A DNA stretch of 64,000 nucleotides from Cellulosimicrobium cellulans (GTDB taxonomy: Bacteria; Actinomycetota; Actinomycetes; Actinomycetales; Cellulomonadaceae), in the NCBI RefSeq assembly GCF_016921195.1, contig NZ_JAFGYF010000001.1, forward strand, positions 434,001 through 498,000, written 5' to 3'. Both the position numbers and the translations under genes were made by a program. Every line of letters begins with the position of its first letter. Position 1 is the first letter of the stretch. Below are positions 1 to 64,000 of the stretch, one piece after another. The notes beneath the pieces were generated by a model. That model worked only from the letters and a program-made list of their open reading frames with translations, searched no databases and was not told where the DNA came from.

Positions 1-276
1 TGGAACCAGCTGGGGTCGTTGGCCGAGAGGTTCTACGCGGACTGCGCCGACGTGCCGTGGCCTGCGCTGCTCGCCAGGCTCGACGTCGCGCGAGCCGAGA
101 TCGTCGCCCTCGTGTCCGATGCGAGCGACGAGGAGCTGTACGGGGCGCCGTGGTACGGCAAGCACACCGCTGGCCGGATGATCCAGCTCAACACCTCCTC
201 CGCGTACGCCAACGCCCGACGCCGTCTGCGCGCATGGTTGCGCACGTTCCCCGACGGCCCGACCAGCCCGACGTGA
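1..276 (+). CDS. ClbS/DfsB-type four-helix protein, C-terminal part
   Basis: The reading frame is open from base 1 to the TGA at 274-276, so the gene starts left of the window; about 91 residues are visible. The stretch opening with WNQLGSLAERFY, the ALLARLDVARAEIVALV helix and the ending NTSSAYANARRRLRAWLR match what I know of the C-terminal half of ClbS/DfsB (DUF1706) proteins. ClbS itself is a cyclopropane hydrolase that protects colibactin producers; most relatives are uncharacterised DinB-like proteins. Function here is inferred from family resemblance only. No terminator is obvious after it, and the next gene is convergent. Confidence 0.75.
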   Translation, partial: WNQLGSLAERFYADCADVPWPALLARLDVARAEIVALVSDASDEELYGAPWYGKHTAGRMIQLNTSSAYANARRRLRAWLRTFPDGPTSPT

Positions 277-440
277 CACTCGAGCGGTGCGCGCCTCGAG
301 AAGACATCGCACCCTGCACGCCCACGGGCGCGTGAACCGGACGACGGGAGTGGTGCCACGACGGCGACCACTTCGCCGGGGCCGTGCGCTGCGGCCGGGA
401 GCGACGAGCTCGTCGACCCCCCGCGCGCCGCGCGTCTGCG

Positions 441-1109
441 TCAGTGCGCGTACGTCGATTCCGCCCGTCGTGCGATCGCGGCGGCCATGGCCAGGCGTTG
501 GACGTCCGCCTCGACGTCCAGGGCGAGCGGATCGCATGCCAGGACCCATCCTTCACCGGTCGCGAACATGATCCGGCGGTGCCTTCCCGCGGTGCCAGGG
601 GCGGCGGGCAGTGGTGCTTCGAGCACGGCGTGCAGTGCGTGCATCAGATGCTGGCCGCCACCGGGCTGGCACCAGATGTGCGAGCGGGTGCGATGGACGT
701 CGCGGTAGTGCTCGAAGCCCGAGACGTGCGGGGTCAGGTATGCCCGTAGCTTGAGGTCTCTGAACCCGCTGACGAGATCTCCGCCAGGGAAGTACGCATA
801 GGCGCGCGGCAGTGGCACGGCGACCCGCACTCCACTCACGCTCCGGAAGAACTGCGACACCTGGGTGCCACCGACGAACGGCGCGCGATCGTGCACGAAC
901 GCCTCTCGCGTGCCGAAGCGGCCCCGCATCTCGTGAGTGACCTCGACCGTCTCTGGACGCGGAGGGCTCCCGGTCATCACGTCGGGTGGCACTGAGGACT
1001 TCTCGGCGAAGGACCATCCGTGTGCCTCGGCCCACGCGCGCCGTCCGCGTTTCAGCCGTGCCCTCAGCATGCCTGGCCCCGCCCGAGGCCCTCGCCGGCT
1101 GCTGCGCAC
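441..1109 (-). CDS. Hypothetical protein, 222 aa
   Basis: I do not recognise this protein. It is a globular-looking, soluble sequence with no signal peptide and no membrane helix. The core begins AWAEAHGWSFAEKS, a pattern seen at the N terminus of several uncharacterised actinobacterial proteins, followed by alternating strand-like segments (RVAVPLPRAYAYFPGG, GEGWVLACDPLALDVEAD). GTG at 1109 has an AGGA about 8 bases upstream; the ATG at 1070 (209 aa, MLRARLKRG) is an alternative start. Codon use is typical for the window, which supports it being real. It is transcribed towards the ClbS-like gene. Confidence 0.6.
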   Translation of the reverse strand: MRSSRRGPRAGPGMLRARLKRGRRAWAEAHGWSFAEKSSVPPDVMTGSPPRPETVEVTHEMRGRFGTREAFVHDRAPFVGGTQVSQFFRSVSGVRVAVPLPRAYAYFPGGDLVSGFRDLKLRAYLTPHVSGFEHYRDVHRTRSHIWCQPGGGQHLMHALHAVLEAPLPAAPGTAGRHRRIMFATGEGWVLACDPLALDVEADVQRLAMAAAIARRAESTYAH

Positions 1110-1673
1110 GGTGCTCGTCCTGCCGTCACCCGCGTGAATCTACCCGGGAAGCGGGTCGTCAGTGCCCTTCCTCATCGTCGCGGCCCTCACCGGCTTCGCC
1201 CTCGTGATGCAGGTCAGCTTCCTCCGTCGTGATCTGGTGGTCACGGCGACCGGGATCCAGGTCGGGCGCAACGCCCCGCTCTCACAAGTCCGATCGCGGG
1301 CCCCACCCGTCCCACCCGACGCTCGTGACTCCCGGCATGGTCCGACAGCCTCGTCGACGATATCGCTGCACCGCCTCGGACGGGGATGCCACACCCGTGC
1401 GAGGGTGACCGGCATCATCGGGCGCCCTGGTCGCCGCCGCCTTGCCTCCTCGACGTCGCACTCTTCTCGCACGTTCCAACCGGCCGGGCCCACGCCAAGC
1501 GCACTCTGCTCCTCGCCACCGCCAGCTCAGTTGCCGATCTTGCCTAGCCCGTCAGAGTTGTCGCTCCCTCCGCCCCTGAAGGTGGTGCCTCGTGGGTCCG
1601 GGGTCACCTCAAGGATGGGCGTACGCGCGTCCCAGGCGACGCAGAGCGCCTCTGACACCCGACCCAGGAGGTT
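1110..1673. other. Gene-poor stretch with a possible membrane-protein fragment
   Basis: No intact gene is convincing here. From GTG 1162 on the plus strand about 37 residues look genuine: one hydrophobic helix (FLIVAALTGFALVMQVSFL) and then RRDLVVTATGIQVG, which resembles the start of the PH-like domain of small actinobacterial membrane proteins. After about 1275 the frame turns into proline/arginine-rich nonsense. I read it as the remnant of a truncated gene, not an expressed one. The rest of the stretch shows nothing I can support. Confidence 0.3.
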
Positions 1674-2060
1674 CTAGCGAACGACATTGTCCTGATGGAA
1701 CCTCAGGATCCGCTTCTGCGTTGCCGGGTCGAGACGGCGTCGAGGGCTGGTCGACCCGCCCACGTGCATGGCGATCCAGGACCGCAAGACCGTGGGCTGG
1801 ACGTCGACGACCCGTGCGAACTCGTCGACGGTCGGCCACGTCGGTTGGGCGGTACGCACTGCCGGGCCTGTTGCTGCCAGGTGTAGGTCCTCGCCCCACG
1901 CCATGGCTTCTGCGGGCGTGCTGAATCCCCCGATCCGGCCTCGGACGGGGTGGGGCTTGTCCAAGCACCATTCGCTGCCGCGCGCCACGATGCGATAGAT
2001 GCCCTCGTGCGCGCGTGCTTCGTACTCGCCGTTCGGTGCTTGCGCCCAGGTCAGTCCCAT
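1674..2060 (-). CDS. Hypothetical protein with possible HTH, 128 aa
   Basis: An unrecognised small protein. The N-terminal half is strand-rich (GEYEARAHEGIYRIVARG, WCLDKPHPVRGRIGGF). The C-terminal half contains VDEFARVVDVQPTVLRSWI, whose spacing suits a helix-turn-helix, followed by the basic tail RRRLDPATQKRIL. The ATG at 2060 is preceded by an inverted repeat, GGTTCC at 2061-2066 and GGAACC at 2077-2082, which could be an autoregulatory site. No membrane segment or signal peptide is present. The DNA-binding role is inferred from the helix pattern only. Confidence 0.5.
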   Translation of the reverse strand: MGLTWAQAPNGEYEARAHEGIYRIVARGSEWCLDKPHPVRGRIGGFSTPAEAMAWGEDLHLAATGPAVRTAQPTWPTVDEFARVVDVQPTVLRSWIAMHVGGSTSPRRRLDPATQKRILRFHQDNVVR

Positions 2061-2082
2061 GGTTCCAGTGTTCTAGGGAACC
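2061..2082. promoter_or_regulatory. Inverted repeat GGTTCC-N10-GGAACC at the start of the 1674-2060 gene
   Basis: Six-base arms at 2061-2066 and 2077-2082 abut the start codon of the minus-strand gene. The position fits an operator or a hairpin over the ribosome-binding region. It is short enough to be chance. Confidence 0.3.
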
Positions 2083-2172
2083 GCTCTCGCGGCCACGGCG
2101 AGCGTCGACTTCACCCGCTCGCCGCGATCGTCTCTCGGCTGCACGCGGGCCACGGTACGGGCTGAGCGGTGA

Positions 2173-2430
2173 GCGCCCCGCAGGCCCGGTCGCCGCGTCA
2201 CACGACCGATCCTCGTCGGCGCGCACGACTGGAGCGACGTCATCGCCGAGGTCGCGCCGTCCGACGACACCACCGTGACGTCCGACGGGGCAGGCGGCAC
2301 GACGCTGGAGGGCGGCTTCACGAGCATCAAGGACGCCGTCGAGGAGGTCCTTGCGCAGGTAAGGCTGAACGCCTCGGGCTCCGCGATCCTCGTCGAGACC
2401 GCGCAGTGCGGTGTGGGTGATCTGCCGTGA
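2173..2430 (+). pseudogene. C-terminal remnant of a small gene coupled to the sigma factor
   Basis: The frame ending at TGA 2428-2430 reads RPILVGAHDWSDVIAEV and ends in SAILVETAQCGVGDLP, with good codon bias. Its stop overlaps the GTG start of the next gene (GTGA at 2427-2430), as in a coupled operon. However, the frame has no usable start after an in-frame TGA at 2170-2172. Removing one C from the CCCC run at 2176-2179 would join it to GTG 2169. So this is either a frameshifted gene or a sequencing indel. I do not recognise the family. Confidence 0.4.
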
Positions 2431-2966
2431 CACGCCGTGCCTCCGCGTCAGGTGGCGATCGGGACCATGTCGCGGAGGAGGCCTTGCGTGCCAACGCGGC
2501 GGACCTGCTCGCGTATCTCGTGCGGCGCATGGACGCCCAAGACGCGCCCGATGTCCTGAGCACCGTTTTTCGCTACCGCGTGGCGACGCCGCGTGGACCT
2601 GCCGACGGACCCGCAGGGGGCACGGATGTGGCTCTTCGGAGTGGCCCGGCACTCTGCGGCCAATCACCGCAGATCCCAAGCCCGGGCGGACGCCTTGATC
2701 GAGCGGCTGTGCGACGTCTTGCGGACAAGCCCTCCCCCGCGCCTGTGGACGAGGAGGTAGACGCTGTGCGCGCCGCCGTCGTGCAGCTCCCGGCACGCCA
2801 GCGCGAACTCGTACGCCTCGTGCACTGGGACGGCTTCACGCTCGCGCAGGCTGCCGAGGTCGCAGGGATCCGCGCCTCGACCGCGCGCACCCACTACGCC
2901 AGAGCCCGAGTCGCGCTCGAAACACAGCTCCGGCAGACGCATCGGCATCCGCACGCCGTGGCGTGA
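2427..2966 (+). pseudogene. ECF-type RNA polymerase sigma factor with two compensating frameshifts
   Basis: Sigma-70 family protein. Region 2 begins NAADLLAYLVRRMDAQDAPD and continues to LSTVF; region 4 is LVHWDGFTLAQAAEVAGI followed by RASTARTHYARARVAL. Between TTTTT (2566-2570) and CCCCC (2734-2738) the displayed frame is junk. The +1 frame instead reads FATAWRRRVDLPTDPQGARM, then WLFGVARHSAANHRRSQAR, which is classic sigma-2/linker sequence. One extra T and one missing C explain both shifts, so the ORF stays open by accident. The gene would encode about 179 residues if repaired. It is either a decayed gene or two homopolymer sequencing errors. Target promoters are unknown. Confidence 0.7.
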
Positions 2967-3343
2967 GAAGCGGGGATCACCACCCCATGATGTGCTCCTT
3001 CTCGCACCAGCCAGCGTGGGAGACGAGCACGCGTGTCTTGCGCAAGCCGTCCCGCAAACCGTGTTTCCCCTGGTAGATAGGATGAGCGCGGCCACCTACC
3101 GGGCCGTGGCTGGCGCGTGGGTGTGGGATGTTCGCAGCCCGTTCGCTCCGCGCAACGCAGCTTGCGGGCCCGTTCGGTTTCCGTCGGCGGTGCTCGCCCT
3201 GGTGCTGGCGCCTTGGACGCCCCAGTGGTGCTGGGGATTGTGTCGGCAATGACCGACCCCGGAGGCTGGCTGGGTGGCGCGGCGACCATCGCCGCCGTTG
3301 CGGAGGCGTTCCGCTACGCGACGTCGTGAGAATCGGAGGAACG
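2967..3343. other. Intergenic stretch, no supported gene
   Basis: Nothing intact is visible. On the plus strand the frame ending at TGA 3327-3329 finishes with MTDPGGWLGGAATIAAVAEA and five more residues (ATG 3249), a plausible hydrophobic peptide or the end of a broken gene, but it has no clear ribosome-binding site. The sequence GGAGGA at 3335-3340 belongs to the following lipoprotein gene. Confidence 0.3.
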
Positions 3344-3823
3344 GTGATCGTTGTCAACCACAGGAATCGCAACCGGAAGCGGACTTCGTCGGTTGCCGCT
3401 CTTGTCGCGGGGGCTCTTCTGACCATCACGGGCTGCGGCCCTGGACCGCTGGGTCCCGACTCGTGGCGCGAGCACATCCCCGAGGAAGACCTGCGCGAGG
3501 TGGAGCAGCTCGCTGATGCCACTTTGATCGTCTCGAGGTCGCAGGGCGTGCCGGCCGACCTGCAGCTGGAAGCGGCCACCACCTACCTACTGCTCGTGAA
3601 CCGTGACGGGTACGACGAGGTGGATGCGTCGGAGTGCGTCATCGAAGCCGACCCCGCCATCGAGGTCCAGGACGTAGCGCAGTCAGCGTTCAACTACCCG
3701 TACGACTCGACCACGTTCTTCACTTTCGGCGAGTTCACGACAGACGAGGCGATCCTGACGGTGATCGACTGCGACGCCTCGGGGACGACGATCGTCGCCG
3801 TTCCTGAGCATGAGACGGTGTAA
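3344..3823 (+). CDS. Putative lipoprotein, 159 aa
   Basis: A secreted, lipid-anchored protein of unknown function. The N terminus is very basic (NHRNRNRKR), followed by a hydrophobic segment SVAALVAGALLTI and a lipobox ending in TGC, so the mature protein would start at that cysteine. The remainder is acidic, with two further cysteines (SECVIE, VIDCDAS) that could form a disulfide. The GTG start at 3344 is chosen because GGAGGA ends three bases upstream and the signal peptide begins there. No neighbour suggests its role. Confidence 0.7.
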   Translation: MIVVNHRNRNRKRTSSVAALVAGALLTITGCGPGPLGPDSWREHIPEEDLREVEQLADATLIVSRSQGVPADLQLEAATTYLLLVNRDGYDEVDASECVIEADPAIEVQDVAQSAFNYPYDSTTFFTFGEFTTDEAILTVIDCDASGTTIVAVPEHETV

Positions 3824-4321
3824 CCGAGGGTTCAGCCCTCCTGCTCATTACGGTTCCACGCAGGGGCCGGTGACCACCGGTGTCGCCCGTACTCCGGGAG
3901 CGGCGCTGCTCATCCTCGAGGATCGCTCAGTCGAGGTCGCGTTCCGCCGCGGCGAGCCACACCCAGTCCCTGCAGATCTGGCGTCTCATCCAGGCCCGGG
4001 TCCGGGTCTACGTCGTCCGGGGCGCACCGCAGCACGACGACCCGCAGACCGTGGTCGAGCAACACCGCCACCTGCTCGCCGCATGACAGTCCGGTGACCC
4101 GAGACCGAGCGGAACGGCGATCGAGGCCCACATCTCCGAATGCCTGAACCCCTGACCAGCCCCGGCTCACGCTCGCGCCGCGTGGACCGTGCCATGCCGG
4201 GTAGGCCTCAGGGCGAGGATCCGGTGAAGATGGCGGGCGCGGTCCCGGGGGGTAGCCGAAGGCCGTCCTCATGACGAGGCGGGCGATGCCGCGCACGTGC
4301 ACACGCGCAAGGAGGTGGAGG
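3824..4321. other. Intergenic stretch with a possible gene remnant
   Basis: No complete gene is supported. A plus-strand frame ending at 4086 contains LIQARVRVYVVRGAPQHDDP and a following TVVEQHRHLLAA, which reads like the C-terminal end of a real protein, but upstream residues in that frame look non-coding. It may be a remnant. The sequence AAGGAGG at 4309-4315 is the ribosome-binding site of the next gene. Confidence 0.3.
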
Positions 4322-4798
4322 GTGGACGCAATCAGAGTCCGTCGGTTCGCGATCGAGGACTGGGACTGGCTCTCACGCTGGTATGAGGATCCGGTGCTGA
4401 ACGAGCAGCTGGGCCCGCTCGACCAGGAGTGGCTCGAGCACGTGCTCGTGGAGACAGACGGGGTCGAACTCGTCGTGACGATCGAGCGAGAGCCGGTGGC
4501 CGTCGTCGGCTGCGCATGGGCGACCGAAGAGCGCGATGCGGCACACGTCGTCACGGCGCTGGCCGTCGACCCGGATCGGCGCCGCCAGGGGCTCGGGAGG
4601 ACGGCGCTCGATGCCGCGCTCCGCTGGGACGGTCACCCTCCGACACTCGAATGGCGTGCTTTCGTCGACGTCGAGAACCCGGCGGCGGTCGAGTTCTTCC
4701 ACGCATCCGGGTGGATCCAGAAGAGGGTCGGCGACAGCGCGAGACAAGACGATATGCACGAGTTCATCCGTCAAGCGCATGCGGGCAAAAGGTACTAG
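4322..4798 (+). CDS. GNAT family N-acetyltransferase
   Basis: A 158-residue Gcn5-related acyltransferase, transferring acetyl from acetyl-CoA to an unknown amine. The acetyl-CoA-binding motif A is LAVDPDRRRQGLGRTALDAA, with the QGLG turn that holds the pyrophosphate; the C-terminal part NPAAVEFFHASGWIQ is the usual beta-alpha unit ending in a GW. GTG at 4322 is preferred over an upstream ATG at 4271 because AAGGAGG lies six bases before it. It stands alone between two gene-poor stretches. The substrate cannot be predicted. Confidence 0.85.
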   Translation: MDAIRVRRFAIEDWDWLSRWYEDPVLNEQLGPLDQEWLEHVLVETDGVELVVTIEREPVAVVGCAWATEERDAAHVVTALAVDPDRRRQGLGRTALDAALRWDGHPPTLEWRAFVDVENPAAVEFFHASGWIQKRVGDSARQDDMHEFIRQAHAGKRY

Positions 4799-5442
4799 GC
4801 AGGCCACCGTGCGGCTCGAGGCAGCCGCGCACCGCTGGTCCGGCGTCGACTGAGCGGGAGGTGCCTGCGAGGTTGACGTCGAGCGCACCACCCGTGGCGC
4901 CCCCCGTGGGCCCTCACCTGTCCACACCCGCCAGCCCGCTCGTCGACGCGATCGTCGGCGACGCTCGATCCGCCCGCCCGCCCGCCCGCCCGCGGGCGCG
5001 GCGCACTCTGCCTTGTCGGCCAGAGCGGCCCGCGTCACCTGCCCTCAGCGACCAGAGTGCCGACGAGCGCCCGAGCGGCTCGCCGGGACCACGGTGGCGG
5101 TCACTGCGCCGGTCGGACGGTAAGGCGTCGAGCGGCTTGACGTCCGGCAGCGCGCCGAGTGCAGGCGGCGCGAGAGGCCGGCGAGACATGAGAGGCCAGA
5201 GCGTGGTCGCTCGCCGGACGGCGAGGAACCGGCGGGTGAGCAGGAGAGCCAGGAGGGCGGAGCACCCCGTGCCACAAGAGCGATGTCTGCGGCCGCGCAG
5301 CGGCCGCCGCTACGGCCTGACAGGAGCCTCATTCGAAGCGATCGTTGGTGACGACCATCCCGTGCGAGGTTCTGAGCAGGTAGCTCGGCGAGCCTGAGCC
5401 TCGAACCGCGCATGGGCCGCCACGACCCGACGGGAGAACGGT
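4799..5442. other. Gene-free stretch with a GCCC tandem run
   Basis: No frame on either strand shows coding bias or a recognisable domain. Around 4970-4998 there is a short tandem run of CGCC units ending in CGCGGGCGCG. The stretch lies downstream of both flanking genes, which point at each other. I see no further structure that I can support. Confidence 0.4.
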
Positions 5443-5985
5443 TCATCGATCTGGCCGTAGACCCGCCCGGAAGACGGCGGTGATGGTGCCGCGGTCTTCC
5501 GGGGCGCCGAGCCGGACGGTGTGCTCGAACCCGCACGCGAGGTGCATGAGCTGGTCGAGGGTGAGTTCTGTTCGGACGGCCCCGGCCCGCTGGGCGCGGT
5601 CCAGCAGCGTGGCGGCGCTTCGCGTCAGCTCGGCCCTGGCGTCGCGAACCACGGAGGACGACCCGTCCGCAGCCAGGAGCACCTGCTGCAGCCCTTCGTC
5701 GGCGAGCAGCAGGTCGAGCATGGCGGCCAGGAAACCATGGAACGCCGCTCCGGCGTCGTCGAGGGCCAGGGCGGCGCGCGCAGCGTCGAGCGCCCGTTCA
5801 ACGGTGGCAGCGGTGAGCTCCTCGACGAGGGCGTCGACGGTGGGGAAGTGCCGGTAGACGGTCCCGACCCCGACGCCGGCGGCGCGAGCGACGTCATTGA
5901 GTCGCAGGGCCGCGCGGTCTTGGGCGGCGGCCGCGGCGAGGATGCGCTCGCGGCTGCGAGCGGCATCGGCGCGCAGTGGTGTCAT
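5443..5985 (-). CDS. TetR family transcriptional regulator
   Basis: A 180-residue one-component repressor. The N-terminal HTH is clear: SRERILAAAAAQDR, then RLNDVARAAGVGVGTVYRHF, the usual TetR helix 2-3 pattern ending in YRHFP. The rest is an all-helical ligand-binding domain. It diverges from the SDR gene at 6071, with 85 bases between starts holding two matching operator-like palindromes, so it very probably represses that gene and itself. The inducer is unknown; the target suggests a small carbonyl or alcohol compound. ATG 5985 gives a start just before the HTH, normal for the family. Confidence 0.9.
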   Translation of the reverse strand: MTPLRADAARSRERILAAAAAQDRAALRLNDVARAAGVGVGTVYRHFPTVDALVEELTAATVERALDAARAALALDDAGAAFHGFLAAMLDLLLADEGLQQVLLAADGSSSVVRDARAELTRSAATLLDRAQRAGAVRTELTLDQLMHLACGFEHTVRLGAPEDRGTITAVFRAGLRPDR

Positions 5986-6002
5986 GGCCACCACCGTAGC
6001 CG

Positions 6003-6055
6003 AAGTGGATAGGTCATCCGGTATGGTGACGGCTAATCGGATGGACAATCCACTT
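6003..6055. promoter_or_regulatory. Paired TetR operator between divergent genes
   Basis: Two palindromes share the core GGAT-N5-ATCC: one at 6007-6019 (spacer AGGTC) and one at 6039-6051 (spacer GGACA). The flanks are mirrored too: AAGTGGAT at 6003-6010 with ATCCG at 6016-6020, against CGGAT at 6038-6042 with ATCCACTT at 6048-6055. The two sites therefore form one larger inverted repeat, with a TATGGT hexamer (6022-6027) between them. This layout fits a TetR protein controlling both directions. Confidence 0.7.
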
Positions 6056-6070
6056 TGAGACGAGGGCCTG

Positions 6071-7039
6071 ATGACCGAGATCACCACGACGCGCAGCGCG
6101 ACCGACGACTCCGCCTGGGACCCGGCGCGGCTGCCCCGCCAGGACGGACGCACCGTCGTCGTCACCGGCGCGACGTCAGGCATCGGGTACTTCGCGGCGG
6201 AGCAGCTGGCGGCAGCGGGCGCCGACGTCGTGCTCGCCTCCCGCTCCGCCGCCCGGCTCGCGGCGGCGCGCGAGGCGATCCTCGCCCGCACCCCGGACGC
6301 GCACGTGCGGACCGTCGTGCTGGAGCTCGGCTCCCTGCACGCGGTGGACGACGCGGCGGCGGAGCTCGCGGCACTGCCGCGACTCGACGCGGTGTTCCTC
6401 AACGGCGGTGCGATGTCGATGAGTGCCCGCGACCGGACCTCGGACGGCCTCCCGCTGCTGCTCGGCACCCACGTGGTCGGGCACTTCCGGTTGCTCGCCG
6501 GGATCCTGCCCGCGCTCACGGCCACCGCCGTCGCCCACGAGAACGAGAGCCGCGTCGTGCACGCCTCCACCGGGTTCGTCGCACGGTTCCGGCCCCGGTT
6601 CGACGACGCCACCCGGGTCCCGCGGCTCGGCATCGTCGCGTACGCGAAGGCCAAGGCCGTCACGGAGGTCATCGCGTTCGAGCTCGATCGGCGACTGCGC
6701 ACCGCCAGCCACCCGGTGGCCTCGATCGTCACGCACCCCGGCGTCGGCGTGGACGCCAAGACACCCCACCGCCCGGGCATCCGCGACGACACCACGCCGT
6801 ACCAGCGCAACCCCTACACCCCGTGGGCGCAGGGCAAGGACGCCGCGGCGGGGCCGGGGGTGCGTGCGCTGACCGATCCGGGGGTCCGTGGTGGGGAGTA
6901 CGTCGCACCTCGAGAGGGGATGCGGGGCGTGCCGGTGCGGGTACCCACGCCGGCACGTACTGCTGCTCCGGGCGCAGAGGTGGCGCGGCGCGTCTGGACA
7001 CAGGTCGAGGCCCTCGCGGGCGTGAACCTCCCTGTGTGA
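6071..7039 (+). CDS. Short-chain dehydrogenase/reductase
   Basis: A 322-residue NAD(P)-dependent oxidoreductase of the classical-to-retinol-dehydrogenase-like type. The cofactor motif TGATSGIG is at residues 32-39, an NGG element follows the fourth strand (VFLNGGAMS), the catalytic serine is probably S166 in VHASTGF, and the YxxxK pair is Y191/K195 in YAKAK. The longer-than-usual gap between Ser and Tyr is typical of the retinol-dehydrogenase/WWOX-like subgroup. It is divergent from, and probably repressed by, the TetR gene. The substrate is unknown. Confidence 0.9.
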   Translation: MTEITTTRSATDDSAWDPARLPRQDGRTVVVTGATSGIGYFAAEQLAAAGADVVLASRSAARLAAAREAILARTPDAHVRTVVLELGSLHAVDDAAAELAALPRLDAVFLNGGAMSMSARDRTSDGLPLLLGTHVVGHFRLLAGILPALTATAVAHENESRVVHASTGFVARFRPRFDDATRVPRLGIVAYAKAKAVTEVIAFELDRRLRTASHPVASIVTHPGVGVDAKTPHRPGIRDDTTPYQRNPYTPWAQGKDAAAGPGVRALTDPGVRGGEYVAPREGMRGVPVRVPTPARTAAPGAEVARRVWTQVEALAGVNLPV

Positions 7040-7052
7040 GGTCACCACACAG
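7032..7052. terminator. Weak hairpin between convergent genes
   Basis: CTGTGTG (7032-7038) and CACACAG (7046-7052) form a 7-base stem overlapping the stop codon of the SDR gene. There is no U-tract. It lies between two genes pointing at each other, so it may act in both directions. Confidence 0.3.
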
Positions 7053-7175
7053 CAGGCGCAACGACCCGCACGAGCGATCCACTGATGGCGGGTGCTGCGG
7101 ACTCCAGCGGCGCAGTAGAGCGGATCATCCGCGCACCGGGGTCCGCGGTCCTCGAACCTGCGCGCCGCCAGCCTT

Positions 7176-9608
7176 TCAGGCCACCGGGACGGACGCGGCG
7201 CTCGGGGTGAACGTCGTGCGCTCCCGTTCGAGCTTCGCGCCTTCGACGTCGACGTCAGGAAGGATGCGATGCAGCCAGCTCGGGAGCCACCATGCGTGCT
7301 TCCCGAGGACGTGCATCACTGCGGGGATCAGCAGCATCCGCACGATGAACGCGTCGACCAGCACGCCGAACGCCAGACCGAACCCGATGGTCTGGATCAT
7401 GACCGAGTGGGTGAAGACGAAGCCGCCGAACACCGAGATCATGATGATCGCGGCGGCAGTGACCACGGTTCTCCCGTGGTGCATGCCGTGCTGGACGGCG
7501 AGGCGAGCCGGCACACCGTGGGCGTAGGCCTCGCGCATCCCCGACACCAGGAAGAGCTGGTAGTCCATGGCCAGGCCGAACAGGATCCCGACGAGCAGGA
7601 TCGGCATGAAGCTCAGGACCGGGCCGGGGTTGTGGATGCCGAGCACGTCGCTGAACCATCCCCATTGGAAGATCGCCGTCACGCCCCCGAACGCCGCTAG
7701 CACGGACAGGAGGAACCCGATCGTCGCCGTGACCGGGACGAGGATCGAGCGGAAGACGATGACGAGGATCAGGAGGGACAGGCCGATCACGACCGCCAGG
7801 TAGAGCGGGAGCACGTCGGCCAGCTTCTGGCTGATGTCGATGTTGGCACTGGCCGTCCCCGCCACACCGAAGGCCACGTCCGAGAGGGAGCCCGACCCGT
7901 CCCGCAGGTCGTTCACGAGGGCTTCGGTCTCGAGAGCGTTGGCCCCACCGGTGGGGATGACCTGGAATGCCAGCATCTGCGTGTCTTCCGAGACCCCTGC
8001 TGGGGCGACGCCGCTGACGTCGTCGAACTCGGCGATCGCCTGACCCACGCGGACCTGCGTGCCGACGAGATCTGTCTCGTCTACCGGAGCACCGAGGTCG
8101 GCCACCACGAGCAGCGGGCTGGTGGCTCCTGCGCCGAACTGCTCCTGCACGAGCTCGTACGCCCGGTAGGCGTCCGAGTCGACGGGTTCCGAGCCGCCGT
8201 CCGGCAATCCGAGACGCATGTCCAGCGCGGGGATCGCCATGACCAGCATCGCACCCAGTCCCGCGGTCAGCGTGATGACCGCTCGGCGAGTGCTCATCGG
8301 GGTCGACGGCAGCGCCTTTCGCTTCATCGCCCGGAGGCCTCGCCGTTCCTTAGCCGGTGTGATCCTGTTCCCGAGCAGGCCGAGGAGGGCTGGTGTGAGG
8401 GTCACGGCCACTGCCATCGCGATCAGGACACAGACCGCGGCGACCGTGCCCATGAGGCCGAGGAAGGCCACCCCGGTGACGTTCAGGGCGAGCAGGGCGA
8501 TGACGACCGTGAGGCCGGCGAACACCACGGCGTTGCCGGACGTTCCGTTCGCGCGAGCGATCGACTCCTGGAGTGCCGTCCCGTCACGCAGCTGGTTGCG
8601 GTGCCGGTTCAGGATGAACAGCGAGTAGTCGATCCCGACGGCGAGACCGAGCATCAGGCCCAGAACGGGGATCACCGTGTTCATCTCGATGACACCCGAC
8701 AAGGCGAGCGAACCCGCGAGTCCCGTGCCGATGCCCACGAGGGCGTTGACCAACGGCAGACCGGCGCCGACGAACGTGCCGAGCATGACGAACAACGTGA
8801 CGGCGGCGACGAGGAGGCCCACGGCCTCGCCCGGGCCGAAGAGGGACATCTGCGGCGGTTCTGCCGCGCTGCCGGCGCGCTCGACCAGCACGCCGTCGAT
8901 GGCATGGTCCTCGATCACGGTGGCGAGCGCGTCCAGGACCCGGTCGTCGACCGGGTCTTCGTCGAACTGGATCGTCCCGATCGCCGCCTCGCGGCTGTCC
9001 GACACCGGTGTGATGTCGTCGGCCAGGTCGAGCAGGGCGATCCCCTGAGCGAGGGTGGTCTCTTGCGCGTCGAGCTCGGCGCGAGCTTCGTCGAGCGCTG
9101 CCTGCTGCGCGGCGACGTCGGCAGCGACGGCTGGGTCCTGACCCGCTCCCTCGGCCTGCGTACGCGCGGTGTCGAGCTGTGCCTGGCTCGCGTCCAGCTG
9201 GTCGCGCGCGTTCGCCAGCTCGACCTCGCCGTCCGCGAGCCGTTGACGCTGCTGCTGCGCGGTGCTCGCGGCGTCGAACGGGTCGACGACGGCCGTGACG
9301 CCGTCGATGGTGTCCACGTCGTCCATGAGGTCGGCGATCGCGGCCTCGTCCTCCTGGTCGAGGGCGGATCCGTCGCTCGAGGCGAACACGAGCTGACCGG
9401 AGGCGCCACCGGCGCCCGCGAACCGCTCCTGGAGCTCGTCGGTCACCTGGGCGGTCGGGGTGCCGGAGATCTCGAAGGACCCCACGAGAGTGCCACCGAA
9501 CGCCAGGTAGGCGCCGACCGCGAGCACCAGCGCGGCGACCCAGGAGCCGATGACGAGGCGAGCGCGTCTGGCCGCCATCAGCCCGAGTCGGTACAAGAAC
9601 GTTGCCAT
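7176..9608 (-). CDS. MMPL/RND family transporter
   Basis: An 810-residue polytopic exporter of the MmpL/YdfJ type, driven by proton-motive force. The layout is one N-terminal helix (RARLVIGSWVAALVLAVGAY), a long extracytoplasmic loop with an Ala/Gln-rich coiled coil (about residues 130-220), a helical bundle, a second loop, and a second bundle. AVGIDYSLFILNRHRNQL and GLAMDYQLFLVSGMREAY are the duplicated family motifs carrying the membrane Asp-Tyr pair. ATG 9608 has AAGAGG eight bases upstream. It follows a histidine kinase and a NarL-type regulator on the same strand, so control by that pair is likely. The cargo (drug, lipid or other) is unknown. Confidence 0.9.
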   Translation of the reverse strand: MATFLYRLGLMAARRARLVIGSWVAALVLAVGAYLAFGGTLVGSFEISGTPTAQVTDELQERFAGAGGASGQLVFASSDGSALDQEDEAAIADLMDDVDTIDGVTAVVDPFDAASTAQQQRQRLADGEVELANARDQLDASQAQLDTARTQAEGAGQDPAVAADVAAQQAALDEARAELDAQETTLAQGIALLDLADDITPVSDSREAAIGTIQFDEDPVDDRVLDALATVIEDHAIDGVLVERAGSAAEPPQMSLFGPGEAVGLLVAAVTLFVMLGTFVGAGLPLVNALVGIGTGLAGSLALSGVIEMNTVIPVLGLMLGLAVGIDYSLFILNRHRNQLRDGTALQESIARANGTSGNAVVFAGLTVVIALLALNVTGVAFLGLMGTVAAVCVLIAMAVAVTLTPALLGLLGNRITPAKERRGLRAMKRKALPSTPMSTRRAVITLTAGLGAMLVMAIPALDMRLGLPDGGSEPVDSDAYRAYELVQEQFGAGATSPLLVVADLGAPVDETDLVGTQVRVGQAIAEFDDVSGVAPAGVSEDTQMLAFQVIPTGGANALETEALVNDLRDGSGSLSDVAFGVAGTASANIDISQKLADVLPLYLAVVIGLSLLILVIVFRSILVPVTATIGFLLSVLAAFGGVTAIFQWGWFSDVLGIHNPGPVLSFMPILLVGILFGLAMDYQLFLVSGMREAYAHGVPARLAVQHGMHHGRTVVTAAAIIMISVFGGFVFTHSVMIQTIGFGLAFGVLVDAFIVRMLLIPAVMHVLGKHAWWLPSWLHRILPDVDVEGAKLERERTTFTPSAASVPVA

Positions 9609-9830
9609 GCGAAGAACCTCTTGGGTTGGGAAAGGCGGATCGGCCCGACGTCGAGCGCGTGCGGCTCGGTGCTCAGGTGAGCGTGGCTCGGGCCTGTGGT
9701 CGGATGGCGCGGCCCTCCGCCGCGCCACCCGCAGGACGAGTCTGTCGGCGCACCGGTGCAGGACGCGTCGTCCCGTGGTACGCACGTGCTACCGCAACCG
9801 CAGTAGACCGAAGCCGCACGTCGATCGCTG

Positions 9831-10490
9831 CTACGCCATCCCCGCCCTGTGGGCGAGCACGACCACCTGGGCCCGGTCCCTTGCACCGAGCTTCGTCATC
9901 GCGCGGTTCAGATGCGTCTTGACGGTGAAGGGCGAGATGAACAGCTGCGCGGCGATCTGCCCGTTGTCTGCGCCCTGGGCGGCGGCCGCGACCACGTCGC
10001 GCTCCCTCGAGGTCAGCGTGGAAACCCGTCGCGCGAGGTCTTCGTCCTGCGTGTCACGGGCCTTTCGACGAGAGACGTCCTCGACCACGACGCTCAGCGC
10101 GTGCGCGGACAGTGCCGCTCGTCCACGGGCGACGTCGAGAACGGCTTCGATCAGCTCGTCGGGCCCCGCGCTCTTGCCCAGGAAGCCCGAGGCGCCGGCA
10201 CGAAGCGCGGCGACGGTCTCGGCGTCGCCGTCGAAGGTGGTCAGCACCAGAACGCGGGTGTCCCTCAGTCGCGGGTCGCTCCGCAACCGGCGGGTGGCCT
10301 CGACGCCGTGGACACCCGGCATCCGCAAGTCCATCAGCACGATGTCCGGGCGCAGGTCGACGGCCTGGCGGATCGCATCGGCACCGTCGGCGGCCTCGCC
10401 GACGACCACGATCGCTTCCGAGCTGTCCAGGATGGCGCGCAGGCCCGTGCGCATCATGACCTGGTCATCCACCAGCAGGACGCGCGTCAC
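9831..10490 (-). CDS. NarL/LuxR-type response regulator
   Basis: A 219-residue two-component regulator. The receiver domain starts TRVLLVDDQVMMRTGLRAIL, with acidic pocket D8/D9, phospho-acceptor D54 in DIVLMDLRMPG, and a conserved LTTFD segment. The C-terminal LuxR HTH is LTSRERDVVAAAAQGADNGQ followed by FISPFTVKTHLNRAMTKLG. GTG 10490 is chosen because its first bases overlap the TGA of the upstream kinase gene (GTGA), a translationally coupled arrangement. The likely target is the MMPL exporter 222 bases downstream; that is inference from position. Confidence 0.92.
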   Translation of the reverse strand: MTRVLLVDDQVMMRTGLRAILDSSEAIVVVGEAADGADAIRQAVDLRPDIVLMDLRMPGVHGVEATRRLRSDPRLRDTRVLVLTTFDGDAETVAALRAGASGFLGKSAGPDELIEAVLDVARGRAALSAHALSVVVEDVSRRKARDTQDEDLARRVSTLTSRERDVVAAAAQGADNGQIAAQLFISPFTVKTHLNRAMTKLGARDRAQVVVLAHRAGMA

Positions 10491-11728
10491 CACGTCGCAT
10501 CCAGGGAGGTGTCGCCGGCCTGCCGCACCGGGTGACGCGTCTGGGGCAGCCACGCGTGCACGAAGAACACGCCCGCGTCGCCACCGACCTCGAGCCGTCC
10601 ACCTGCCTGCTCGACGCGCTCGCGCATGCCGACCAGGCCATAGCCCCCGACCGAGCGACCCTGCACGACCGCCACCCGGTTCACCACGTCGACGACGACC
10701 GCGTCGCCGTCGTCCCGGATGGTCACCGTCACGTCTCCGTCTCCGTGGCGGTGAGCGTTCGTCAGCGCCTCCTGCACGACACGGTAGAGCGCCGCGCCCA
10801 CCGCGGGGTCCAACCCGGCAAGTTCGACGTCCACGTCCGCGCGAACCGCGTCACCTCGCGTTCTGGCCTCGGCGAGCAGCGCCGGGACGCCGGACGCCGA
10901 GACACGTCCCGTCACGTCGTCATCTTCCGCCCTCTGGGTCGACCGGAGCACAGCGACGATGTCGCGCAGCTCCAGCAGTACCGTTCGGCTGGCACTACGC
11001 GCCTGGCGCAACGAGTCCTCGGCTCGTGCTGGGTCGGTGCGAAGATGCCGCTCCGCGGCGCCGGCGTGCATGTTGATCGCGGCGATCGAGTGCGCGACCG
11101 CGTCGTGCAGGTCTCGCGCGATGCGCAGACGTTCGTCCGTGACGTGACGGGCCGTCTCGCTCACCCGGGCAGCCCGGATGGCGACCGCCTCGTGCTCGAG
11201 AGCAAGGACGTAGTCACGGTTCGCACGCACCGCGGAGCCGAGACCGAGCGCCAGAGCCGTCCAGGTGGTGACCGTCAGGAACGACACGACGAGCGTGGAC
11301 CCGCCGCCGGACTCAGCGATCGTCAGTGCCAGCACGACGAGGACGCCTGCTGCCAGCCCCAGGACCGAGCGAGCTCGGACATGCATCGCCGCGCTGAAGA
11401 GTGCGGCGCACGTGAGGACGGCGTACACCGTCGGGTCGGCGCCGAAGCTCGCTGCGAGGACCGACAGGGCGCACACGACACCGGTGGCAACGTGGAGGTG
11501 ACGGCGTCGCAACGCCAGCACCACCGCGACCGCCGCCAGGATCACGGCCTCAGCCACGTCCCCGTCCTGAATCACGAGCCACCCGCGGACGACCACCGCA
11601 ATCACCAGGGCGACGTCCAGAAGACCGTCCCAGCGGTCCTCGCCGCCTGGCCACCGTCGCGCGACGTACTGGTGCCAACGGCGGCTGCCCTGGCGTCCTG
11701 GTGGGGAGGCAAGATCGACGGGCTCCAT
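10487..11728 (-). CDS. Sensor histidine kinase (NarL-partner type)
   Basis: A 413-residue membrane kinase. Several hydrophobic segments lie within residues 37-165, followed by a HisKA_3 dimerisation domain with phospho-acceptor H208 in RIARDLHDAVAHS, and a HATPase domain with the N-box VVQEALTNAHRHG and G-box GGYGLVGMRERVEQAGG. There is no large extracellular sensor domain, so it probably senses a membrane or envelope signal. It overlaps the response regulator by four bases and is the first gene of the kinase-regulator-exporter group. Confidence 0.92.
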   Translation of the reverse strand: MEPVDLASPPGRQGSRRWHQYVARRWPGGEDRWDGLLDVALVIAVVVRGWLVIQDGDVAEAVILAAVAVVLALRRRHLHVATGVVCALSVLAASFGADPTVYAVLTCAALFSAAMHVRARSVLGLAAGVLVVLALTIAESGGGSTLVVSFLTVTTWTALALGLGSAVRANRDYVLALEHEAVAIRAARVSETARHVTDERLRIARDLHDAVAHSIAAINMHAGAAERHLRTDPARAEDSLRQARSASRTVLLELRDIVAVLRSTQRAEDDDVTGRVSASGVPALLAEARTRGDAVRADVDVELAGLDPAVGAALYRVVQEALTNAHRHGDGDVTVTIRDDGDAVVVDVVNRVAVVQGRSVGGYGLVGMRERVEQAGGRLEVGGDAGVFFVHAWLPQTRHPVRQAGDTSLDATW

Positions 11729-12246
11729 CAGCCCCCTTTCGTCGTGGTCGAGCCGAGCACCGCGAGGTCGTGGAGGAGCCGGCTCCGCCTAGCATCCACG
11801 TCCTCGCCGAGGTAGTCACCCTCGCCGTCGGCTCCGAGGTTCGGATCAGCTCATCGGCGTAGCCATCTACTGCAGTCGCGGTATCCACGACTCTCGCGTC
11901 ACGAGTCGGGCCCCGGTGTCGTGGAGGATCGTCGTCCGCGGTCGCCCGACCCCGGTGGCGCGTGAGCCCTGGTGCGGCGATCCCGGGTCAGAGCGGTGGC
12001 GCCGTCGTCGTCGCGCGCGGCACCGATCGACGCACTGCGCTCTGCGGGCAGCTGCCGCGTACCGTCTCGTGGGCCCTGGGCTCGCGCGTCTTCCGCTGGT
12101 GCACGCGGTGCGGCGATGCCGAGTGGGTGTGGCGCGAGGCCGTCGCGGGTGGGCTGCGCGTTGCGTCCCCAGCGCGGCTTCGTCGATCTCGGGGTCCGCT
12201 CCTGACTGAGCGGCGTCTGCGCCGCGTATGAAAACGACGTCGATAA
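11729..12246. other. Intergenic stretch upstream of aztD, no supported gene
   Basis: About 500 bases between the kinase start and the zinc-regulated promoter. Neither strand shows a coherent protein. A plus-strand frame around 11962-12231 has no recognisable motif and atypical composition. The right end is unusually AT-rich for this DNA, which marks the promoter of the following gene. Confidence 0.4.
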
Positions 12247-12274
12247 TGAGAATGATTCCAAGTTCTGATAGCGT
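12247..12274 (+). promoter_or_regulatory. Zur-like box and promoter of aztD
   Basis: TGAGAATGATTCCAA at 12247-12261 is an imperfect palindrome of the actinobacterial Zur type, centred on a G. A -10 hexamer TAGCGT lies at 12269-12274, so the box covers the -35 position. The same geometry is seen at the rpmF promoter, and a zur-like gene is located 1.5 kb downstream. Zinc-dependent repression is therefore likely. Confidence 0.6.
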
Positions 12275-12356
12275 GCGAGGACAAGCCGTCCACCGGCTTC
12301 GTCCCCGCACGGAAAGGAGTGGTCGTCGCCTGTCAGCGTGCGACGACCGACCACGC

Positions 12357-13727
12357 ATGACCCCCTCTGCACGCACCCGGACCCGGAGCCTCGCGGCTCT
12401 CGGTCTCGTCCTGCCGCTCACGTTCCTCGCCGCCTGCTCGACGGGAGGCACGCAGACGGACCCCGGCGCCGACCAGTCCACGACCGAGGAGGTGGCCAGC
12501 AAGCCCAGCGAGGCTGCGACCGTCACGCCGCGCATCGCTGTCACGTACGACGGCGGCATCCAGGTCCTCGACGCGACGACCCTGGAGGTCGTCGACGACA
12601 TCGAGCTCGACGGGTTCAACCGCCTGAACGGCGCCGGTGACGGGCGTCATCTGCTCGTCTCGACCACCGGCGGCTTCCAGGTGCTGGACGCAGGCACCTG
12701 GGCCGAGCCGCACGGCGACCACTCGCACTACTACACCGCCGACCCCGAGCTCACCGACACGGTGTTCGCGGCCGACAAGCCGGGCCACGTCGTCGTCCAC
12801 GACGGCCGCACCGCGCTCTTCGACGACGGCACGGGCCAGGTGACCGTCTTCGACTCCGGCGAGGTCGCGGACGAGGCTCGCGAGACGCGCGAGCACACGA
12901 CCCCCGAGGCGCACCACGGCGTCGCGATCGAGCTGCACGACGGCACGCTCGTCGTCTCCGAGGGTACCGAGGACGCCCGCACGGGAATCCGCGTGCTCGA
13001 CGCCGACGACCAGGAGATCGCGGCCTCCGACGAGTGCCCCGGCGTGCACGGCGAGGCCGTCGCGGCCGACGACGCGGTGCTCATCGGCTGTGAGGACGGC
13101 GTCCTGGTCTACAAGGACGGCGCGATCACCAAGGTCGCGAGCCCCGACGCCTACGGCCGCATCGGCAACCAGGCCGGTACCGAGGCCTCCAGCGTCGTGC
13201 TCGGTGACTACAAGTCGGACCCCGACGCCGAGCTCGAGCGCCCGACGCGCGTCTCCCTCACCGACACCGCGACCGGCGAGCTGACGCTCGTCGACCTCCC
13301 GTCGAGCTACACCTTCCGATCGCTCGCGCGCGGCGACGGCGGTGAGGCCCTGGTGCTCGGCACGGACGGTCAGATCCACGTCATCGACCCGGAGACCAAG
13401 CAGCTCGTCCGCTCGATCCCGGTGCTCGACGCGTGGGAGGAGCCCGAGGAGTGGCAGGCGCCGCGCCCCGCGATCTTCGTGCTCGACGGTTCCGCCTACG
13501 TGACGGATCCGGCGAACAAGGCGATCCACGCGGTCGACATCGAGACCGGCGAGGTGTGGAACAGCGTCGACCTCGACGTCGAGCCGAACGAGATCAACGG
13601 CGTCTCCGGCGCGGCCGAGGCGGGCGCCTCCGAGCACGAGCACGAGCACGGCGAGGAGGACGGCGAGCACGTGGAGGAGGGTCACGACCACGAGCACGCC
13701 GACGAGGAGACGTCCTCGCAGGGCTGA
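12357..13727 (+). CDS. aztD: AztD-like zinc metallochaperone (lipoprotein)
   Basis: A 456-residue secreted protein. It has a signal peptide with lipobox LAAC (C27), then a beta-propeller-like body of repeated strands (RIAVTYDGGIQVLDATTLEV; GDGRHLLVSTTGGFQVLDAG). Histidines lie at places typical of AztD (EPHGDHSHYY, EAHHGVAIELHDG, CPGVHGEA). The C-terminal tail is rich in His/Glu (SEHEHEHGEEDGEH and GHDHEHADEE) and probably binds zinc loosely. In Paracoccus, AztD passes zinc to the solute-binding protein AztC. No AztABC transporter lies in this window, so the partner must be elsewhere. ATG 12357 begins a canonical signal peptide; an upstream in-frame ATG (12228) lies before the -10 and is unlikely. 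Confidence 0.85.
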   Translation: MTPSARTRTRSLAALGLVLPLTFLAACSTGGTQTDPGADQSTTEEVASKPSEAATVTPRIAVTYDGGIQVLDATTLEVVDDIELDGFNRLNGAGDGRHLLVSTTGGFQVLDAGTWAEPHGDHSHYYTADPELTDTVFAADKPGHVVVHDGRTALFDDGTGQVTVFDSGEVADEARETREHTTPEAHHGVAIELHDGTLVVSEGTEDARTGIRVLDADDQEIAASDECPGVHGEAVAADDAVLIGCEDGVLVYKDGAITKVASPDAYGRIGNQAGTEASSVVLGDYKSDPDAELERPTRVSLTDTATGELTLVDLPSSYTFRSLARGDGGEALVLGTDGQIHVIDPETKQLVRSIPVLDAWEEPEEWQAPRPAIFVLDGSAYVTDPANKAIHAVDIETGEVWNSVDLDVEPNEINGVSGAAEAGASEHEHEHGEEDGEHVEEGHDHEHADEETSSQG

Positions 13728-13758
13728 CGCGACCGACCGGCTCGCACGGTGCCGACGC

Positions 13759-13792
13759 GCCGCGGTTCGCCCTCCCAGGGGCGAACCGCGGC
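13759..13792 (+). terminator. Terminator after aztD
   Basis: A 14-base perfect stem, GCCGCGGTTCGCCC at 13759-13772 with its complement at 13779-13792 and a six-base loop. The outer flanks GACGCGCCG and CGGCGCGTC extend the structure. It lies just after the aztD stop. Confidence 0.75.
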
Positions 13793-13853
13793 ATCGGCGC
13801 GTCTCGGGATCCCGTGAGATCCTCGGATGTCGGTCGAGCGGGAGGCGGGAGCC

Positions 13854-14243
13854 GTGCAGAGGATGACGCGCCAGCGGGCAGCGCTGCTCGAGGCGATCGA
13901 GGGGCAGGGGGGCTTCCGCAGCGCGCAGGCGATCCACCACGACCTGCGGGCCCGGGGTGACGCCGTAGGGCTCGCGACGGTGTACCGCGGCCTCCAGGCG
14001 CTCACGGACGCGGGGGTGGTCGACAGCCTGCGCACCGCCGAGGGCGAGAGCCTCTACCGGCGCTGCGCCCGTGCCGAGCACCACCACCACCTCGTGTGCC
14101 GCTCGTGCGGCCGCGCGGAGGAGATCGACGGGCCGAGCGTCGAGTCGTGGGCGCGCAGCGTCGGCGGGGCGCACGGGTTCGTGGACATCGAGCACGTCGT
14201 GGAGCTCTTCGGCACGTGCGCGGAGTGCCGCGCGCGGGGCTGA
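13854..14243 (+). CDS. zur: Fur family regulator, probably Zur
   Basis: A 129-residue metal-responsive repressor. The winged HTH covers MTRQRAALLEAIEGQGGFRS and then DAVGLATVYRGLQALTDAG; the dimerisation half has HHHHLVCRSCG and a final CAECRARG, the two CxxC pairs of the structural zinc site. GTG 13854 has GGGAGG eight bases upstream; ATG 13827 is possible but lacks a Shine-Dalgarno. The assignment to Zur (not Fur or PerR) rests on the neighbours: aztD and a zinc-free L32, both with Zur-like boxes. Confidence 0.88.
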   Translation: MQRMTRQRAALLEAIEGQGGFRSAQAIHHDLRARGDAVGLATVYRGLQALTDAGVVDSLRTAEGESLYRRCARAEHHHHLVCRSCGRAEEIDGPSVESWARSVGGAHGFVDIEHVVELFGTCAECRARG

Positions 14244-14421
14244 CGCGCCTCGGCGTCGGGGTGGGCGAGGGCGACGCGCCGACGTCCTAGGCTTGAGAAG
14301 TCGCGCGAAACTCCGCGTGTTCCCTAGTGTTGTCCCCGGTGCGCGGCCTCGCGGCTGGCACACTGAGACCGTGACGACGGGTGGTGACCACCGCGCGTCG
14401 TGAACCGAAGAAGGGATTCGC

Positions 14422-14703
14422 ATGTCGCTCAACAAGTCCGAGCTCGTCTCGGCCATCGCCAGCAAGGCCGACCTGTCGAAGGCGGACGCCGAGAAGGCCC
14501 TCAACGCCTTCCAGGAGGTGCTCATCGAGTCGCTCGGCAAGGGCGAGGCCGTCAAGGTCACGGGCCTCCTGTCCGTCGAGCGCGTCGAGCGTGCCGCCCG
14601 CACGGGCCGCAACCCCCGTACGGGCGAGGAGATCTCGATCCCGGCCGGTTTCGGCGTGAAGATCAGCGCCGGCAGCCTGCTCAAGAAGGCCGTCGCCAAG
14701 TGA
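14422..14703 (+). CDS. hup: HU family DNA-binding protein
   Basis: A 93-residue histone-like protein that bends and compacts DNA. It starts MSLNKSELVSAIASKADLSK, has the typical helical N-terminal half, and the arm region RAARTGRNPRTGEEI with the conserved RNP segment. AAGAAGGGA sits ahead of the ATG. It lacks the lysine/alanine-rich tail found in mycobacterial HupB and is therefore the short form. It is a monocistronic gene, followed by a strong bidirectional terminator. Confidence 0.95.
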   Translation: MSLNKSELVSAIASKADLSKADAEKALNAFQEVLIESLGKGEAVKVTGLLSVERVERAARTGRNPRTGEEISIPAGFGVKISAGSLLKKAVAK

Positions 14704-14741
14704 CGTCTCGCTGACCGGCCGCTGCCGGCGCGGTCAGCAGC

Positions 14742-14781
14742 ACGAAGGCCCGGAACCCCGCGAGGGGCTCCGGGCCTTCGT
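14742..14781. terminator. Bidirectional terminator between hup and the 14802 gene
   Basis: A long near-perfect hairpin with arms 14742-14759 and 14764-14781 (ACGAAGGCCCGGA pairs with TCCGGGCCTTCGT) and a GCGA loop region. It is placed between two convergent genes. Confidence 0.85.
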
Positions 14782-14801
14782 CGTGCGTGTGCGGGGTCGT
14801 C

Positions 14802-15173
14802 TCAGGCGTGCACGACGTTCGCGAGGATGCCGTGGTTCGTCAGGCGCGTGCCGATCGCCTGGTCGACCTCGGCGAACGCCTTGTTCGAGCGGGCCACGCC
14901 GATCGCGCCGGCCATGGCGCCGTGGCCGGTCGGGCGGTCGATGCGGGCCACGAGCTGGTCGCCGTGGACCATGAAGTCGACCGCGAAGACGAGGTGCTGC
15001 GCCTTGCCCGCGAACGCGCCGAGCCAGAACGTCTTCTGCTTGCTCCCGCGCTCGGCGGCCCACTGGCCCGTGGGGCGGGTGGTGACGGTGAATCCCTGCT
15101 CCTGGAGCGCGGCGTGCAGGTGCTGCTTGGCGACCTCGGGGTCGCCGGACAGGAAGTAGTCGACCGTGGCCAT
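14802..15173 (-). CDS. Hypothetical protein, 123 aa
   Basis: A small soluble protein I cannot name. It starts [20 protein letters not shown], has strands [18 protein letters not shown] and [20 protein letters not shown], and ends [15 protein letters not shown]; no cysteine pair, signal or membrane helix. ATG 15173 is preceded by GAGGAG at a five-base spacing, a strong ribosome-binding site. It diverges from the Zur-controlled rpmF promoter, but the Zur box is about 110 bases upstream, so co-regulation is uncertain. Confidence 0.7.
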
Positions 15174-15282
15174 GGTGGCTCCTCGTTGCGTGCGGTGGTG
15201 GCGGGGGCGGCTGCGTCGCCGCCTGGCGTGCGGGCGGCCCCCGGGATGCTACCGCCGTCCGTCGGCTCACCCTCGACCTGTC

Positions 15283-15312
15283 TTGAGAACCGTTCTCACA
15301 AAACGCTAGGCT
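15283..15312 (+). promoter_or_regulatory. Zur box over the rpmF promoter
   Basis: TGAGAACCGTTCTCA at 15284-15298 is a perfect 15-base palindrome. The promoter reads TTGAGA (15283-15288), an 18-base spacer and TAGGCT (15307-15312), so the palindrome covers the -35. This is the arrangement expected for Zur repression of an alternative, zinc-free ribosomal protein. Confidence 0.8.
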
Positions 15313-15341
15313 GGGCGTCCCACCCACCGGAAGGACCTCTC

Positions 15342-15512
15342 ATGGCCGTGCCCAAGCGCAAGCTCTCCCGCTCCCGCACCCGTACCCGCCGCTCGCAGTG
15401 GAAGGCGCAGGTGCCCGAGCTCGTGACCGTCGTCGTCGACGGGCGCGAGGTCACCCTCCCGCGTCGGCTCGTCGCAGGCGTCCGCCGCGGCTACGTGACG
15501 CTGCCGGAGTGA
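15342..15512 (+). CDS. rpmF: Ribosomal protein bL32, zinc-independent paralogue
   Basis: A 56-residue L32. The N terminus [20 protein letters not shown] is the family signature, but the two CxxC-type pairs that hold zinc in the C+ form are absent: there is no cysteine at all. C-minus ribosomal proteins replace zinc-containing ones under zinc starvation, releasing zinc. The Zur box directly upstream agrees with that. GGAAGGA precedes the ATG by seven bases. It is followed by YibE/F, 61 bases downstream. Confidence 0.93.
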
Positions 15513-15573
15513 CCCTGGCGCCCGACGGCGCGTGCCGCCCCGCGCCGTCGGCCCGCCGTGGCAGCATCCTCGG

Positions 15574-16797
15574 GTGAGCGATCCGACCCCCGAGCCGCAC
15601 GGCCACGCGCACGGGCCCGCTGCCCCTGCGACGCGGCGCGTGCGCCTCACGCTCGCGGCGCTCCTCGTCCCGGCCCTGCTCGCGACGCTCGCCGGACTGG
15701 TCGCGCTGTGGCCGGCGTCCGCCGACGTGCCGGACCGCATCCCCGTCGCGGCCGAGGGCAGCACCGTCCTGCGCGCCACCGTCACCGGGCCGATCGACCC
15801 GGGCACGGGCGAGGTGCCCGCCCGCCTCGACGACGGGTCGCGCGCGGGCGGCGAGGACGTGGGCGGCGACGCGATCACCGTCAGCGCGCCGCCCGAGTAC
15901 GTCGCCTACGGGTTCGACGCGGGCGACCGGCTCCGCGTCCTCTACATCGCCGAGGCCGTGGGGGCGGGCGCGAGCCCGTACGTGTTCATGGACTTCGAGC
16001 GCGGGCTGCCCATCGGGATCCTCGCGATCGCGTACGCCGTCGTCGTGCTGGCCGTCGCGCGGTGGCGGGGCCTGGCCGCGCTCGCCGGGCTCGCGGGTGC
16101 GTTCGTCGTCATCACGTGGTTCACGCTGCCCGCGCTGCTCACGGGGCAGAACGCGCTGGGCGTCGCGCTCGTGACGTCGTCGCTCGTCATGTTCGTGGTG
16201 CTGTACGTCGCGCACGGCTTCACCGCGCGCACGTCGACGGCGCTGCTCGGCACGCTCGTCGGGCTCGCGATCACGGCGGTGCTCGGGTGGTGGGGGTCGG
16301 GCGCGTCGAACATCACGGGGCTCACCTCGGAGGAGTCCCTGTGGATCCCGCAGTACGCGCCCTCGCTCGACATCCAGGGCGTCGTGCTGTGCGGCATCGT
16401 GCTGGCGGGCATGGGCGTGCTCAACGACGTGACCATCACCCAGGCCTCGGCGGTGTGGGAGCTGAGGGCGGCCGCGCCGCTCGCGACCCGGCGGGAGCTG
16501 TTCGCGCGCGCGATGCGCATCGGGCGCGACCACATCGCCTCGACCGTCTACACGATCGCGTTCGCCTACGTCGGCGCTGCCCTGCCGCTGCTCATGGCGG
16601 TCTACCTGTCCGACCAGGGCCTCGCGACGAGCCTCACGTCCGGCGAGATCGCCGAGGAGGTCGTGCGCACGCTCGTCGGCTCGATCGGCCTCGTCCTCGC
16701 CATCCCGATCACGACGGGCATCGCCGCGCTCACCGTGCCGGGCGCCGGCGCCGCGCGCTCCGTCCCCGTGGGTAGGGTCGAGGTCCCCGCGACGTGA
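15574..16797 (+). CDS. YibE/F family membrane protein
   Basis: A 407-residue polytopic protein. The His-rich start PEPHGHAHG is followed by a signal-anchor (LTLAALLVPALLATLAGLVA), an extracytoplasmic beta-rich domain to about residue 140 (GDAITVSAPPEYVAYGFDAG), then about seven membrane helices with GMGVLNDVTITQASAVWEL, the family hallmark. YibE/F proteins are widespread and of unproven function; some are proposed transporters. GTG 15574 is used because the upstream in-frame residues look non-coding. The His-rich N terminus beside zinc-regulated genes is notable but not proof of metal transport. Confidence 0.85.
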   Translation: MSDPTPEPHGHAHGPAAPATRRVRLTLAALLVPALLATLAGLVALWPASADVPDRIPVAAEGSTVLRATVTGPIDPGTGEVPARLDDGSRAGGEDVGGDAITVSAPPEYVAYGFDAGDRLRVLYIAEAVGAGASPYVFMDFERGLPIGILAIAYAVVVLAVARWRGLAALAGLAGAFVVITWFTLPALLTGQNALGVALVTSSLVMFVVLYVAHGFTARTSTALLGTLVGLAITAVLGWWGSGASNITGLTSEESLWIPQYAPSLDIQGVVLCGIVLAGMGVLNDVTITQASAVWELRAAAPLATRRELFARAMRIGRDHIASTVYTIAFAYVGAALPLLMAVYLSDQGLATSLTSGEIAEEVVRTLVGSIGLVLAIPITTGIAALTVPGAGAARSVPVGRVEVPAT

Positions 16798-16852
16798 CGG
16801 CGGGGCGCTCCCGGCCGTCGGACGGGACGACGCGGACGGCGGGAGGACGACG

Positions 16853-17752
16853 GTGACGGGGACGACGAGCGGCCGAGGTGTGGCGGTGCTGGGGCCGGGC
16901 GGGGTCGGCGGGCTGGTCGGTGCGCTGCTCACGCGCTCCGGGGCCGACGTGACCTTCCTCGCGGGCGACGCCACGGCGGCGGTGCTGACCGGGCACGGGG
17001 TGCACGTGCGCAGCCGGCAGGTGGGCGACGTCCACGTGCCGGCACGCGCGGTCGCACGCCTCGACGAGCCGGTCGACGTCGTCGTGGTCGCGGTCAAGCA
17101 GACCGCGCTCGACGACGCGCTCGACCGGGTCCCGCCCGAGGTGCTCGGCGACGGCGTCGTCGTCCCGTTCCTCAACGGCCTCGACCACCTCGCCGTGCTG
17201 CGCGCGCGGTTCGGGACGGAGCGCGTCCTCCCCGCGACGATCCGCGTCGAGTCGACGCGCGTCGCGCCCGGCGAGATCGAGCACACGAGCACGTTCACCG
17301 AGGTCGACGTCGCCCCGGGCGGCGTGGCGCCGGAGCGTGTCGACGCCGTGCGCGCCCTGTTCGACGCGGCGGGCGTCCCCACGACCGTCCACGCGGACGA
17401 GACCGCGCTGATGTGGGCCAAGCTCGGCTTCCTCGCGCCGTTCGCCCTGCTCACGACGGCGCACCGCGCCCCGATCGGCGAGGTGCGGACGGCGCACCGC
17501 GCCGAGCTCGAGGCGCTCGTGCGCGAGGTCGCGTCGGTCGCCGCGGCGAGCGGCGCGCCGTCGGACCCCGAGCGTACGGTCGCGTTCTACGACCGCTTCG
17601 GGCCCGAGGCCAAGTCGTCGATGCTGCGCGACGCCGAGGCCGGGCGGCCGCTCGAGGTGGACGCCATCGGCGGCGCGATCGTCCGTGCCGCCGAGCGCGC
17701 GGGCGTGGACGCGCCGCTCACGCGCGCGCTCGTCGCCCGCCTCGGCAGCTGA
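16853..17752 (+). CDS. 2-dehydropantoate 2-reductase family protein
   Basis: A 299-residue ApbA/PanE-like NADPH-dependent ketoacid reductase. The Rossmann glycine motif is VAVLGPGGVGGLVGALL; VVVVAVKQTALDDAL carries the conserved lysine after the nucleotide fold; the C-terminal helical domain contains ALMWAKLGFLAPFALLTT and KSSMLRDAEAGRPLEVDAIG, the family substrate-binding motifs. PanE makes pantoate for coenzyme A, but many paralogues act on other 2-ketoacids, and no other pantothenate genes are nearby. GTG 16853 starts directly before the Rossmann strand. Confidence 0.9.
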   Translation: MTGTTSGRGVAVLGPGGVGGLVGALLTRSGADVTFLAGDATAAVLTGHGVHVRSRQVGDVHVPARAVARLDEPVDVVVVAVKQTALDDALDRVPPEVLGDGVVVPFLNGLDHLAVLRARFGTERVLPATIRVESTRVAPGEIEHTSTFTEVDVAPGGVAPERVDAVRALFDAAGVPTTVHADETALMWAKLGFLAPFALLTTAHRAPIGEVRTAHRAELEALVREVASVAAASGAPSDPERTVAFYDRFGPEAKSSMLRDAEAGRPLEVDAIGGAIVRAAERAGVDAPLTRALVARLGS

Positions 17753-17841
17753 CGGCCGGACGCCGCGCGCCGGGAGCCTTCACCGGACCGCCACGCGACC
17801 CCCTGTGGACGCGTCCCCAGGAGCCTCACAGGTTCGCCAGG

Positions 17842-20800
17842 ATGTCCGTCATGAGAGAGCCGTGGGTCGACGTCGCGCTGGCGCGGCTGCCCGAGACGCG
17901 TTCCTGCCCCGCGTGCGCCGCGACCCTGCGGTCGTCACGGTGCGACCGGTGCCTGCTCGACCTCACCGGTCCGCTCGCGTTCGAGGTCGCCGCGGCGTCG
18001 ACCGAGGCGGCCGACGCGCTCTCGCGCCGTCAGGCCGCGCTCGACGCCCTGCGCGCGAGCCAGCCCGCGGCCGCCGCCTGGGCGGCCCGCGCGGCGGTCG
18101 CGGCGCCGCCCGGAGCGCGCCCGGTCCCCGCCGGCCCGCCGCGCGCGATGCGCCCACTCGACGCGACCGGCCGCGGTCAGGCGGGCCCGCGCCCCCTGGC
18201 CGCCGCACCGGAGCCCCGTCCCGTGAGCGGCTCCGTGCCGGGACCGGTGCCCGGCCCGCGCCGTACCGCGCCGTACCGTCCCCCGGCGCCCGGAGCCGTC
18301 GGGCCGGTCCCGTCCGCGCCCGTGGGGTCGCACGCCGGCGTCGTACCGGCTGCGGCGCCGCCCCGCTCGGTGGGCCTCCAGCCGGTCCTCGCGGGCGCCG
18401 GGGCCGGGCTGCTCGCCGTCGCGACGGTCGTGTTCGTCTTCTTCACCTTCGCCGACGACCTCGCCCTGCGCGCCCTCGTGACCGGGGTCGTCACGGTGCT
18501 CACGGTCGGGGCCGCGGTGCTCCTGCGGTCGCGGGGGCTGCGCTCGTCCGCCGAGGCGGTCGCGGGGCTCGCCGTCGTGCTCGCGGTCGTGGACGTCGAG
18601 CTCGCGCTCAGCGCGTGGGGGCTCGACGTGGCGGGCGCGGCGGCGGCGCGCGCGTCGCTGCTCGCCGCGGTCGTCGCGGGCCTCGGTGCGGTGGGGGACC
18701 GGGCGCGGGTGCGGGCCTGGGTGACGAGCGCCGTCGTGCTCGGGCCGCTCGTGCCGCTCGTCGCGGCGCCTGCCGCGCAGGCACCGTGGGGGTGGGCGCT
18801 CGCGCTCCTCGCGACGGCGTGCCTCACCGCGTTCGCCGCGCCCGTCGCGGCGCGCTCCGGCGCGCGGGTCGGCAGCGCCCTCCGCGGCGAGCGGGCGTTC
18901 CTCGGGGTCGTGCGCACCGTCGCCGTGCCCCTCGCCGTCGTCGTCGGGCTCACCGTCACCGCCCTCCCCGGGCTGCCGACCGGCTCCGGGTCCGCGCTCG
19001 TCGCGCTCGGCGCCGCGAGCGTGGCCACGCTGCTGCGCGTCGCGACCCGCGAACGGCGCTGGTACGCGGTCGGCGGCGCGACGGCCGTCCTCGCCGGCGC
19101 GCTGCTCGGCACCGGAGGCGACGTCGCGTGGCTCGGCCTGGTCCCCGCGATCGCCGCCGCCACGTGGCTCCTCGTCCTGGTGCTCACCTCGCCGCCCGTG
19201 GTGTCCGGGGTGCTCGGCTCCCCGGTCCCGGCCGTCGGACGCTCGGACGTCCTCCTCGGCGGCGCGGTCGTCGCCCTCGTCGGGGCCGGGCCCGCGCTCG
19301 CCGTCGCGGGGGTGCGCGCGGCCGAGGTCCTCGTGACCGGGACCGCCGGGACCGGCGCGACGCTCGCCGACGCGCCGCTCGGCGTCGGCGTCCTCTCCGC
19401 CGGGCTGTGGGGCGAGGGCGTCCGCGGCGGCACCGCCGGCGCGGCGCTGCTCGACGGGACGGTCGCCGGCCTGGTGTCCGCCCTGGTCGTCCTCCTCGTC
19501 GCCGCCCGGCTCCCGCTGCGCACGCCGGTCCCCGTGCCCTTCCCACGCCTGGCCGGGGCGCGACGGCTCGGTGCCGCCCCGGTCGTGCGGACGGGGCGCG
19601 CGCTCGGGCCGTGGGTGCTCCTCGTGCTCGTCGTCGCGCTCGTGCTGGACCCCCGGCTCGCGGGCGTCACCTCGCTCGCGCTGCTCGCGCTCCTCGCCGC
19701 CGTGCTCCTCGTCGTGACCGCCCGCCCGGCCGCGACCGGTGCGCCCGGGGGCGTCGCCGCGCCCGGCGCGCTCGTCCGGGCGGTCCGGCGCGGGTCCGTT
19801 CGTGCCGTGCGACCGGTCGCCCGGCGGTTCCCCGGCCCGCGTGCGGCGGTCCGGCACGGCGTCGTCCCCGTCGGGCGGGCCGAGGTGCGCTTCTGGCGCG
19901 CAGCCGCCGTCGCGGGGACCGTCGCCGCGATCGTGCTCCTCGTCGCCGGGTCGTGGGTCACGCGCCCGACCGCGACCGCCGGAGCGGTCGTCGCCGGGGC
20001 GCTCCTGCTCGCGGCGCGCGCGGCAGCTCCGCGGGGCCTGCACGCGCCCCTCGTCGGCACCGCCTACGGGTACGCGCTCCTCGTGCTCGGCGTGACCCTC
20101 GCCTGGAGCGGCGCCGGGACGGTCGCCGTCCTGTGCGCGGTCTCCGGGGTCGCCTCGCTCGCCGCGCTCGCGGTGACGCTCGTCCCGCGCGTCGACAGGG
20201 ACACGTGGTGGGCCGTGCTCGGCGTGACGGCGGTCCCGTTCGGTCTCGGCGTCCTCACGGTCGTCGACGAGCGCAGCTGGTGGTCCGTCGCCGCGTGCGT
20301 CGCGATGCTCGCGCTGGAGGTCGTGCTCGTCGGCTCGCGGCGCCCCGGGTCGGTCACCGCGCTGCGCGTGGTCGCCGCGGCCCTCGTCCTGCCGACGGCG
20401 TCCGTCGCCGTCGTCAGCACGGGCGCCCTCGTCCTGCCGGGGAGCGGCTCGCCCGTCGTGCTGCCGGTCGTCGCGCTGCTCGTGGCGGCGGCGCTCGCGG
20501 CGGCACGCCCGCTCACCGCGCGGATCCGCCTGGTGGCGGGACGCGTCGCGGTCGAGGCGAGCGCCGCGCTCACGGGCGCGATCGCCGTCGGGCTCGCGTT
20601 CGGGCGCCCCGCCGCCGGGCCGACCGTCGCGGTCGCGGTGCTGCTCCTGCTCGCGGTGGGCGCAGGGCTCGCCGCGCGCGACCGCGACCGGCGCGCGGAG
20701 TGGTGGCTCGCGGCCGCGCTCGGGACCGCCGCGCTGTGGACGGCGCTCGCCGCCGCCGACGTCGGTCTCGTGGAGGCGTACACCGCGCCGCCGGCGCTCG

Positions 20801-22017
20801 CGGCCGTCGTCACGGGGGCGCTGCTCGCGCGGCGGTCCCGGCGCTGGTGGGAGCTCGCGGGCGCGGGCCTCGTGCTGCTCGTCGTGCCGTCCGTGCTGGT
20901 CCTGGGCGCGGCGCGCGGGGCCGGCGACCTGCGGGCACCGCTCCTCGTCGCGGCCGGGGCGGTGGTCGTCCTCGCAGCGGTCCTGCTGGGTCGCGGGGCC
21001 GGAGAGGGCGCGTGGCGCCGCGCCGCGGCCCTGCGGCTCGCGGGCACCGGGGTGCTCGCCGCGACCGCTGGGACCGTCGAGTCGCTCCACGTGGCGCACG
21101 CGCCGGGAGGAGGCGCGGTGTTCGTGCTCGGGTTCGCCTGGGCGCTCGCCGGGGGCGCCGTCGCGCTCGGGGCGGGCCTCGCGGGAGCCGGCACGGCTCC
21201 CCGTGACCGCGGCCGGGGAGCCGCGCTCGCGCGGCGCTGGGCCGTGGCGCCGGCCGCGGCGCTGGTCGTGGTGGGGACCGTCGCGAACGTGCGGCCCGTG
21301 TGGGGCGTCATCGCGACGGTCTGGCTCGTCGAGGTCGGGCTCCTGGTGCTGCTCGTGGTCGGGGTGCGGCGCGCCGTCCGGGGACGCCTCGACCTCCCGC
21401 CCGCGTGGTTCACGTGGTCGCTCGCGCTCGTCGCCGCGATCGGCGCGTGGTCGCCGCGCGAGCTGCGCGTCGAGGTCTTCTCGCTCCCGCTCGGTGCGGG
21501 ACTGCTCGTCGCGGGGTACCTCGCGCTCGCGGCCGGCACGACCGCGGCGCCGGGCACCGCGGGCGGTGACCCCGGCGCCGTGGACGCCGCCGAGACGGCC
21601 GGCGCGGGCGGCGTGCCGGTGCGCGCGACGGCGACCCGAGCCGGGTGGCCCGTCGGGTTCACCGGGTCATGGCGGACGCTGGCCCCGGGCATCCTCGCGC
21701 TGCTCGGCCCGTCGGTCCTCGCGACGTACACCGACGCGCGCACCTGGCGTGCCGTCCTGGTCATCGCGCTCGCGCTCGCCGCGGTGCTCGTGGGGACGCG
21801 CACGCACCTCGCGGCACCGTTCCTGCTGGGCGTCGGGGTGCTGCCGGTCGAGATCCTCGTCGTGTTCGTGTCCCAGCTCGGCACGCGCATCTCCGCCGGC
21901 CCGTGGATGCTCACGCTCGCCGCGGCGGGCGGGCTGCTGCTCATCATCGCGACGTACTACGAGCGCCGGATCGCCGCGTACGACGGCGCCGCGGCCTACG
22001 TGCGCGACCTCCGCTGA
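17842..22017 (+). CDS. SCO7613-type giant polytopic membrane protein with zinc ribbon
   Basis: A 1391-residue protein. The N terminus has a zinc-ribbon-like CPAC-x8-CDRC (C22, C25, C34, C37), then a Pro/Ala-rich linker (about 100-175), then some 30 hydrophobic stretches of Val/Ala/Leu to the C-terminal YYERRIAAYDGAAAYVRDLR. This architecture matches the actinobacterial SCO7613 C-terminal-domain membrane proteins; their role is unknown, though polyprenol- or glycan-handling has been guessed. ATG 17851 (AGGA eight bases ahead) is an equally good start. Composition is extremely GC-rich, and long open frames exist on the opposite strand as a by-product. Confidence 0.85.
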   Translation: MSVMREPWVDVALARLPETRSCPACAATLRSSRCDRCLLDLTGPLAFEVAAASTEAADALSRRQAALDALRASQPAAAAWAARAAVAAPPGARPVPAGPPRAMRPLDATGRGQAGPRPLAAAPEPRPVSGSVPGPVPGPRRTAPYRPPAPGAVGPVPSAPVGSHAGVVPAAAPPRSVGLQPVLAGAGAGLLAVATVVFVFFTFADDLALRALVTGVVTVLTVGAAVLLRSRGLRSSAEAVAGLAVVLAVVDVELALSAWGLDVAGAAAARASLLAAVVAGLGAVGDRARVRAWVTSAVVLGPLVPLVAAPAAQAPWGWALALLATACLTAFAAPVAARSGARVGSALRGERAFLGVVRTVAVPLAVVVGLTVTALPGLPTGSGSALVALGAASVATLLRVATRERRWYAVGGATAVLAGALLGTGGDVAWLGLVPAIAAATWLLVLVLTSPPVVSGVLGSPVPAVGRSDVLLGGAVVALVGAGPALAVAGVRAAEVLVTGTAGTGATLADAPLGVGVLSAGLWGEGVRGGTAGAALLDGTVAGLVSALVVLLVAARLPLRTPVPVPFPRLAGARRLGAAPVVRTGRALGPWVLLVLVVALVLDPRLAGVTSLALLALLAAVLLVVTARPAATGAPGGVAAPGALVRAVRRGSVRAVRPVARRFPGPRAAVRHGVVPVGRAEVRFWRAAAVAGTVAAIVLLVAGSWVTRPTATAGAVVAGALLLAARAAAPRGLHAPLVGTAYGYALLVLGVTLAWSGAGTVAVLCAVSGVASLAALAVTLVPRVDRDTWWAVLGVTAVPFGLGVLTVVDERSWWSVAACVAMLALEVVLVGSRRPGSVTALRVVAAALVLPTASVAVVSTGALVLPGSGSPVVLPVVALLVAAALAAARPLTARIRLVAGRVAVEASAALTGAIAVGLAFGRPAAGPTVAVAVLLLLAVGAGLAARDRDRRAEWWLAAALGTAALWTALAAADVGLVEAYTAPPALAAVVTGALLARRSRRWWELAGAGLVLLVVPSVLVLGAARGAGDLRAPLLVAAGAVVVLAAVLLGRGAGEGAWRRAAALRLAGTGVLAATAGTVESLHVAHAPGGGAVFVLGFAWALAGGAVALGAGLAGAGTAPRDRGRGAALARRWAVAPAAALVVVGTVANVRPVWGVIATVWLVEVGLLVLLVVGVRRAVRGRLDLPPAWFTWSLALVAAIGAWSPRELRVEVFSLPLGAGLLVAGYLALAAGTTAAPGTAGGDPGAVDAAETAGAGGVPVRATATRAGWPVGFTGSWRTLAPGILALLGPSVLATYTDARTWRAVLVIALALAAVLVGTRTHLAAPFLLGVGVLPVEILVVFVSQLGTRISAGPWMLTLAAAGGLLLIIATYYERRIAAYDGAAAYVRDLR

Positions 22018-22196
22018 CCGCAAATCCCTACCACGTGGCCCGTTTCCACGCGCGGTGGCCCATAATGGCCGGGGCCCGTCGTCGTGACGACGGACCCGAC
22101 GGCAACGTAGGCGCAGGGCGGGATCGCGGCGGCAACACGGCAGTGTGCGGTCGGCGCGGGTCCCGCCCGGGGGCGTAGTCCCTGGAGAACGGCATC

Positions 22197-22910
22197 GTGA
22201 TCAGGATCGGCATCGTGGAGGACGACCCCGCGAGCAGCGCGCTGCTCGTGGAGTACCTGCGACGGTACGAGCGCGAGCACGACGAGCAGTTCGCGGTCGC
22301 CATGTTCAGCGACGGCGAGCAGGTCGTCGCGGGGTACCGGCCCGACTTCGACATCCTGCTCCTCGACGTGGAGATGCCGAACCTCGACGGGTTCAGCGCC
22401 GCGCGGCGCATCCGTCAGGTCGACGCCGACGTCGTGCTGATCTTCATCACCAACATGACGCAGCACGCGATCAAGGGCTACGAGGTCGACGCGCTGAGCT
22501 ACATGCTCAAGCCGCTGCGGTACTTCGCGTTCTCCCAGGAGCTCAAGCGGTCGGTCGCGCGCCTGCGGCGCCGGTCCGCCGACTACCTGCTGCTCGCGGT
22601 CGACGGCGGGCTCGCGCGCGTGGCGACCGACGACATCGTCTTCCTCGAGAGCGCCAAGCACCGCACGACCGTGCACACCGTGGACGGGCGGCACTCCGTC
22701 GTCGGGCCGCTCAAGGCGCTCGAGGCGCAGCTCGAGGGCAAGGACTTCTTCCGCTGCAACAGCGGGTACGTCGTCAACCTGCGGCACGTGCTCGCGGTGC
22801 GGGGGAACAGCGCCCTCCTGGTCGGCGGCCACGACCTGCTCATCAGTCGCGCCCGCAAGAAGGCGTTCCTCGCGGCGCTGACCGACTACCTCGGGGCGCG
22901 GCGCGCATGA
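22197..22910 (+). CDS. LytTR-type response regulator (AgrA-like)
   Basis: A 237-residue regulator. The receiver begins MIRIGIVEDDPASSALLVEY, with phospho-acceptor D57 in DILLLDVEMPNLDGF and the switch lysine in LSYMLKPLRYFAF; residues about 135-235 are a LytTR DNA-binding domain (DDIVFLESAKHRTTVHT, FFRCNSGYVVNLRHV). LytTR proteins bind pairs of 9-base direct repeats two helical turns apart, which are found ahead of two GH3 genes just downstream. GTG 22197 overlaps no upstream gene; a CATAAT -10-like element lies near 22061. It is translationally coupled to the kinase that follows (ATGA). Confidence 0.92.
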   Translation: MIRIGIVEDDPASSALLVEYLRRYEREHDEQFAVAMFSDGEQVVAGYRPDFDILLLDVEMPNLDGFSAARRIRQVDADVVLIFITNMTQHAIKGYEVDALSYMLKPLRYFAFSQELKRSVARLRRRSADYLLLAVDGGLARVATDDIVFLESAKHRTTVHTVDGRHSVVGPLKALEAQLEGKDFFRCNSGYVVNLRHVLAVRGNSALLVGGHDLLISRARKKAFLAALTDYLGARRA

Positions 22911-24289
22911 CCCACGCCGCCTCGATCCTGGAGACCCTGCCCGACATCCCGCGCGCGCTCACCGGCCTCGCCGAGTGGCTCGCGTGCCTGGTCTACGTGC
23001 TCCTGCGGCGGCCGCGCCTGCCCCGCCCGCGGCTCGTCGCGCTCGCGGTCGCGGCGCTCGGCGTGCAGGTGGGCGTGCAGGTGCTCGCCGACCTGCTCCC
23101 GCGGCAGCTCTGGACCGTGGGCATGGCGGCCGCGGTCGCGTGCATGTACGGCTTCATCGTCGCGGCGACCCGGGTCTCGGCGCGGGACGCGGGCTACTTC
23201 GCGGCCCGCGCGCTCGTGCTGGCGGAGCTCGTGGCGGCGCTGCACTGGCAGGTGCACTGCTTCTTCTTCCTGCCCGAGGGCCGGCCGGGGACGGTGTGGC
23301 AGGTCGCGTTCTTCGTGCTGGTCTACGCGGTCGGGTACGGGGTGGCGTACGTCGTCGAGTCGCGACACTTCCGCCCCGACCAGGAGCTCGACGTCACGGT
23401 CGGCGAGCTCGCGTCGGCGGTCGCGATCGCGCTCGTCACGTTCTTCATGAGCAACATCAGCTTCCTCAACGCGAACACCCCGTTCAGCGGGCGCCTCGGC
23501 CTGGAGATCTTCTACATCCGTACGCTCGTCGACCTGTGCGGGTTCGTCGCCCTCTACGCGCAGCAGGGTCAGCGGCTCCAGCACCAGGCGCGGTCCGAGG
23601 TCCGCGCGATCGACGAGATGCTCCGCCGCCAGCACGAGCAGTACCTGCAGTCCAAGCGGAACATGAAGATCGTCCACCGCAAGTACCACGACCTCAAGCA
23701 CCAGATCGGCGTGATCCGCGCCGAGGTCGACCCGGCGCGGCGCGCGTCGTACCTGGACGACCTGGAGGCCAGCATCTCCGGCCACGCGCGGCAGGCGGAC
23801 ACCGGGAACGGCGTGCTCGACGTCATCCTCACGACCAAGAGCCAGGAGTGCGCCGAGCGCGACATCGACCTCACGTGCGTGGTGGACGGCGCGCTGCTCG
23901 ACTTCATGTCCGCGATGGACGTGGCCGCGGTGTTCGGCAACGCGCTGGACAACGCGATCGACGGCGTCATGGCCGTGCCGGACCCGGAGCAGCGGATCAT
24001 CAAGGTCGCCGTCTACGCGCGCGACCGGTTCGTCATGCTCACGGTCGAGAACTACTTCTCCGGCGAGCTCCACACCGAGGGCGGCGACATCGTCACGCGA
24101 CGTGCCGACCGGACCCGGCACGGGTACGGGCTCAAGTCGATCCGGTACACCGCGGAGAAGTACGGCGGCTCGATGACGGTGAACACCGAGGACCGCTGGT
24201 TCCTCCTGCGCGTGCTCCTGCCCATGCCGGAGGACCGCCCGCCCACGGGATCGTCCCGACGGTCGACCTCGACCGCGACCCCCGCGTAG
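22907..24289 (+). CDS. GHKL-domain sensor histidine kinase (AgrC-like)
   Basis: A 460-residue kinase. Six or so membrane helices span residues 20-215 with no sizeable outer loop, the form used by peptide-sensing AgrC/ComD kinases. A coiled coil (225-255) leads to the phospho-site KYHDLKHQIGVI (H261), then a GHKL ATPase with N-box VFGNALDNAIDGVM (343-355) and G-box HGYGLKSIRYTAEKYGGSM (405-423). Start ATG overlaps the TGA of the regulator gene. Such pairs are common in Firmicutes and rarer in actinomycetes. No candidate signal-peptide gene was seen beside it. Confidence 0.9.
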   Translation: MTHAASILETLPDIPRALTGLAEWLACLVYVLLRRPRLPRPRLVALAVAALGVQVGVQVLADLLPRQLWTVGMAAAVACMYGFIVAATRVSARDAGYFAARALVLAELVAALHWQVHCFFFLPEGRPGTVWQVAFFVLVYAVGYGVAYVVESRHFRPDQELDVTVGELASAVAIALVTFFMSNISFLNANTPFSGRLGLEIFYIRTLVDLCGFVALYAQQGQRLQHQARSEVRAIDEMLRRQHEQYLQSKRNMKIVHRKYHDLKHQIGVIRAEVDPARRASYLDDLEASISGHARQADTGNGVLDVILTTKSQECAERDIDLTCVVDGALLDFMSAMDVAAVFGNALDNAIDGVMAVPDPEQRIIKVAVYARDRFVMLTVENYFSGELHTEGGDIVTRRADRTRHGYGLKSIRYTAEKYGGSMTVNTEDRWFLLRVLLPMPEDRPPTGSSRRSTSTATPA

Positions 24290-24352
24290 ACGCCCGACCC
24301 GTCCGGACGGGACCTCCGACCTCCGCGTCGTGACCCGCTCGTGACCTCGGTG

Positions 24353-24421
24353 ACCGTTCGTGGACGCAAAGCGACGGTTCGTGCACCGGGCCGCCCCGAC
24401 CGCCCACCGCGTCCATAGCGT
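24353..24421 (+). promoter_or_regulatory. LytTR-type direct repeats and promoter of the first GH3 gene
   Basis: ACCGTTCGT (24353-24361) and ACGGTTCGT (24374-24382) are separated by exactly 12 bases, giving a 21-base period. The first copy fits the published LytTR/AgrA consensus at every position and the second at all but one. A -10-like TAGCGT starts at 24416, 34 bases after the second repeat ends. The 5' leader to the GH3 start is about 130 bases. Confidence 0.75.
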
Positions 24422-24557
24422 GGCGGCGCGGCTCAGGGACCACGACGTCCCGGGCCTCGACGGGTTCGCAGAGCTCGCTCAGCCACGCACGTGACCCGGG
24501 TGGGTCGGCGGGGACGGCGCCGTGGCCGACGAGCGCGGAGACGACAAGGGAAGGTCG

Positions 24558-26957
24558 ATGAAGACAACGACAACGGCGGGAAAGCTCGACGGCAGGGCGG
24601 CGCGCGCCCGGGGAGCGGCGGCGCTCGCGGGCCTCGCCCTCGTGGCAGCCGCGGGGTGCACGGCAGGCACCCCGGACGAGGAGAGCGCGACCGACGCCTT
24701 CACCACGCGGGAGGTCACCGACGGGACCACGACCTTCGTGGTCGTCGACAACCCGGGGGACGGCCCCACGCTCTCCTACGGCGCGGACAGCGCCGTCGAG
24801 CTGCTCACCGAGGAGATCGACGGCCAGGAGTACGCGTTCAAGGACATGAACGCGAACGGGAAGCTCGACACCTGGGAGGACTGGCGCGAGAGCGCGCAGG
24901 ACCGCGCCGCGGCGCTGTCCGAGGAGCTGACGATCGAGCAGATCGCCGGTCTCATGCTCTTCAGCTCGCACGAGCGGTCGCAGGCCGACGGCCTCACGGA
25001 CGCGCAGAAGGAGTACCTGACGGACTCCCACCTGCGCAACGTCCTGCACGCGGGCCCGAGCGACGTCGAGGCGACCGTCACGTGGGCGAACGAGATGCAG
25101 GCGTACGCCGAGTCGCTCGCGACCGCCGACGAGCCCTACGTCCCGGTGAACTTCGCCTCCGACCCCCGCTCGACCGCGGGATCGGGCGGCTACAACGCCG
25201 AGGGCGCGGACATCTCGCGGTGGCCGTCGAACCTCGGCCTCGCCGCGACCTTCGACGTCGAGCACATGGACAACTTCGCCGAGATGTCCTCCGCGGAGTA
25301 CCGCGCGCTGGGCATCACGACGGCCCTCAGCCCGCAGATCGACCTCGCGACCGAGCCCCGCTGGCTGCGCGTCGGCGGCACGTTCGGCGAGGACGTCGAC
25401 CAGAGCACCGAGCTCGCCGCCGCGTACGTGGACGGGTACCAGAGCACGACCGGCCAGGAGGGCTGGGGCCCCGAGTCGGTCAACGCGATGATCAAGCACT
25501 GGGCGGGCGACGGCCCCGGCGAGGGCGGCCGCGAGGCCCACACCGACGCCGGCAAGTACGGCGTCTACCCCGGCGGCAACTTCGACGCGCACACCGAGGC
25601 GTTCCTCGGGTCGCTCGACTCCGCGGCCGTCATGTCCGCGTACTCGATCGCGCTCGACGGCGCGGGCGAGCCGCTGTTCGGCGAGCGCGTCGGCACGGCG
25701 TACGACGACACGCGCATGAACCTGCTCCGCGAGGAGAACGGGTACGAGGGCGTCGTCGTGACCGACTGGGGCGTGACGACCGGGGTGAACGACGAGGGCG
25801 CGGTCATCGCGACCGGCTGGGGCGCCGAGGACCTCACCAAGGAGCAGCGCCACTACGAGATCCTCAAGACCGGGCACGACATGTTCGGCGGCAACAACGA
25901 CGTCGCGCCGGTCCTCGCCGCGCACGAGCTGTGGCAGGCCGACTTCGAGGCGGGCACGAACGACGTCGACGCCGACACGCGCTTCCGCCAGTCCGGCGCG
26001 CGCATCCTCACGATGTTCTTCAACCCGGGCCTGTACGAGAACGCGTACCTGGACCTCGACGAGTCCACGAAGATCCTCGCGAGCGACGACAAGGTCGACG
26101 CGGGCTACGCGGCGCAGCTCGACTCCGTGGTCATGCTGAAGAACGACGGCGAGACGATCACCGCCGCGGACGCGGAGGCGTGGAAGGACAAGACCGTCTA
26201 CGTCCCGCGCAGCTACAACACCGGCTTCGCGAGCTCGTTCGGGCCGGGCGAGTACACCGAGGGCGCTGGGATCGACCTCGAGGTGGCCGAGCAGTACTTC
26301 GGCACGGTCGTCACGGACGAGGCCGTCATGGACGCGGACGACAAGGTCACGAGCTACACCGCTCCCGACCTGTCGGACGTCGACCTCGTGCTCGTGGGCA
26401 TGGACAGCCCGGACAACGGCGGCACGTTCTCGAACATCGGGCACGACGTCGAGAACGACACCTGGTACCCGCTGTCGCTGCAGTACCGCCCGTACACGGC
26501 GGACGGCCCGAACGTGCGCCAGACCTCGATCTCCGGCGACCTGCTCCCGGACGGCACGCGCCAGAACCGCTCGTACTTCGGCAACACGTCGAAGATCGCG
26601 AACGAGTCGGACCTCGACGCGTTCGAGCGCGCCGTGGCGGCCGTCGAGGCGTCCGGCAAGGACATCCCGGTCGTCACCGTCCTCAAGGCGACCAACCCGA
26701 TCGTGCCGGCCGAGTTCGAGGCCGCGTCCGACGCGATCGTCGTCGGGTTCGGCACGAGCGACCAGGCGCTCCTCGAGGTCGTGCTCGGCCTCCACGAGCC
26801 CCAGGGTCGCCTGCCCGTCCAGTTCCCCCAGGACATGGACACGGTCGAGGCGCAGCAGGAGGACGTCGCGAAGGACATGACGCCCTACACCGACGCCGCG
26901 GGCAACGCCTACGACTACGGCTTCGGCCTGAGCTACAGCGGGCCGATCACGGACTGA
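24558..26957 (+). CDS. Glycoside hydrolase family 3, secreted lipoprotein
   Basis: A 799-residue GH3 enzyme (beta-glucosidase or related exo-glycosidase). Signal peptide with lipobox ending AAAGC (C34) anchors it outside the membrane. Residues 95-107 (KDMNANGKLDTWE) resemble an EF-hand-type calcium loop seen in this subgroup. The barrel domain has the KH pair in AMIKHWAGDG (313-314) and nucleophile D403 in GVVVTDWGV. The alpha/beta sandwich follows (VMLKNDGETI, VLKATNPIVP) and it ends with DYGFGLSYSG, without a fibronectin-like domain. ATG 24558 follows AAGGGAAGG. Its promoter carries LytTR repeats. The substrate is not predictable from sequence. Confidence 0.9.
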   Translation: MKTTTTAGKLDGRAARARGAAALAGLALVAAAGCTAGTPDEESATDAFTTREVTDGTTTFVVVDNPGDGPTLSYGADSAVELLTEEIDGQEYAFKDMNANGKLDTWEDWRESAQDRAAALSEELTIEQIAGLMLFSSHERSQADGLTDAQKEYLTDSHLRNVLHAGPSDVEATVTWANEMQAYAESLATADEPYVPVNFASDPRSTAGSGGYNAEGADISRWPSNLGLAATFDVEHMDNFAEMSSAEYRALGITTALSPQIDLATEPRWLRVGGTFGEDVDQSTELAAAYVDGYQSTTGQEGWGPESVNAMIKHWAGDGPGEGGREAHTDAGKYGVYPGGNFDAHTEAFLGSLDSAAVMSAYSIALDGAGEPLFGERVGTAYDDTRMNLLREENGYEGVVVTDWGVTTGVNDEGAVIATGWGAEDLTKEQRHYEILKTGHDMFGGNNDVAPVLAAHELWQADFEAGTNDVDADTRFRQSGARILTMFFNPGLYENAYLDLDESTKILASDDKVDAGYAAQLDSVVMLKNDGETITAADAEAWKDKTVYVPRSYNTGFASSFGPGEYTEGAGIDLEVAEQYFGTVVTDEAVMDADDKVTSYTAPDLSDVDLVLVGMDSPDNGGTFSNIGHDVENDTWYPLSLQYRPYTADGPNVRQTSISGDLLPDGTRQNRSYFGNTSKIANESDLDAFERAVAAVEASGKDIPVVTVLKATNPIVPAEFEAASDAIVVGFGTSDQALLEVVLGLHEPQGRLPVQFPQDMDTVEAQQEDVAKDMTPYTDAAGNAYDYGFGLSYSGPITD

Positions 26958-26969
26958 CGGACCGCCACG

Positions 26970-26999
26970 GGCGGGCGGTCGCACGAGCGACCGCCCGCC
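26970..26999 (+). terminator. Terminator after the first GH3 gene
   Basis: A 12-base perfect stem, GGCGGGCGGTCG (26970-26981) with its complement at 26988-26999 and a six-base loop CACGAG. It may attenuate read-through into the small lipoprotein gene. Confidence 0.75.
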
Positions 27000-27084
27000 A
27001 CGGGGCCCGACGACGCCGCCCGGCGCGTCGGACCCGACCGGCCGCGGGGTGGGCCCGCGGCGCGAACGAACCAAGGAGCTGGAA

Positions 27085-27501
27085 GTGAAGCGGAACAAGG
27101 CGTTGACCACCGGGATCGGGCTGCTCGTCGCCGTCACGGGGGCCTTCGGGCTGACGGCGTGCGGGAGCGGGGACGACTCCGCGGGCGGGTCGTCGTCGTC
27201 CGAGAGCCAGTCGACCGACGTCGACGTGGCGACCGACCTCGAGAACGCGCGCACGGCGGTCGCCGACGCGCTCGCGGAGGACGACAGCTGGGCGCAGATC
27301 ATGCTCGCCAGCGACGTCAAGGAGCCGACCGTCAAGTACGGCCTCCTCGTCGTGCCGTTCGTCCCCTCGGACGCCGCCTCGCGCGTCCAGGGCACGGTCG
27401 ACATCAAGGACGGGAAGTACACGATCGAAGCGGACTCCGCCGCGACCGGCGAGACGTGGCAGATCGACCAGGACGGCACCATCACCCCGGCCGCGGAGTA
27501 A
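27085..27501 (+). CDS. Small lipoprotein of unknown function
   Basis: A 138-residue exported lipoprotein. Signal peptide KRNKALTTGIGLLVAVTGAF ends in a lipobox LTAC, followed by a Ser-rich linker (AGGSSSSESQST) and a compact domain: ATDLENARTAVADALAEDDS, SDVKEPTVKYGLLVVPF, then strands VDIKDGKYTIEA and TWQIDQDGTITPAAE. I do not recognise the fold. GTG 27085 is preceded by AAGGAG at six bases. Placed between two extracytoplasmic GH3 enzymes, it may bind a substrate or assist them, but that is inference. Confidence 0.75.
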   Translation: MKRNKALTTGIGLLVAVTGAFGLTACGSGDDSAGGSSSSESQSTDVDVATDLENARTAVADALAEDDSWAQIMLASDVKEPTVKYGLLVVPFVPSDAASRVQGTVDIKDGKYTIEADSAATGETWQIDQDGTITPAAE

Positions 27502-27582
27502 CCGCACCGCGACCTCGTCCGCCCGCCCGGTCGGTGCGGGCGGACGGGGCACCACGCAGGGCACGGGTCGGGCACGGCGACG

Positions 27583-27651
27583 ACCGACCGTGCCGCAGAA
27601 ACGACCGATCGTGCAGCCGCGGCGGGCGGCGCCGTACCCCGCTCCTAGCCT
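27583..27651 (+). promoter_or_regulatory. LytTR-type direct repeats and promoter of the second GH3 gene
   Basis: ACCGACCGT (27583-27591) and ACCGATCGT (27604-27612) are again 12 bases apart. The -10-like TAGCCT begins at 27646, also 34 bases after the second repeat, exactly as in the promoter at 24.35 kb. The transcript leader is about 30 bases. Confidence 0.72.
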
Positions 27652-27683
27652 GAGGAACGGGCCCGCACTCGAGGAGGAATGCA

Positions 27684-30680
27684 GTGAACGCCAGGGCGAA
27701 GAACGCCGACGGTGGCAGGACGCCGATGTCGAACAAGAAGTTCCTGTGGATCTGGGTACCCGTGCTCGCGACGGTGACCGTGCTCGTCGTCGTCGCGAAC
27801 GTCGCGCTCAACGTCGCAGGCGGCTGGGTCGCGTCCCAGCTGGGGTCCGGCACCTACACGTTCACCAACTCCGAGGAGTCCTCGGGCTGGGACACCGAGT
27901 ACTACACGGCCGAGCACGACAGCCAGGAGTCCGTCGACGCGGCTGCCGAGGCGCTCGTCGAGGAGATCGCGGCCGGCGGCATCGTCCTCGCGAAGAACGA
28001 GGCCGGCGCTCTGCCCCTCGCCTCCGAGGCGCGCGTGACCATGCTGGGCCGTGCCTCCGCCGACCCGGTGTTCGGCGGCTCGGGCTCGGGCTCGGTCGAC
28101 ACGAACTCCGCGGTGACGGTCCGCGGCGGCCTCGAGAACGCGGGACTCACGGTCAACGACGAGGTCTACGCCGCGATCGAGGCGTTCGCCGCCGAGAACC
28201 CGCGCGGCCACATCGAGATGGACAACCCCGACGCGTCGAGCTACACCATCGGTGAGCTGCCCGTCGGCGACTACGAGGCGCGGTCCGCGACCTTCGCCGA
28301 GTTCGGCGACGCCGCGATCGTCACGATCGGCCGCCCCGGCGGCGAGGGCGGCGACCTCACGCGCGACATGACGGGCTGGGACGACAACGCCGAGCCCGGC
28401 CAGCACCAGCTCGAGCTCAACAAGGACGAGAAGGACCTGATCGCGCTCGCGAAGGCGAGCTTCGACACGGTCGTCGTGGTCGTCAACGCGTCCACGACCC
28501 TGGAGCTCGGCGAGCTGCAGGCCGACCCCGAGGTCGACGCCATCCTCCTCGCCGGCTCGCCGGGCGCCACCGGTTTCAACGCCCTGGGGTCGGTCCTGAC
28601 GGGCGAGGTCAACCCGTCGGGCCGCACGGTCGACGTCTGGGCCGCCGACTTCACCGCCGACCCGACCTTCCCCAACTTCGGGAGCTTCTTCTACTCGAAC
28701 ATCGAGGCCTCCTACCCGGTCTCGGCCGTCGAGAAGGCGACGTCCAACGCGACGGTCACGAGCAACGCGCCGTTCGTGAACTACACCGAGGGCATCTACG
28801 TCGGGTACCGCTACTACGAGACCGCGGCGGCCGAGGGCTTCCTCGACTACGACGACGCGGTGGTCTACCCGTTCGGCTACGGCCTGAGCTACACGGACTT
28901 CGCGTGGGCCGTCACGGGCACGGAGGCGGGCGACGTCGACGGGACCGTCGCGGTCACGGTCGAGGTCACCAACACCGGCGCCGTCGCGGGCCGCGACGTG
29001 GTCGAGCTGTACTACACCGCTCCCTACACGCCCGGCGGGATCGAGAAGTCCGAGGTCGTCCTGGGCGACTTCGCCAAGACCGGCGTGATCGAGCCGGGCT
29101 CGAGCGAGACGGTGACGCTCGAGCTCGCCGTCGAGGACATGGCGTCCTACGACCACCTGGGCGAGAAGGCGTACGTCCTGGAGGCGGGCGACTACACGCT
29201 CAGCCTGCGCACCGACTCGCACACCGTCGCGGCGGGCACCGAGCCGATCACGTACCCGGTCGCGTCCGACGTCGTGTACTCGGGCGAGAACCACCGGGCG
29301 ACGGACCTCGCCGAGGTGACCAACCGGTTCGACGACGTCTCGGCGCGCTTCAGCGCCGACGGCGCCGGCGGCACGGTCGTCCCGATGTCCCGCGCCGACT
29401 TCGCGGGCACGTTCCCGCAGGCCCCGACGCCCGAGCAGTCCGTCGCGGACGAGGCCACCCAGGAGGGCTTCGCCGCCTGGGACCACGAGGCCGCGGCCGC
29501 CGCGTTCGACGGCGAGATGCCGACGACCGGCGAGCGCTCCGACCTGACGCTCGTGGACCTGCGCGGGCTGCCCAAGGACGACCCGAGGTGGGACGAGCTG
29601 CTCGACTCCCTGACGGTCGGCGACATGACGGACATGCTGCTGAACGGCGCCTACCAGACCGCCGCGATCGCCTCGATCGCGAAGCCGCAGACGGTCGAGC
29701 CGGACGGCCCCGCAGGCTTCTCGTCCTTCATCAACTCCTCGATCAACGGCGTCGCCTACCCGTCCGAGGTCCTCATCGCGCAGACGTGGGACGTCGACCT
29801 CGGCACCGCGATGGGCACGATGATCGGCGAGGAGGCGCTCCAGAAGGGCCTCAACGGCTGGTACGCGCCGGCCGTGAACCTGCACCGCTCGCCGTTCGGG
29901 GGCCGCAACTTCGAGTACTACTCGGAGGACCCGCTCCTGTCGGGCCGGATGGCCGCGGCCGTGTCGAACGGCGCCGCGCGCAAGGGCGTCTACACGATGC
30001 TCAAGCACTTCGCGCTCAACGAGCAGGAGACGAACCGCGTCGACAACGGCCCCGCGACCTGGGCGACCGAGCAGACGATCCGCGAGATCTACCTCAAGCC
30101 GTTCGAGCTCGCGATCAAGGACGTCTCCCTGGACGTCCGGTACATCGCGGACGACGAGGGCACGATCGCCGAGACGACGGTCGGGGCGCTCGGCATCATG
30201 AGCTCGTTCAACCGCATCGGCGCGACGTGGACGGGCGGCTCGAAGCCGCTCATGACGGACGTCCTGCGTGGGGAGTGGGGCTTCGAGGGCTTTGCGATCA
30301 CGGACTTCAACCTGTACCCGTACATGAACCCCAACGAGGGCATCGACGGGGGCACGGACCTGACGCTGACCTTCCAGCCGTCGAAGTCGTTCGGTGACAC
30401 GACGTCCGCCAAGGCGGTCACGGACATCCGGAACGCGACCCACAACATCCTGTTCACGGTGGCCAACTCGAACGCCATGAACGGGCTCGCCCCCGGCGCG
30501 ACCGTCACCTACACGCCGCCCACCTGGGTCTACGTCCAGATCGGCGTGTCGGTCCTCCTGGGGCTGCTCGTCCTCGTCGGTGCCTTCCTCGTGGTCCGGC
30601 GCGTCCGCCGGCACCGGGCAGCGGCGGCCGAGGAGGCCCCCGCACCCGCCTCCGAGCCGGCGGTCCCCGCCGCCCGGTAG
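27684..30680 (+). CDS. Domain-inverted GH3 glycosidase, membrane-anchored at both ends
   Basis: A 998-residue GH3 protein with domains in reverse order. Residues about 20-46 form an N-terminal membrane helix (FLWIWVPVLATVTVLVVVAN). The alpha/beta-sandwich domain comes first (GGIVLAKNEAGALPL; VVVVVNASTTLELGEL; NPSGRTVDVW), then a fibronectin-III-like domain (VAVTVEVTNTGAVAGRDVVE), then the barrel with NLHRSPFGGRNFEYYSEDP, KHF in TMLKHFALNEQ, and nucleophile D874 in GFAITDFNLYP. A second helix (about 948-970) and a basic tail RRVRRHR close the protein. GAGGAGG precedes GTG 27684. Such inverted GH3s are known from rumen bacteria. The catalytic part must be extracytoplasmic. Confidence 0.9.
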   Translation: MNARAKNADGGRTPMSNKKFLWIWVPVLATVTVLVVVANVALNVAGGWVASQLGSGTYTFTNSEESSGWDTEYYTAEHDSQESVDAAAEALVEEIAAGGIVLAKNEAGALPLASEARVTMLGRASADPVFGGSGSGSVDTNSAVTVRGGLENAGLTVNDEVYAAIEAFAAENPRGHIEMDNPDASSYTIGELPVGDYEARSATFAEFGDAAIVTIGRPGGEGGDLTRDMTGWDDNAEPGQHQLELNKDEKDLIALAKASFDTVVVVVNASTTLELGELQADPEVDAILLAGSPGATGFNALGSVLTGEVNPSGRTVDVWAADFTADPTFPNFGSFFYSNIEASYPVSAVEKATSNATVTSNAPFVNYTEGIYVGYRYYETAAAEGFLDYDDAVVYPFGYGLSYTDFAWAVTGTEAGDVDGTVAVTVEVTNTGAVAGRDVVELYYTAPYTPGGIEKSEVVLGDFAKTGVIEPGSSETVTLELAVEDMASYDHLGEKAYVLEAGDYTLSLRTDSHTVAAGTEPITYPVASDVVYSGENHRATDLAEVTNRFDDVSARFSADGAGGTVVPMSRADFAGTFPQAPTPEQSVADEATQEGFAAWDHEAAAAAFDGEMPTTGERSDLTLVDLRGLPKDDPRWDELLDSLTVGDMTDMLLNGAYQTAAIASIAKPQTVEPDGPAGFSSFINSSINGVAYPSEVLIAQTWDVDLGTAMGTMIGEEALQKGLNGWYAPAVNLHRSPFGGRNFEYYSEDPLLSGRMAAAVSNGAARKGVYTMLKHFALNEQETNRVDNGPATWATEQTIREIYLKPFELAIKDVSLDVRYIADDEGTIAETTVGALGIMSSFNRIGATWTGGSKPLMTDVLRGEWGFEGFAITDFNLYPYMNPNEGIDGGTDLTLTFQPSKSFGDTTSAKAVTDIRNATHNILFTVANSNAMNGLAPGATVTYTPPTWVYVQIGVSVLLGLLVLVGAFLVVRRVRRHRAAAAEEAPAPASEPAVPAAR

Positions 30681-30690
30681 CCGGGGACAC

Positions 30691-30770
30691 CGGGTCCCGG
30701 TGCGGGCGACCGCCCGGGACCCGGCGCCCGGCGCCGTCGGGCCGGTGGCGCCCACCACCGCCGGCCCGAC
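30691..30770 (+). terminator. Tandem hairpins after the inverted GH3 gene
   Basis: CGGGTCCCGG (30691-30700) pairs with 30714-30723, and GTCGGGCCGG (30736-30745) with CCGGCCCGAC (30761-30770). Two adjacent GC stems without a U-tract suit actinobacterial termination or mRNA stabilisation. The 250-base gap to the next gene shows no recognisable LytTR repeat. Confidence 0.5.
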
Positions 30771-30930
30771 GCCGGGGCACCGGACCGCCGTCCGGCGCCC
30801 CGGAGATCCGACCCGCACGTCCCGAGCACCCGCCGTCGTCGCCGCGCCGCCGCCGACGACAGGCCCCGGCATGCCCGCAACCGTCTGGGCACCCATCCGC
30901 ACGACCCCACGACCATGCAAGGAGAGCACC

Positions 30931-33480
30931 GTGCAGCTCCACGGCGAGACCACCGCCGCGGCCGGCGAGACGGCCGCAGCCCCGGGCACGACGACCGGTG
31001 TCGTCCCGACCGCGAGCCTGACGCTCCTGGAGAAGGCGGCGCTCCTGACGGGGAAGTCGGTGTGGGAGACGTACGACGTCCCGCGGCTGGGTCTGCGCTC
31101 CCTGTGGCTCGCCGACGGTCCGCACGGCGTGCGCAAGCAGCTCGGCGCCGCCGACCACCTCGGCATCGCGGCCTCGCAGGAGGCCACGTGCTTCCCGACG
31201 GCCGCCGCCGTGGCGAACACGTGGGACGTCGAGCTGGCGGAGCGCGTGGGCGCCGCGCTCGGCGCCGAGGCCGCGGCGCAGGACGTGGACGTGCTCCTCG
31301 GCCCGGGGCTCAACATCAAGCGCTCGCCGCTCGGCGGGCGCAACTTCGAGTACTTCTCCGAGGACCCGCTGCTCGCGGGCCGGATGGCCGCCGGGTACGT
31401 GCGCGGGATCCAGTCCCGCGGCGTCGCGGCGTGCCCCAAGCACTTCGCGGTGAACTCCCAGGAGCTGCGCCGCATGGTCTCGGACTCCGTGGTCGACGAG
31501 CGCACGCTCCGGGAGGTCTATCTCACGGCGTTCGGGATCGTCGTCGCGGAGGCGCGGCCCCGGACCGTCATGTCGTCGTACAACCTCGTGAACGGCGTGT
31601 ACGCCCACGAGGACCCGTTCCTCCTCACGCAGGTCCTGCGCCGGGAGTGGGGCTTCGACGGCGCGGTCGTCTCCGACTGGGGCGGGTCGAACGACGTCGT
31701 CGCCGCCGCCGCGGCGGGCGGCACGCTCGAGATGCCGGCCGCCGGCCTGGGCTCGGCGCGCCAGCTCGTGGACGCGGTGCGCTCGGGCCGACTCGACGAG
31801 GCCGACCTCGACGCGCGCGCGGCCGAGATGCTGCGCCTCGTCGCCGCGGCCCGCGAGCCGGGTACCGCTCCGGCCGTGGACGTCGACGCGCACCACGCGC
31901 TGGCCCGCGAGGTGGCGGCGCGCTCGGCGGTGCTGCTCAAGAACGAGGACGCGATCCTGCCGCTCGCCGCGGGGACGCGGGTCGCGGTCGTCGGCGACTT
32001 CGCGCGCACCCCGCGCTACCAGGGCTCCGGCTCGTCCGCGGTGAACCCGACGCGCCTCGACAGCGTGCTCGACGTGATCGGGGACTCGGGCCTCGAGCTG
32101 GCGGCGTTCGCCCCCGGCTTCCACCGCGACGGCACGCCCGACGCGGCGCTGCGCGAGGAGGCGGTCGAGGCCGCGCGCGGCGCCGACGTCGTGCTCCTGT
32201 TCCTCGGTCTCGACGAGATCGCGGAGTCGGAAGGGCTGGACCGCTCGACCCTCGCGCTGCACCCGGCGCAGGTCGAGGTGCTCCAGGCCGTGGCCGCCGC
32301 CAACCCGGCGACCGTCGTGGTGCTCGCGGGCGGCGGCGCGATCTCCACCCCGTGGCTCGGCTCGGCCCGCGCGCTCGTGCACGGCTACCTCTCCGGGCAG
32401 GCCGGTGCCGGTGGGATCCTCGACGTGCTCACGGGCGTCGTCAACCCCTCTGCGCGGCTCGCCGAGACCTTGCCCGTGCGCCTCGCGGACACCCCGACCG
32501 CCGGGTCGTTCCCCGCGACCGGGCGCACCGCGGTCTACCGCGAAGGCCTGTACGTCGGGTACCGGTACTACACGAGCGCCGACGTCCCCGTGGCCTTCCC
32601 GTTCGGCTTCGGCCTGTCGTACACGACGTTCGCGCACTCCGGCCTCGTGGTCGCCGCGGACACGACGACGGACACGACGACGGACACGGCGACGGACACG
32701 ACGACGGGCTCGGCGACGGTCCCCGCGACGGTCACGGTGACCGTGACCGTGACGAACACCGGGACGGTCGCCGGGGCCGACGTGGTGCAGGTGTACGTGA
32801 GCCGCGAGACCCCCGGCGTCCACCGCCCGGTCCGCACGCTCGCCGGGTTCGTGCGCGTCGAGCTCGAGCCGGGCGAGTCGCGCACGGTGACGGTGCCCCT
32901 GGACGACGGGGCGTTCCGGCACTGGGACGTGGCGACCGGCGCGTGGCAGGTCGAGCAGGGCGCCTGGTCGGTGCTGGTCGGGTCCCACGTGGACGACCTC
33001 CCGCTCGGTGCGACGGTCGAGCTCACCGGTACGGTGCCGCCCCGCAGCGAGGACGACCTGCCCGAGCCGTACCGCACCGGGCGCGTGCACGACGTGTCGG
33101 ACGCCCAGTTCGCGGCGCTCCTGGGCCGTCCCGTCCCGACGTCGGCGTGGTCCGGTCGCCTCGGCGTCAACGACCCGCTGTCGCGCCTCGCCGACGCGCG
33201 CTCGCCGCTGGCCCGCCTCGCGTTCCGGATCCTGTCCTGGCGACGCGACGCGGCGGACCGCAAGGGCGCGCCGGACCTCAACGTCCTGTTCCTGCTCAAC
33301 ATGCCGTTCCGGGCCATCGGGAAGATGACCGGCGGCATGGTCGACGCCGCGATGGTCGACGGCATCGTCCGCATCGTCAACGGCCACCTCTTCCGCGGCA
33401 CCGGCGCCGTCCTGCGCGGGTTCGTCCGCAACCGCCGTGCCGACCGTCGTACCGCCCGCACCCTCCGCGGCGACGCGTGA
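30931..33480 (+). CDS. Cytoplasmic GH3 beta-glycosidase with C-terminal extension
   Basis: An 849-residue GH3 enzyme in normal domain order and without a signal peptide. Barrel: RSLWLADGPHGVRKQ, NIKRSPLGGRNFEYFSEDP, CPKHFAVNSQE, nucleophile D249 in GAVVSDWGGSND. Sandwich domain with ESEGLDRS, where E434 is the likely acid/base. A Thr/Asp spacer (DTTTDTTTDTATDTTT) leads to a fibronectin-III-like domain (VTVTNTGTVAGADVVQVYVS). About 130 extra residues follow (SWSGRLGVNDPLSRLADA region; LFLLNMPFRAIGKMTGGMV), probably amphipathic and membrane-associating. AAGGAGAG precedes GTG 30931. It is followed at 20 bases by gtrA, so it may act on an intracellular or membrane-bound glycoside. Confidence 0.9.
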   Translation: MQLHGETTAAAGETAAAPGTTTGVVPTASLTLLEKAALLTGKSVWETYDVPRLGLRSLWLADGPHGVRKQLGAADHLGIAASQEATCFPTAAAVANTWDVELAERVGAALGAEAAAQDVDVLLGPGLNIKRSPLGGRNFEYFSEDPLLAGRMAAGYVRGIQSRGVAACPKHFAVNSQELRRMVSDSVVDERTLREVYLTAFGIVVAEARPRTVMSSYNLVNGVYAHEDPFLLTQVLRREWGFDGAVVSDWGGSNDVVAAAAAGGTLEMPAAGLGSARQLVDAVRSGRLDEADLDARAAEMLRLVAAAREPGTAPAVDVDAHHALAREVAARSAVLLKNEDAILPLAAGTRVAVVGDFARTPRYQGSGSSAVNPTRLDSVLDVIGDSGLELAAFAPGFHRDGTPDAALREEAVEAARGADVVLLFLGLDEIAESEGLDRSTLALHPAQVEVLQAVAAANPATVVVLAGGGAISTPWLGSARALVHGYLSGQAGAGGILDVLTGVVNPSARLAETLPVRLADTPTAGSFPATGRTAVYREGLYVGYRYYTSADVPVAFPFGFGLSYTTFAHSGLVVAADTTTDTTTDTATDTTTGSATVPATVTVTVTVTNTGTVAGADVVQVYVSRETPGVHRPVRTLAGFVRVELEPGESRTVTVPLDDGAFRHWDVATGAWQVEQGAWSVLVGSHVDDLPLGATVELTGTVPPRSEDDLPEPYRTGRVHDVSDAQFAALLGRPVPTSAWSGRLGVNDPLSRLADARSPLARLAFRILSWRRDAADRKGAPDLNVLFLLNMPFRAIGKMTGGMVDAAMVDGIVRIVNGHLFRGTGAVLRGFVRNRRADRRTARTLRGDA
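32658..32705 (+). repeat. Four tandem copies of a 12-base unit within the GH3 gene
   Basis: GGACACGACGAC repeats four times (one copy has a single change), encoding the DTTT-type spacer before the fibronectin-like domain. In-frame length variation here would only change the linker length. Confidence 0.8.
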
Positions 33481-33500
33481 CCTGCTCGAAGGGAAGACCC

Positions 33501-34139
33501 ATGTTCACCCGCCTCCGCGACGCCTGGCGCCGGTTCTCCGAGAAGCGACCCGGGACCGCGCAGTTCGTCGTGTTCTTCGTGCTCAGCAACGGCATCACCG
33601 TGCTCCAGCTCGCGCTCATGCCCCTGATCAAGTGGGCCTTCGGCATGACCGCCCTGGTGGACGTGGCCTTCCAGGTGTGGCCGATCGGGACGAACCCGGA
33701 CGGGTCGACGTACTACGTCTTCGACTACGCCGCCGGCCCGCTCCCGGGCGGCGGCGGTGGGCTGGCATACTTCCTGGCCGTGCAGATCACCTTGCTGGTG
33801 GCGCAGGTGATCAACTTCTTCGCTCAGCGCAACATCACGTTCAAGTCCAACTCGTCGGTCGCGAAGGCGGCGCTCTGGTACACCATCGCGTACGTCGTCA
33901 TCTCGATCGCCGCCGCCGCCGCGCAGGGTCTGTACAAGACGCCGATCTACGAGCTGTTCATCGACACGTGGGGTCTGGGCGCCGCGGGCGAGACCCTCGC
34001 GGACTTCACGACGATGATCATCAACGCGGCGATCTCGTTCTGGGTGTTCTTCCCGATCTTCAAGGTCATCTTCAAGCAGGTGCCCGAGGCGCCCGCCACG
34101 CCGGAGGCGCAGCACGCCGGAGAGGTGCGTGCGTCGTGA
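33501..34139 (+). CDS. GtrA family membrane protein
   Basis: A 212-residue protein with four membrane helices (FVVFFVLSNGITVLQLALMP; LAVQITLLVAQVINFFAQR; LWYTIAYVVISIAAAAAQGL; TTMIINAAISFWVFFPIF). The segment NFFAQRNITFKS is the GtrA hallmark. GtrA-type proteins are thought to move polyprenyl-phosphate-linked sugars across the membrane for surface glycosylation. GAAGGGA lies before ATG 33501, and the gene overlaps the glycosyltransferase by four bases (GTGA), so the two probably work as a pair. Confidence 0.88.
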   Translation: MFTRLRDAWRRFSEKRPGTAQFVVFFVLSNGITVLQLALMPLIKWAFGMTALVDVAFQVWPIGTNPDGSTYYVFDYAAGPLPGGGGGLAYFLAVQITLLVAQVINFFAQRNITFKSNSSVAKAALWYTIAYVVISIAAAAAQGLYKTPIYELFIDTWGLGAAGETLADFTTMIINAAISFWVFFPIFKVIFKQVPEAPATPEAQHAGEVRAS

Positions 34140-35179
34140 CCCCGCTCCTGACCGTCGTGGTCCCGGCGTACAACGCCGAGCCGTACCTGGCGCGCGCCCT
34201 CGACTCGCTCGTCGGGTTCGGGCCCGAGGTGGAGGTCCTCGTCGTCGACGACGGCTCGACCGACGGCACGGCCGCGCTCGCGCAGGGCTACGCCGACCGG
34301 CACCCGGGCGAGGTGCACGTGCTCCGCAAGTCGAACGGGGGGCACGGCTCGGCCATCAACACCGGCCTCGACCACGCGCGCGGGGAGTACCTCAAGGTCG
34401 TGGACGCCGACGACTGGGTGGACCGCGCCGCGCTCGCGCAGGTGCTCGCGACGTTGCGCGGCTTCGTGCGCCGGTTCGTGGGCCCCGGGAGCCCGGGATC
34501 GGCACCGGTCGACCTGCTGGTCAGCAACTTCGTGTACGAGAAGGTCGGCAAGCGGGTCAAGACGGCCGTCCGGTACCGCGGCGCCCTGCCGCGCGGCCGG
34601 GTGCTCACCTGGTCGCAGACCCGGCGCTTCGCCAAGCGCCAGTACATGATGATGCACGCCCTGACGTACCGGACCCAGGTGCTGCGCGACGCCGGCCTGC
34701 GGCTGCCCGAGCACACGTTCTACGTCGACAACCTGTACGCCCTCGTGCCGCTCGCGCACGTCCGCACGCTGTACTACCTCGACGTCGACCTCTACCGGTA
34801 CTTCATCGGCCGGGAGGACCAGTCCGTGCACGAGGCGGTCATGCTCAAGCGCCTCGACCAGCAGCTGCGGGTCAACTGGCTCATGCTCGAGCACGTCTCC
34901 CGGACGCCCGTGACCGACCGCCGCCTGCGCCGGTACCTGCTGCACTACGTGGAGATCATCTGCGCGGTGTCGTCGATCCTCCTCGTGCGCGCCGGGACGC
35001 CAGCGTGCCTCGTGGAGAAGGAGCGGCTGTGGTCGCGCCTGCGCGCCCAGGACCCCGAGCTCTACCACCAGGTGCGCTGGTCGGGCCTCGGGCAGATCGC
35101 CAACCTTCCGGGTCCGGCGGGCCGGCGCGTGACGGTCCTGGCCTACCGGGTCGCGCAGCGCGCCATCGGCTTCAGCTGA
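34136..35179 (+). CDS. Glycosyltransferase family 2
   Basis: A 347-residue GT-A-fold transferase. It starts LTVVVPAYNAEPYLARALDS, has VEVLVVDDGSTDGTAALA (the UDP-binding aspartates), the SNGGHGSAINTGLDHARGEY loop and the DxD-like DADDW that binds the metal-nucleotide sugar. The C-terminal part is basic and helical with no clear membrane helix (HVRTLYYLDVDLYRYFIG). GTG 34136 overlaps the gtrA stop. With GtrA it probably loads a sugar onto a lipid carrier or polymer; donor and acceptor are unknown. Confidence 0.9.
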   Translation: MTPLLTVVVPAYNAEPYLARALDSLVGFGPEVEVLVVDDGSTDGTAALAQGYADRHPGEVHVLRKSNGGHGSAINTGLDHARGEYLKVVDADDWVDRAALAQVLATLRGFVRRFVGPGSPGSAPVDLLVSNFVYEKVGKRVKTAVRYRGALPRGRVLTWSQTRRFAKRQYMMMHALTYRTQVLRDAGLRLPEHTFYVDNLYALVPLAHVRTLYYLDVDLYRYFIGREDQSVHEAVMLKRLDQQLRVNWLMLEHVSRTPVTDRRLRRYLLHYVEIICAVSSILLVRAGTPACLVEKERLWSRLRAQDPELYHQVRWSGLGQIANLPGPAGRRVTVLAYRVAQRAIGFS

Positions 35180-35195
35180 CCGTGCGGCCCGGCGC

Positions 35196-35231
35196 CGGGC
35201 GTCGACGTCGTCGCGGGGGCGCCGACGCCCG
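35196..35231. terminator. Hairpin between convergent GT2 and Lrp genes
   Basis: CGGGCGTCG (35196-35204) pairs with CGACGCCCG (35223-35231) between two genes pointing at each other. Confidence 0.55.
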
Positions 35232-35233
35232 CC

Positions 35234-35710
35234 TCACAGGGCGGTGCGGCGCTGCTGCTCGATGAGGGGCCGCAGGCGGTAGGGGATGAGCTCGCCCATC
35301 GAGAGCGAGGTCTCCGTGCGCTCGACGCCGTCGATCGCGAGGATCGCGGCGTCGATGCGGAACAGGTGGTCGGTGTCACGGCACGCGACGGTGACGCGCA
35401 GGTCGGCCGTGCCGCTCCGGCCGTGCGCCTGCACCACCTCCGGGATGCGGGCGATGTCCTCGACGATCCGGGCGAGCTCCTTCTGCCGGAGCTGGACCTC
35501 GACGAACGCCGTGAGCGGGTGCCCGAGCACGTGCGGGTCGATGCGCCGGTCGAGGTCGAGGAACGCGCCCTCGGCCTCGAGCCGCGCGAGCCGCGCCGCC
35601 ACGGTGTTGCGCGACAGCCGGAGGCGGTCGGCGAGCGCGACGATCGTCGCCCGCGGGTCGTCGGCGAGCGCGAGCAGGAGGTCGAGGTCGACAGCGTCGG
35701 CGCTGTGCAT
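35234..35710 (-). CDS. Lrp/AsnC family regulator
   Basis: A 158-residue feast/famine regulator. HTH: DLDLLLALADDPRATIVALA followed by LRLSRNTVAARLARLEAEG; C-terminal RAM ligand domain: LTAFVEVQLRQKELARIVED, with VVQAHGRSGTADLRVTVACR. ATG 35710 gives the usual length. It diverges from the branched-chain dehydrogenase operon, and related Lrp proteins sit beside the same operon in other actinomycetes, so it probably senses branched-chain amino acids or ketoacids and controls that operon. Confidence 0.9.
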   Translation of the reverse strand: MHSADAVDLDLLLALADDPRATIVALADRLRLSRNTVAARLARLEAEGAFLDLDRRIDPHVLGHPLTAFVEVQLRQKELARIVEDIARIPEVVQAHGRSGTADLRVTVACRDTDHLFRIDAAILAIDGVERTETSLSMGELIPYRLRPLIEQQRRTAL

Positions 35711-35751
35711 GGTGCTCACCCTAGTCGAGTGATCGCGGTCACACTGCACAG
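35703..35751. promoter_or_regulatory. Candidate Lrp operator region
   Basis: GTGATCGCGGTCAC (35729-35742) is a near-perfect palindrome lying between the mirrored CTGTGCA (35703-35709) and TGCACAG (35745-35751). It sits in the divergent promoter region of the Lrp gene and the catabolic operon. Confidence 0.5.
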
Positions 35752-35852
35752 CGCGTCGGGCATCGGTGGAGCCATGTGCGCGGGAGGGGTTACGTTCGCC
35801 CTACCTCGGTCCTCGACGGTGAGGACCGGCTCCCCGAGGTGAGGTGGCGACG

Positions 35853-37283
35853 ATGCCCAGCGAACCTGCGGTGCGGACCGGACCGACGGCGGCGACCCCG
35901 CCGAAGGCGTACGACGGTCACCGGGCGGCAACCCCGCGCGACGCACGAGCAGACCGGAAGAACGCGACGCACGACGCGCGCGGGAACGCGCGCACCGACG
36001 TGCCTCCCGACGCGCGCACGGACGTGCCCCGGCGGGACCCGGGGGACGGCGCGTCGACGCCGACCCTGCGCGTGCTGACCGAGGACGGCACGCGCCTCCC
36101 CGATCCCGAGCTCGACCGCTGGCTCGCGGACCTCGACCCCGCGGCGCCCGACGACGACGCGCGCGAGACCGCCCGGACGACGCTCCTGCGGCTCTTCGAG
36201 GACATGGTCGTGGCGCGGCGCATCGACGCCGAGGCGACGGCCCTCCAGCGGCAGGGCGAGCTCGCGCTGTGGCCCCCGCTGCTCGGCCAGGAGGCCGCCC
36301 AGGTGGGATCGGCGCGTGCGCTGCGCGACGACGACTTCGTCTTCTCCTCCTACCGCGAGCACGCGGTCGCGCGCGTGCGCGGCGCCGAGCTCGTCGACCT
36401 CGTGCGCGTGTGGCGCGGCGTCGCGGTCTCCGGGTGGGACCCGTACGCGATCGGGATGGCGTCGCCGCAGGTCATCATCGGCGCGCAGACGCTCCACGCG
36501 ACGGGCTGGGCGATGGGCGTGCAGAACGACGTCGACGCCGGCCGGGTCGACGCGTCCGCCGGGCTCCCCGTGGGGGTCGCGTACTTCGGCGACGGCGCGA
36601 TGAGCCAGGGCGACGTCAACGAGGCGTTCGTCTTCGCGTCGACGTACCGCTCGCCGGTCGTCTTCTTCTGCCAGAACAACCAGTGGGCCATCTCGGAGCC
36701 GGTCGCGCTCCAGTCGCGCGTCCCGCTCGCCGAGCGCGCCCGCGGGTTCGGCATGCCGGGCGTGCGCGTGGACGGCAACGACGTCCTCGCGGTGCTCGCC
36801 GTGACGCGTGCCGCGCTCGACCGTGCCCGGCACGACGGCGGCCCGACGCTCGTCGAGGCCGTCACCTACCGCATGGGCCCGCACACGACCGCCGACGACC
36901 CGAAGCGCTACCGCGACGCCGCGGAGGTCGAGGAGTGGACCGGGCGCGACCCGATCGCGCGCTTCGAGGCGTACCTGCGCTCCGCCGGTGTGCTCGACGA
37001 CGCCGAGGCGGCGCGCGTGCAGGGCGTCGCTGACGCCGCGGCCGCCGAGCTGCGCGCCGGGTGCGTCGCGCTCGCCGACCCGCCGCCGCTGTCCCTCTTC
37101 GACCACGTCTACGCCGAGCCGCACCACGCGCTCGAGCGCGAGCGCGCCGAGTACGCGCACTACCTCGCGGGGTTCGGCGGCGACGACGGCCCCGCCGGCG
37201 ACGATGGCGCGGGTGGGCCGCGCACCGCGGGCGACCGGGCGACGCCGGACACCGGGACGACCGCGACGGGGGTGGCGCGATGA
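35853..37283 (+). CDS. bkdA: Branched-chain 2-oxoacid dehydrogenase E1 alpha
   Basis: A 476-residue thiamine-diphosphate E1 alpha subunit. It has a long, low-complexity N-terminal tail (to about 70), then LRLFEDMVVARRIDAEATAL, the YREHAVARVRG active-site region, and the ThDP motif starting GDGAMSQGDVNEAF and ending FFCQNNQWAIS. EAVTYRMGPHTTADDPKRYR contains the phosphorylation-loop-like region. ATG 35853 has GAGGTGAGG eight bases upstream. It overlaps E1 beta by four bases. Downstream leucine-pathway genes favour a branched-chain (not pyruvate) role, as in the mycobacterial Rv2495c-Rv2497c set. Confidence 0.9.
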   Translation: MPSEPAVRTGPTAATPPKAYDGHRAATPRDARADRKNATHDARGNARTDVPPDARTDVPRRDPGDGASTPTLRVLTEDGTRLPDPELDRWLADLDPAAPDDDARETARTTLLRLFEDMVVARRIDAEATALQRQGELALWPPLLGQEAAQVGSARALRDDDFVFSSYREHAVARVRGAELVDLVRVWRGVAVSGWDPYAIGMASPQVIIGAQTLHATGWAMGVQNDVDAGRVDASAGLPVGVAYFGDGAMSQGDVNEAFVFASTYRSPVVFFCQNNQWAISEPVALQSRVPLAERARGFGMPGVRVDGNDVLAVLAVTRAALDRARHDGGPTLVEAVTYRMGPHTTADDPKRYRDAAEVEEWTGRDPIARFEAYLRSAGVLDDAEAARVQGVADAAAAELRAGCVALADPPPLSLFDHVYAEPHHALERERAEYAHYLAGFGGDDGPAGDDGAGGPRTAGDRATPDTGTTATGVAR

Positions 37284-38356
37284 GCACCCTCACCGTGGCG
37301 AAGGCGCTCGGCGCCGGGCTGCGTCGCGCGATGACGGACGACGACCGCGTGGTCGTCATGGGCGAGGACGTCGGCCGGCTCGGCGGCGTCTACCGCGTGA
37401 CGGACGGGCTCCAGGCGGAGTTCGGGCCGCGCCGCGTGCTCGACACCCCGCTCGCGGAGTCCGGGATCATCGGGACGGCCGTCGGGCTCGCGTACCGGGG
37501 CTATCGGCCGGTGTGCGAGATCCAGTTCGACGGGTTCGTGTTCGTCGCGTTCGACCAGATCCTGTCCCAGCTCGCCAAGATGCACGCGCGCACGGGCGGG
37601 ACGGTGCGCCTGCCGATCACGATCCGCATCCCCGTGGGCGGCGGCATCGGCGCGGCCGAGCACCACTCGGAGTCGCCCGAGGCGCTGTTCGCGCACACGG
37701 CCGGGCTGCGCGTGGTGTCGGTCGCGAACCCGCAGGACGCGTACACCGTGCTGCGCCAGGCCGTCGCGTGCGACGACCCGGTGATCTTCTTCGAGCCCAA
37801 GCGCCGGTACCACCTCAAGGGCGAGGTCGACCTCGACCCCGTCGACCCGCCGCCCATGGGCCGGGCCCGCGTCGTGCGCGAGGGCCACGACGTCACGCTC
37901 GTCACGTGGGGCGGCCTCGTCGGGACCGCGCTCGACGCCGCCGTCGCCGCGTCCGACGACGGCGTGTCCGTCGAGGTCATCGACCTGCGCTCGCTCTCGC
38001 CGATCGACCACGACACCGTCGCGGCGTCGGTCCGCAAGACGGGGCGCGTCGTCGTGACGCACGAGGCGCCGCGGCAGGCCGGGCTCGGCGCGGAGATCGC
38101 CGCGACCGTGACCGACCGCTGCTTCGAGTACCTCGAGGCCGCGCCCGTCCGCGTCACGGGCCACGGCATGCCGTACCCGCCCGCGAAGCTCGAGGGCCAC
38201 TACCTGCCGGACCTCGACCGCATCCTCGACGGCGTCGACCGCGTCCTGGGGCGGGTCGAGCCGTTCGTGCCGCGCGCGGTGCCCGACGCCGGCGTGCCGG
38301 ACGGTGCCACCGGGTCGCCGGGCGCGGTCCGCACCCCGGAGGCGGTGGCCCGATGA
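37280..38356 (+). CDS. bkdB: Branched-chain 2-oxoacid dehydrogenase E1 beta
   Basis: A 358-residue transketolase-like E1 beta. Conserved [75 protein letters not shown], and the C-terminal domain segment EVIDLRSLSPIDHDT. The protein ends with a 30-residue Pro/Ala/Gly tail not needed for the fold. Start ATG overlaps the E1 alpha stop, and the stop overlaps the E2 start, so the complex subunits are translated in step. Confidence 0.92.
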   Translation: MSTLTVAKALGAGLRRAMTDDDRVVVMGEDVGRLGGVYRVTDGLQAEFGPRRVLDTPLAESGIIGTAVGLAYRGYRPVCEIQFDGFVFVAFDQILSQLAKMHARTGGTVRLPITIRIPVGGGIGAAEHHSESPEALFAHTAGLRVVSVANPQDAYTVLRQAVACDDPVIFFEPKRRYHLKGEVDLDPVDPPPMGRARVVREGHDVTLVTWGGLVGTALDAAVAASDDGVSVEVIDLRSLSPIDHDTVAASVRKTGRVVVTHEAPRQAGLGAEIAATVTDRCFEYLEAAPVRVTGHGMPYPPAKLEGHYLPDLDRILDGVDRVLGRVEPFVPRAVPDAGVPDGATGSPGAVRTPEAVAR

Positions 38357-40014
38357 TGACGATGCGCGAGTTCCGCCTCCCCGACCTCGGGGAGGGCCTC
38401 ACCGAGTCCGACATCGTGAGCTGGCACGTCCACGCGGGCGACCGCGTCGAGCTCAACCAGGTCATCGCCGAGGTCGAGACGGCCAAGGCGCTCGTCGACC
38501 TCCCGTCCCCGTACGCCGGCGTCGTCGCGTCGCTGCACGCCGAGGAGGGCCAGACGGTCACCGTCGGCGCCCCCCTGGTGACGTTCGAGATCGACGACGA
38601 CACCCTCACCCCCCAAGACGCCGAACCCGGGGATACGGCCGGGCTCGGCCCCGTCGATGACGACAAGCCCGGGTTCGACGCCACCCCGACCCGGGACGTG
38701 GCCGCCGGTCCGCCGGGGGCTGACGACGGGCCGGAGCCCAACCTCGTCGGGTACGGCGCGCGGCCGGAGAGCACGGGCCGCCCGGCGCGACGCCGTCGGA
38801 CCCGACCCGCCGACACCGTGGGGACGGTCGGGACGGCCGTCGAACCCGGGGTTGTGGCCACCCGGGGCGCCGAACCCGGCGACATCCCCGGGTTCGGCGC
38901 GCGGGGGGACGACGGCGGGACGCGCGGCCGGGCGGTGGAGCGGCCGCGGTCGACGCCGCCGGTGCGGGCGCTCGCGAAGAAGCTCGGCGTGCGCATCGAC
39001 CGCGTGGAGGGCACCGGACGTGGCGGTCTCATCACGCGCGAGGACGTGCTCGCGGCGGTGAGCTGTCATCGGGAGGTCGTGCGCCCCGCGCGCGTCGCCG
39101 CCACCCGTGCTGCGGCAGGCGCGGCACCCACCCCCGGCACGACGGCCCATGGCCCTGCCGGCACCGGGCTCGCCCACGCGCCGGAGCCCGGCACGACGCC
39201 GTCCGATCCGGCCGGCGGCCCCCGTACCGTGCCCGCCGCGACCGCCGCGGGGTTCCCGGCCGGCCTCGAGCCGGACGTGGTCCCCGTGCGGGGCGTGCGC
39301 AAGCACACCGCGGCGGCGATGGTGTCGAGCGCGTTCACGGCGCCCCACGCGACCGTGTTCCTCACGGTCGACGTGACGCGGAGCGTCGAGCTCCTGGAAC
39401 GGCTGCGCACCCACCGCCTCGCGCGCGGCGCGCGGGTCACCGTGCTGGCGCTCGCGGCCCGGGCGCTGTGCCTCGTGCTGCCGCGCCACCCCGCGCTCAA
39501 CAGCGCGTGGCGCGACCTCCCCGACGGCTCCGCGGAGATCGTGCGCCACCGGCGGGTGCACCTGGGGATCGCGGTCGCGACCGACCGGGGGCTCGTCGTG
39601 CCGCACGTGCCCGACGCGCAGGACCTCGACCTGCCCGACCTCGCCGCCGCGCTCACCGACCTCACGACCACCGCGCGCGACGGCCGCACGACGCCCGAGC
39701 GCCTCACCGGCGGGACGATCTCGATCACCAACGTCGGGGTGTTCGGCGTCGACGCGGGCACCCCGATCCTCGTGCCGGGCGAGGCGGCGATCCTCGGCCT
39801 GGGCGCGGTGCGACGCCGGCCCTGGGAGCACGACGGCGAGGTCGCGCTGCGCGACGTCGTCACCCTCAGCCTGTCGTTCGACCACCGCGTGGTCGACGGC
39901 GAGCAGGGCGCGCGCTTCCTCGCCGACCTGGGCGCACTGCTCGAGGACCCGGCGCTCGCGCTCCTCGCGGGTGGTGCGGTGCCCGACCGACGGCAGGGAG
40001 AGGTGACCGGATGA
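38353..40014 (+). CDS. bkdC: Branched-chain 2-oxoacid dehydrogenase E2 (lipoamide acyltransferase)
   Basis: A 553-residue E2. One lipoyl domain (residues 5-80) with K45 in [11 protein letters not shown]; a peripheral-subunit-binding domain around 198-235 ([30 protein letters not shown]); and a catalytic domain from about 310 with [20 protein letters not shown] and the catalytic H511 in [11 protein letters not shown]. The linker between lipoyl and binding domains (about 88-195) is unusually long and carries two palindromic DNA elements read in frame. No E3 (dihydrolipoamide dehydrogenase) lies in the window. ATGA overlaps join it to both neighbours. Confidence 0.92.
38621..38680. repeat. In-frame palindromic element, copy A (E2 linker)
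   Basis: Inverted repeat CGAACCCGGG (38622-38631) and CCCGGGTTCG (38668-38677) inside the E2 coding sequence, read as [20 protein letters not shown]. It shares its arms with copies B and C, but its centre differs. Confidence 0.65.
38839..38912. repeat. In-frame palindromic element, copy B (E2 linker)
   Basis: Arms CGAACCCGGGG (38841-38851) and CCCCGGGTTCG (38886-38896), with an internal half-copy CGAACCCGG at 38871-38879. It is read as [20 protein letters not shown]. About 59 of 70 aligned bases match copy C at 45.6 kb, in the same reading frame. Confidence 0.8.
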
Positions 40015-41651
40015 CCGTCCTGACGAGCGCCGTCGATCCCGGGTCGGAGACGGCGCGGGCGAACGACGCCGCGCAGCGCGCCCTTGCTGACGAGCTGCGC
40101 GAGCGCACGGCCGACGTCGCGCGCGGAGGCCCGGCGTCGGCGCGCGACCGGCACGTCGCGCGCGGCAAGCTGCTGCCGCGCGACCGCGTCGACCGGCTGC
40201 TCGACGAGGGCAGCCCGTTCCTCGAGATCGCGCCGCTCGCCGGGTACGGCGTGGACGACGGCGCGTGGCCGGCGGCGGGCGTCGTCGCCGGGATCGGGAT
40301 GGTGAGCGGGCGTCAGGTCATGGTCGTGTGCAACGACGCGACCGTGAAGGGCGGCACGTACCACCCGCTCACGGTGAAGAAGCACCTGCGGGCGCAGGAG
40401 ATCGCGCTCGAGAACCGGTTGCCGTGCGTGTACCTCGTCGACTCGGGCGGCGCGTTCCTGCCCCGGCAGGCCGAGGTGTTCCCGGACCGCGACCACTTCG
40501 GCCGGATCTTCTACCACCAGGCGCGCCTCTCGGCGGCGGGGATCCCGCAGATCTCCGCGGTGCTCGGGTCGTGCACGGCGGGCGGCGCGTACGTGCCCGC
40601 GATGAGCGACGAGACGGTCATCGTGCGCGGGCAGGGCACGATCTTCCTCGGCGGGCCGCCCCTCGTGAAGGCGGCGATCGGCGAGGTCGTGACCGCCGAG
40701 GAGCTCGGCGGCGGCGAGCTGCACGCGCGCCGCAGCGGGGTCGTCGACCACCTGGCCGACGACGACGAGGACGCGATCGACACCGTGCGCCGCATCGTCG
40801 CGACGCTCGCGCCCGACCCGGAGCCGGCGTGGGACGTCGCGCGGAGCGAGCCACCCCGCGTGGCGGGCACCGCTGTACAGGATCCGGGGGAGGATCTGTA
40901 CGCCGCCGTCCCGGCCGACGTCCAGGCCCCCTACGACCCGCGCGAGGTCATCGCCCGGCTCGTCGACGGGAGCCGGTTCGACGAGTTCAAGCGCGAGTAC
41001 GGCGACACGCTCGTCACCGGCTTCGCGCGGATCCACGGGCACCCGGTGGGGATCCTCGCGAACCAGGGCGTGCTGTTCTCGGCGTCCGCGCTCAAGGGGG
41101 CGCACTTCGTCGAGCTGTGCGACCAGCGCGGCATCCCGCTGCTGTTCCTGCAGAACATCTCCGGCTTCATGGTCGGCACGGACGCCGAGGCGGGCGGGAT
41201 CGCGAAGGACGGCGCCAAGATGGTCACGGCGGTCGCGACGACGCGCGTCCCGAAGCTCACGGTGATCGTCGGCGGGTCGTTCGGGGCGGGGAACTACTCG
41301 ATGTGCGGGCGCGCGTACTCGCCGCGCTTCCTGTGGTCGTGGCCCGCGAGCCGCATCTCCGTGATGGGCGGCCCGCAGGCCGCGTCCGTGCTGTCGACCG
41401 TCAAGCGCGACCAGCTCGCGGCGCGCGGCGAGACGTGGGACCCCGACGAGGAGGCCGCGTTCTCCGCCGGCATCCGCGCCGACTACGACGAGCACGGCAG
41501 CCCCTACTACGCGACCGCGCGGCTGTGGGACGACGGCGTGATCGACCCCGCCGACACGCGCCGCGTGCTCGGCCTCGCCCTCGGCGTGTGCGCGCGCACG
41601 CCCCTCGCCGAGACCTGGACCGGTGACCGGTTCGGCCTCTTCCGGATGTGA
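40011..41651 (+). CDS. accD1: Acyl-CoA carboxylase beta (carboxyltransferase), probably methylcrotonyl-CoA
   Basis: A 546-residue carboxyltransferase that moves CO2 from carboxybiotin to acyl-CoA. The two crotonase-like halves are visible: [57 protein letters not shown]; then [20 protein letters not shown] and [20 protein letters not shown]. The [20 protein letters not shown] pattern is characteristic of 3-methylcrotonyl-CoA carboxylase beta. Context (E1/E2, isovaleryl-CoA dehydrogenase, MaoC, CitE) matches leucine breakdown and the mycobacterial AccD1. ATGA overlap with E2. Confidence 0.92.
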
Positions 41652-41655
41652 GCCG

Positions 41656-43920
41656 ATGACCCCCGACACCCTCCACGACGCGGACACCCACCCGACCGGC
41701 GCCCCCGGGTTCCGCACGGTCCTCGTCGCGAACCGCGGCGAGATCGCGTGCCGCGTGATCGGCACGCTGCGCCGCCTCGGCGTGCGGTCCGTCGCCGTCT
41801 TCTCCGACGCCGACGCCGGCGCGCGCCACGTCCACGAGGCCGACGTCGCGGTGCGGCTCGGTCCCGCGCCCGCCGCGCAGAGCTACCTGGACGTCGACGC
41901 CGTCGTGGCGGCGGCCGTCGCGACCGGCGCCGAGGCGATCCACCCGGGCTACGGCTTCCTCTCGGAGAACCCTGCGCTCGCCCGCGCGTGCGAGCGCGCC
42001 GGGATCGCGTTCGGCGGGCCGGGCGTGGGCGCGCTCGAGGCGATGGCCGACAAGCTCGCCGCCAAGCGCATCGTCGGCGCGCGGGGCGTACCGGTCGTGC
42101 CGGGGGCGGGCGAGCCCGGCATGTCCGACGACGACCTCCTCGCCGCCGCGAGCGGCGTCGGGTTCCCGCTGCTCGTCAAGCCGTCCGCCGGGGGCGGCGG
42201 CAAGGGGATGGTCGTCGTGCGGGCGGCCGGCGACCTGCCCGGGGCGCTCGCGTCGGCGCGCCGCGTCGCCGCGTCGTCGTTCGGGGACGACACGCTCCTG
42301 CTCGAACGGCTCGTCGAGGCGCCGCGCCACGTCGAGGTGCAGGTGCTCGCCGACACGCACGGCACCGTGGTCCACCTCGGCGAGCGTGAGTGCTCGCTCC
42401 AGCGCCGCCACCAGAAGGTCGTCGAGGAGGCGCCGTCGCCGCTCCTCACCCCGGCGCAGCGCGCCCGCATGGGCGAGGCCGCGTGCGAGGTCGCGCGGTC
42501 CGTCGGGTACGTCGGCGCCGGGACGGTCGAGTTCCTCGTGCCCGCCGCGACCCCCGACGAGTTCTTCTTCATCGAGATGAACACGCGGCTCCAGGTCGAG
42601 CACCCCGTGACCGAGATGGTCACGGGCCTCGACCTCGTCGAGCTCCAGCTCCGCGTCGCGGCGGGTGAGCCGCTGGGGGTCGCGCAGGACGACGTCGTGC
42701 TCCGCGGCCACGCCGTCGAGGCGCGCCTCTACGCCGAGTCGCCCGAGCGCGGGTTCCTCCCGGCCACCGGGTCGGTCCTGGTGTACGACGACGGCGGCGT
42801 GCCCTCCGGGCCCGGCGCCTCGCCCCTGCGCCTCGACTCCGGGATCTGCGCCCGCGCCGTCGTGAGTGGGCACTACGACCCGATGCTCGCGAAGGCCGTC
42901 GCGTGGGGCGAGACGCGCGACGAGGCCGTGGAGCGCCTCGACGGCCTGCTCGCGCGGACGGTCGTGCTGGGCGTCGAGACGAACACGGCGTTCCTGCGGT
43001 CCCTGCTCGCGGACGACGACGTCCGTGCGGGCCGGCTCGACACCGGCCTGATCGACCGGCTCGTGGGGTCGGTGGTCGGGCCCGGCGAGGGGCCGGGCGG
43101 TCCGGACGCCGTCGACCTCGTCGCCGCAGCCCTGTTCCTCGCCGAGCATGCGGTTGTTGCCCGTCCTGGGGACGGGACGGGGCACAACCGCATGCTCGGC
43201 GGGGGGATCGGGGGGCGGGACGGCGATCCCTGGCGGGCGGGGGACGGGTGGCGGCTCAACGGGGACGCGGCGCCGCGGCGGGTTCTGCTCGTCGATGCCG
43301 CCGGGGGCCCGCACGAGGTGCGGGTGTCCGGGGTGGTGGGGGACGCCGTCGTGCACGTGCCGGCACCCGACGACGGCGCGTGGTCCGGATCGACGACGCA
43401 CGTGGTGCGGGCGTCGCTCGCCCGGGACCCCGGGGCCGACGGCGCGTGGTGGCTGACGGTGGACGGCGTCCGGGAGCGTGTGCGGCTCGCGATCGACGCG
43501 CCGCCCGCCGCCGACGGCGTGCCCGCGACGGTGTGGGTGTGGCGCGACGGGCGGACCGTCGCCCTGGCCGCGCCGGACCGCGAGCAGCGCGCCGCGCGGG
43601 CGCGGGCCGACCGCCGTCGGGCCCGGGGAGACGCACCCGACGCGACCGACCCCGAGGTGCGCGCCGCGATGCCCGGCACGGTGGTGACGGCCGTCGCGGA
43701 CGGCGAGGCCGTCACCGCCGGGGCCGTCCTCGTCACGGTCGAGGCCATGAAGATGGAGCACCCGCTGCTCGCCCCGCACGACGGCGTCGCCGACGTGCGC
43801 GTACGCCCCGGCGACCTCGTGCGCCGGGACCAGGTGGTCGCCGTCGTCCACCCCCACGACTCCGGCGCGGCACAACCCGCCGCCCCGGTCCCGCAACCCG
43901 ACACCCAGGGAGCATCATGA
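41656..43920 (+). CDS. accA1: Acyl-CoA carboxylase alpha (biotin carboxylase + BCCP)
   Basis: A 754-residue biotin-dependent subunit. Biotin carboxylase: [41 protein letters not shown]-grasp loop [14 protein letters not shown], and [20 protein letters not shown]. The C-terminal BCCP domain has the biotinyl lysine K699 in [15 protein letters not shown]. Residues about 496-515, between the carboxylase and the middle domain, come from a long DNA palindrome read in frame and look like an insertion. It starts four bases after accD1 and overlaps the dehydrogenase gene by ATGA. Partner: AccD1. Confidence 0.93.
43141..43200. repeat. In-frame 60-base palindrome inside accA1
   Basis: Outer arms GCCGAGCATGCGGTTGT (43141-43157) and its exact complement at 43184-43200 enclose an inner hairpin CCCGTCC (43160-43166) / GGACGGG (43170-43176). 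The element is a whole number of codons and is read as [20 protein letters not shown]. The arms differ in sequence from the E2/MaoC family. Confidence 0.85.
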
Positions 43921-45092
43921 TCGAGGCCGACGTCCTGCTCGACGACGAGCAGCGGAAGCTCAGCCAGGTGGTGCGCGACTTCGCGGACAGCGTCGTCGCG
44001 CCCGCCGCCTACCGCTACGACACGGAACGCCGCCTGCCGATGGAGATCATCGCGCAGATGGGGGAGCTGGGGCTGTTCGGGCTGCCCTTCCCACGCGACG
44101 TCGGCGGGCAGGGCCAGGACTACGTGTCGCTGTGCCTCGCCGTCGAGGCGCTCGCGCGCGTCGACCAGTCCATCGCGGTGACGCTCGAGGCGGGCGTGGG
44201 GCTGGGGATCGTGCCGATCTACCGGCACGGCTCGCGCGAGCAGCAGGAGCGCTGGCTGCCGGACCTGCTCGCCGGCAAGGCGCTGGCGGCCTTCGGGCTC
44301 ACGGAGGCCGGGGCCGGGTCGGACGCGGGCGGCACGCGCACGACCGCGCGGCTCGACGGCGACGAGTGGGTGATCGACGGGTCCAAGCAGTTCATCACCA
44401 ACTCGGGGACCCCCATCACGAGCCTCGTGACCATCACCGCCGTGACGGGCGAGACGGTCGGCCAGGACGGCGAGGTGCGCAAGGAGCTGTCGAGCATCAT
44501 CGTCCCGGCGGGGACGCCCGGGCTCGAGGTCGGGCCGTCGTACGACAAGGTCGGCTGGCACACCTCGGACACGCACCCCCTCACGCTGACCGACGTCCGC
44601 GTGCCCGCCGGGAACCTCCTCGGCGAGCGCGGCCGCGGCTACGCGAACTTCCTCCGCGCGCTCGACGAGGGCCGCATCGCGTTCGCCGCCCTCGCGACCG
44701 GCGCCGCGCAGGGCTGCCTCGAGGAGGCGCTGCGGTACGCGCGTGAGCGCGTCGTGTTCGGGCGGTCGATCGGGGAGAACCAGCACGTGGCGTTCACGCT
44801 CGCCCGCATGCAGGCGCGCGTCCACACCGCGCGCCTCGCGTGGCTCGACGCCGCGCAGAAGCTCGTGCGCGGCAAGCCGTTCAAGGCGGAGGCGTCGGTC
44901 GCGAAGCTCGTCGGCGGCGAGGCCGCGATGGCGAACGCGCGCGACGCGTCGCAGATCTTCGGCGGCTACGGGTTCCTCAACGAGAACTCCGTCGCACGGC
45001 ACTACCGCGACGCCAAGGTGCTCGAGGTCGGCGAGGGCACGACCGAGGTGCAGCTCATGGTCATCGCGAGGAGCCTGGGACTGGACGGCTAG
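43917..45092 (+). CDS. Acyl-CoA dehydrogenase, isovaleryl-CoA type
   Basis: A 391-residue FAD flavoenzyme. [20 protein letters not shown] and [14 protein letters not shown] are the FAD/substrate signatures; [35 protein letters not shown] and [20 protein letters not shown] with [10 protein letters not shown] complete the family pattern; the last motif holds the Glu at the usual catalytic-base position. Placed between methylcrotonyl-CoA carboxylase and MaoC, it should oxidise isovaleryl-CoA to 3-methylcrotonyl-CoA. The mycobacterial counterpart is FadE19. It overlaps accA1 by four bases. Confidence 0.9.
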
Positions 45093-45102
45093 GAGGAGCA
45101 GC

Positions 45103-45726
45103 ATGCGCGAGGTGGTCCAGCGAGGCCTGTACTACGACGAGCTCGAGACCGGCGTGGTGTACCGCCACCGCCCCGGCCGCACGCTCACGGAGGCGGACGA
45201 CGTCGTCTTCTCCACGCTCACGATGAACCACCAGGCGCTGCACCTCGACGCCGCGTGGGCCGCGACGCAGCCGTTCGGGCAGCGGCTCGTCAACTCGATG
45301 ATGACGCTGTCGACGCTCGTCGGGCTGTCCGTGGGGCAGGTCACGCAGGGCACGATCGTCGCGAACCTCGGGTTCCGCGAGGTCGAGTTCCCCAAGCCGC
45401 TGTTCCACGGCGACACGCTCTACGCCGAGACGGAGGTCGTCGAGAAGCGGCTGTCGGCGTCGCGGCCGGGGCAGGGCGTCGTGACGCTCGAGCACCGCGG
45501 CCTCAACCAGGACGGCGTCCTCGTCGCGCGCGCCGTCCGCACCGCGCTCTTCTGGACGCGCGCAGCCCACGAGGCGGCGCCCCCGCGCGTCGGCGCCCAT
45601 GCGCCCGACGCGCCCGCCGAACCCGGGTCTGTGGTCACCGAGGCCGCCGAGCCCGGCGACATCCCCGGGTTCGGCGCAGGGCGTGACGACAGGCCGGGGC
45701 TCGGCGACGAGGAGAGCGCGTGGTGA
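45103..45726 (+). CDS. MaoC-like (R)-specific enoyl-CoA hydratase
   Basis: A 207-residue hot-dog-fold hydratase. [40 protein letters not shown] (the hydratase-2-type Asp/His region), [20 protein letters not shown] and [14 protein letters not shown] follow the MaoC layout. AGGAGGAG precedes the ATG. In mycobacteria the matching protein is proposed to hydrate methylglutaconyl-CoA ahead of the CitE-like lyase. The last 40 residues are a non-homologous tail that includes a palindromic element read as [20 protein letters not shown], close to that in the E2 linker. Confidence 0.88.
45616..45689. repeat. In-frame palindromic element, copy C (MaoC tail)
   Basis: Arms CGAACCCGGG (45618-45627) and CCCGGGTTCG (45664-45673), with the internal segment CCGAGCCCGGCGACATCCC nearly identical to copy B. 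It is read in the same frame as copy B although the host proteins are unrelated. It lies about 16 codons before the stop. Confidence 0.8.
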
Positions 45727-46577
45727 GCCACGACGGCGGGTTCCGGCTCGGGCCGGCGCTGCTGTTCTGCCCCGGCGACCGGCCGGACCGGTTCGCCAAG
45801 GCCGCCGACCGCGCGGACGCCGTCATCCTCGACCTCGAGGACGCGGTCGCCGCAGCCTCGAAGGACGCTGCCCGGCGCGCCGTCGTCGAGGCGTCCGCGA
45901 CGCTCGACCCGGCGCGGACGGTCGTGCGGGTCAACGCCGTCGGGACGCCCGAGCACGCGCTCGACGTGGCGGCGCTCGCGGACACCCGCCTGCGGACGGT
46001 CATGGTCGCCAAGGCGGGCCCGGAGCTGCTCGGCTCGCTCCCCGCGCTCGCGACGACCCTGCCGGGCGTGCGCGTCCTCGCGCTCTGCGAGACGGCGGCC
46101 GGCGTGCTCGCGGCGCCGGAGCTCGCGCGGCGGCCCGAGGTCGTCGCGCTGATGTGGGGCGCGGAGGACCTCGTCGCGTCGCTCGGCGGCACGTCGAGCC
46201 GGCGCCCGGACGGGCCGTACCGGGACGTCGCGCGCCACGCGCGGTCCGCGGTGCTGCTCGCCGCCGGGGCGGCGGCCAAGGCGGCGGTGGACGCGGTGCA
46301 CGTGGACGTCGGCGACCTCGACGGGCTGCGGGCCGAGGCCGAGGACGCCGCCGCGTCCGGGTTCGCCGCGACCGCGTGCATCCACCCGAGCCACGTCCCC
46401 GTGATCCGCGCGGCCTACGCGCCAACGCCGGAACAGGTGACCGCCGCGCGCGCCCTGCTCGACGCGGCGGCCGCGAACCCGGGTGGACCGGACGCCGTCT
46501 TCACGCACGACGGCCGGATGGTCGACGGCCCCGTCCTGCGGCACGCGGAGGCGGTGCTGCGCCGGGCGGGGACCTGA
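45723..46577 (+). CDS. citE: CitE-like CoA-ester lyase (HpcH/HpaI family)
   Basis: A 284-residue TIM-barrel lyase. [40 protein letters not shown] (metal-binding Glu), [50 protein letters not shown] and [15 protein letters not shown] are family motifs. There is no CitD/CitF, so it is not citrate lyase. The mycobacterial homologue in the same operon (Rv2498c) cleaves (R)-3-hydroxy-3-methylglutaryl-CoA and citramalyl-CoA in leucine and itaconate breakdown; that role fits here. GTG 45723 overlaps the MaoC stop; GTG 45720 is also possible. Confidence 0.88.
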
Positions 46578-46581
46578 CCCG

Positions 46582-46611
46582 CCGGGCATGGGGACCGGTC
46601 CCCATGCCCGG
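46582..46611 (+). terminator. Terminator of the leucine operon
   Basis: A 30-base perfect palindrome, CCGGGCATGGGGACC and its complement with no spacer, five bases after the citE stop. It should form a 12-13 base-pair stem with a tight loop. Confidence 0.8.
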
Positions 46612-46650
46612 GCGGTGCGGTGCGTCGGACGCGCCGCATACCCTCTCCCC

Positions 46651-48864
46651 GTGACCGACGCGAACGCTCAGGACCCGCAGCACCAGCACTGGACCGAGGG
46701 CTTCCCGCACCTCGCCGACCGGGCCGCGACCCTGCTCGGCGTCGACGTCGCGACGGTCGCGCGCCACAACAAGGTCGTCCCGGGCGGGTTCCACGTGTGG
46801 AGCCCGGGCCGCGGCGGCGCGCAGGCGATCGTCGGGTTCGACGGGTCGGCGCTCGTGCGCGAGTCGTGCTTCACGCAGGCACAGCTGGTCCAGGCGTTCA
46901 ACGCCGGCCACCGCAACGACGCGAACGCCGCGACCCTCCCGGTGAACCACGCCGCGTCCGCGGTGGCCTCGATGGTCGGGATCCTGCGCGGCGGCCAGGC
47001 GCAGCCCGCGACGCCCACCGGCCCGAGCGAGGCCGAGCTCGCGGAGCTCGTCGGCAGCGGCTTCGAGCAGACGACGCCGGACGAGATCGCCGAGCGTCTG
47101 CGCGCCCGCGGCAAGGGCGCGTTCGTCGTCGTCGGCGTCGACCGCGCGCACGGCCCGGGCCACTGGTACGTCGCGTACTTCGACGGGGAGGACGTGCTCG
47201 CGCTCGACCCGATCGCCAACGGGCGCACCGCGTGGCCGCCGCCCGCCGCGGACGCGGTGCGCTGGTGGGCGGACGGCACGCCGACGACGGCGCCCGCGCG
47301 GGTCGTGGTCGACGTCCGGTCGGTCACGGGTCGGCGCGTGTGGACGGAGACGACGCCGCTCCTCGCCCCGACCGCGCAGTCGTTCCTCGACTGGGTGGCG
47401 ACCCTCCCCGCGGAGAAGGTCGTGAAGGGCTACCGGGTCTGGCACGGGTTCTGGTGGGTCGTGCTCTCGGAGTCGGGCGACGACCTGCGTGTCGCGGTCA
47501 CGGACCTCACGAAGGACGGCATCTCGACGCTCACGTGGGACGTGGACCCGATGCTCGACACCTACCGGCAGCAGCGCGAGATGGTCGCGTTCTGCAAGGT
47601 GGGCGCGAGGAGCACGCGCTTCACGGAGACCGTGCTCGTCGACAACGACGTGTACGACGCGCCGGAGGCGTACGTCGAGCGGACCGGGCCGGTCGGTGAC
47701 GGCGCGTCGGGGTGGGTCGTCACGTCGGTCGCCGCACAGCCCCGCGGAGGGCTCGTGCCCGTGCCGGCGCACGAGCTGTACCGCCGGGCACCCCACCTCG
47801 TGCGGTACCTGTCGCTCCCCGAGGGATTCCGCGCGGTGTGGGCGAAGAACCGGACGAACCAGATCTGGAACCCGGACGGCGAGCTGATCTGGGACGCCGA
47901 CGCGCGCGCCGCGGCCCAGGCCGCGCAGCCTGTGGAGCAGGGCTCGACGGCAGCTCCGTCGGTCCCGGCGGACGGCGCTGCGGTGGACGACGCCCCGGTG
48001 GACGACGCGCCGGCGAGCGCGCCCGCGGCGTCCGGCACCGCCCGCCCGCGCGGCAGCGTCGCCTACGAGGCCGCGCGCGACGCGCTGGAGGACCGCGCGG
48101 TGAGCCGCGAGCGGGTCCTGGCCGCCGCCCACGGTCTGCGCGACGCGTTCGTCCGCAACGAGCACGTGATCGGCCTGCTGCCGGGCGACGCGGAGCAGGT
48201 CCTCGTCGACACGTACCGCCGGGCGGACGCGGGTGGCGCCGATGCCGTGTCGCGTGAGGCCGGCACGGCCTGGGTCCGCGAGGCGTACTTCCGCGGACTG
48301 CCGATCGCCGCGGAGGCGGCCGACCGGGTCGACCGCCTCGCGGAGGACGACCCCGACGGCGGGGCCCACGTGCTGCGGGGGTGGATGCGCTACAACGGCT
48401 ACGGGTTCCCGCAGGACCCGGCCGCCGCGGTCGCCGACCACGAGGAGGCGGCGCGGCGGGGGAACGCCGACGCGCTCTTCGAGCTGTCCGTCCTCACCGC
48501 GACGGGGCAGGGCACGCCGGCGGACGAGGCGCGCTCGCGCGCGCTGCTCGAGCAGGCGGCCGACGCCGGCCACCCGCGCGCGCTCTACAACCTCGCCGCG
48601 GAGCACGCGACGGGCCGAGGACGCCCGAGGGACTCCGCGCGGGCTCTGGAGCTCTATCTCGCGGCGGGGGACAAGGGCAACGGGCGCGCGGCGTTCACGG
48701 CCGGCGTCATGATGCTCACGGGGGACGGTACCCTGCCCGACCCTGCCCGCGCGGGCAGCGCGTTCGTGCTCGCCGAGGAGCTCGGCTTCGACGTGCGCGA
48801 CGCCGCCGCCCAGTTCCCCCCGCGGCTCGCCGAGCAGGTCCTCGGGGCGCTCGCGGCGGGCTGA
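46651..48864 (+). CDS. Sel1-repeat protein with possible papain-like N-terminal domain
   Basis: A 737-residue soluble protein. Residues about 60-200 hold a candidate papain-like fold: C73 in RESCFTQAQLVQAFN, H171 in GPGHWYVAYFDGE and D186 in VLALDPIANGR, the order and spacing of Tox-PL-type glutamine-deamidase/protease domains. Residues 240-420 are strand-rich (YRVWHGFWWVVLSESGDDLR, TKDGISTLTWDVDP) and unrecognised; 421-475 are a Pro/Ala linker. From about 575 there are Sel1-like repeats (AHVLRGWMRYNGYGFPQDPA; ALYNLAAEHATGRGRPRDSA). TACCCT six bases before GTG 46651 suggests a leaderless transcript. Catalysis is unproven; the fold call is by eye. Confidence 0.75.
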   Translation: MTDANAQDPQHQHWTEGFPHLADRAATLLGVDVATVARHNKVVPGGFHVWSPGRGGAQAIVGFDGSALVRESCFTQAQLVQAFNAGHRNDANAATLPVNHAASAVASMVGILRGGQAQPATPTGPSEAELAELVGSGFEQTTPDEIAERLRARGKGAFVVVGVDRAHGPGHWYVAYFDGEDVLALDPIANGRTAWPPPAADAVRWWADGTPTTAPARVVVDVRSVTGRRVWTETTPLLAPTAQSFLDWVATLPAEKVVKGYRVWHGFWWVVLSESGDDLRVAVTDLTKDGISTLTWDVDPMLDTYRQQREMVAFCKVGARSTRFTETVLVDNDVYDAPEAYVERTGPVGDGASGWVVTSVAAQPRGGLVPVPAHELYRRAPHLVRYLSLPEGFRAVWAKNRTNQIWNPDGELIWDADARAAAQAAQPVEQGSTAAPSVPADGAAVDDAPVDDAPASAPAASGTARPRGSVAYEAARDALEDRAVSRERVLAAAHGLRDAFVRNEHVIGLLPGDAEQVLVDTYRRADAGGADAVSREAGTAWVREAYFRGLPIAAEAADRVDRLAEDDPDGGAHVLRGWMRYNGYGFPQDPAAAVADHEEAARRGNADALFELSVLTATGQGTPADEARSRALLEQAADAGHPRALYNLAAEHATGRGRPRDSARALELYLAAGDKGNGRAAFTAGVMMLTGDGTLPDPARAGSAFVLAEELGFDVRDAAAQFPPRLAEQVLGALAAG

Positions 48865-48925
48865 CCGGACAAAAGACCCGCCGGGTCGTTCCACTTGCGG
48901 GCCCGCGCATCGTATGGTCACTCGC

Positions 48926-49513
48926 GTGAACGTCTACGTCGTCCTGTCCCGCAGTCGTACGGTCCTCTCCCGGACCATCGCGCTGGCGACGCGCGACGAG
49001 TTCACGCACTCCTCCCTGGCGCTCGACCCGGGGCTCGACCTCATGTTCAGCTTCGGGCGCCGCCGGGCCGGGAACCCGTTCGTCGGGTGCTTCCGGCGCG
49101 AGCGGTTCGACGACGGCCTGTACCGCGGCATGGACGTCGTACCCGGGGTCGTGCTCGAGGTCCCCGTGACGCCCGAGCAGCACGAGGCGATCCGCGTGCG
49201 GATCACCGAGTTCCTGCTGGACTCGCACGCGTTCTCCTACAACGTGCGGGGGCTCGTCGGGGCGCGGTTCGGCCGCGGTCACGAGGCGGAGGACCGGTTC
49301 TTCTGCTCGGAGTTCGTCTACCACGTGCTGCACGGGGCCGGGGTGTGCGACCTCGGTGTCGAGCGCTGGCAGGTGCGCCCGCAGACGCTGCTCGACCTGC
49401 CGGGCCGCGTCGTCTTCCGGGGCGACCTCAAGGACTACGTCGCGGCGCACGGGACGCTCGCGACGATGCCGTCCCTGACGTTCAGCCACGCACGCGAGCG
49501 CGTGCTCGGCTGA
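48926..49513 (+). CDS. Permuted papain-like (YiiX/NlpC-P60-type) hydrolase
   Basis: A 195-residue protein of the permuted papain-like amidase class. H28 in EFTHSSLALDPG comes before C127 in RFFCSEFVYHVLHGAGVCDL, the inverted order typical of YiiX/YaeF proteins, which act on lipid or peptidoglycan amide bonds. No signal peptide is present, so it probably works in the cytoplasm. TATGGT at 48913-48918 lies seven bases before GTG 48926 and would make a leaderless mRNA; ATG 48914 is an alternative start four codons upstream. It follows the Sel1/papain-like gene. Confidence 0.75.
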   Translation: MNVYVVLSRSRTVLSRTIALATRDEFTHSSLALDPGLDLMFSFGRRRAGNPFVGCFRRERFDDGLYRGMDVVPGVVLEVPVTPEQHEAIRVRITEFLLDSHAFSYNVRGLVGARFGRGHEAEDRFFCSEFVYHVLHGAGVCDLGVERWQVRPQTLLDLPGRVVFRGDLKDYVAAHGTLATMPSLTFSHARERVLG

Positions 49514-49524
49514 GCACCGGTACC

Positions 49525-50010
49525 TCAGGGGCGGTCGGGCCGTGCCGCGAGGTGCGCGTTGACGCGCTCGAGAAGGTCGAAGAGCTGCGCGCGCTCGTCG
49601 GGGGACAGCGGCGCCATGACTCGCGCGTTGACGTCCGCGAGGATCGCGTCCAGCTCGTCGAGGCGAGCCTCGCCGGCGGGCGTGATCGAGACGACGTTGC
49701 GGCGCTTGTCCGCGGGGTCGGGTGAGCGGCGGACCCAGCCTCCGACGGTGAGCGCGTTGAGGACCGCGACGAGGTCGCTGCGGTAGACGCGCGTGCGGTC
49801 CGACAGGGTCGACTGGCTGGCGGGCCCGAGCTCCGCGAGCGCGGCCAGCACGACGAAGTGGTCCTTGTGGGCGCCGACGGCTCCGAGGGCGTCGCTCGCG
49901 ATCCGGCGGGTCTGAGCAGCGATCATCCCGACGAGGCGCGAGAGCTGTCCCCTGAGCCGCTCCGGAGTGTCGTCGCCGCGATCGAAACGCAGGTCCTCGT
50001 CGGTGTTCAC
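49525..50010 (-). CDS. MarR family regulator
   Basis: A 161-residue winged-helix repressor: LRGQLSRLVGMIAAQTRRIA, ALAELGPASQSTLSDRTRVY for the recognition helix, and the wing SPDPADKRRNVVSITPAGEA. GTG 50010 is preceded by the divergent region to the SnoaL-like gene, which holds a perfect palindrome inside that gene's promoter. It probably represses the neighbour and itself. The ligand is unknown. Confidence 0.92.
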   Translation of the reverse strand: MNTDEDLRFDRGDDTPERLRGQLSRLVGMIAAQTRRIASDALGAVGAHKDHFVVLAALAELGPASQSTLSDRTRVYRSDLVAVLNALTVGGWVRRSPDPADKRRNVVSITPAGEARLDELDAILADVNARVMAPLSPDERAQLFDLLERVNAHLAARPDRP

Positions 50011-50027
50011 GGTGTCGATCCTACCCC

Positions 50028-50087
50028 TTGCGTTAGTCGCTCTAACGATCTAGATTCATGAGTGGAGCGAACGTTAGTCGCTCTCAT
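50028..50087. promoter_or_regulatory. MarR operator and promoter of the SnoaL-like gene
   Basis: Promoter TTGCGT (50028-50033), a 17-base spacer and TAGATT (50051-50056). The perfect palindrome CGTTAG-TCGCT-CTAACG (50031-50047) fills the spacer. A second copy of the left half and centre, CGTTAGTCGCTCT, lies at 50072-50084 in the leader, 41 bases on. Both are good MarR-type sites. Confidence 0.75.
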
Positions 50088-50104
50088 CAAATCGAGGAGG
50101 ACCC

Positions 50105-50539
50105 ATGACCACGACCGAGACGCTCGTCCGCGAGCTCGCCGACCGCGCGGAGCTCGCCGACCTCGTCGCCCGCCACAGCCTGTGGATCGACGAGGCGCGC
50201 TACGACGAGACCGACCGTCTCTTCACCGAGGACGTTGCCGTGACGTCGTTGCGCGGAGAGGCGCACGGGGTGGCCGACCTGGTCGCCCTCGTGCGCGCCG
50301 GGCACGACCGCTACGCGCGCACCCTGCACCACAAGGCGAACCTCGTCGTCGAGCTCGACGGCGACACCGCGACCGTGCGCGCCCACGACGTCGCCGTCTT
50401 CGTCCTCGACGACGACACCGAGTCGATCGCCGCCGCGGTCCACCGCTACGGCGCACGCCGCACCGACGTGGGCTGGCGGATCGACCGCCTCGAGATCACG
50501 CCCGTCGCGCTGACCGGGGCGCTCGAGCGCGCGCTGTAG
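50105..50539 (+). CDS. SnoaL-like / NTF2-fold protein
   Basis: A 144-residue protein with the cone-shaped NTF2 fold: helix LADRAELADLVARHSLWIDE, YDETDRLFTEDVAVTSLRGE, HHKANLVVELDGDTATVRAH and a final strand set RTDVGWRIDRLEITPVALTG. Family members include hydroxylases, dehydratases and cyclases, but many have no known activity. GAGGAGGA precedes the ATG. Control by the divergent MarR gene points to a response to a small aromatic or phenolic compound (inference). Confidence 0.85.
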   Translation: MTTTETLVRELADRAELADLVARHSLWIDEARYDETDRLFTEDVAVTSLRGEAHGVADLVALVRAGHDRYARTLHHKANLVVELDGDTATVRAHDVAVFVLDDDTESIAAAVHRYGARRTDVGWRIDRLEITPVALTGALERAL

Positions 50540-50591
50540 ACGGCCGGGCGACGGGCCAGGGCGCGAGCCGTGGGTCGAGGACGTCGGGCGG

Positions 50592-52004
50592 TCAGCCGGC
50601 GCGCAGCGCCGCGACGATGTCCTCGACCCGCTGCTTCGCGTCCCCGAAGAGCATGCCGGTGTTCTCGCGGAAGAACAGCGGGTTCTGCACCCCGGCGTAG
50701 CCGGCCGCCATGGACCGCTTGAAGACCACGACCTGACGCGCCTCCCACACGTGCAGCACGGGCATGCCCGCGATGGGGGAGCCGGGGTCATCGAGCGCCG
50801 CCGGGTTGACGGTGTCGTTCGCGCCGATGACGAGCACGACGTCCGTGCTCGCCAGGTCGTCGTTGATCTCGTCCATCTCCAGCACGATGTCGTACGGGAC
50901 GCGCGCCTCGGCGAGCAGGACGTTCATGTGCCCGGGCAGACGACCCGCGACCGGGTGCACCCCGAACCGGACCTGGGCGCCGCCGTCGCGCAGGAGCTCG
51001 ACGAGCTCCGCGACGGGGTACTGCGCCTTGGCGACCGCCATGCCGTAGCCGGGCGTGATGACGACGCTCCGGGCGTCGCGCAGGAGGGTCGCGACCTCCT
51101 CGGCGCTCACCTCGTGGTGCTCCCCCGGAGGACCCTCGCCGCCTCCGGCGGGCGCCGCGCCCTCCTCGGCGCCGAACCCGCCGAGGATGACGGACACGAA
51201 CGACCGGTTCATGGCCTGGCACATGATGTAGCTGAGGATCGCGCCGGAGGACCCGACGAGCGCGCCGGTGACGATGAGCAGGTCGTTGCCGAGCATGAAG
51301 CCCGCCGCGGCGGCGGCCCAGCCGGAGTACGAGTTGAGCATCGACACGACGACGGGCATGTCGCCGCCGCCGATCGACGCGACGAGGTGCCAGCCCAGCG
51401 CGAGCGACACGACCGTGAGCAGGAGCAGGGGCCAGATCGACGGCGCGACGACGAACCACGCCACGAGCCCGAGGCTCATCACGAGCGCCGCGAGGTTGAG
51501 CAGGTTGCGGCCCGGGAGCTGGAGCGGCGCCGAGCGCGTGCGCCCGGACAGCTTGAGGAACGCGACCACCGACCCTGTGAAGGTCACGGCGCCCACGAGG
51601 ACGCCGAGGGAGACCTCGACGAGGTGCGCGACGTCGTCGGCCCCGGCGGTGCGGGCGGTCAGGTAGGAGTTGAAGCCGACGAGCACGGCCGCGGCCCCGA
51701 CGAAGCTGTGCAGGATCGCGATGAGCTCGGGCATCTGCGTCATCTCGACGCGGCGCGCGCGCCACGTCCCGACCGCCGCGCCCACGAGGAGGACGAGCGC
51801 GACGAGCAGCGCCGTGACGAGCACGGGCCGGGCGCTCGTGCCGAGCGCGAGGACGACCGTCGCGGCGAGGGCGAGGACCATGCCGACCATGCCGAGCAGG
51901 TTGCCGCGGCGCGCCGACTCCTGCTTCGACAGCCCCGCGAGGCTGAGCACGAACAGGACGGCGGCGAGGACGTAGGTCGCCTGGGCGACGGACGTCGCGG
52001 TCAT
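50592..52004 (-). CDS. pntB: NAD(P) transhydrogenase beta subunit
   Basis: A 470-residue subunit of the proton-pumping transhydrogenase (NADH + NADP+ to NAD+ + NADPH). It has about eight N-terminal membrane helices (with [20 protein letters not shown] and [20 protein letters not shown]) and then the NADP-binding domain [59 protein letters not shown] and [15 protein letters not shown]. The ATG at 52004 overlaps the pntA stop (ATGA). Start and length match the E. coli protein closely. Confidence 0.96.
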
Positions 52005-53596
52005 CGGGCCACCCCCTGCGGGCGCGCCGGGGCGTCCTTGCGGAACATGCGGAGCATGCGGTTGGCCACGAGGAACCCACCGAAGATGTTGATGCTCGCG
52101 ACCGTCGCGGCGAGCACCGCGAGCGTCGTGACGACCCAGTCGTCCGAGCCGATCTGCAGGAGCGCGCCGACGAGGATGATGCCGGAGATCGCGTTGGTCT
52201 GGGCCATGAGCGGCGTGTGCAGCGAGTGGGTGACGTTCGAGATCACGTAGTAGCCGACGATCACCGCGAGCGTGAACACCGTGACGTGCCCGACGAGCGA
52301 CGGCGGTGCGAACGACAGCGCGAGCGTCACGAGCACCGCGGCGAGCGCGGCGCCCACGGTCCGACGACGACGGCGCAGGCTCGCGGTCGAGGCCGCCTCC
52401 GCGGCGGCCCGCTCGCGCGCCGCCGCCTCCAGCGCAGGGTCGGGTGGTGGTGCGGTCGACCCCGGGGCCGCGCTCACCGCGACGGGCGGCGGCGGCCACA
52501 GCACCTCGCCGTCGCGCGCGACGGTCATGCCGCGCTGGACGGGGTCGTCGAGGTCGAGCGCGAGCGCGCCGTCCTTGCCGGGGGTGAGCAGCTCGAGCAG
52601 GTGCACGACGTTCGTCCCGAGGAGCTGCGACGTGTGCTGCGGCAGGCGCCCGGCGAGGTCGGTCCAGCCGACGACCACGACGCCGTTCTCCGTCACGACC
52701 CGCTCGCCCGGCACCGTGAGCGCGCAGTTCCCGCCTCCCGAGGCCGCGAGGTCGACGACGACGCTCCCCGGACGCATCCCCGCCACGGCCTCGGTCGTGA
52801 GGGTCCGCGGCGCGCGCCCGCGCACGAGCGCGGTCGTGACGACGACGTCGGCCTCGGCGGCCTCGCGCGCGTACACCGCGAGGGCCGCGGCCTCCTGCTC
52901 GGGCGTGAGCGGCTTGGCGTAGCCGTCGGCGGACATGCCCTGCTGCGCGGCGGGCTCGCGCACGGCCGTACCGCCCATGGACTCGATCTGCTCGGCCGCC
53001 TCGGTGCGCACGTCGAACGCGCGCACCTGCGCGCCCAGGCTCGCCGCCGCACCGACCGCGGCGAGGCCCGCGACCCCGCCGCCGATGACGAAGACCTTCG
53101 CGGGCGGCGTCTTGCCCGCGGCCGTGACCTGCCCGGCGAACATGCCGCCGTACTCGGCCGCCGCCTCGACGACCGCGCGGTACCCCGCGACGTTGGACAG
53201 CGTGCTCAGCACGTCGAGGGCCTGCGCGCGCGAGATGCGGGGCACGGCGTCGAGCGCGAGCGCGGTCACGCCGCGCGCGGCGAGGCGCTGCACGAGGTCG
53301 GGGTCGTTCGCCGGGCCGAGCATCGCGACGAGCGTGGCGCCGGGGCGCAGGAGGGATACCTGGGCGTCCGTCGGCGCGTTCACCGCCGTGACGACGTCGG
53401 CGCCCCACGCCGTCGCGGCGTCCACGACCACGGCGCCCGCCGCCTCGTACGCGGCGTCGGAGAACGTGGCCCCGGCTCCGGCGTCGTGCTCGACGACCAC
53501 GTCGTACCCGAGCGCCCGCAGGCGCTCGACCGTGCGCGGGGTCGCGGCGACGAGCCGCTCACCGTCCTTCACCTCGCGGGGGACACCGATCCTCAC
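52001..53596 (-). CDS. pntA: NAD(P) transhydrogenase alpha subunit
   Basis: A 531-residue subunit holding the NAD(H)-binding domain I ([20 protein letters not shown]; Rossmann [36 protein letters not shown]) fused to four C-terminal membrane helices ([20 protein letters not shown] to the end). So this is the two-subunit, E. coli-like form, not the three-subunit split seen in many bacteria. GTG 53596 is preferred to ATG 53623 because AGGAG lies seven bases before it. Transcribed ahead of pntB. Confidence 0.95.
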
Positions 53597-53714
53597 GTGC
53601 GGGCTCCTCACCTCGACGAGCATCGTGGGCGCCCGCGCTTCGTCGACGGCGGGTGCGCCGCGAGCCTATCGGGGGCCGCCCCCGCCGTCCCGGGTCCAAC
53701 GTCCCCGGGTCCGG

Positions 53715-56522
53715 CTACAGGTCGCCCTTCCTCTGCAGGTAGCGCATCGCGGCCCAGCCGATCGGGATGCGGGCCCAGTAGGTCGCCACGCGGAAGAGGA
53801 CCGTCGCGGACGTCGCGAGCGCGGCGGGGACGCCCGCGGTGGTCAGACCGAAGATCAGGGCGGCCTCGATCGCCCCGAGGCCGCCCGGGGTCGGGACGGC
53901 CGCACCCGCCGCGTTCCCGACGAGGTAGATGACCGCGACCTCGACGAGCGACAGCTCCTGCCCGAACGCGGCGAGGGCGGCGTCGAACGCGAGCACGTAG
54001 CCGAGCGTCATGACGACGTTCCCCGCGATGCCCAGCGCGAGCCGCCCGGGCTGCCCCAGCATCTCCGACAGCCGGGGCCACACCTGCTGGATCGTCGGGC
54101 GGATCTTGGCGAGCACCCACGCTCGCACGGCCGGCACGAGCAGCGTCGCGAGCACGGCGAGAGCGACGCCGCCGATCGCGAGCAGCACGGTCGTCGAGGG
54201 AAGCTGGACGAGCCCGCCGTCGCCGGTCGCCACGGACAGCACGACGAGGAGCAGGATCGTCACGACGAACTGCGACACCTGGACGAGCGCGACGGTCGCG
54301 ACGGCCACCGGGGTGGAGATCCCGCGGCGCGTCAGGAGCCGGAGGTTCAGCGCCGCGGGCCCGATCCCGGCGGGCGCGGCGAGCGCGACGAACGACCCCG
54401 CCGCCTGGGTGAGCGTGACGCGCCAGAGCGGCAGCCGCTTGGACGCGAAGGCGGCGAGCGTGAGCGCGGCGCCGAACCACGTGAGGATCCCGAGCGAGAA
54501 GGAGACGACCGCCCACCACGGGTTCGCCTCGGAGACGGCCTCGGTGATCTGGTCGAAGTTGATCGTCGTGACGACGACCGTCACCGCGACGATCGTCAGC
54601 GTCAGCGTGAGGATCGTGCGCGCGCCGAACCGGGTGATCCGCTGCGGCTCGATGCTGGCCTCGGGCAGCCGCTCCACGAGAGCGGCGCGCAGCTCCTTGA
54701 GGAGCTCCTTGTTCTGCCGGATCTCCTCGCGCGTGCTCGGCGGCAGCGCGACGGGCTGGAGCAGCGGGCCGATGGCCGCGATGTCGTCGTCCGGCAGGAC
54801 GCTCACCGCGGACTCGACGGCGCGTCGCGCGCCGACGCGCAGGGCGAGCAGGGCGACCATCTGGGCGAGGTCCATGCGGCGCGCGAGCTCGGACGACGCG
54901 ATGTCGCCCTGCTCCCACCCGGTGAGCCAGACCTGCGGGGCGCCCGTCGCAGGCTCGCGCGAGACGAGCATGACGTCGGAGGTCAGGGCGCGGTGCGCGA
55001 TGCCTGCCGCGTGCGCGAGCCGGAGCTGGCGCCACGCCTCGTTGAGCACCGAGCCGGTGAGGTCCTCCACGGGCAGGTCGCGCAGCGAGACGGCGCCGGT
55101 CGCGTGCTCCTGGACCAGGACCATGGAGTCGGCGGACTCGGCGACGCCGAGCAGCCGCGGGGTGCGGACGCCCGCCGCCCGCGCGGCGTACGACAGCAGC
55201 GCGGTGCGCTCGGCCGCCGCACGCAGCGAGATCGCGGCGCGTCCCTCGCTGCCGCGCAGGCGCAGCGACCGCCAGAACCGGGCGAGGAAGCCGACGACCT
55301 GCCGGTCGCCGTCGAGCACGACGATGTCGCGCCGTACGCCGTCCTCCGCGAGCATCGCGTAGACGCGGTTGTCGCCCGCACGCGTCAGCGCGATGGCGGC
55401 CGAGTCGGACGGCGCGTCCTGGGCCTCCGTCACGGTGGCCTGCCCGTGCGCTCCGTTCGACGCCCCGCCTTCGTCGGGATGCGGGGGCGACCCGAGGTGC
55501 TGCGCGGCGAGCGCGGCGTCCGCGGTGAGGACGGTCCCGGCGTCGTCGGCACCGGGTGCGCGCAGGACGCCGACGTGCACCTCGGCGGTGATGCGGCCCT
55601 CGGCGTCGACCTCGGTGATGGGGTCGTCCGCGGCCTCGGCGAGCTCCTCGTCGTCGGTGACGTCACGGACGCGCACGAGCGCCGCGGGGGAGAAGCCGGC
55701 GCGTCGGACGCCGGCCACGAGGTCGGGCCCGTACGCGCGCTCGCTGCGCACGCCCGAGACGTACCGCACGGCGAGCCCGGCGATGCGCCCGAGGAGCAGC
55801 GTGATGATGATGCCCGGCAGCGACACCTGGCCCGTGATGAGCACGACGCCGATCGCGATGAACAGCAGGTTCCACGACCACTTGACGGTGCGTCGCCGGG
55901 TCCGGGTCCCTGCGGCCGTGAGCAGCCCGCCGATCGCGGCGACGTAGCCGGGGATCGTCAGCTGCCACTCGCCCCGCGAGTACACGGAGAGCCCACGGAT
56001 GAGGTCGTCCGAGCCCCACGCGCGCAGTGCCAGCACCGCGAGCACGCCGAGGAGCAGACCGAGCGCGGCGGCGACGATCGACTCGACGACCTGGCGGCCC
56101 AGCCGGCGGACGCCGAGCTCGGTGAGGACGGCGATGGGCACGAACAGCGTGATGAGGCCCTCGAGCACCGCGACGGGGACGAAGAGGATGCGCGCGAGCA
56201 GGTCGGAGAAGTTCCGGACGTCCTCGGCCACACCGGCCGTCGTGCCGTGCGCGTACACCGACATGAGCAGGACGACCACGACGCCCACCGCGCACAGCAC
56301 GAGGTTGACCAGGTCGATGGGGTGCCGGACGCGCTGCTCGGCCGTGTCGACGACGCGGACCGTCCCCCCGTCGTCGTCCCCGCGGCGGGCGAGGAGCGCC
56401 TCGAGCGCGCCGGTCTGAGGGCGAGGATCCACCTGCGCGGACCGGGCGAGAGAACCGACCTCGACGACCGCGCCGACGTGGGGAGCGTTGCGCTCGGTCG
56501 GCTCGGGGACGGGGGAGGCCAT
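53715..56522 (-). CDS. Multidomain kinase-like / LPG-synthase-TM membrane protein
   Basis: A 935-residue protein in three parts. Part one (about 75-260) is an N-terminal helical membrane region (IDLVNLVLCAVGVVVVLLMS). Part two (about 380-640) is a cytoplasmic kinase-like domain: TRAGDNRVYAMLAEDGVRRD, VLVQEHATGAVSLRDLPVED, LAHAAGIAHRALTSDVML, whose HRALTSDVM echoes a kinase catalytic loop but lacks the usual HxDxxxxN. Part three (about 660-935) is a UPF0104/LPG_synthase_TM domain (FVALAAPAGIGPAALNLRLL; AAVPTPGGLGAIEAALIFGL). ATG 56522 is used. Related proteins are thought to handle lipids or polyprenyl-linked sugars; activity is unknown. Confidence 0.85.
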   Translation of the reverse strand: MASPVPEPTERNAPHVGAVVEVGSLARSAQVDPRPQTGALEALLARRGDDDGGTVRVVDTAEQRVRHPIDLVNLVLCAVGVVVVLLMSVYAHGTTAGVAEDVRNFSDLLARILFVPVAVLEGLITLFVPIAVLTELGVRRLGRQVVESIVAAALGLLLGVLAVLALRAWGSDDLIRGLSVYSRGEWQLTIPGYVAAIGGLLTAAGTRTRRRTVKWSWNLLFIAIGVVLITGQVSLPGIIITLLLGRIAGLAVRYVSGVRSERAYGPDLVAGVRRAGFSPAALVRVRDVTDDEELAEAADDPITEVDAEGRITAEVHVGVLRAPGADDAGTVLTADAALAAQHLGSPPHPDEGGASNGAHGQATVTEAQDAPSDSAAIALTRAGDNRVYAMLAEDGVRRDIVVLDGDRQVVGFLARFWRSLRLRGSEGRAAISLRAAAERTALLSYAARAAGVRTPRLLGVAESADSMVLVQEHATGAVSLRDLPVEDLTGSVLNEAWRQLRLAHAAGIAHRALTSDVMLVSREPATGAPQVWLTGWEQGDIASSELARRMDLAQMVALLALRVGARRAVESAVSVLPDDDIAAIGPLLQPVALPPSTREEIRQNKELLKELRAALVERLPEASIEPQRITRFGARTILTLTLTIVAVTVVVTTINFDQITEAVSEANPWWAVVSFSLGILTWFGAALTLAAFASKRLPLWRVTLTQAAGSFVALAAPAGIGPAALNLRLLTRRGISTPVAVATVALVQVSQFVVTILLLVVLSVATGDGGLVQLPSTTVLLAIGGVALAVLATLLVPAVRAWVLAKIRPTIQQVWPRLSEMLGQPGRLALGIAGNVVMTLGYVLAFDAALAAFGQELSLVEVAVIYLVGNAAGAAVPTPGGLGAIEAALIFGLTTAGVPAALATSATVLFRVATYWARIPIGWAAMRYLQRKGDL

Positions 56523-56656
56523 GCCAGCGAGTCTAGGTCGGGGCACCTGCGCAGGCGCGGTATTTGGCCGATTCCTCCGGGTGATTCGCCCCGTTCATCC
56601 GCATGCAGGACGGCTCCCGGCCCCCGCTCGGCGGGCGGGTGTGAGCAAGGCCTCCC

Positions 56657-56686
56657 TAGCATGGGACGAGCGACGGACCAGGGAGG
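56657..56686 (+). promoter_or_regulatory. Promoter -10 and RBS of the HdeD-like gene
   Basis: TAGCAT at 56657-56662 and AGGGAGG at 56680-56686, five bases before ATG 56692, define a short leader of roughly 25 bases. Confidence 0.5.
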
Positions 56687-56691
56687 TCGGC

Positions 56692-57573
56692 ATGGCACGT
56701 GGCACGACGACGGAGGGCGACGCCGCGGACGGCCCCGACGGCCCGGCCGGCCCCGCGACGCTCGACGCGAACGGGCCGGAGCGCAACCCCTTCCGCAAGG
56801 TGTGGTGGCTCCCCGTGGTCCGGGGGACGCTCCTCGTCGTCCTCGGTCTCCTCCTCATGATCGAGCCGCTGGAGCAGCTCGGGACGCTGCGGGTCGTGCT
56901 CGGCGCGTTCCTCGTGGCCGACGGCGTGCTGGTCGCCGTGCAGGGGTTCGTGCACCGTAGGCAGGTGGGCTCGGCGTGGTGGCTCGCGCAGGCGGCCGTC
57001 AACGTCGTGTTCGGCGTCGTCGTGGCGCTGTGGCCGGACCTCACCGCGACCGCGCTCTACTACGTGCTCGCCGTGTGGGTGCTCGTGCTCGGCATCACGA
57101 CGATCGCCGGGGCGTCGGCGCTCGTCCGGAACCGCGACCTCGGCTGGGCGTGGATGCTCGCCGTCGGGATCGTCTCGGTGCTGTTCGGGGTCCTGCTCGT
57201 CACGCGGCCGCTCGACGCCTTCGACGTGCTGCGGCTCGTCACCGTCGTGTTCGCGCTCTACGCGTTCGTGACCGGGGCGATCCACGTCGTGTCGGGGTTC
57301 GCCGTCCGCGCGGTGGCGCGCGAGCTCGCCGACCTCCGCGCGCAGGCCGTCGCGGCGGGGGTCGTCGTGACGGGCGGGTCCGTGCTCGGCGCGCCCGCCG
57401 CCCGCCCGGGCGTCGCGCCGCCGTCGGCCACGGGTGGCACGGCGTCGCGCACCGCGGGCGCCCCTGCGCCGACGCCCGCAGAACCGCAGCCGGAGCAGGG
57501 GCCGGAGCGGGGAGCGGAGCCCGAGCCCGGGCGACGGCGGGACGAGCCCCCGGGGACCGGACGGCTCCCTTAG
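56692..57573 (+). CDS. HdeD-like (DUF308) membrane protein
   Basis: A 293-residue protein with six membrane helices in three pairs (LPVVRGTLLVVLGLLLMIEP; VLGAFLVADGVLVAVQGFVH; LYYVLAVWVLVLGITTIAGA; LAVGIVSVLFGVLLVTRPL), the DUF308/HdeD layout. The N terminus (35 residues) and the last 90 residues are low-complexity Pro/Ala/Glu-rich and cytoplasmic. HdeD in E. coli is linked to acid resistance; the role here is unknown. It diverges from the kinase-like/LPG-synthase gene. Confidence 0.85.
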   Translation: MARGTTTEGDAADGPDGPAGPATLDANGPERNPFRKVWWLPVVRGTLLVVLGLLLMIEPLEQLGTLRVVLGAFLVADGVLVAVQGFVHRRQVGSAWWLAQAAVNVVFGVVVALWPDLTATALYYVLAVWVLVLGITTIAGASALVRNRDLGWAWMLAVGIVSVLFGVLLVTRPLDAFDVLRLVTVVFALYAFVTGAIHVVSGFAVRAVARELADLRAQAVAAGVVVTGGSVLGAPAARPGVAPPSATGGTASRTAGAPAPTPAEPQPEQGPERGAEPEPGRRRDEPPGTGRLP

Positions 57574-57609
57574 CATGTGACGGCCGTCCGTCGAGCACGA
57601 GGAGCACCG

Positions 57610-58458
57610 GTGGTCACTGCGTACGACATCCTGTTCGGCCTCACCCCGCAGGACGCGGTGGACGGGGCACCGGTCGGGACGGCGGATCTGCTGGCGCCGC
57701 CCGTCGCTCCTTGGAGCGAGGCGGCCTGGGGCTGGATCGGCGCCGCCGGGCCGGGGATCGAGCCGCGGACGTGGCCGCGGAGCCCGAGCACCGGGCTGCC
57801 GATGCGGCACGCCGTCACGCTGCGGCTGCCGGCCGAGTACCAGCGCCGGGGTCCGGAGCTCCCGGGCGTGGCGTACTTCCTCGGTGAGGGTCAGTTCGCG
57901 ACCGAGCTCGACGCGAGCGACCCGGAGGACCCGTTCGTGGTCGACGTGCGCACGGCGCGCGAGCACCCGGAGGCGCTCGTGCTCAGCGACATCATCGGTC
58001 AGAGCTTCGCCCTGGTGTGGCTGACCGAGCACGAGCTCGCGGCCGGCCCGACCGCACCCCCGCCCGACACCCGCCGTCCGGGTGAGCACGTCGCGACGGA
58101 CGAGGGGGAGAACGCGTGGGACCCGCCGCGGGGCACGCGTCGCGGCGAGGACCTGTCGGTCACCCGGTGGGCCTACCTCGTCGCGAGGGTCGACGACCCG
58201 AACGCGGGCGCCGCCCCCGGCCGGGAGGAGACCGGCTGGGTCTCGCCGTGGGACGAGAGCTGGACGGGGTTCCCGGAGGGGGAGAGCCCCTGGGTGGACG
58301 ACCATCTCGGCGGGACGTCGGAGGCGATGGTCGACTCGCTCTCCGGTGACTTCACGCCGCACTACCTCGAGCTGGCCACACCCACGTGGGGTGTCGACTA
58401 CGGCAACCGCGAGACCCACCTGATCGACCTCCGGACGGGCGCGTTCGGGATCGCCTGA
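57610..58458 (+). CDS. Hypothetical protein, 282 aa
   Basis: I do not recognise this soluble protein. It starts VVTAYDILFGLTPQDAVDGA, is rich in Trp and Pro (PWSEAAWGWIGAAGPGIEPR), and has strand segments PMRHAVTLRLPAEYQRRG and LPGVAYFLGEGQF with SFALVWLTEHELAAG. The C-terminal half contains VTRWAYLVARVDDPNAG and TPTWGVDYGNRETHLIDLRT. There is no signal peptide or membrane helix. GTG 57610 has GAGGAG about six bases upstream; GTG 57577 is possible. It lies 36 bases after the HdeD-like gene, so they may share a transcript. Confidence 0.65.
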   Translation: MVTAYDILFGLTPQDAVDGAPVGTADLLAPPVAPWSEAAWGWIGAAGPGIEPRTWPRSPSTGLPMRHAVTLRLPAEYQRRGPELPGVAYFLGEGQFATELDASDPEDPFVVDVRTAREHPEALVLSDIIGQSFALVWLTEHELAAGPTAPPPDTRRPGEHVATDEGENAWDPPRGTRRGEDLSVTRWAYLVARVDDPNAGAAPGREETGWVSPWDESWTGFPEGESPWVDDHLGGTSEAMVDSLSGDFTPHYLELATPTWGVDYGNRETHLIDLRTGAFGIA

Positions 58459-58494
58459 CGGCGTGCGCGACTCGAGGGCGTCGCGAGGCAGCCG

Positions 58495-59370
58495 TCACGC
58501 GAGGCCGAGCGACTGCTTCCACTCCAGGGGGAGGAGTGCGTACCCGACGAACGCGACGACGTCGAGCAGGGTGTGCGCGACCACGAGCGGCATGACCCGG
58601 TGCCGTCCCCACCGGGACGTGTAGAACCACGAGAAGACGACGCCCATGACGACGTTCCCGACGAACGGTCCGAACCCCTGGTACAGGTGGTAAGAGCCGC
58701 GCAGCAACGAGCTCCACACGACGAACTTCACGCGCCCCCAGCCGAGGTCACGCGTGCGCTCGAACAGGTAGCCGACGGCGATGACCTCCTCGAGCAGCCC
58801 GTTCTGCAGCGCGGCGAGGACCAGCACGGGCACGGTCCACCACGCCGCGTTGAGCGCCGACGCCTGCACCTCGACCGTGATGCCGAGCAGCCGGCCGAGC
58901 GCGTAGAAGCCCAGCCCGGGGATGCCGATCGCGGCGGCGAGCGCGAACCCCCAGCCGACGTCGCGCACGGGCCGGGCGCCGTCGAGCCCGATGGCCCGCA
59001 CGGCCGAGCGGCCGCTCGCGCTGAGCAGGTACAGCGCGAGCGCGACGGGGAGCACCGCGAAGAAGATGCCGACGAGCTGGTAGGTGAGGTCCAGGTAGGG
59101 ACGTGCGGACTGGCTGACGTTGAGGCTGGCCGACTGGTCGCGCAGGGGCGTGCCGGCGGTGAGCCGGGCGACGATGTTGATGATCGCGTAGACCGCCGAC
59201 TTCCCGAGGCTCAGGCCGAGGACGATCCAGATCTCCGCGCCGATGCGGCGTCGCGTCGCACGGTCGGGACGCGCGGGGGAGGCGTCGGCCACCGGTGGGG
59301 CCGCCGTCGGGCCGGGCCCGGGCAGCGGCTCGGGCGCGGTCGCGGGGGTGGAGGCGGTCAGGTCGGGCAC
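58495..59370 (-). CDS. CPBP family intramembrane metalloprotease
   Basis: A 291-residue polytopic protein of the CAAX-protease/bacteriocin-processing class. After a Pro/Ala-rich cytoplasmic N terminus come about eight helices. The zinc-site motifs are NGLLEEVIAVGYLFERTRD (EE pair), SSLLRGSYHLYQGFGPF (His) and GNVVMGVVFSWFY with AHTLLDVVAF (final His/Asp). GTG 59370 lies six bases after TATAAC, so translation from a leaderless mRNA is likely. The substrate is unknown. Confidence 0.88.
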   Translation of the reverse strand: MPDLTASTPATAPEPLPGPGPTAAPPVADASPARPDRATRRRIGAEIWIVLGLSLGKSAVYAIINIVARLTAGTPLRDQSASLNVSQSARPYLDLTYQLVGIFFAVLPVALALYLLSASGRSAVRAIGLDGARPVRDVGWGFALAAAIGIPGLGFYALGRLLGITVEVQASALNAAWWTVPVLVLAALQNGLLEEVIAVGYLFERTRDLGWGRVKFVVWSSLLRGSYHLYQGFGPFVGNVVMGVVFSWFYTSRWGRHRVMPLVVAHTLLDVVAFVGYALLPLEWKQSLGLA

Positions 59371-59376
59371 CGTCCG

Positions 59377-59382
59377 GTTATA
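59377..59382 (-). promoter_or_regulatory. Leaderless promoter -10 of the CPBP gene
   Basis: TATAAC on the minus strand (59382 to 59377) is six bases upstream of the GTG start at 59370, placing transcription start at or within a base of the start codon. No Shine-Dalgarno is present between them. Confidence 0.6.
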
Positions 59383-59479
59383 GCACCGGTCCCCGGGAGC
59401 GGGCTCGACGCCGCCTGGACGCCTGGTGTCCCCGAGCACGGGCCCGCCCCTCGTGCTCGGCGGGGTGGGGTGCCCCGGG

Positions 59480-59755
59480 TCAGGTGCCGCGGGGACGGCC
59501 CGGGCGGCGGGGCGGGCGGACGTCGCGGGGGAGGCGGCCGGCGTCGTCGAGCGCGCGGCGCAGCAGCATCTCGATCTGCGCGTTGACGCTGCGCAGGTCG
59601 TCTCCGGCCCAGCGGGCGAGGGCGTCGTGGACGGCGGGGTCGAGGCGCAGGAGCACGGACTTGCGCTGCGGGCGCTGCTCCCTGCCCGGGGGCACGCCGG
59701 GGCCCGACGACGGCTGCTCGCCGTCGCCGGGCGCGTCGGGGGTGCGGGGGGTCAC
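59480..59755 (-). CDS. Ribbon-helix-helix (Arc/HicB-like) protein
   Basis: A 91-residue DNA-binding-type protein. After a Pro/Gly-rich N terminus, KSVLLRLDPAVHDALARWAG gives the strand-helix and SVNAQIEMLLRRALDDAG the second helix of an RHH fold. The tail RPPRRPGRPRGT is basic. GTG 59755 overlaps the TGA of the SPFH gene. RHH proteins next to SPFH genes recur in actinomycetes; whether it is a regulator or half of a toxin-antitoxin pair cannot be told. Confidence 0.8.
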   Translation of the reverse strand: MTPRTPDAPGDGEQPSSGPGVPPGREQRPQRKSVLLRLDPAVHDALARWAGDDLRSVNAQIEMLLRRALDDAGRLPRDVRPPRRPGRPRGT

Positions 59756-60702
59756 TGGTAGAGCGACCCCGTGTTGACGACGGGCGTCACGCGGCTGTCG
59801 CCGCAGAGCACGACGAGGAGGTTGGAGACCATCGTCGCGCGGCGCTCGTCGTCGAGCGTGACGATGTCCTCGGCCTCCAGGCGCGAGAGCGCGTCCTCGA
59901 CCATGGACACCGCACCCTCGACGATGCGCGACCGGGCGGCGATGATCGCCCCGGCCTGCTGGCGCTGGAGCATCGCCTGGGCGATCTCGGGCGCGTAGGC
60001 GAGGTTGGAGATGCGCGCCTCGATGACCTCGACGCCCGCCACGACGACGCGCGCCGCGACCTCGGCCGCGATCTCCGCCGACACGACCTCGGTGGCCCCG
60101 CGCAGGGACTGCTCGCCCGCCTCCGCGTCGTCGTAGGGGTGCGACATCGCGACGTGGCGCAGCGCGGACTCCGCCTGGACGCGGACGAAGTCGGTGTAGT
60201 CCTCGACGGCGAAGCTCGCCTTGGCGGTGTCCGCGACCTGCCACACGACGATCGCGGCGATGTTGATCGGGTTGCCGTCGGCGTCGTTGACCTTGAGCTC
60301 GCTCGTCTCGAAGTTGCGCACGCGGACCGACACGCGCTTGCGGCTGGAGAACGGCACCGTCGCGACGAGCCCCGTGCGACGGATGGTCCCGAGGTACCGA
60401 CCGAAGAACTGGACGACGAGCGTCTGCCCGGGGTTGATGACCTTGACCATCGTGAGCAGGAAGAGGCCGAGCAGGATCGCGACGACGCCGAGCACGGCGC
60501 CGACCGGGGTGGAGGTCGCGAACAGGGCGATCGAGCCGCCGAGGAACGCGAGGACGAGCAGGATCACCAGGCCGCCGCCGCCTGCGCCGAGCGACCACGC
60601 GGGCTGCTCGGTGACGTCGACACGCGTGCCGTCGTGGCCGACGGGACGACCGGTCGGCTCGCCGCCGACGGACTCCTGCGGGGGTGCTGCGCTCTCGGTC
60701 AC
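59752..60702 (-). CDS. SPFH/band 7 (stomatin-like) protein
   Basis: A 316-residue membrane protein. Two hydrophobic segments ([40 protein letters not shown]) precede the SPFH domain: [60 protein letters not shown], and the helical [20 protein letters not shown]. Such proteins scaffold membrane microdomains and regulate proteases. GTG 60702 has AGGAGAGG upstream. It is co-translated with the RHH protein. Confidence 0.9.
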
Positions 60703-60742
60703 GGGGTCCGTCCTCTCCTGCGGCCGGTGGCCGCCCATGTCG

Positions 60743-60763
60743 TGTATAGCAAAGTGATATCAC
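60743..60763 (-). promoter_or_regulatory. SPFH promoter with GTGATATCAC operator
   Basis: A minus-strand -10 TATACA (60748 to 60743) is followed upstream by the perfect palindrome GTGATATCAC (60754-60763), which lies in the promoter spacer. A further palindrome GGTGGTC-GCC-GACCACC lies just beyond (60770-60786). The winged-helix regulator encoded 0.9 kb away is a possible binder. Confidence 0.55.
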
Positions 60764-60880
60764 ATTACGGTGGTCGCCGACCACCGTGCGCCCCAGGGTG
60801 TTGCGCCCACGCCGAGGGTGTGGGAGCGTACAAACAGGTTTGCGGCACAAAGTAGTTTCCAGATCACCCGAGAGGACGCC

Positions 60881-61654
60881 ATGACGACGAACCCCGGCGA
60901 CGTCCCCCGCGACGGGACCGCCGAGCCGGACGAGCCGGCGCTCGACGTCGCCGAGACGCTCCGCCTCATCCGCGAGCAGCAGGACCGCGCGCGCCGCGCG
61001 ACCGAGCCGGACCCGCGGCTGCTGTTCCTCGCGTGGGGCGTCGCGTGGCTCGTCGGGTACCTGTGCCTGTGGACGAGTGCCGTGCGCGTCGCCGACGGCA
61101 TCGCGACCGCGCGCGTCACGACCGGCGCGGGCCAGGTCGTGGGCGCCCAGCCCGAGCCCTGGGCGTTCTGGGTCTTCTTCAGCCTCATCGCGGCCGCCGT
61201 CGCGTTCACGATCGTCCACAGCGTCACGCGCACCGCGGGGACGCGAGGGGTCAGCGCCCGGACCGGGGCGATGTACGGATGGGCCTGGATGCTCGGGTTC
61301 GTCTGCTACGGGTTCGTGCTCGGCGGCCTGGCGCGCGCCGGCGCGTCGGAGGACGTCATGTCGCTGGCGAGCAACGCGTTCGCGTGCGTCGTCGTCGGCC
61401 TGCTCTACCTCGGCGGGGCGGCGGCGTTCGGCGACCGCGGGCTGTACGCGCTCGGCGTGTGGATCCTGCTCACGGCCGCCGTCGCGACGTTCGCAGGGCT
61501 CCCGTACACCAACCTCGTCATGGCGCTCGCCGGCGGCGGCGGGTTCCTGGTCATGGCCGGGATCGAGCACGTCCTGCGCCTCCGGCGGCGACGACGCCTC
61601 GTCGCGTGCGCCGCGCCCGCCCCGGGGGCGGCGGGGGGAGCGGCCGATGTCTGA
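60881..61654 (+). CDS. Hypothetical membrane protein of the regulator/ABC operon
   Basis: A 257-residue protein. A charged N-terminal helix (VAETLRLIREQQDRARRATE) precedes about seven membrane helices (LLFLAWGVAWLVGYLCLWTS; WAFWVFFSLIAAAVAFTIVH; YGWAWMLGFVCYGFVLGGLA; LGVWILLTAAVATFAGLPY). The C terminus is short and basic. It is the first gene of a four-gene set with a winged-helix regulator, an ABC ATPase and a permease. The role is unknown; it may be the sensor or an exporter accessory. Confidence 0.8.
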   Translation: MTTNPGDVPRDGTAEPDEPALDVAETLRLIREQQDRARRATEPDPRLLFLAWGVAWLVGYLCLWTSAVRVADGIATARVTTGAGQVVGAQPEPWAFWVFFSLIAAAVAFTIVHSVTRTAGTRGVSARTGAMYGWAWMLGFVCYGFVLGGLARAGASEDVMSLASNAFACVVVGLLYLGGAAAFGDRGLYALGVWILLTAAVATFAGLPYTNLVMALAGGGGFLVMAGIEHVLRLRRRRRLVACAAPAPGAAGGAADV

Positions 61655-61948
61655 CGTCGGGCTCGACCCCGTCATCCACGCCCCGGCCCGGCTCCGCGTG
61701 GTCGCGACGCTCGCCGCCCTCCCGACCGGCGACGAGCTGTCGTTCCCCAAGCTGCAGAAGCTCCTGGAGATGACCGCAGGGAACCTGTCCACCCACCTGC
61801 GCAAGCTCGAGGACGCGGGGTACGTGACCGTCACCAAGACGCACGAGGGTCGCACGCCTGCGACCTACCTCGCCCTCACCGCGCGCGGCCGCGGCGCCTT
61901 CGAGGACTACACGACCGCCCTGAACAGCCTCCTGAAGGGAGCAGCAGG

Positions 61949-61952
<4 letters not shown>
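61647..61952 (+). CDS. Winged-helix transcriptional regulator
   Basis: A 101-residue HTH protein: ARLRVVATLAALPTGDELSF, KLLEMTAGNLSTHLRKLEDA (recognition helix) and the wing YVTVTKTHEGRTPATYLALT. This is the short ArsR/MarR-like form (HTH_27) commonly found beside ABC exporters. It overlaps the upstream gene by eight bases and the ABC ATPase by four (ATGA), so all are co-translated. It is probably the operon's repressor; the palindrome near 60.76 kb is a candidate site. Confidence 0.9.
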
Positions 61953-62928
<976 letters not shown>

Positions 62929-62932
<4 letters not shown>

Positions 62933-63726
62933 CCACCACGACCCTCCCGGGCGGAGCGCCCGCCGCGGCCCTCCCCGGGCCGCTGCGCCTCACCTGGTTG
63001 CACCTCAAGTACCAGTTCCTCGAGACCGTGCGCGTGCCCGTCGCCGTGCTGGGCAACCTGCTGTTCCCCGCGCTCGCGATGTTCTTCTTCGTCGTGCCGC
63101 AGAAGGAGGTCGCCGGCAACCCCGTGGCTGCGACCATGGCCGTCGCGTCGCTCGGCCTGTTCGCGATCTGCTCGGCGAGCCTGTTCACGTACGGGCTCGG
63201 CGTCGCGGAGGACCGGCAGCTCCCGTTCGACCCGTTCGTGCGCTCGCTGCCCGCGGGCCCGGCGCCGCGCATGGCGGCGCGCGTGCTCAACGGCGGGATC
63301 TTCTCGCTGTTCGGCCTCGTGCCGCTCATCCTCATCGGCTGGTTGTTCACCGACGCGAGCGTGACCTGGGGCCAGCTCCTCGCGGGCGTCGGGACGGTGC
63401 TGCTCGTGTCCGTGCCGTTCGTGCTGCTGGGCATGGCGATCGGTTACTCGCTGTCCGCGAAGGCCGCGCTGCCGGTCGTGCAGGTGATCCTCTTCCCGCT
63501 CGCGTTCGCCGGCGGACTGTTCCTCCCGCCGTTCCTCTTCCCGGACTGGCTGGACGCGATCTCGATGGCCACCCCGACGCGCGCGGGTCGCGACCTGCTC
63601 GTCCAGGCGCTCACCGGCGAGCCCGCGTACGCGGGCGCGTGGTTCGTGCTCCTCGGCTGGACGGTGCTGTTCGCCGTCCTCGCCGTCGGCGCCTACCGTC
63701 GCGACGAGGGCCGCCGTTTCCGCTGA
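62929..63726 (+). CDS. ABC-2 type transporter permease
   Basis: A 265-residue membrane partner with six helices (VAVLGNLLFPALAMFFFVVP; AVASLGLFAICSASLFTYGL; GGIFSLFGLVPLILIGWLF; AGVGTVLLVSVPFVLLGMAI; VVQVILFPLAFAGGLFLPPF; AWFVLLGWTVLFAVLAVGAY). LFLPPFLFPDWLDAISMATP is the ABC-2 motif region. It overlaps the ATPase gene by four bases; the two likely form a homodimeric exporter. The substrate is not predictable. Confidence 0.92.
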
Positions 63727-63737
63727 CCCACCGGTGC

Positions 63738-63789
63738 CGAGCACGACGTCGCTGTCGCTACCCGCGGGACGACAGCAACGTCGTGCTCG
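63738..63789. terminator. Strong bidirectional terminator
   Basis: Arms of 20 bases, 63738-63757 and 63770-63789, complementary except at one position, with a 12-base loop. It lies between two convergent genes. A partial third copy of the arm, GGTCGTGCTCGAC, follows at 63801-63813. Confidence 0.85.
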
Positions 63790-63831
63790 ACCGTGCGCAG
63801 GGTCGTGCTCGACGGCGAGGGCGCGGCCTCG

Positions 63832-64000
63832 TCAGCGCGCGCGTGCCGCGGCCCGGCGCGCGCCAGGCGCCGCGTCGCTCGCGGGCGGGAAGCGGTCCGC
63901 GAGGAACTGCTCCCAGGTCCCGCGGCTCACCGTCGCGGGCCCGACGGCGGGACCCTGCACGAGGTTCGCGCCGTCCCGGTACGCCGCGCCCGCCGCGCCG
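63832..64000 (-). CDS. Unidentified protein, C-terminal part
   Basis: The minus-strand frame ending at the TGA 63832-63834 is open to the right edge of the window, giving about 55 residues: GAAYRDGANLVQGPAVGPAT, then VSRGTWEQFLADRFPPASD and an Ala/Arg tail. Codon bias is normal. The segment is too short for me to name the family. The gene is convergent with the ABC permease and shares its terminator. Confidence 0.6.
   Translation of the reverse strand, partial: GAAGAAYRDGANLVQGPAVGPATVSRGTWEQFLADRFPPASDAAPGARRAAARAR

Follow-up and report, generated by a model that had tools for sequence, protein, structure and literature searches.

A family of mostly 60-bp DNA palindromes behind and inside genes of Cellulosimicrobium and its relatives

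Palindromes in the window and their host genes

The analyzed stretch of 64,000 nucleotides (the window) originates from a Cellulosimicrobium genome, and its palindromic copies A, B, and C, which are located in the genes of a dihydrolipoamide acyltransferase (E2) and a MaoC-like dehydratase, are members of a genome-wide palindrome family (Table 1). Pfam assignments placed copies A and B in the E2 segment that separates the lipoyl domain from the E3-binding domain and copy C behind the MaoC domain, in line with the first-pass annotation, which had described the coding copies as lying in frame in protein linkers or tails and had assigned the same arms and the same gene to A and B. The similarity of B and C, previously given as about 59 of 70 bases, amounts to 58 shared bases, with the same frame and a similar peptide in unrelated hosts. 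Relative to the element, all three copies are read in one frame (AEPG or VEPG...PGFG or PGFD). Folding as single-stranded DNA yielded z-scores of -3.4, -2.8, and -4.1 against dinucleotide shuffles for A, B, and C, and 0, 2, and 0 of 200 shuffles, respectively, folded as well as the copy. Two relatives in the window, the type II copy (fold z-score of -10.3 against dinucleotide shuffles) and the type III copy, were absent from the first-pass annotation. A search of positions 38000 to 46200 against Rfam 15 revealed no match at the gathering score; the sole hit, a sub-threshold match of F6 to copy B (26.5/46 bits, E 0.22), is at chance level, and membership in a known Rfam family was rejected.

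Table 1. Host genes and palindromic copies in the window
Feature	Position	Strand	Remarks
E2 gene	38353..40014	+	553 aa; lipoyl 6-77, E3-binding 199-233, catalytic 308-537 (Pfam); hosts copies A and B
Copy A, type I, 60 bp	38620..38679		E2 aa 90-109
Copy B, type I, 60 bp	38839..38898		E2 aa 163-182; the X module (30 bp) forms its second half, 38869-38898
Acyl-CoA carboxylase biotin-carboxylase/biotin-carrier subunit gene	41656..43920	+	754 aa (Pfam); hosts the type II copy
Type II copy, exactly 60 bp	43141..43200		arms GCCGAGCATGCGGTTGT/ACAACCGCATGCTCGGC; frame 0; located between biotin carboxylase and biotinyl domains
MaoC-like dehydratase gene	45103..45726	+	207 aa (Pfam); hosts copy C
Copy C, type I	45616..45705		60-bp element (45616-45675) plus weaker third half-site, giving 90 bp; C-terminal tail; X module 45646-45675
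Type III copy, 56 bp	63736..63791		GCCGAGCACGACGTCGCTGTCG...CGACAGCAACGTCGTGCTCGAC; 9 bp past an ORF's stop codon (ORF end, 63726)

Repeat unit, genomic position, and distribution

Dozens of DNA palindromes, mostly 60 bp in length, are present in Cellulosimicrobium and relatives, either just behind genes or inside genes as extra amino acids. In the genome of the window, 41 type I sites were compiled (reversed-pattern control, 0), which confirms the proposed many-copy family and makes it larger than claimed. This number is not exhaustive: the superfamily pattern adds a further match (C1:734734), and type II copies were counted separately. Two sites whose ends could not be resolved (C5:62709 and C12:108130) were dropped, leaving 39 resolved sites with lengths of 60 bp (n = 27), 61 bp (n = 4), 90 bp (n = 7), and 30 bp (n = 1). 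When the inner palindrome was searched as a 29-bp pattern, the same genome gave 37 matches on the plus strand and 39 on the minus strand, and the reversed control gave none.

A length of 60 was preset in the genus, type II, and superfamily census patterns and in the scan behind the pairing, frame, and arm-pair data. Less length-biased evidence comes from a variable-gap search (gaps of 8 to 38 only), from half-site spacing, and from insert lengths derived from the flanks. Facing half-sites were spaced at 30 bp in 34 pairs, at 60 bp in 44, and at 90 bp in 12, with every other spacing together accounting for 16; among 16 pairs aligned near the junction, the insert measured 59 to 62 bp in 8, 93 bp in 2, and 66 to 102 bp in the remainder. 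The unit has symmetric ends (GCCGA/TCGGC), and pairing of the flanks beyond the 60 bp is absent, except for a weak -1/+1 position. The canonical unit is composed of two facing 30-bp halves, with a conserved outer arm (GCCGA...), a small loop, and an inner stem that is variable but tends to remain self-complementary. Because frame 0 is nearly devoid of stop codons, an inserted unit is read through and extends the protein by 20 codons.

According to gene calls that were made with a custom codon-position script instead of a standard caller and that also underlie the frames and gene-end distances, 12 of the 39 resolved sites are located in genes and 27 between genes. The idea of a protein-coding family thus applies to the former, but the family is not mainly coding. 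Likewise, the common frame of A, B, and C stood, but three reading frames of the unit are used across all sites. The coding copies are mostly found in linkers or tails of unrelated proteins (Pfam), where they are read in frame, and copies common to several species occur not only in E2 but also inside PutA, MetE, and an SMC-like gene. The 24 elements from named loci were collected around E2, and their in-gene share is not a rate.

With respect to the genus, type I elements were found in 15 of 17 Cellulosimicrobium genomes, and type II elements in 11 of 17. Several arm types (I, II, and III) coexist within one genome. Within the taxonomic family, the superfamily 60-bp pattern with GCCGA/TCGGC ends was detected in 39 of the 200 genomes, representing 8 of 25 genera (reversed-pattern controls, 0).

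Age of the sites and exchange of modules

That A, B, and C represent three fresh insertions did not hold, which corrects the first-pass annotation: in several Cellulosimicrobium species, elements with differing inner sequences occupy the two E2 linkers as well as the MaoC tail. The sites are therefore old and predate the species. Both E2 linkers are occupied in 6 of 8 named Cellulosimicrobium loci. The possibility of an ancestral linker, which the annotation had set against its own proposal, is right with regard to the age of the site within the genus, but it is the DNA palindrome that recurs, in three frames, and not one peptide. That conserved flexible protein linkers underlie the pattern, with the repeat-like DNA as a by-product of composition, is extremely unlikely. 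Peptides resembling AEPG...PGFG do persist in the E2 linkers and the MaoC tail of several species, but the 27 of 39 copies outside genes refute a conserved peptide linker as a general account, different frames are used, and the E2 linkers hardly align between species while the DNA arms persist (in pairs selected by arms).

The flanks of 17 sites were used to place orthologous positions in three near relatives, and 32 of 43 such positions keep the arm pair (at most 6 of 26 mismatches), whereas 11 have lost it. In the 19 full-length (60/61-bp) orthologues, identity was 0.889 in the arms, 0.827 in the adjacent 40 bp, and 0.685 in the inner part, and the arms were slightly ahead of the adjacent 40 bp in 16 of 19. 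Over all 43 placements the corresponding values were 0.695, 0.796, and 0.551; the lead of the arms over the adjacent sequence is hence confined to the full-length placements. Pairs from the arm scan had an arm identity of 0.885 (45 in-gene) and 0.986 (11 intergenic), with 0.561 and 0.669 in the adjacent 40 bp, but this set (56/74 pairs), for which good arms, exact length, and a flank identity of >0.7 were demanded and in which sites are repeated across species, overstates arm conservation.

Another explanation is a chromosomal DNA site used by the host, i.e., a folded or palindromic 60-bp unit that is recognized by a protein for chromosome organization or segregation and whose arms, length, and place are kept by selection. 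We regard this explanation as unlikely. It agrees with the occupied E2 linkers in which little else aligns, with arms that evolve more slowly than the inner part and slightly more slowly than the adjacent 40 bp, and with mismatches that are about strand symmetric outside the genome of the window. The weaker lead of the arms in the flank-chosen set reduced its weight and slightly raised that of a repeat family, of RNA elements, and of miniature transposons, and the loss of arm pairs, the several arm types per genome, and a type I copy number ranging from 0 to 49 within the genus also argue against it. The distribution along the chromosome points both ways. Type I copies per quarter, from dnaA outward, number 23/11/4/0 in G004 (KS p 2e-6; 38 listed of 49 copies) and 12/11/6/0 in G012 (p 0.0017; 29 of 29 copies), so that among the copies used the farthest quarter is empty in two of the three complete or near-complete genomes. 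G007, by contrast, lacks a gradient (13/8/7/12; p 0.61), and gene conservation near the origin could account for the crowding as well. Shared elements, compared by eye, suggest that the void in G007 corresponds to the same gene block, placed in a different order.

A self-palindromic 30-bp sequence, the X module, is present at 33 of the 41 sites, and 13 of these are at least 29/30 identical to one sequence. Copy B resembles copy C because both contain one near-identical X module. In G004, the module was recognized in 5 of 38 elements (38 listed of 49 copies), none above 26/30, and G004, L064, and L069 lack it at the positions of B and C. Nested insertion of X at the hairpin apex of older 60-mers was rejected, as it was clear in only 2 of 11 90-mers (permutation P 0.37); the two striking cases are C1:593173 (28/30) and C1:1086451 (26/30). 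X could also have been shared through the replacement of whole elements. Scars were also observed, i.e., an 18-bp remnant at one G002 site and a 30-mer in the genome of the window where G002 and G005 have about 60 bp.

Mode of action, spread, and comparison with known systems

Watson-Crick pairing of the inner stem exceeded that of shuffles in G004 (0.695 versus 0.509), the named loci (0.646 versus 0.447), and G002 (0.727 versus 0.565). In the genome of the window, inner pairing of the 60-bp elements was not above shuffles (0.479 versus 0.539), and inner covariation was absent. Outside this genome, G.T and A.C mismatches on the transcribed strand of the inner stem are about equally frequent (28:30 in genes and 13:8 in tandem spacers), which argues for the DNA level; in genes, with all groups pooled, A.C even exceeds G.T (40 GU, 67 AC, p 0.012). 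Selection at the RNA level was rejected, given that no excess of G.U over A.C was found on the transcribed strand.

Hairpins at the 3' ends of transcripts, serving as terminators, mRNA stabilizers, or ribosome-stalling elements, are accordingly an improbable explanation. Strong folds (mean RNA MFE of -43 kcal/mol for 116 elements) and the proximity to gene ends are in their favor: copies between tandem genes are closer to the 3' end in 29 of 30 cases (median, 17 bp after the stop codon versus 124 bp), and distances to the nearest gene end cluster at 14 to 16 bp. Escherichia coli REPs within 15 nt of the stop codon offer a ribosome-stalling comparison (PMC12306157, in part). However, the 15 bp to the right of 59 intergenic blocks lack a T-rich tract (T fraction, 0.116), by which an intrinsic terminator with a T tract was rejected, and the species-shared copies inside E2, PutA, MetE, and the SMC-like gene would stall or terminate mid-gene.

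With respect to mobility, the RAYT domain (Y1_Tnp, PF01797) had no match in the genome of the window, although the control was positive in 5 of 14 genomes, and RAYT-mobilized REPs were rejected for this genome. None of 59 intergenic blocks and 1 of 48 in-gene blocks had a target duplication of at least 4 bp, by which a MITE making such duplications was rejected, and none of 7 aligned sites exhibited a clean 60-bp gain, the absences being ragged. MITEs of a living insertion sequence, with the transposase elsewhere in the genome, are thus very unlikely. Terminal inverted repeats and dispersed copies of fixed size are suggestive of them, but the target duplications are missing, the sites are old, and the inner parts diverge while the length stays mostly constant.

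The evidence probably, though by no means securely, points to a REP/RPE-like palindromic repeat family that acts at the DNA level and is partly homogenized by module copying. Short non-autonomous DNA palindromes would have colonized an ancestor of Cellulosimicrobium and its relatives. The copies reside where little harm is to be expected, either immediately past a stop codon or in the linkers and tails of proteins. The palindrome would act as DNA, as a hairpin or cruciform during replication, and not as RNA. Pairing may be renewed via template switching or gene conversion, X may be copied between pre-existing sites, and losses and the 30-bp length steps may result from slippage between repeated half-sites. 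The original dispersal may be due to a hairpin-recognizing enzyme to which the elements have lost, or never had, a link. A possible but doubtful variant envisages fixed-length 60-bp DNA hairpin sites of actinobacteria, neither transposon nor RNA element, that occur equally in coding and non-coding DNA, that are maintained by the host or propagated by template switching, and whose 20 extra residues proteins would have to accept as the price of an indispensable DNA site; recognized arms, structure-only inner stems, exchange of 30-bp modules, places kept through speciation, and an origin-to-terminus gradient would belong to it.

Rickettsia and Wolbachia are the principal known sources of protein-coding palindromes. 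The excerpts of PMC3767692 and PMC10969869 describe RPE/WPE as palindromic repeats between and inside unrelated genes, in frame and with the protein intact, and with loci shared by orthologues. The resemblance to RPEs proposed in the first-pass annotation was sustained, as the present copies occur both between genes and, in frame, inside genes for unrelated proteins. This likeness is descriptive. RPEs are alphaproteobacterial and 100 to 150 bp long, and their repeats reportedly become less alike over time (PMC6649704, in part), whereas the elements described here measure 60 bp, change in 30-bp steps, and occur in high-GC actinobacteria. With REPs/REPINs they share short palindromes and many copies, downstream of genes and sometimes inside them; GTAG/CGTC REPs with RAYT occur in tens to hundreds of copies in the same positions, with alternative complementary stem residues between subfamilies (PMC3733652, in part). 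The REPs of that excerpt have stems of 5 to 13 bp and an unpaired GTAG or CGTC end tag in 20 to 40 bp, whereas the present 60-bp elements have symmetric ends and stems that reach about 25 bp. Neither Actinobacteria nor Micrococc- occurs as a word in that paper. The coding palindromes of Nematomorpha mitochondria, whose arms are thought to be kept alike by template switching (PMC6649704, in part), likewise have inverted repeats in genes with arms evolving together but are not a dispersed family with shared arms.

MITEs such as ERIC are comparable in their terminal inverted repeats, dispersal, and occasional fusion to ORFs, but the family described here lacks target duplications, and its parent element is not known. 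Correia/NEMIS elements represent a further MITE comparison. Titles and abstracts of open-licence PMC papers contain no report of such a family for this group, in agreement with the first-pass annotation. With this family, a further, high-GC group has coding palindromes, and these follow sharper rules: a quantized length, a size that is neutral to the reading frame, sites that are old and shared, and modules in common. Sites are shared while inner sequences often are not, which makes homogenization by template switching or gene conversion measurable. The system allows one to ask whether bacteria keep DNA structure at the expense of protein sequence, and what maintains REP-like palindromes becomes directly testable.

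The E2 genes of the Oerskovia, Isoptericola, and Krasilnikoviella loci yielded no type I arm pair, and neither did the E2 of L065 or L066; the E2 gene of Krasilnikoviella (L134) contains an unrelated 60-bp palindrome.

Dispersal and modular length of the palindromes

The three palindromes of the first-pass annotation, copies A and B in the dihydrolipoamide acyltransferase (E2) gene and copy C in the MaoC-like gene, lie where it had placed them (table). They belong to a dispersed family of modular length with inherited sites, arms slower to change than the inner part, modules shared between copies and a placement at gene 3' ends and in linkers. The typical element is a palindrome of about 60 bp with two facing 30-bp half-sites, and types I, II and III differ in their arms. 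Pattern and BLAST searches of the 4.58-Mb source genome (G000, window at C1:434001-498000) yielded 41 sites, so that the further copies envisaged by the annotation do exist. Ends were resolvable at 39 of them, giving lengths of 60 bp (n = 27), 61 bp (n = 4), 90 bp (n = 7) and 30 bp (n = 1). Since the distances between facing half-sites peak at 30, 60 and 90 bp (34, 44 and 12 pairs, against 16 for every other spacing combined), the unit is modular, with a 30-bp step that is a multiple of three. Type III-like copies outside the window measure 59 to 61 bp (L065, L205, L207, L218).

Coordinates of palindromes and neighboring features (window positions unless a locus or contig is named)
Feature	Position	Setting
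Copy A	38620-38679	E2 gene, between lipoyl and E3-binding domains
Copy B	38839-38898	E2 gene, between lipoyl and E3-binding domains
Copy C	45616-45675, to 45705 with third half-site	tail of MaoC-like protein
Type II palindrome	43141-43200	exactly 60 bp, in frame, acyl-CoA carboxylase linker; arms GCCGAGCATGCGGTTGT
Type III palindrome	63736-63791	56 bp, 9 bp 3' of stop codon; arms GCCGAGCACGACGTCGCTGTCG
12-bp short tandem repeat	32645-32740	CGGACACGACGA
~60-bp palindrome, other arms	L064 9854-9913	inside E2, Cellulosimicrobium
~60-bp palindrome, other arms	L134 9416-9475	inside E2, Krasilnikoviella
Row of several 60-bp palindromes	L256 1501-1906	intergenic spacer, genus g20; spacing 83-90 bp
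Row of several 60-bp palindromes	L249 1324-1838	intergenic spacer, genus g20; spacing 72-206 bp
SMC/SbcC-like ATPase gene	L041 1862-5512	AAA_29 and SbcC_Walker_B; copy at C1:1033657 between the two ATPase halves

Type I arms (GCCGAACCCSGGG; 60-bp arm spacing, at most 2 mismatches) occur in 15 of 17 genomes of the genus, with 26 to 49 copies in 12 genomes and 0 to 3 in the remaining 5, and type II arms (GCCGAGCATGSGGTT; at most 3 mismatches) in 11 of 17, with 19 copies in the source genome and 30 in G009; arms intermediate between types were also found. A pattern designed for types I to III matched 39 of 200 genomes and 8 of 25 genera of the family, including one other genus with elements in all 7 sampled genomes (4 to 33 copies). 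Reversed-pattern controls gave 0 in all genome, type I, type II and types I-III searches. E2 orthologues at 61 to 81% identity belong to Cellulosimicrobium, apart from one in Oerskovia; a strain labelled C. funkei U11 has the closest. Among the titles and abstracts listed for open-licence PMC papers, none describes such palindromes in Cellulosimicrobium or Cellulomonas, in line with the annotation, which knew of no protein-coding palindrome family in this group.

Inheritance, loss and sharing of modules

Both E2 linkers carry 60-bp elements in six of eight named Cellulosimicrobium loci (L063, L064, L067, L068, L069, L070) and in genomes G004 and G002, and a third element lies at the E2 3' end in five of these six loci, G004 and G002; the L070 contig stops there. 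E2 of L065, L066 and five outgroup loci contains no type I pair. The annotation had asked whether the segment is absent from close relatives; several other Cellulosimicrobium carry elements at the same sites, with other inner sequences. MaoC-tail elements are present in the source genome, L063, L064, L069, L066 (degenerate) and G004, and in L068 an element lies directly 3' of the MaoC-like gene. The carboxylase linker holds a type II-like 60-mer in the source genome, L065, L066, L067 and L069, and type I nearby in L063 and L064; in our reading, the site would have stayed while the element type changed.

Positions in three near relatives, placed by flanks alone, retained the arm pair (no more than 6 mismatches in 26 positions) in 32 of 43 cases and had lost it in 11. 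Identity over 19 full-length 60/61-bp placements was 0.889 in the arms, 0.827 in the adjacent 40 bp and 0.685 in the inner part, and arms exceeded flanks in 16 of the 19, placements belonging to one site not being independent; arm-selected pairs gave a bigger arm-flank gap, biased by that selection. The flank-placed comparison thus indicates that sites are inherited, that elements are occasionally lost and that the inner part evolves faster than the arms. Absent elements appeared as ragged deletions in a composite search with 22 joined flanks of the source genome and in alignments at 7 sites. One G002 site retains an in-frame scar of 18 bp, such as slippage between the two CCCGGG repeats in the arms could leave, and a 30-mer of the source genome corresponds to ~60-bp elements in G002 and G005.

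Module X (GCCGAACCCGGCGACATCCCCGGGTTCGGC), a 30-bp self-palindrome, was found at 33 of the 41 sites, with at least 29 of 30 bases identical at 13. Copies B and C are alike (58 of 70 bases by our count, about 59 in the annotation) because X occupies the second half of both. It is present at the B and C sites of L063 (28/30 each), decayed at C in L066 (25/30) and absent from the B- and C-site elements of G004, L064 and L069; 5 of 38 G004 elements have an X-like half, at best 26/30. The simplest reading of these sequences is that a module was copied within one lineage between pre-existing sites, in the linker and tail of unrelated proteins.

Two other repeats concern the same linkers. Palindromes with other arms lie inside E2 of two loci (table), which suggests that palindromes unrelated to the family also favor E2 linkers. 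The carboxylase linker contains another in-frame repeat (L064 from 13876, L066, L067, L068, L069), with a peptide unit like HDGAHTPRPLASEVGSPS that is repeated in L064; it does not belong to the family of 60-bp palindromes.

Pairing structure and possible mechanism

Among 116 scanned elements, in which overlapping halves of 90-mers count twice, Watson-Crick pairing reaches 92.5% of cells at the outer 13 positions. Inner positions 14 to 25 are paired in 61% versus 44% in shuffles, falling to 25 to 31% when columns slide by 1 to 3; this excess comes from G004, G002 and the named loci, and the source genome has none (0.479 versus 0.539 in shuffles). Selection on RNA would be expected to produce an excess of G.T pairs over A.C mismatches on the transcribed strand, and none was found, which, with modest numbers, argues for a constraint at the DNA level.

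The elements may form DNA hairpins, be subject to template switching or conversion and be lost by slippage. Template switching is described, in PMC6649704 and in further abstracts, as turning imperfect palindromes perfect, and since it alone would not hold arms equal across sites, inter-copy transfer or selection would also be needed. Rickettsia palindromic elements, already invoked in the annotation, are, of the known systems compared, the nearest in behavior.

Placement in genes and along the chromosome

Of the 39 sites with resolvable ends, 27 lie between genes and 12 within them. The annotation's description of linkers or tails fits copies A to C and mostly also the other hosts, with tail insertions in an EamA transporter, LutB, an FAD oxidoreductase and an NrtR-like regulator, one in PutA between its two enzymes, one in MetE right after the best-matched stretch of the N-terminal domain, and others in the SMC/SbcC-like ATPase and in two proteins for which Pfam gave no match. 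The ATPase is a curious host, given that enzymes of the SbcC type cleave DNA hairpins. On the reading-frame bias that the annotation proposed to test, 9 of the 12 in-gene copies are in the frame AEPG...PGFG and 3 in the frame PNPG...PGSA, and part of the preference is accounted for by easy read-through of a nearly stop-free frame 0 (stops in 2 of 128 strands of intergenic copies, versus 23 in frame 1 and 13 in frame 2).

Where the flanking genes are in tandem, 29 of 30 copies are nearer the end of the upstream gene than the next start (p = 6e-8; median distances 17 versus 124 bp); 18 other intergenic copies are flanked by convergent genes and 11 by divergent ones. Neither a T tract nor a target duplication was found at the elements.

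The dnaA gene is located at 333 kb in G004, 491 kb in G012 and 2.825 Mb in G007. None of the 38 type I copies listed for G004 and none of the 29 in G012 falls in the quarter opposite dnaA, which is not avoided in G007 (12 of 40). By eye, the order of shared palindromes suggests that part of G007:C1 is arranged otherwise than in G004 and G012, through a large rearrangement or misassembly.
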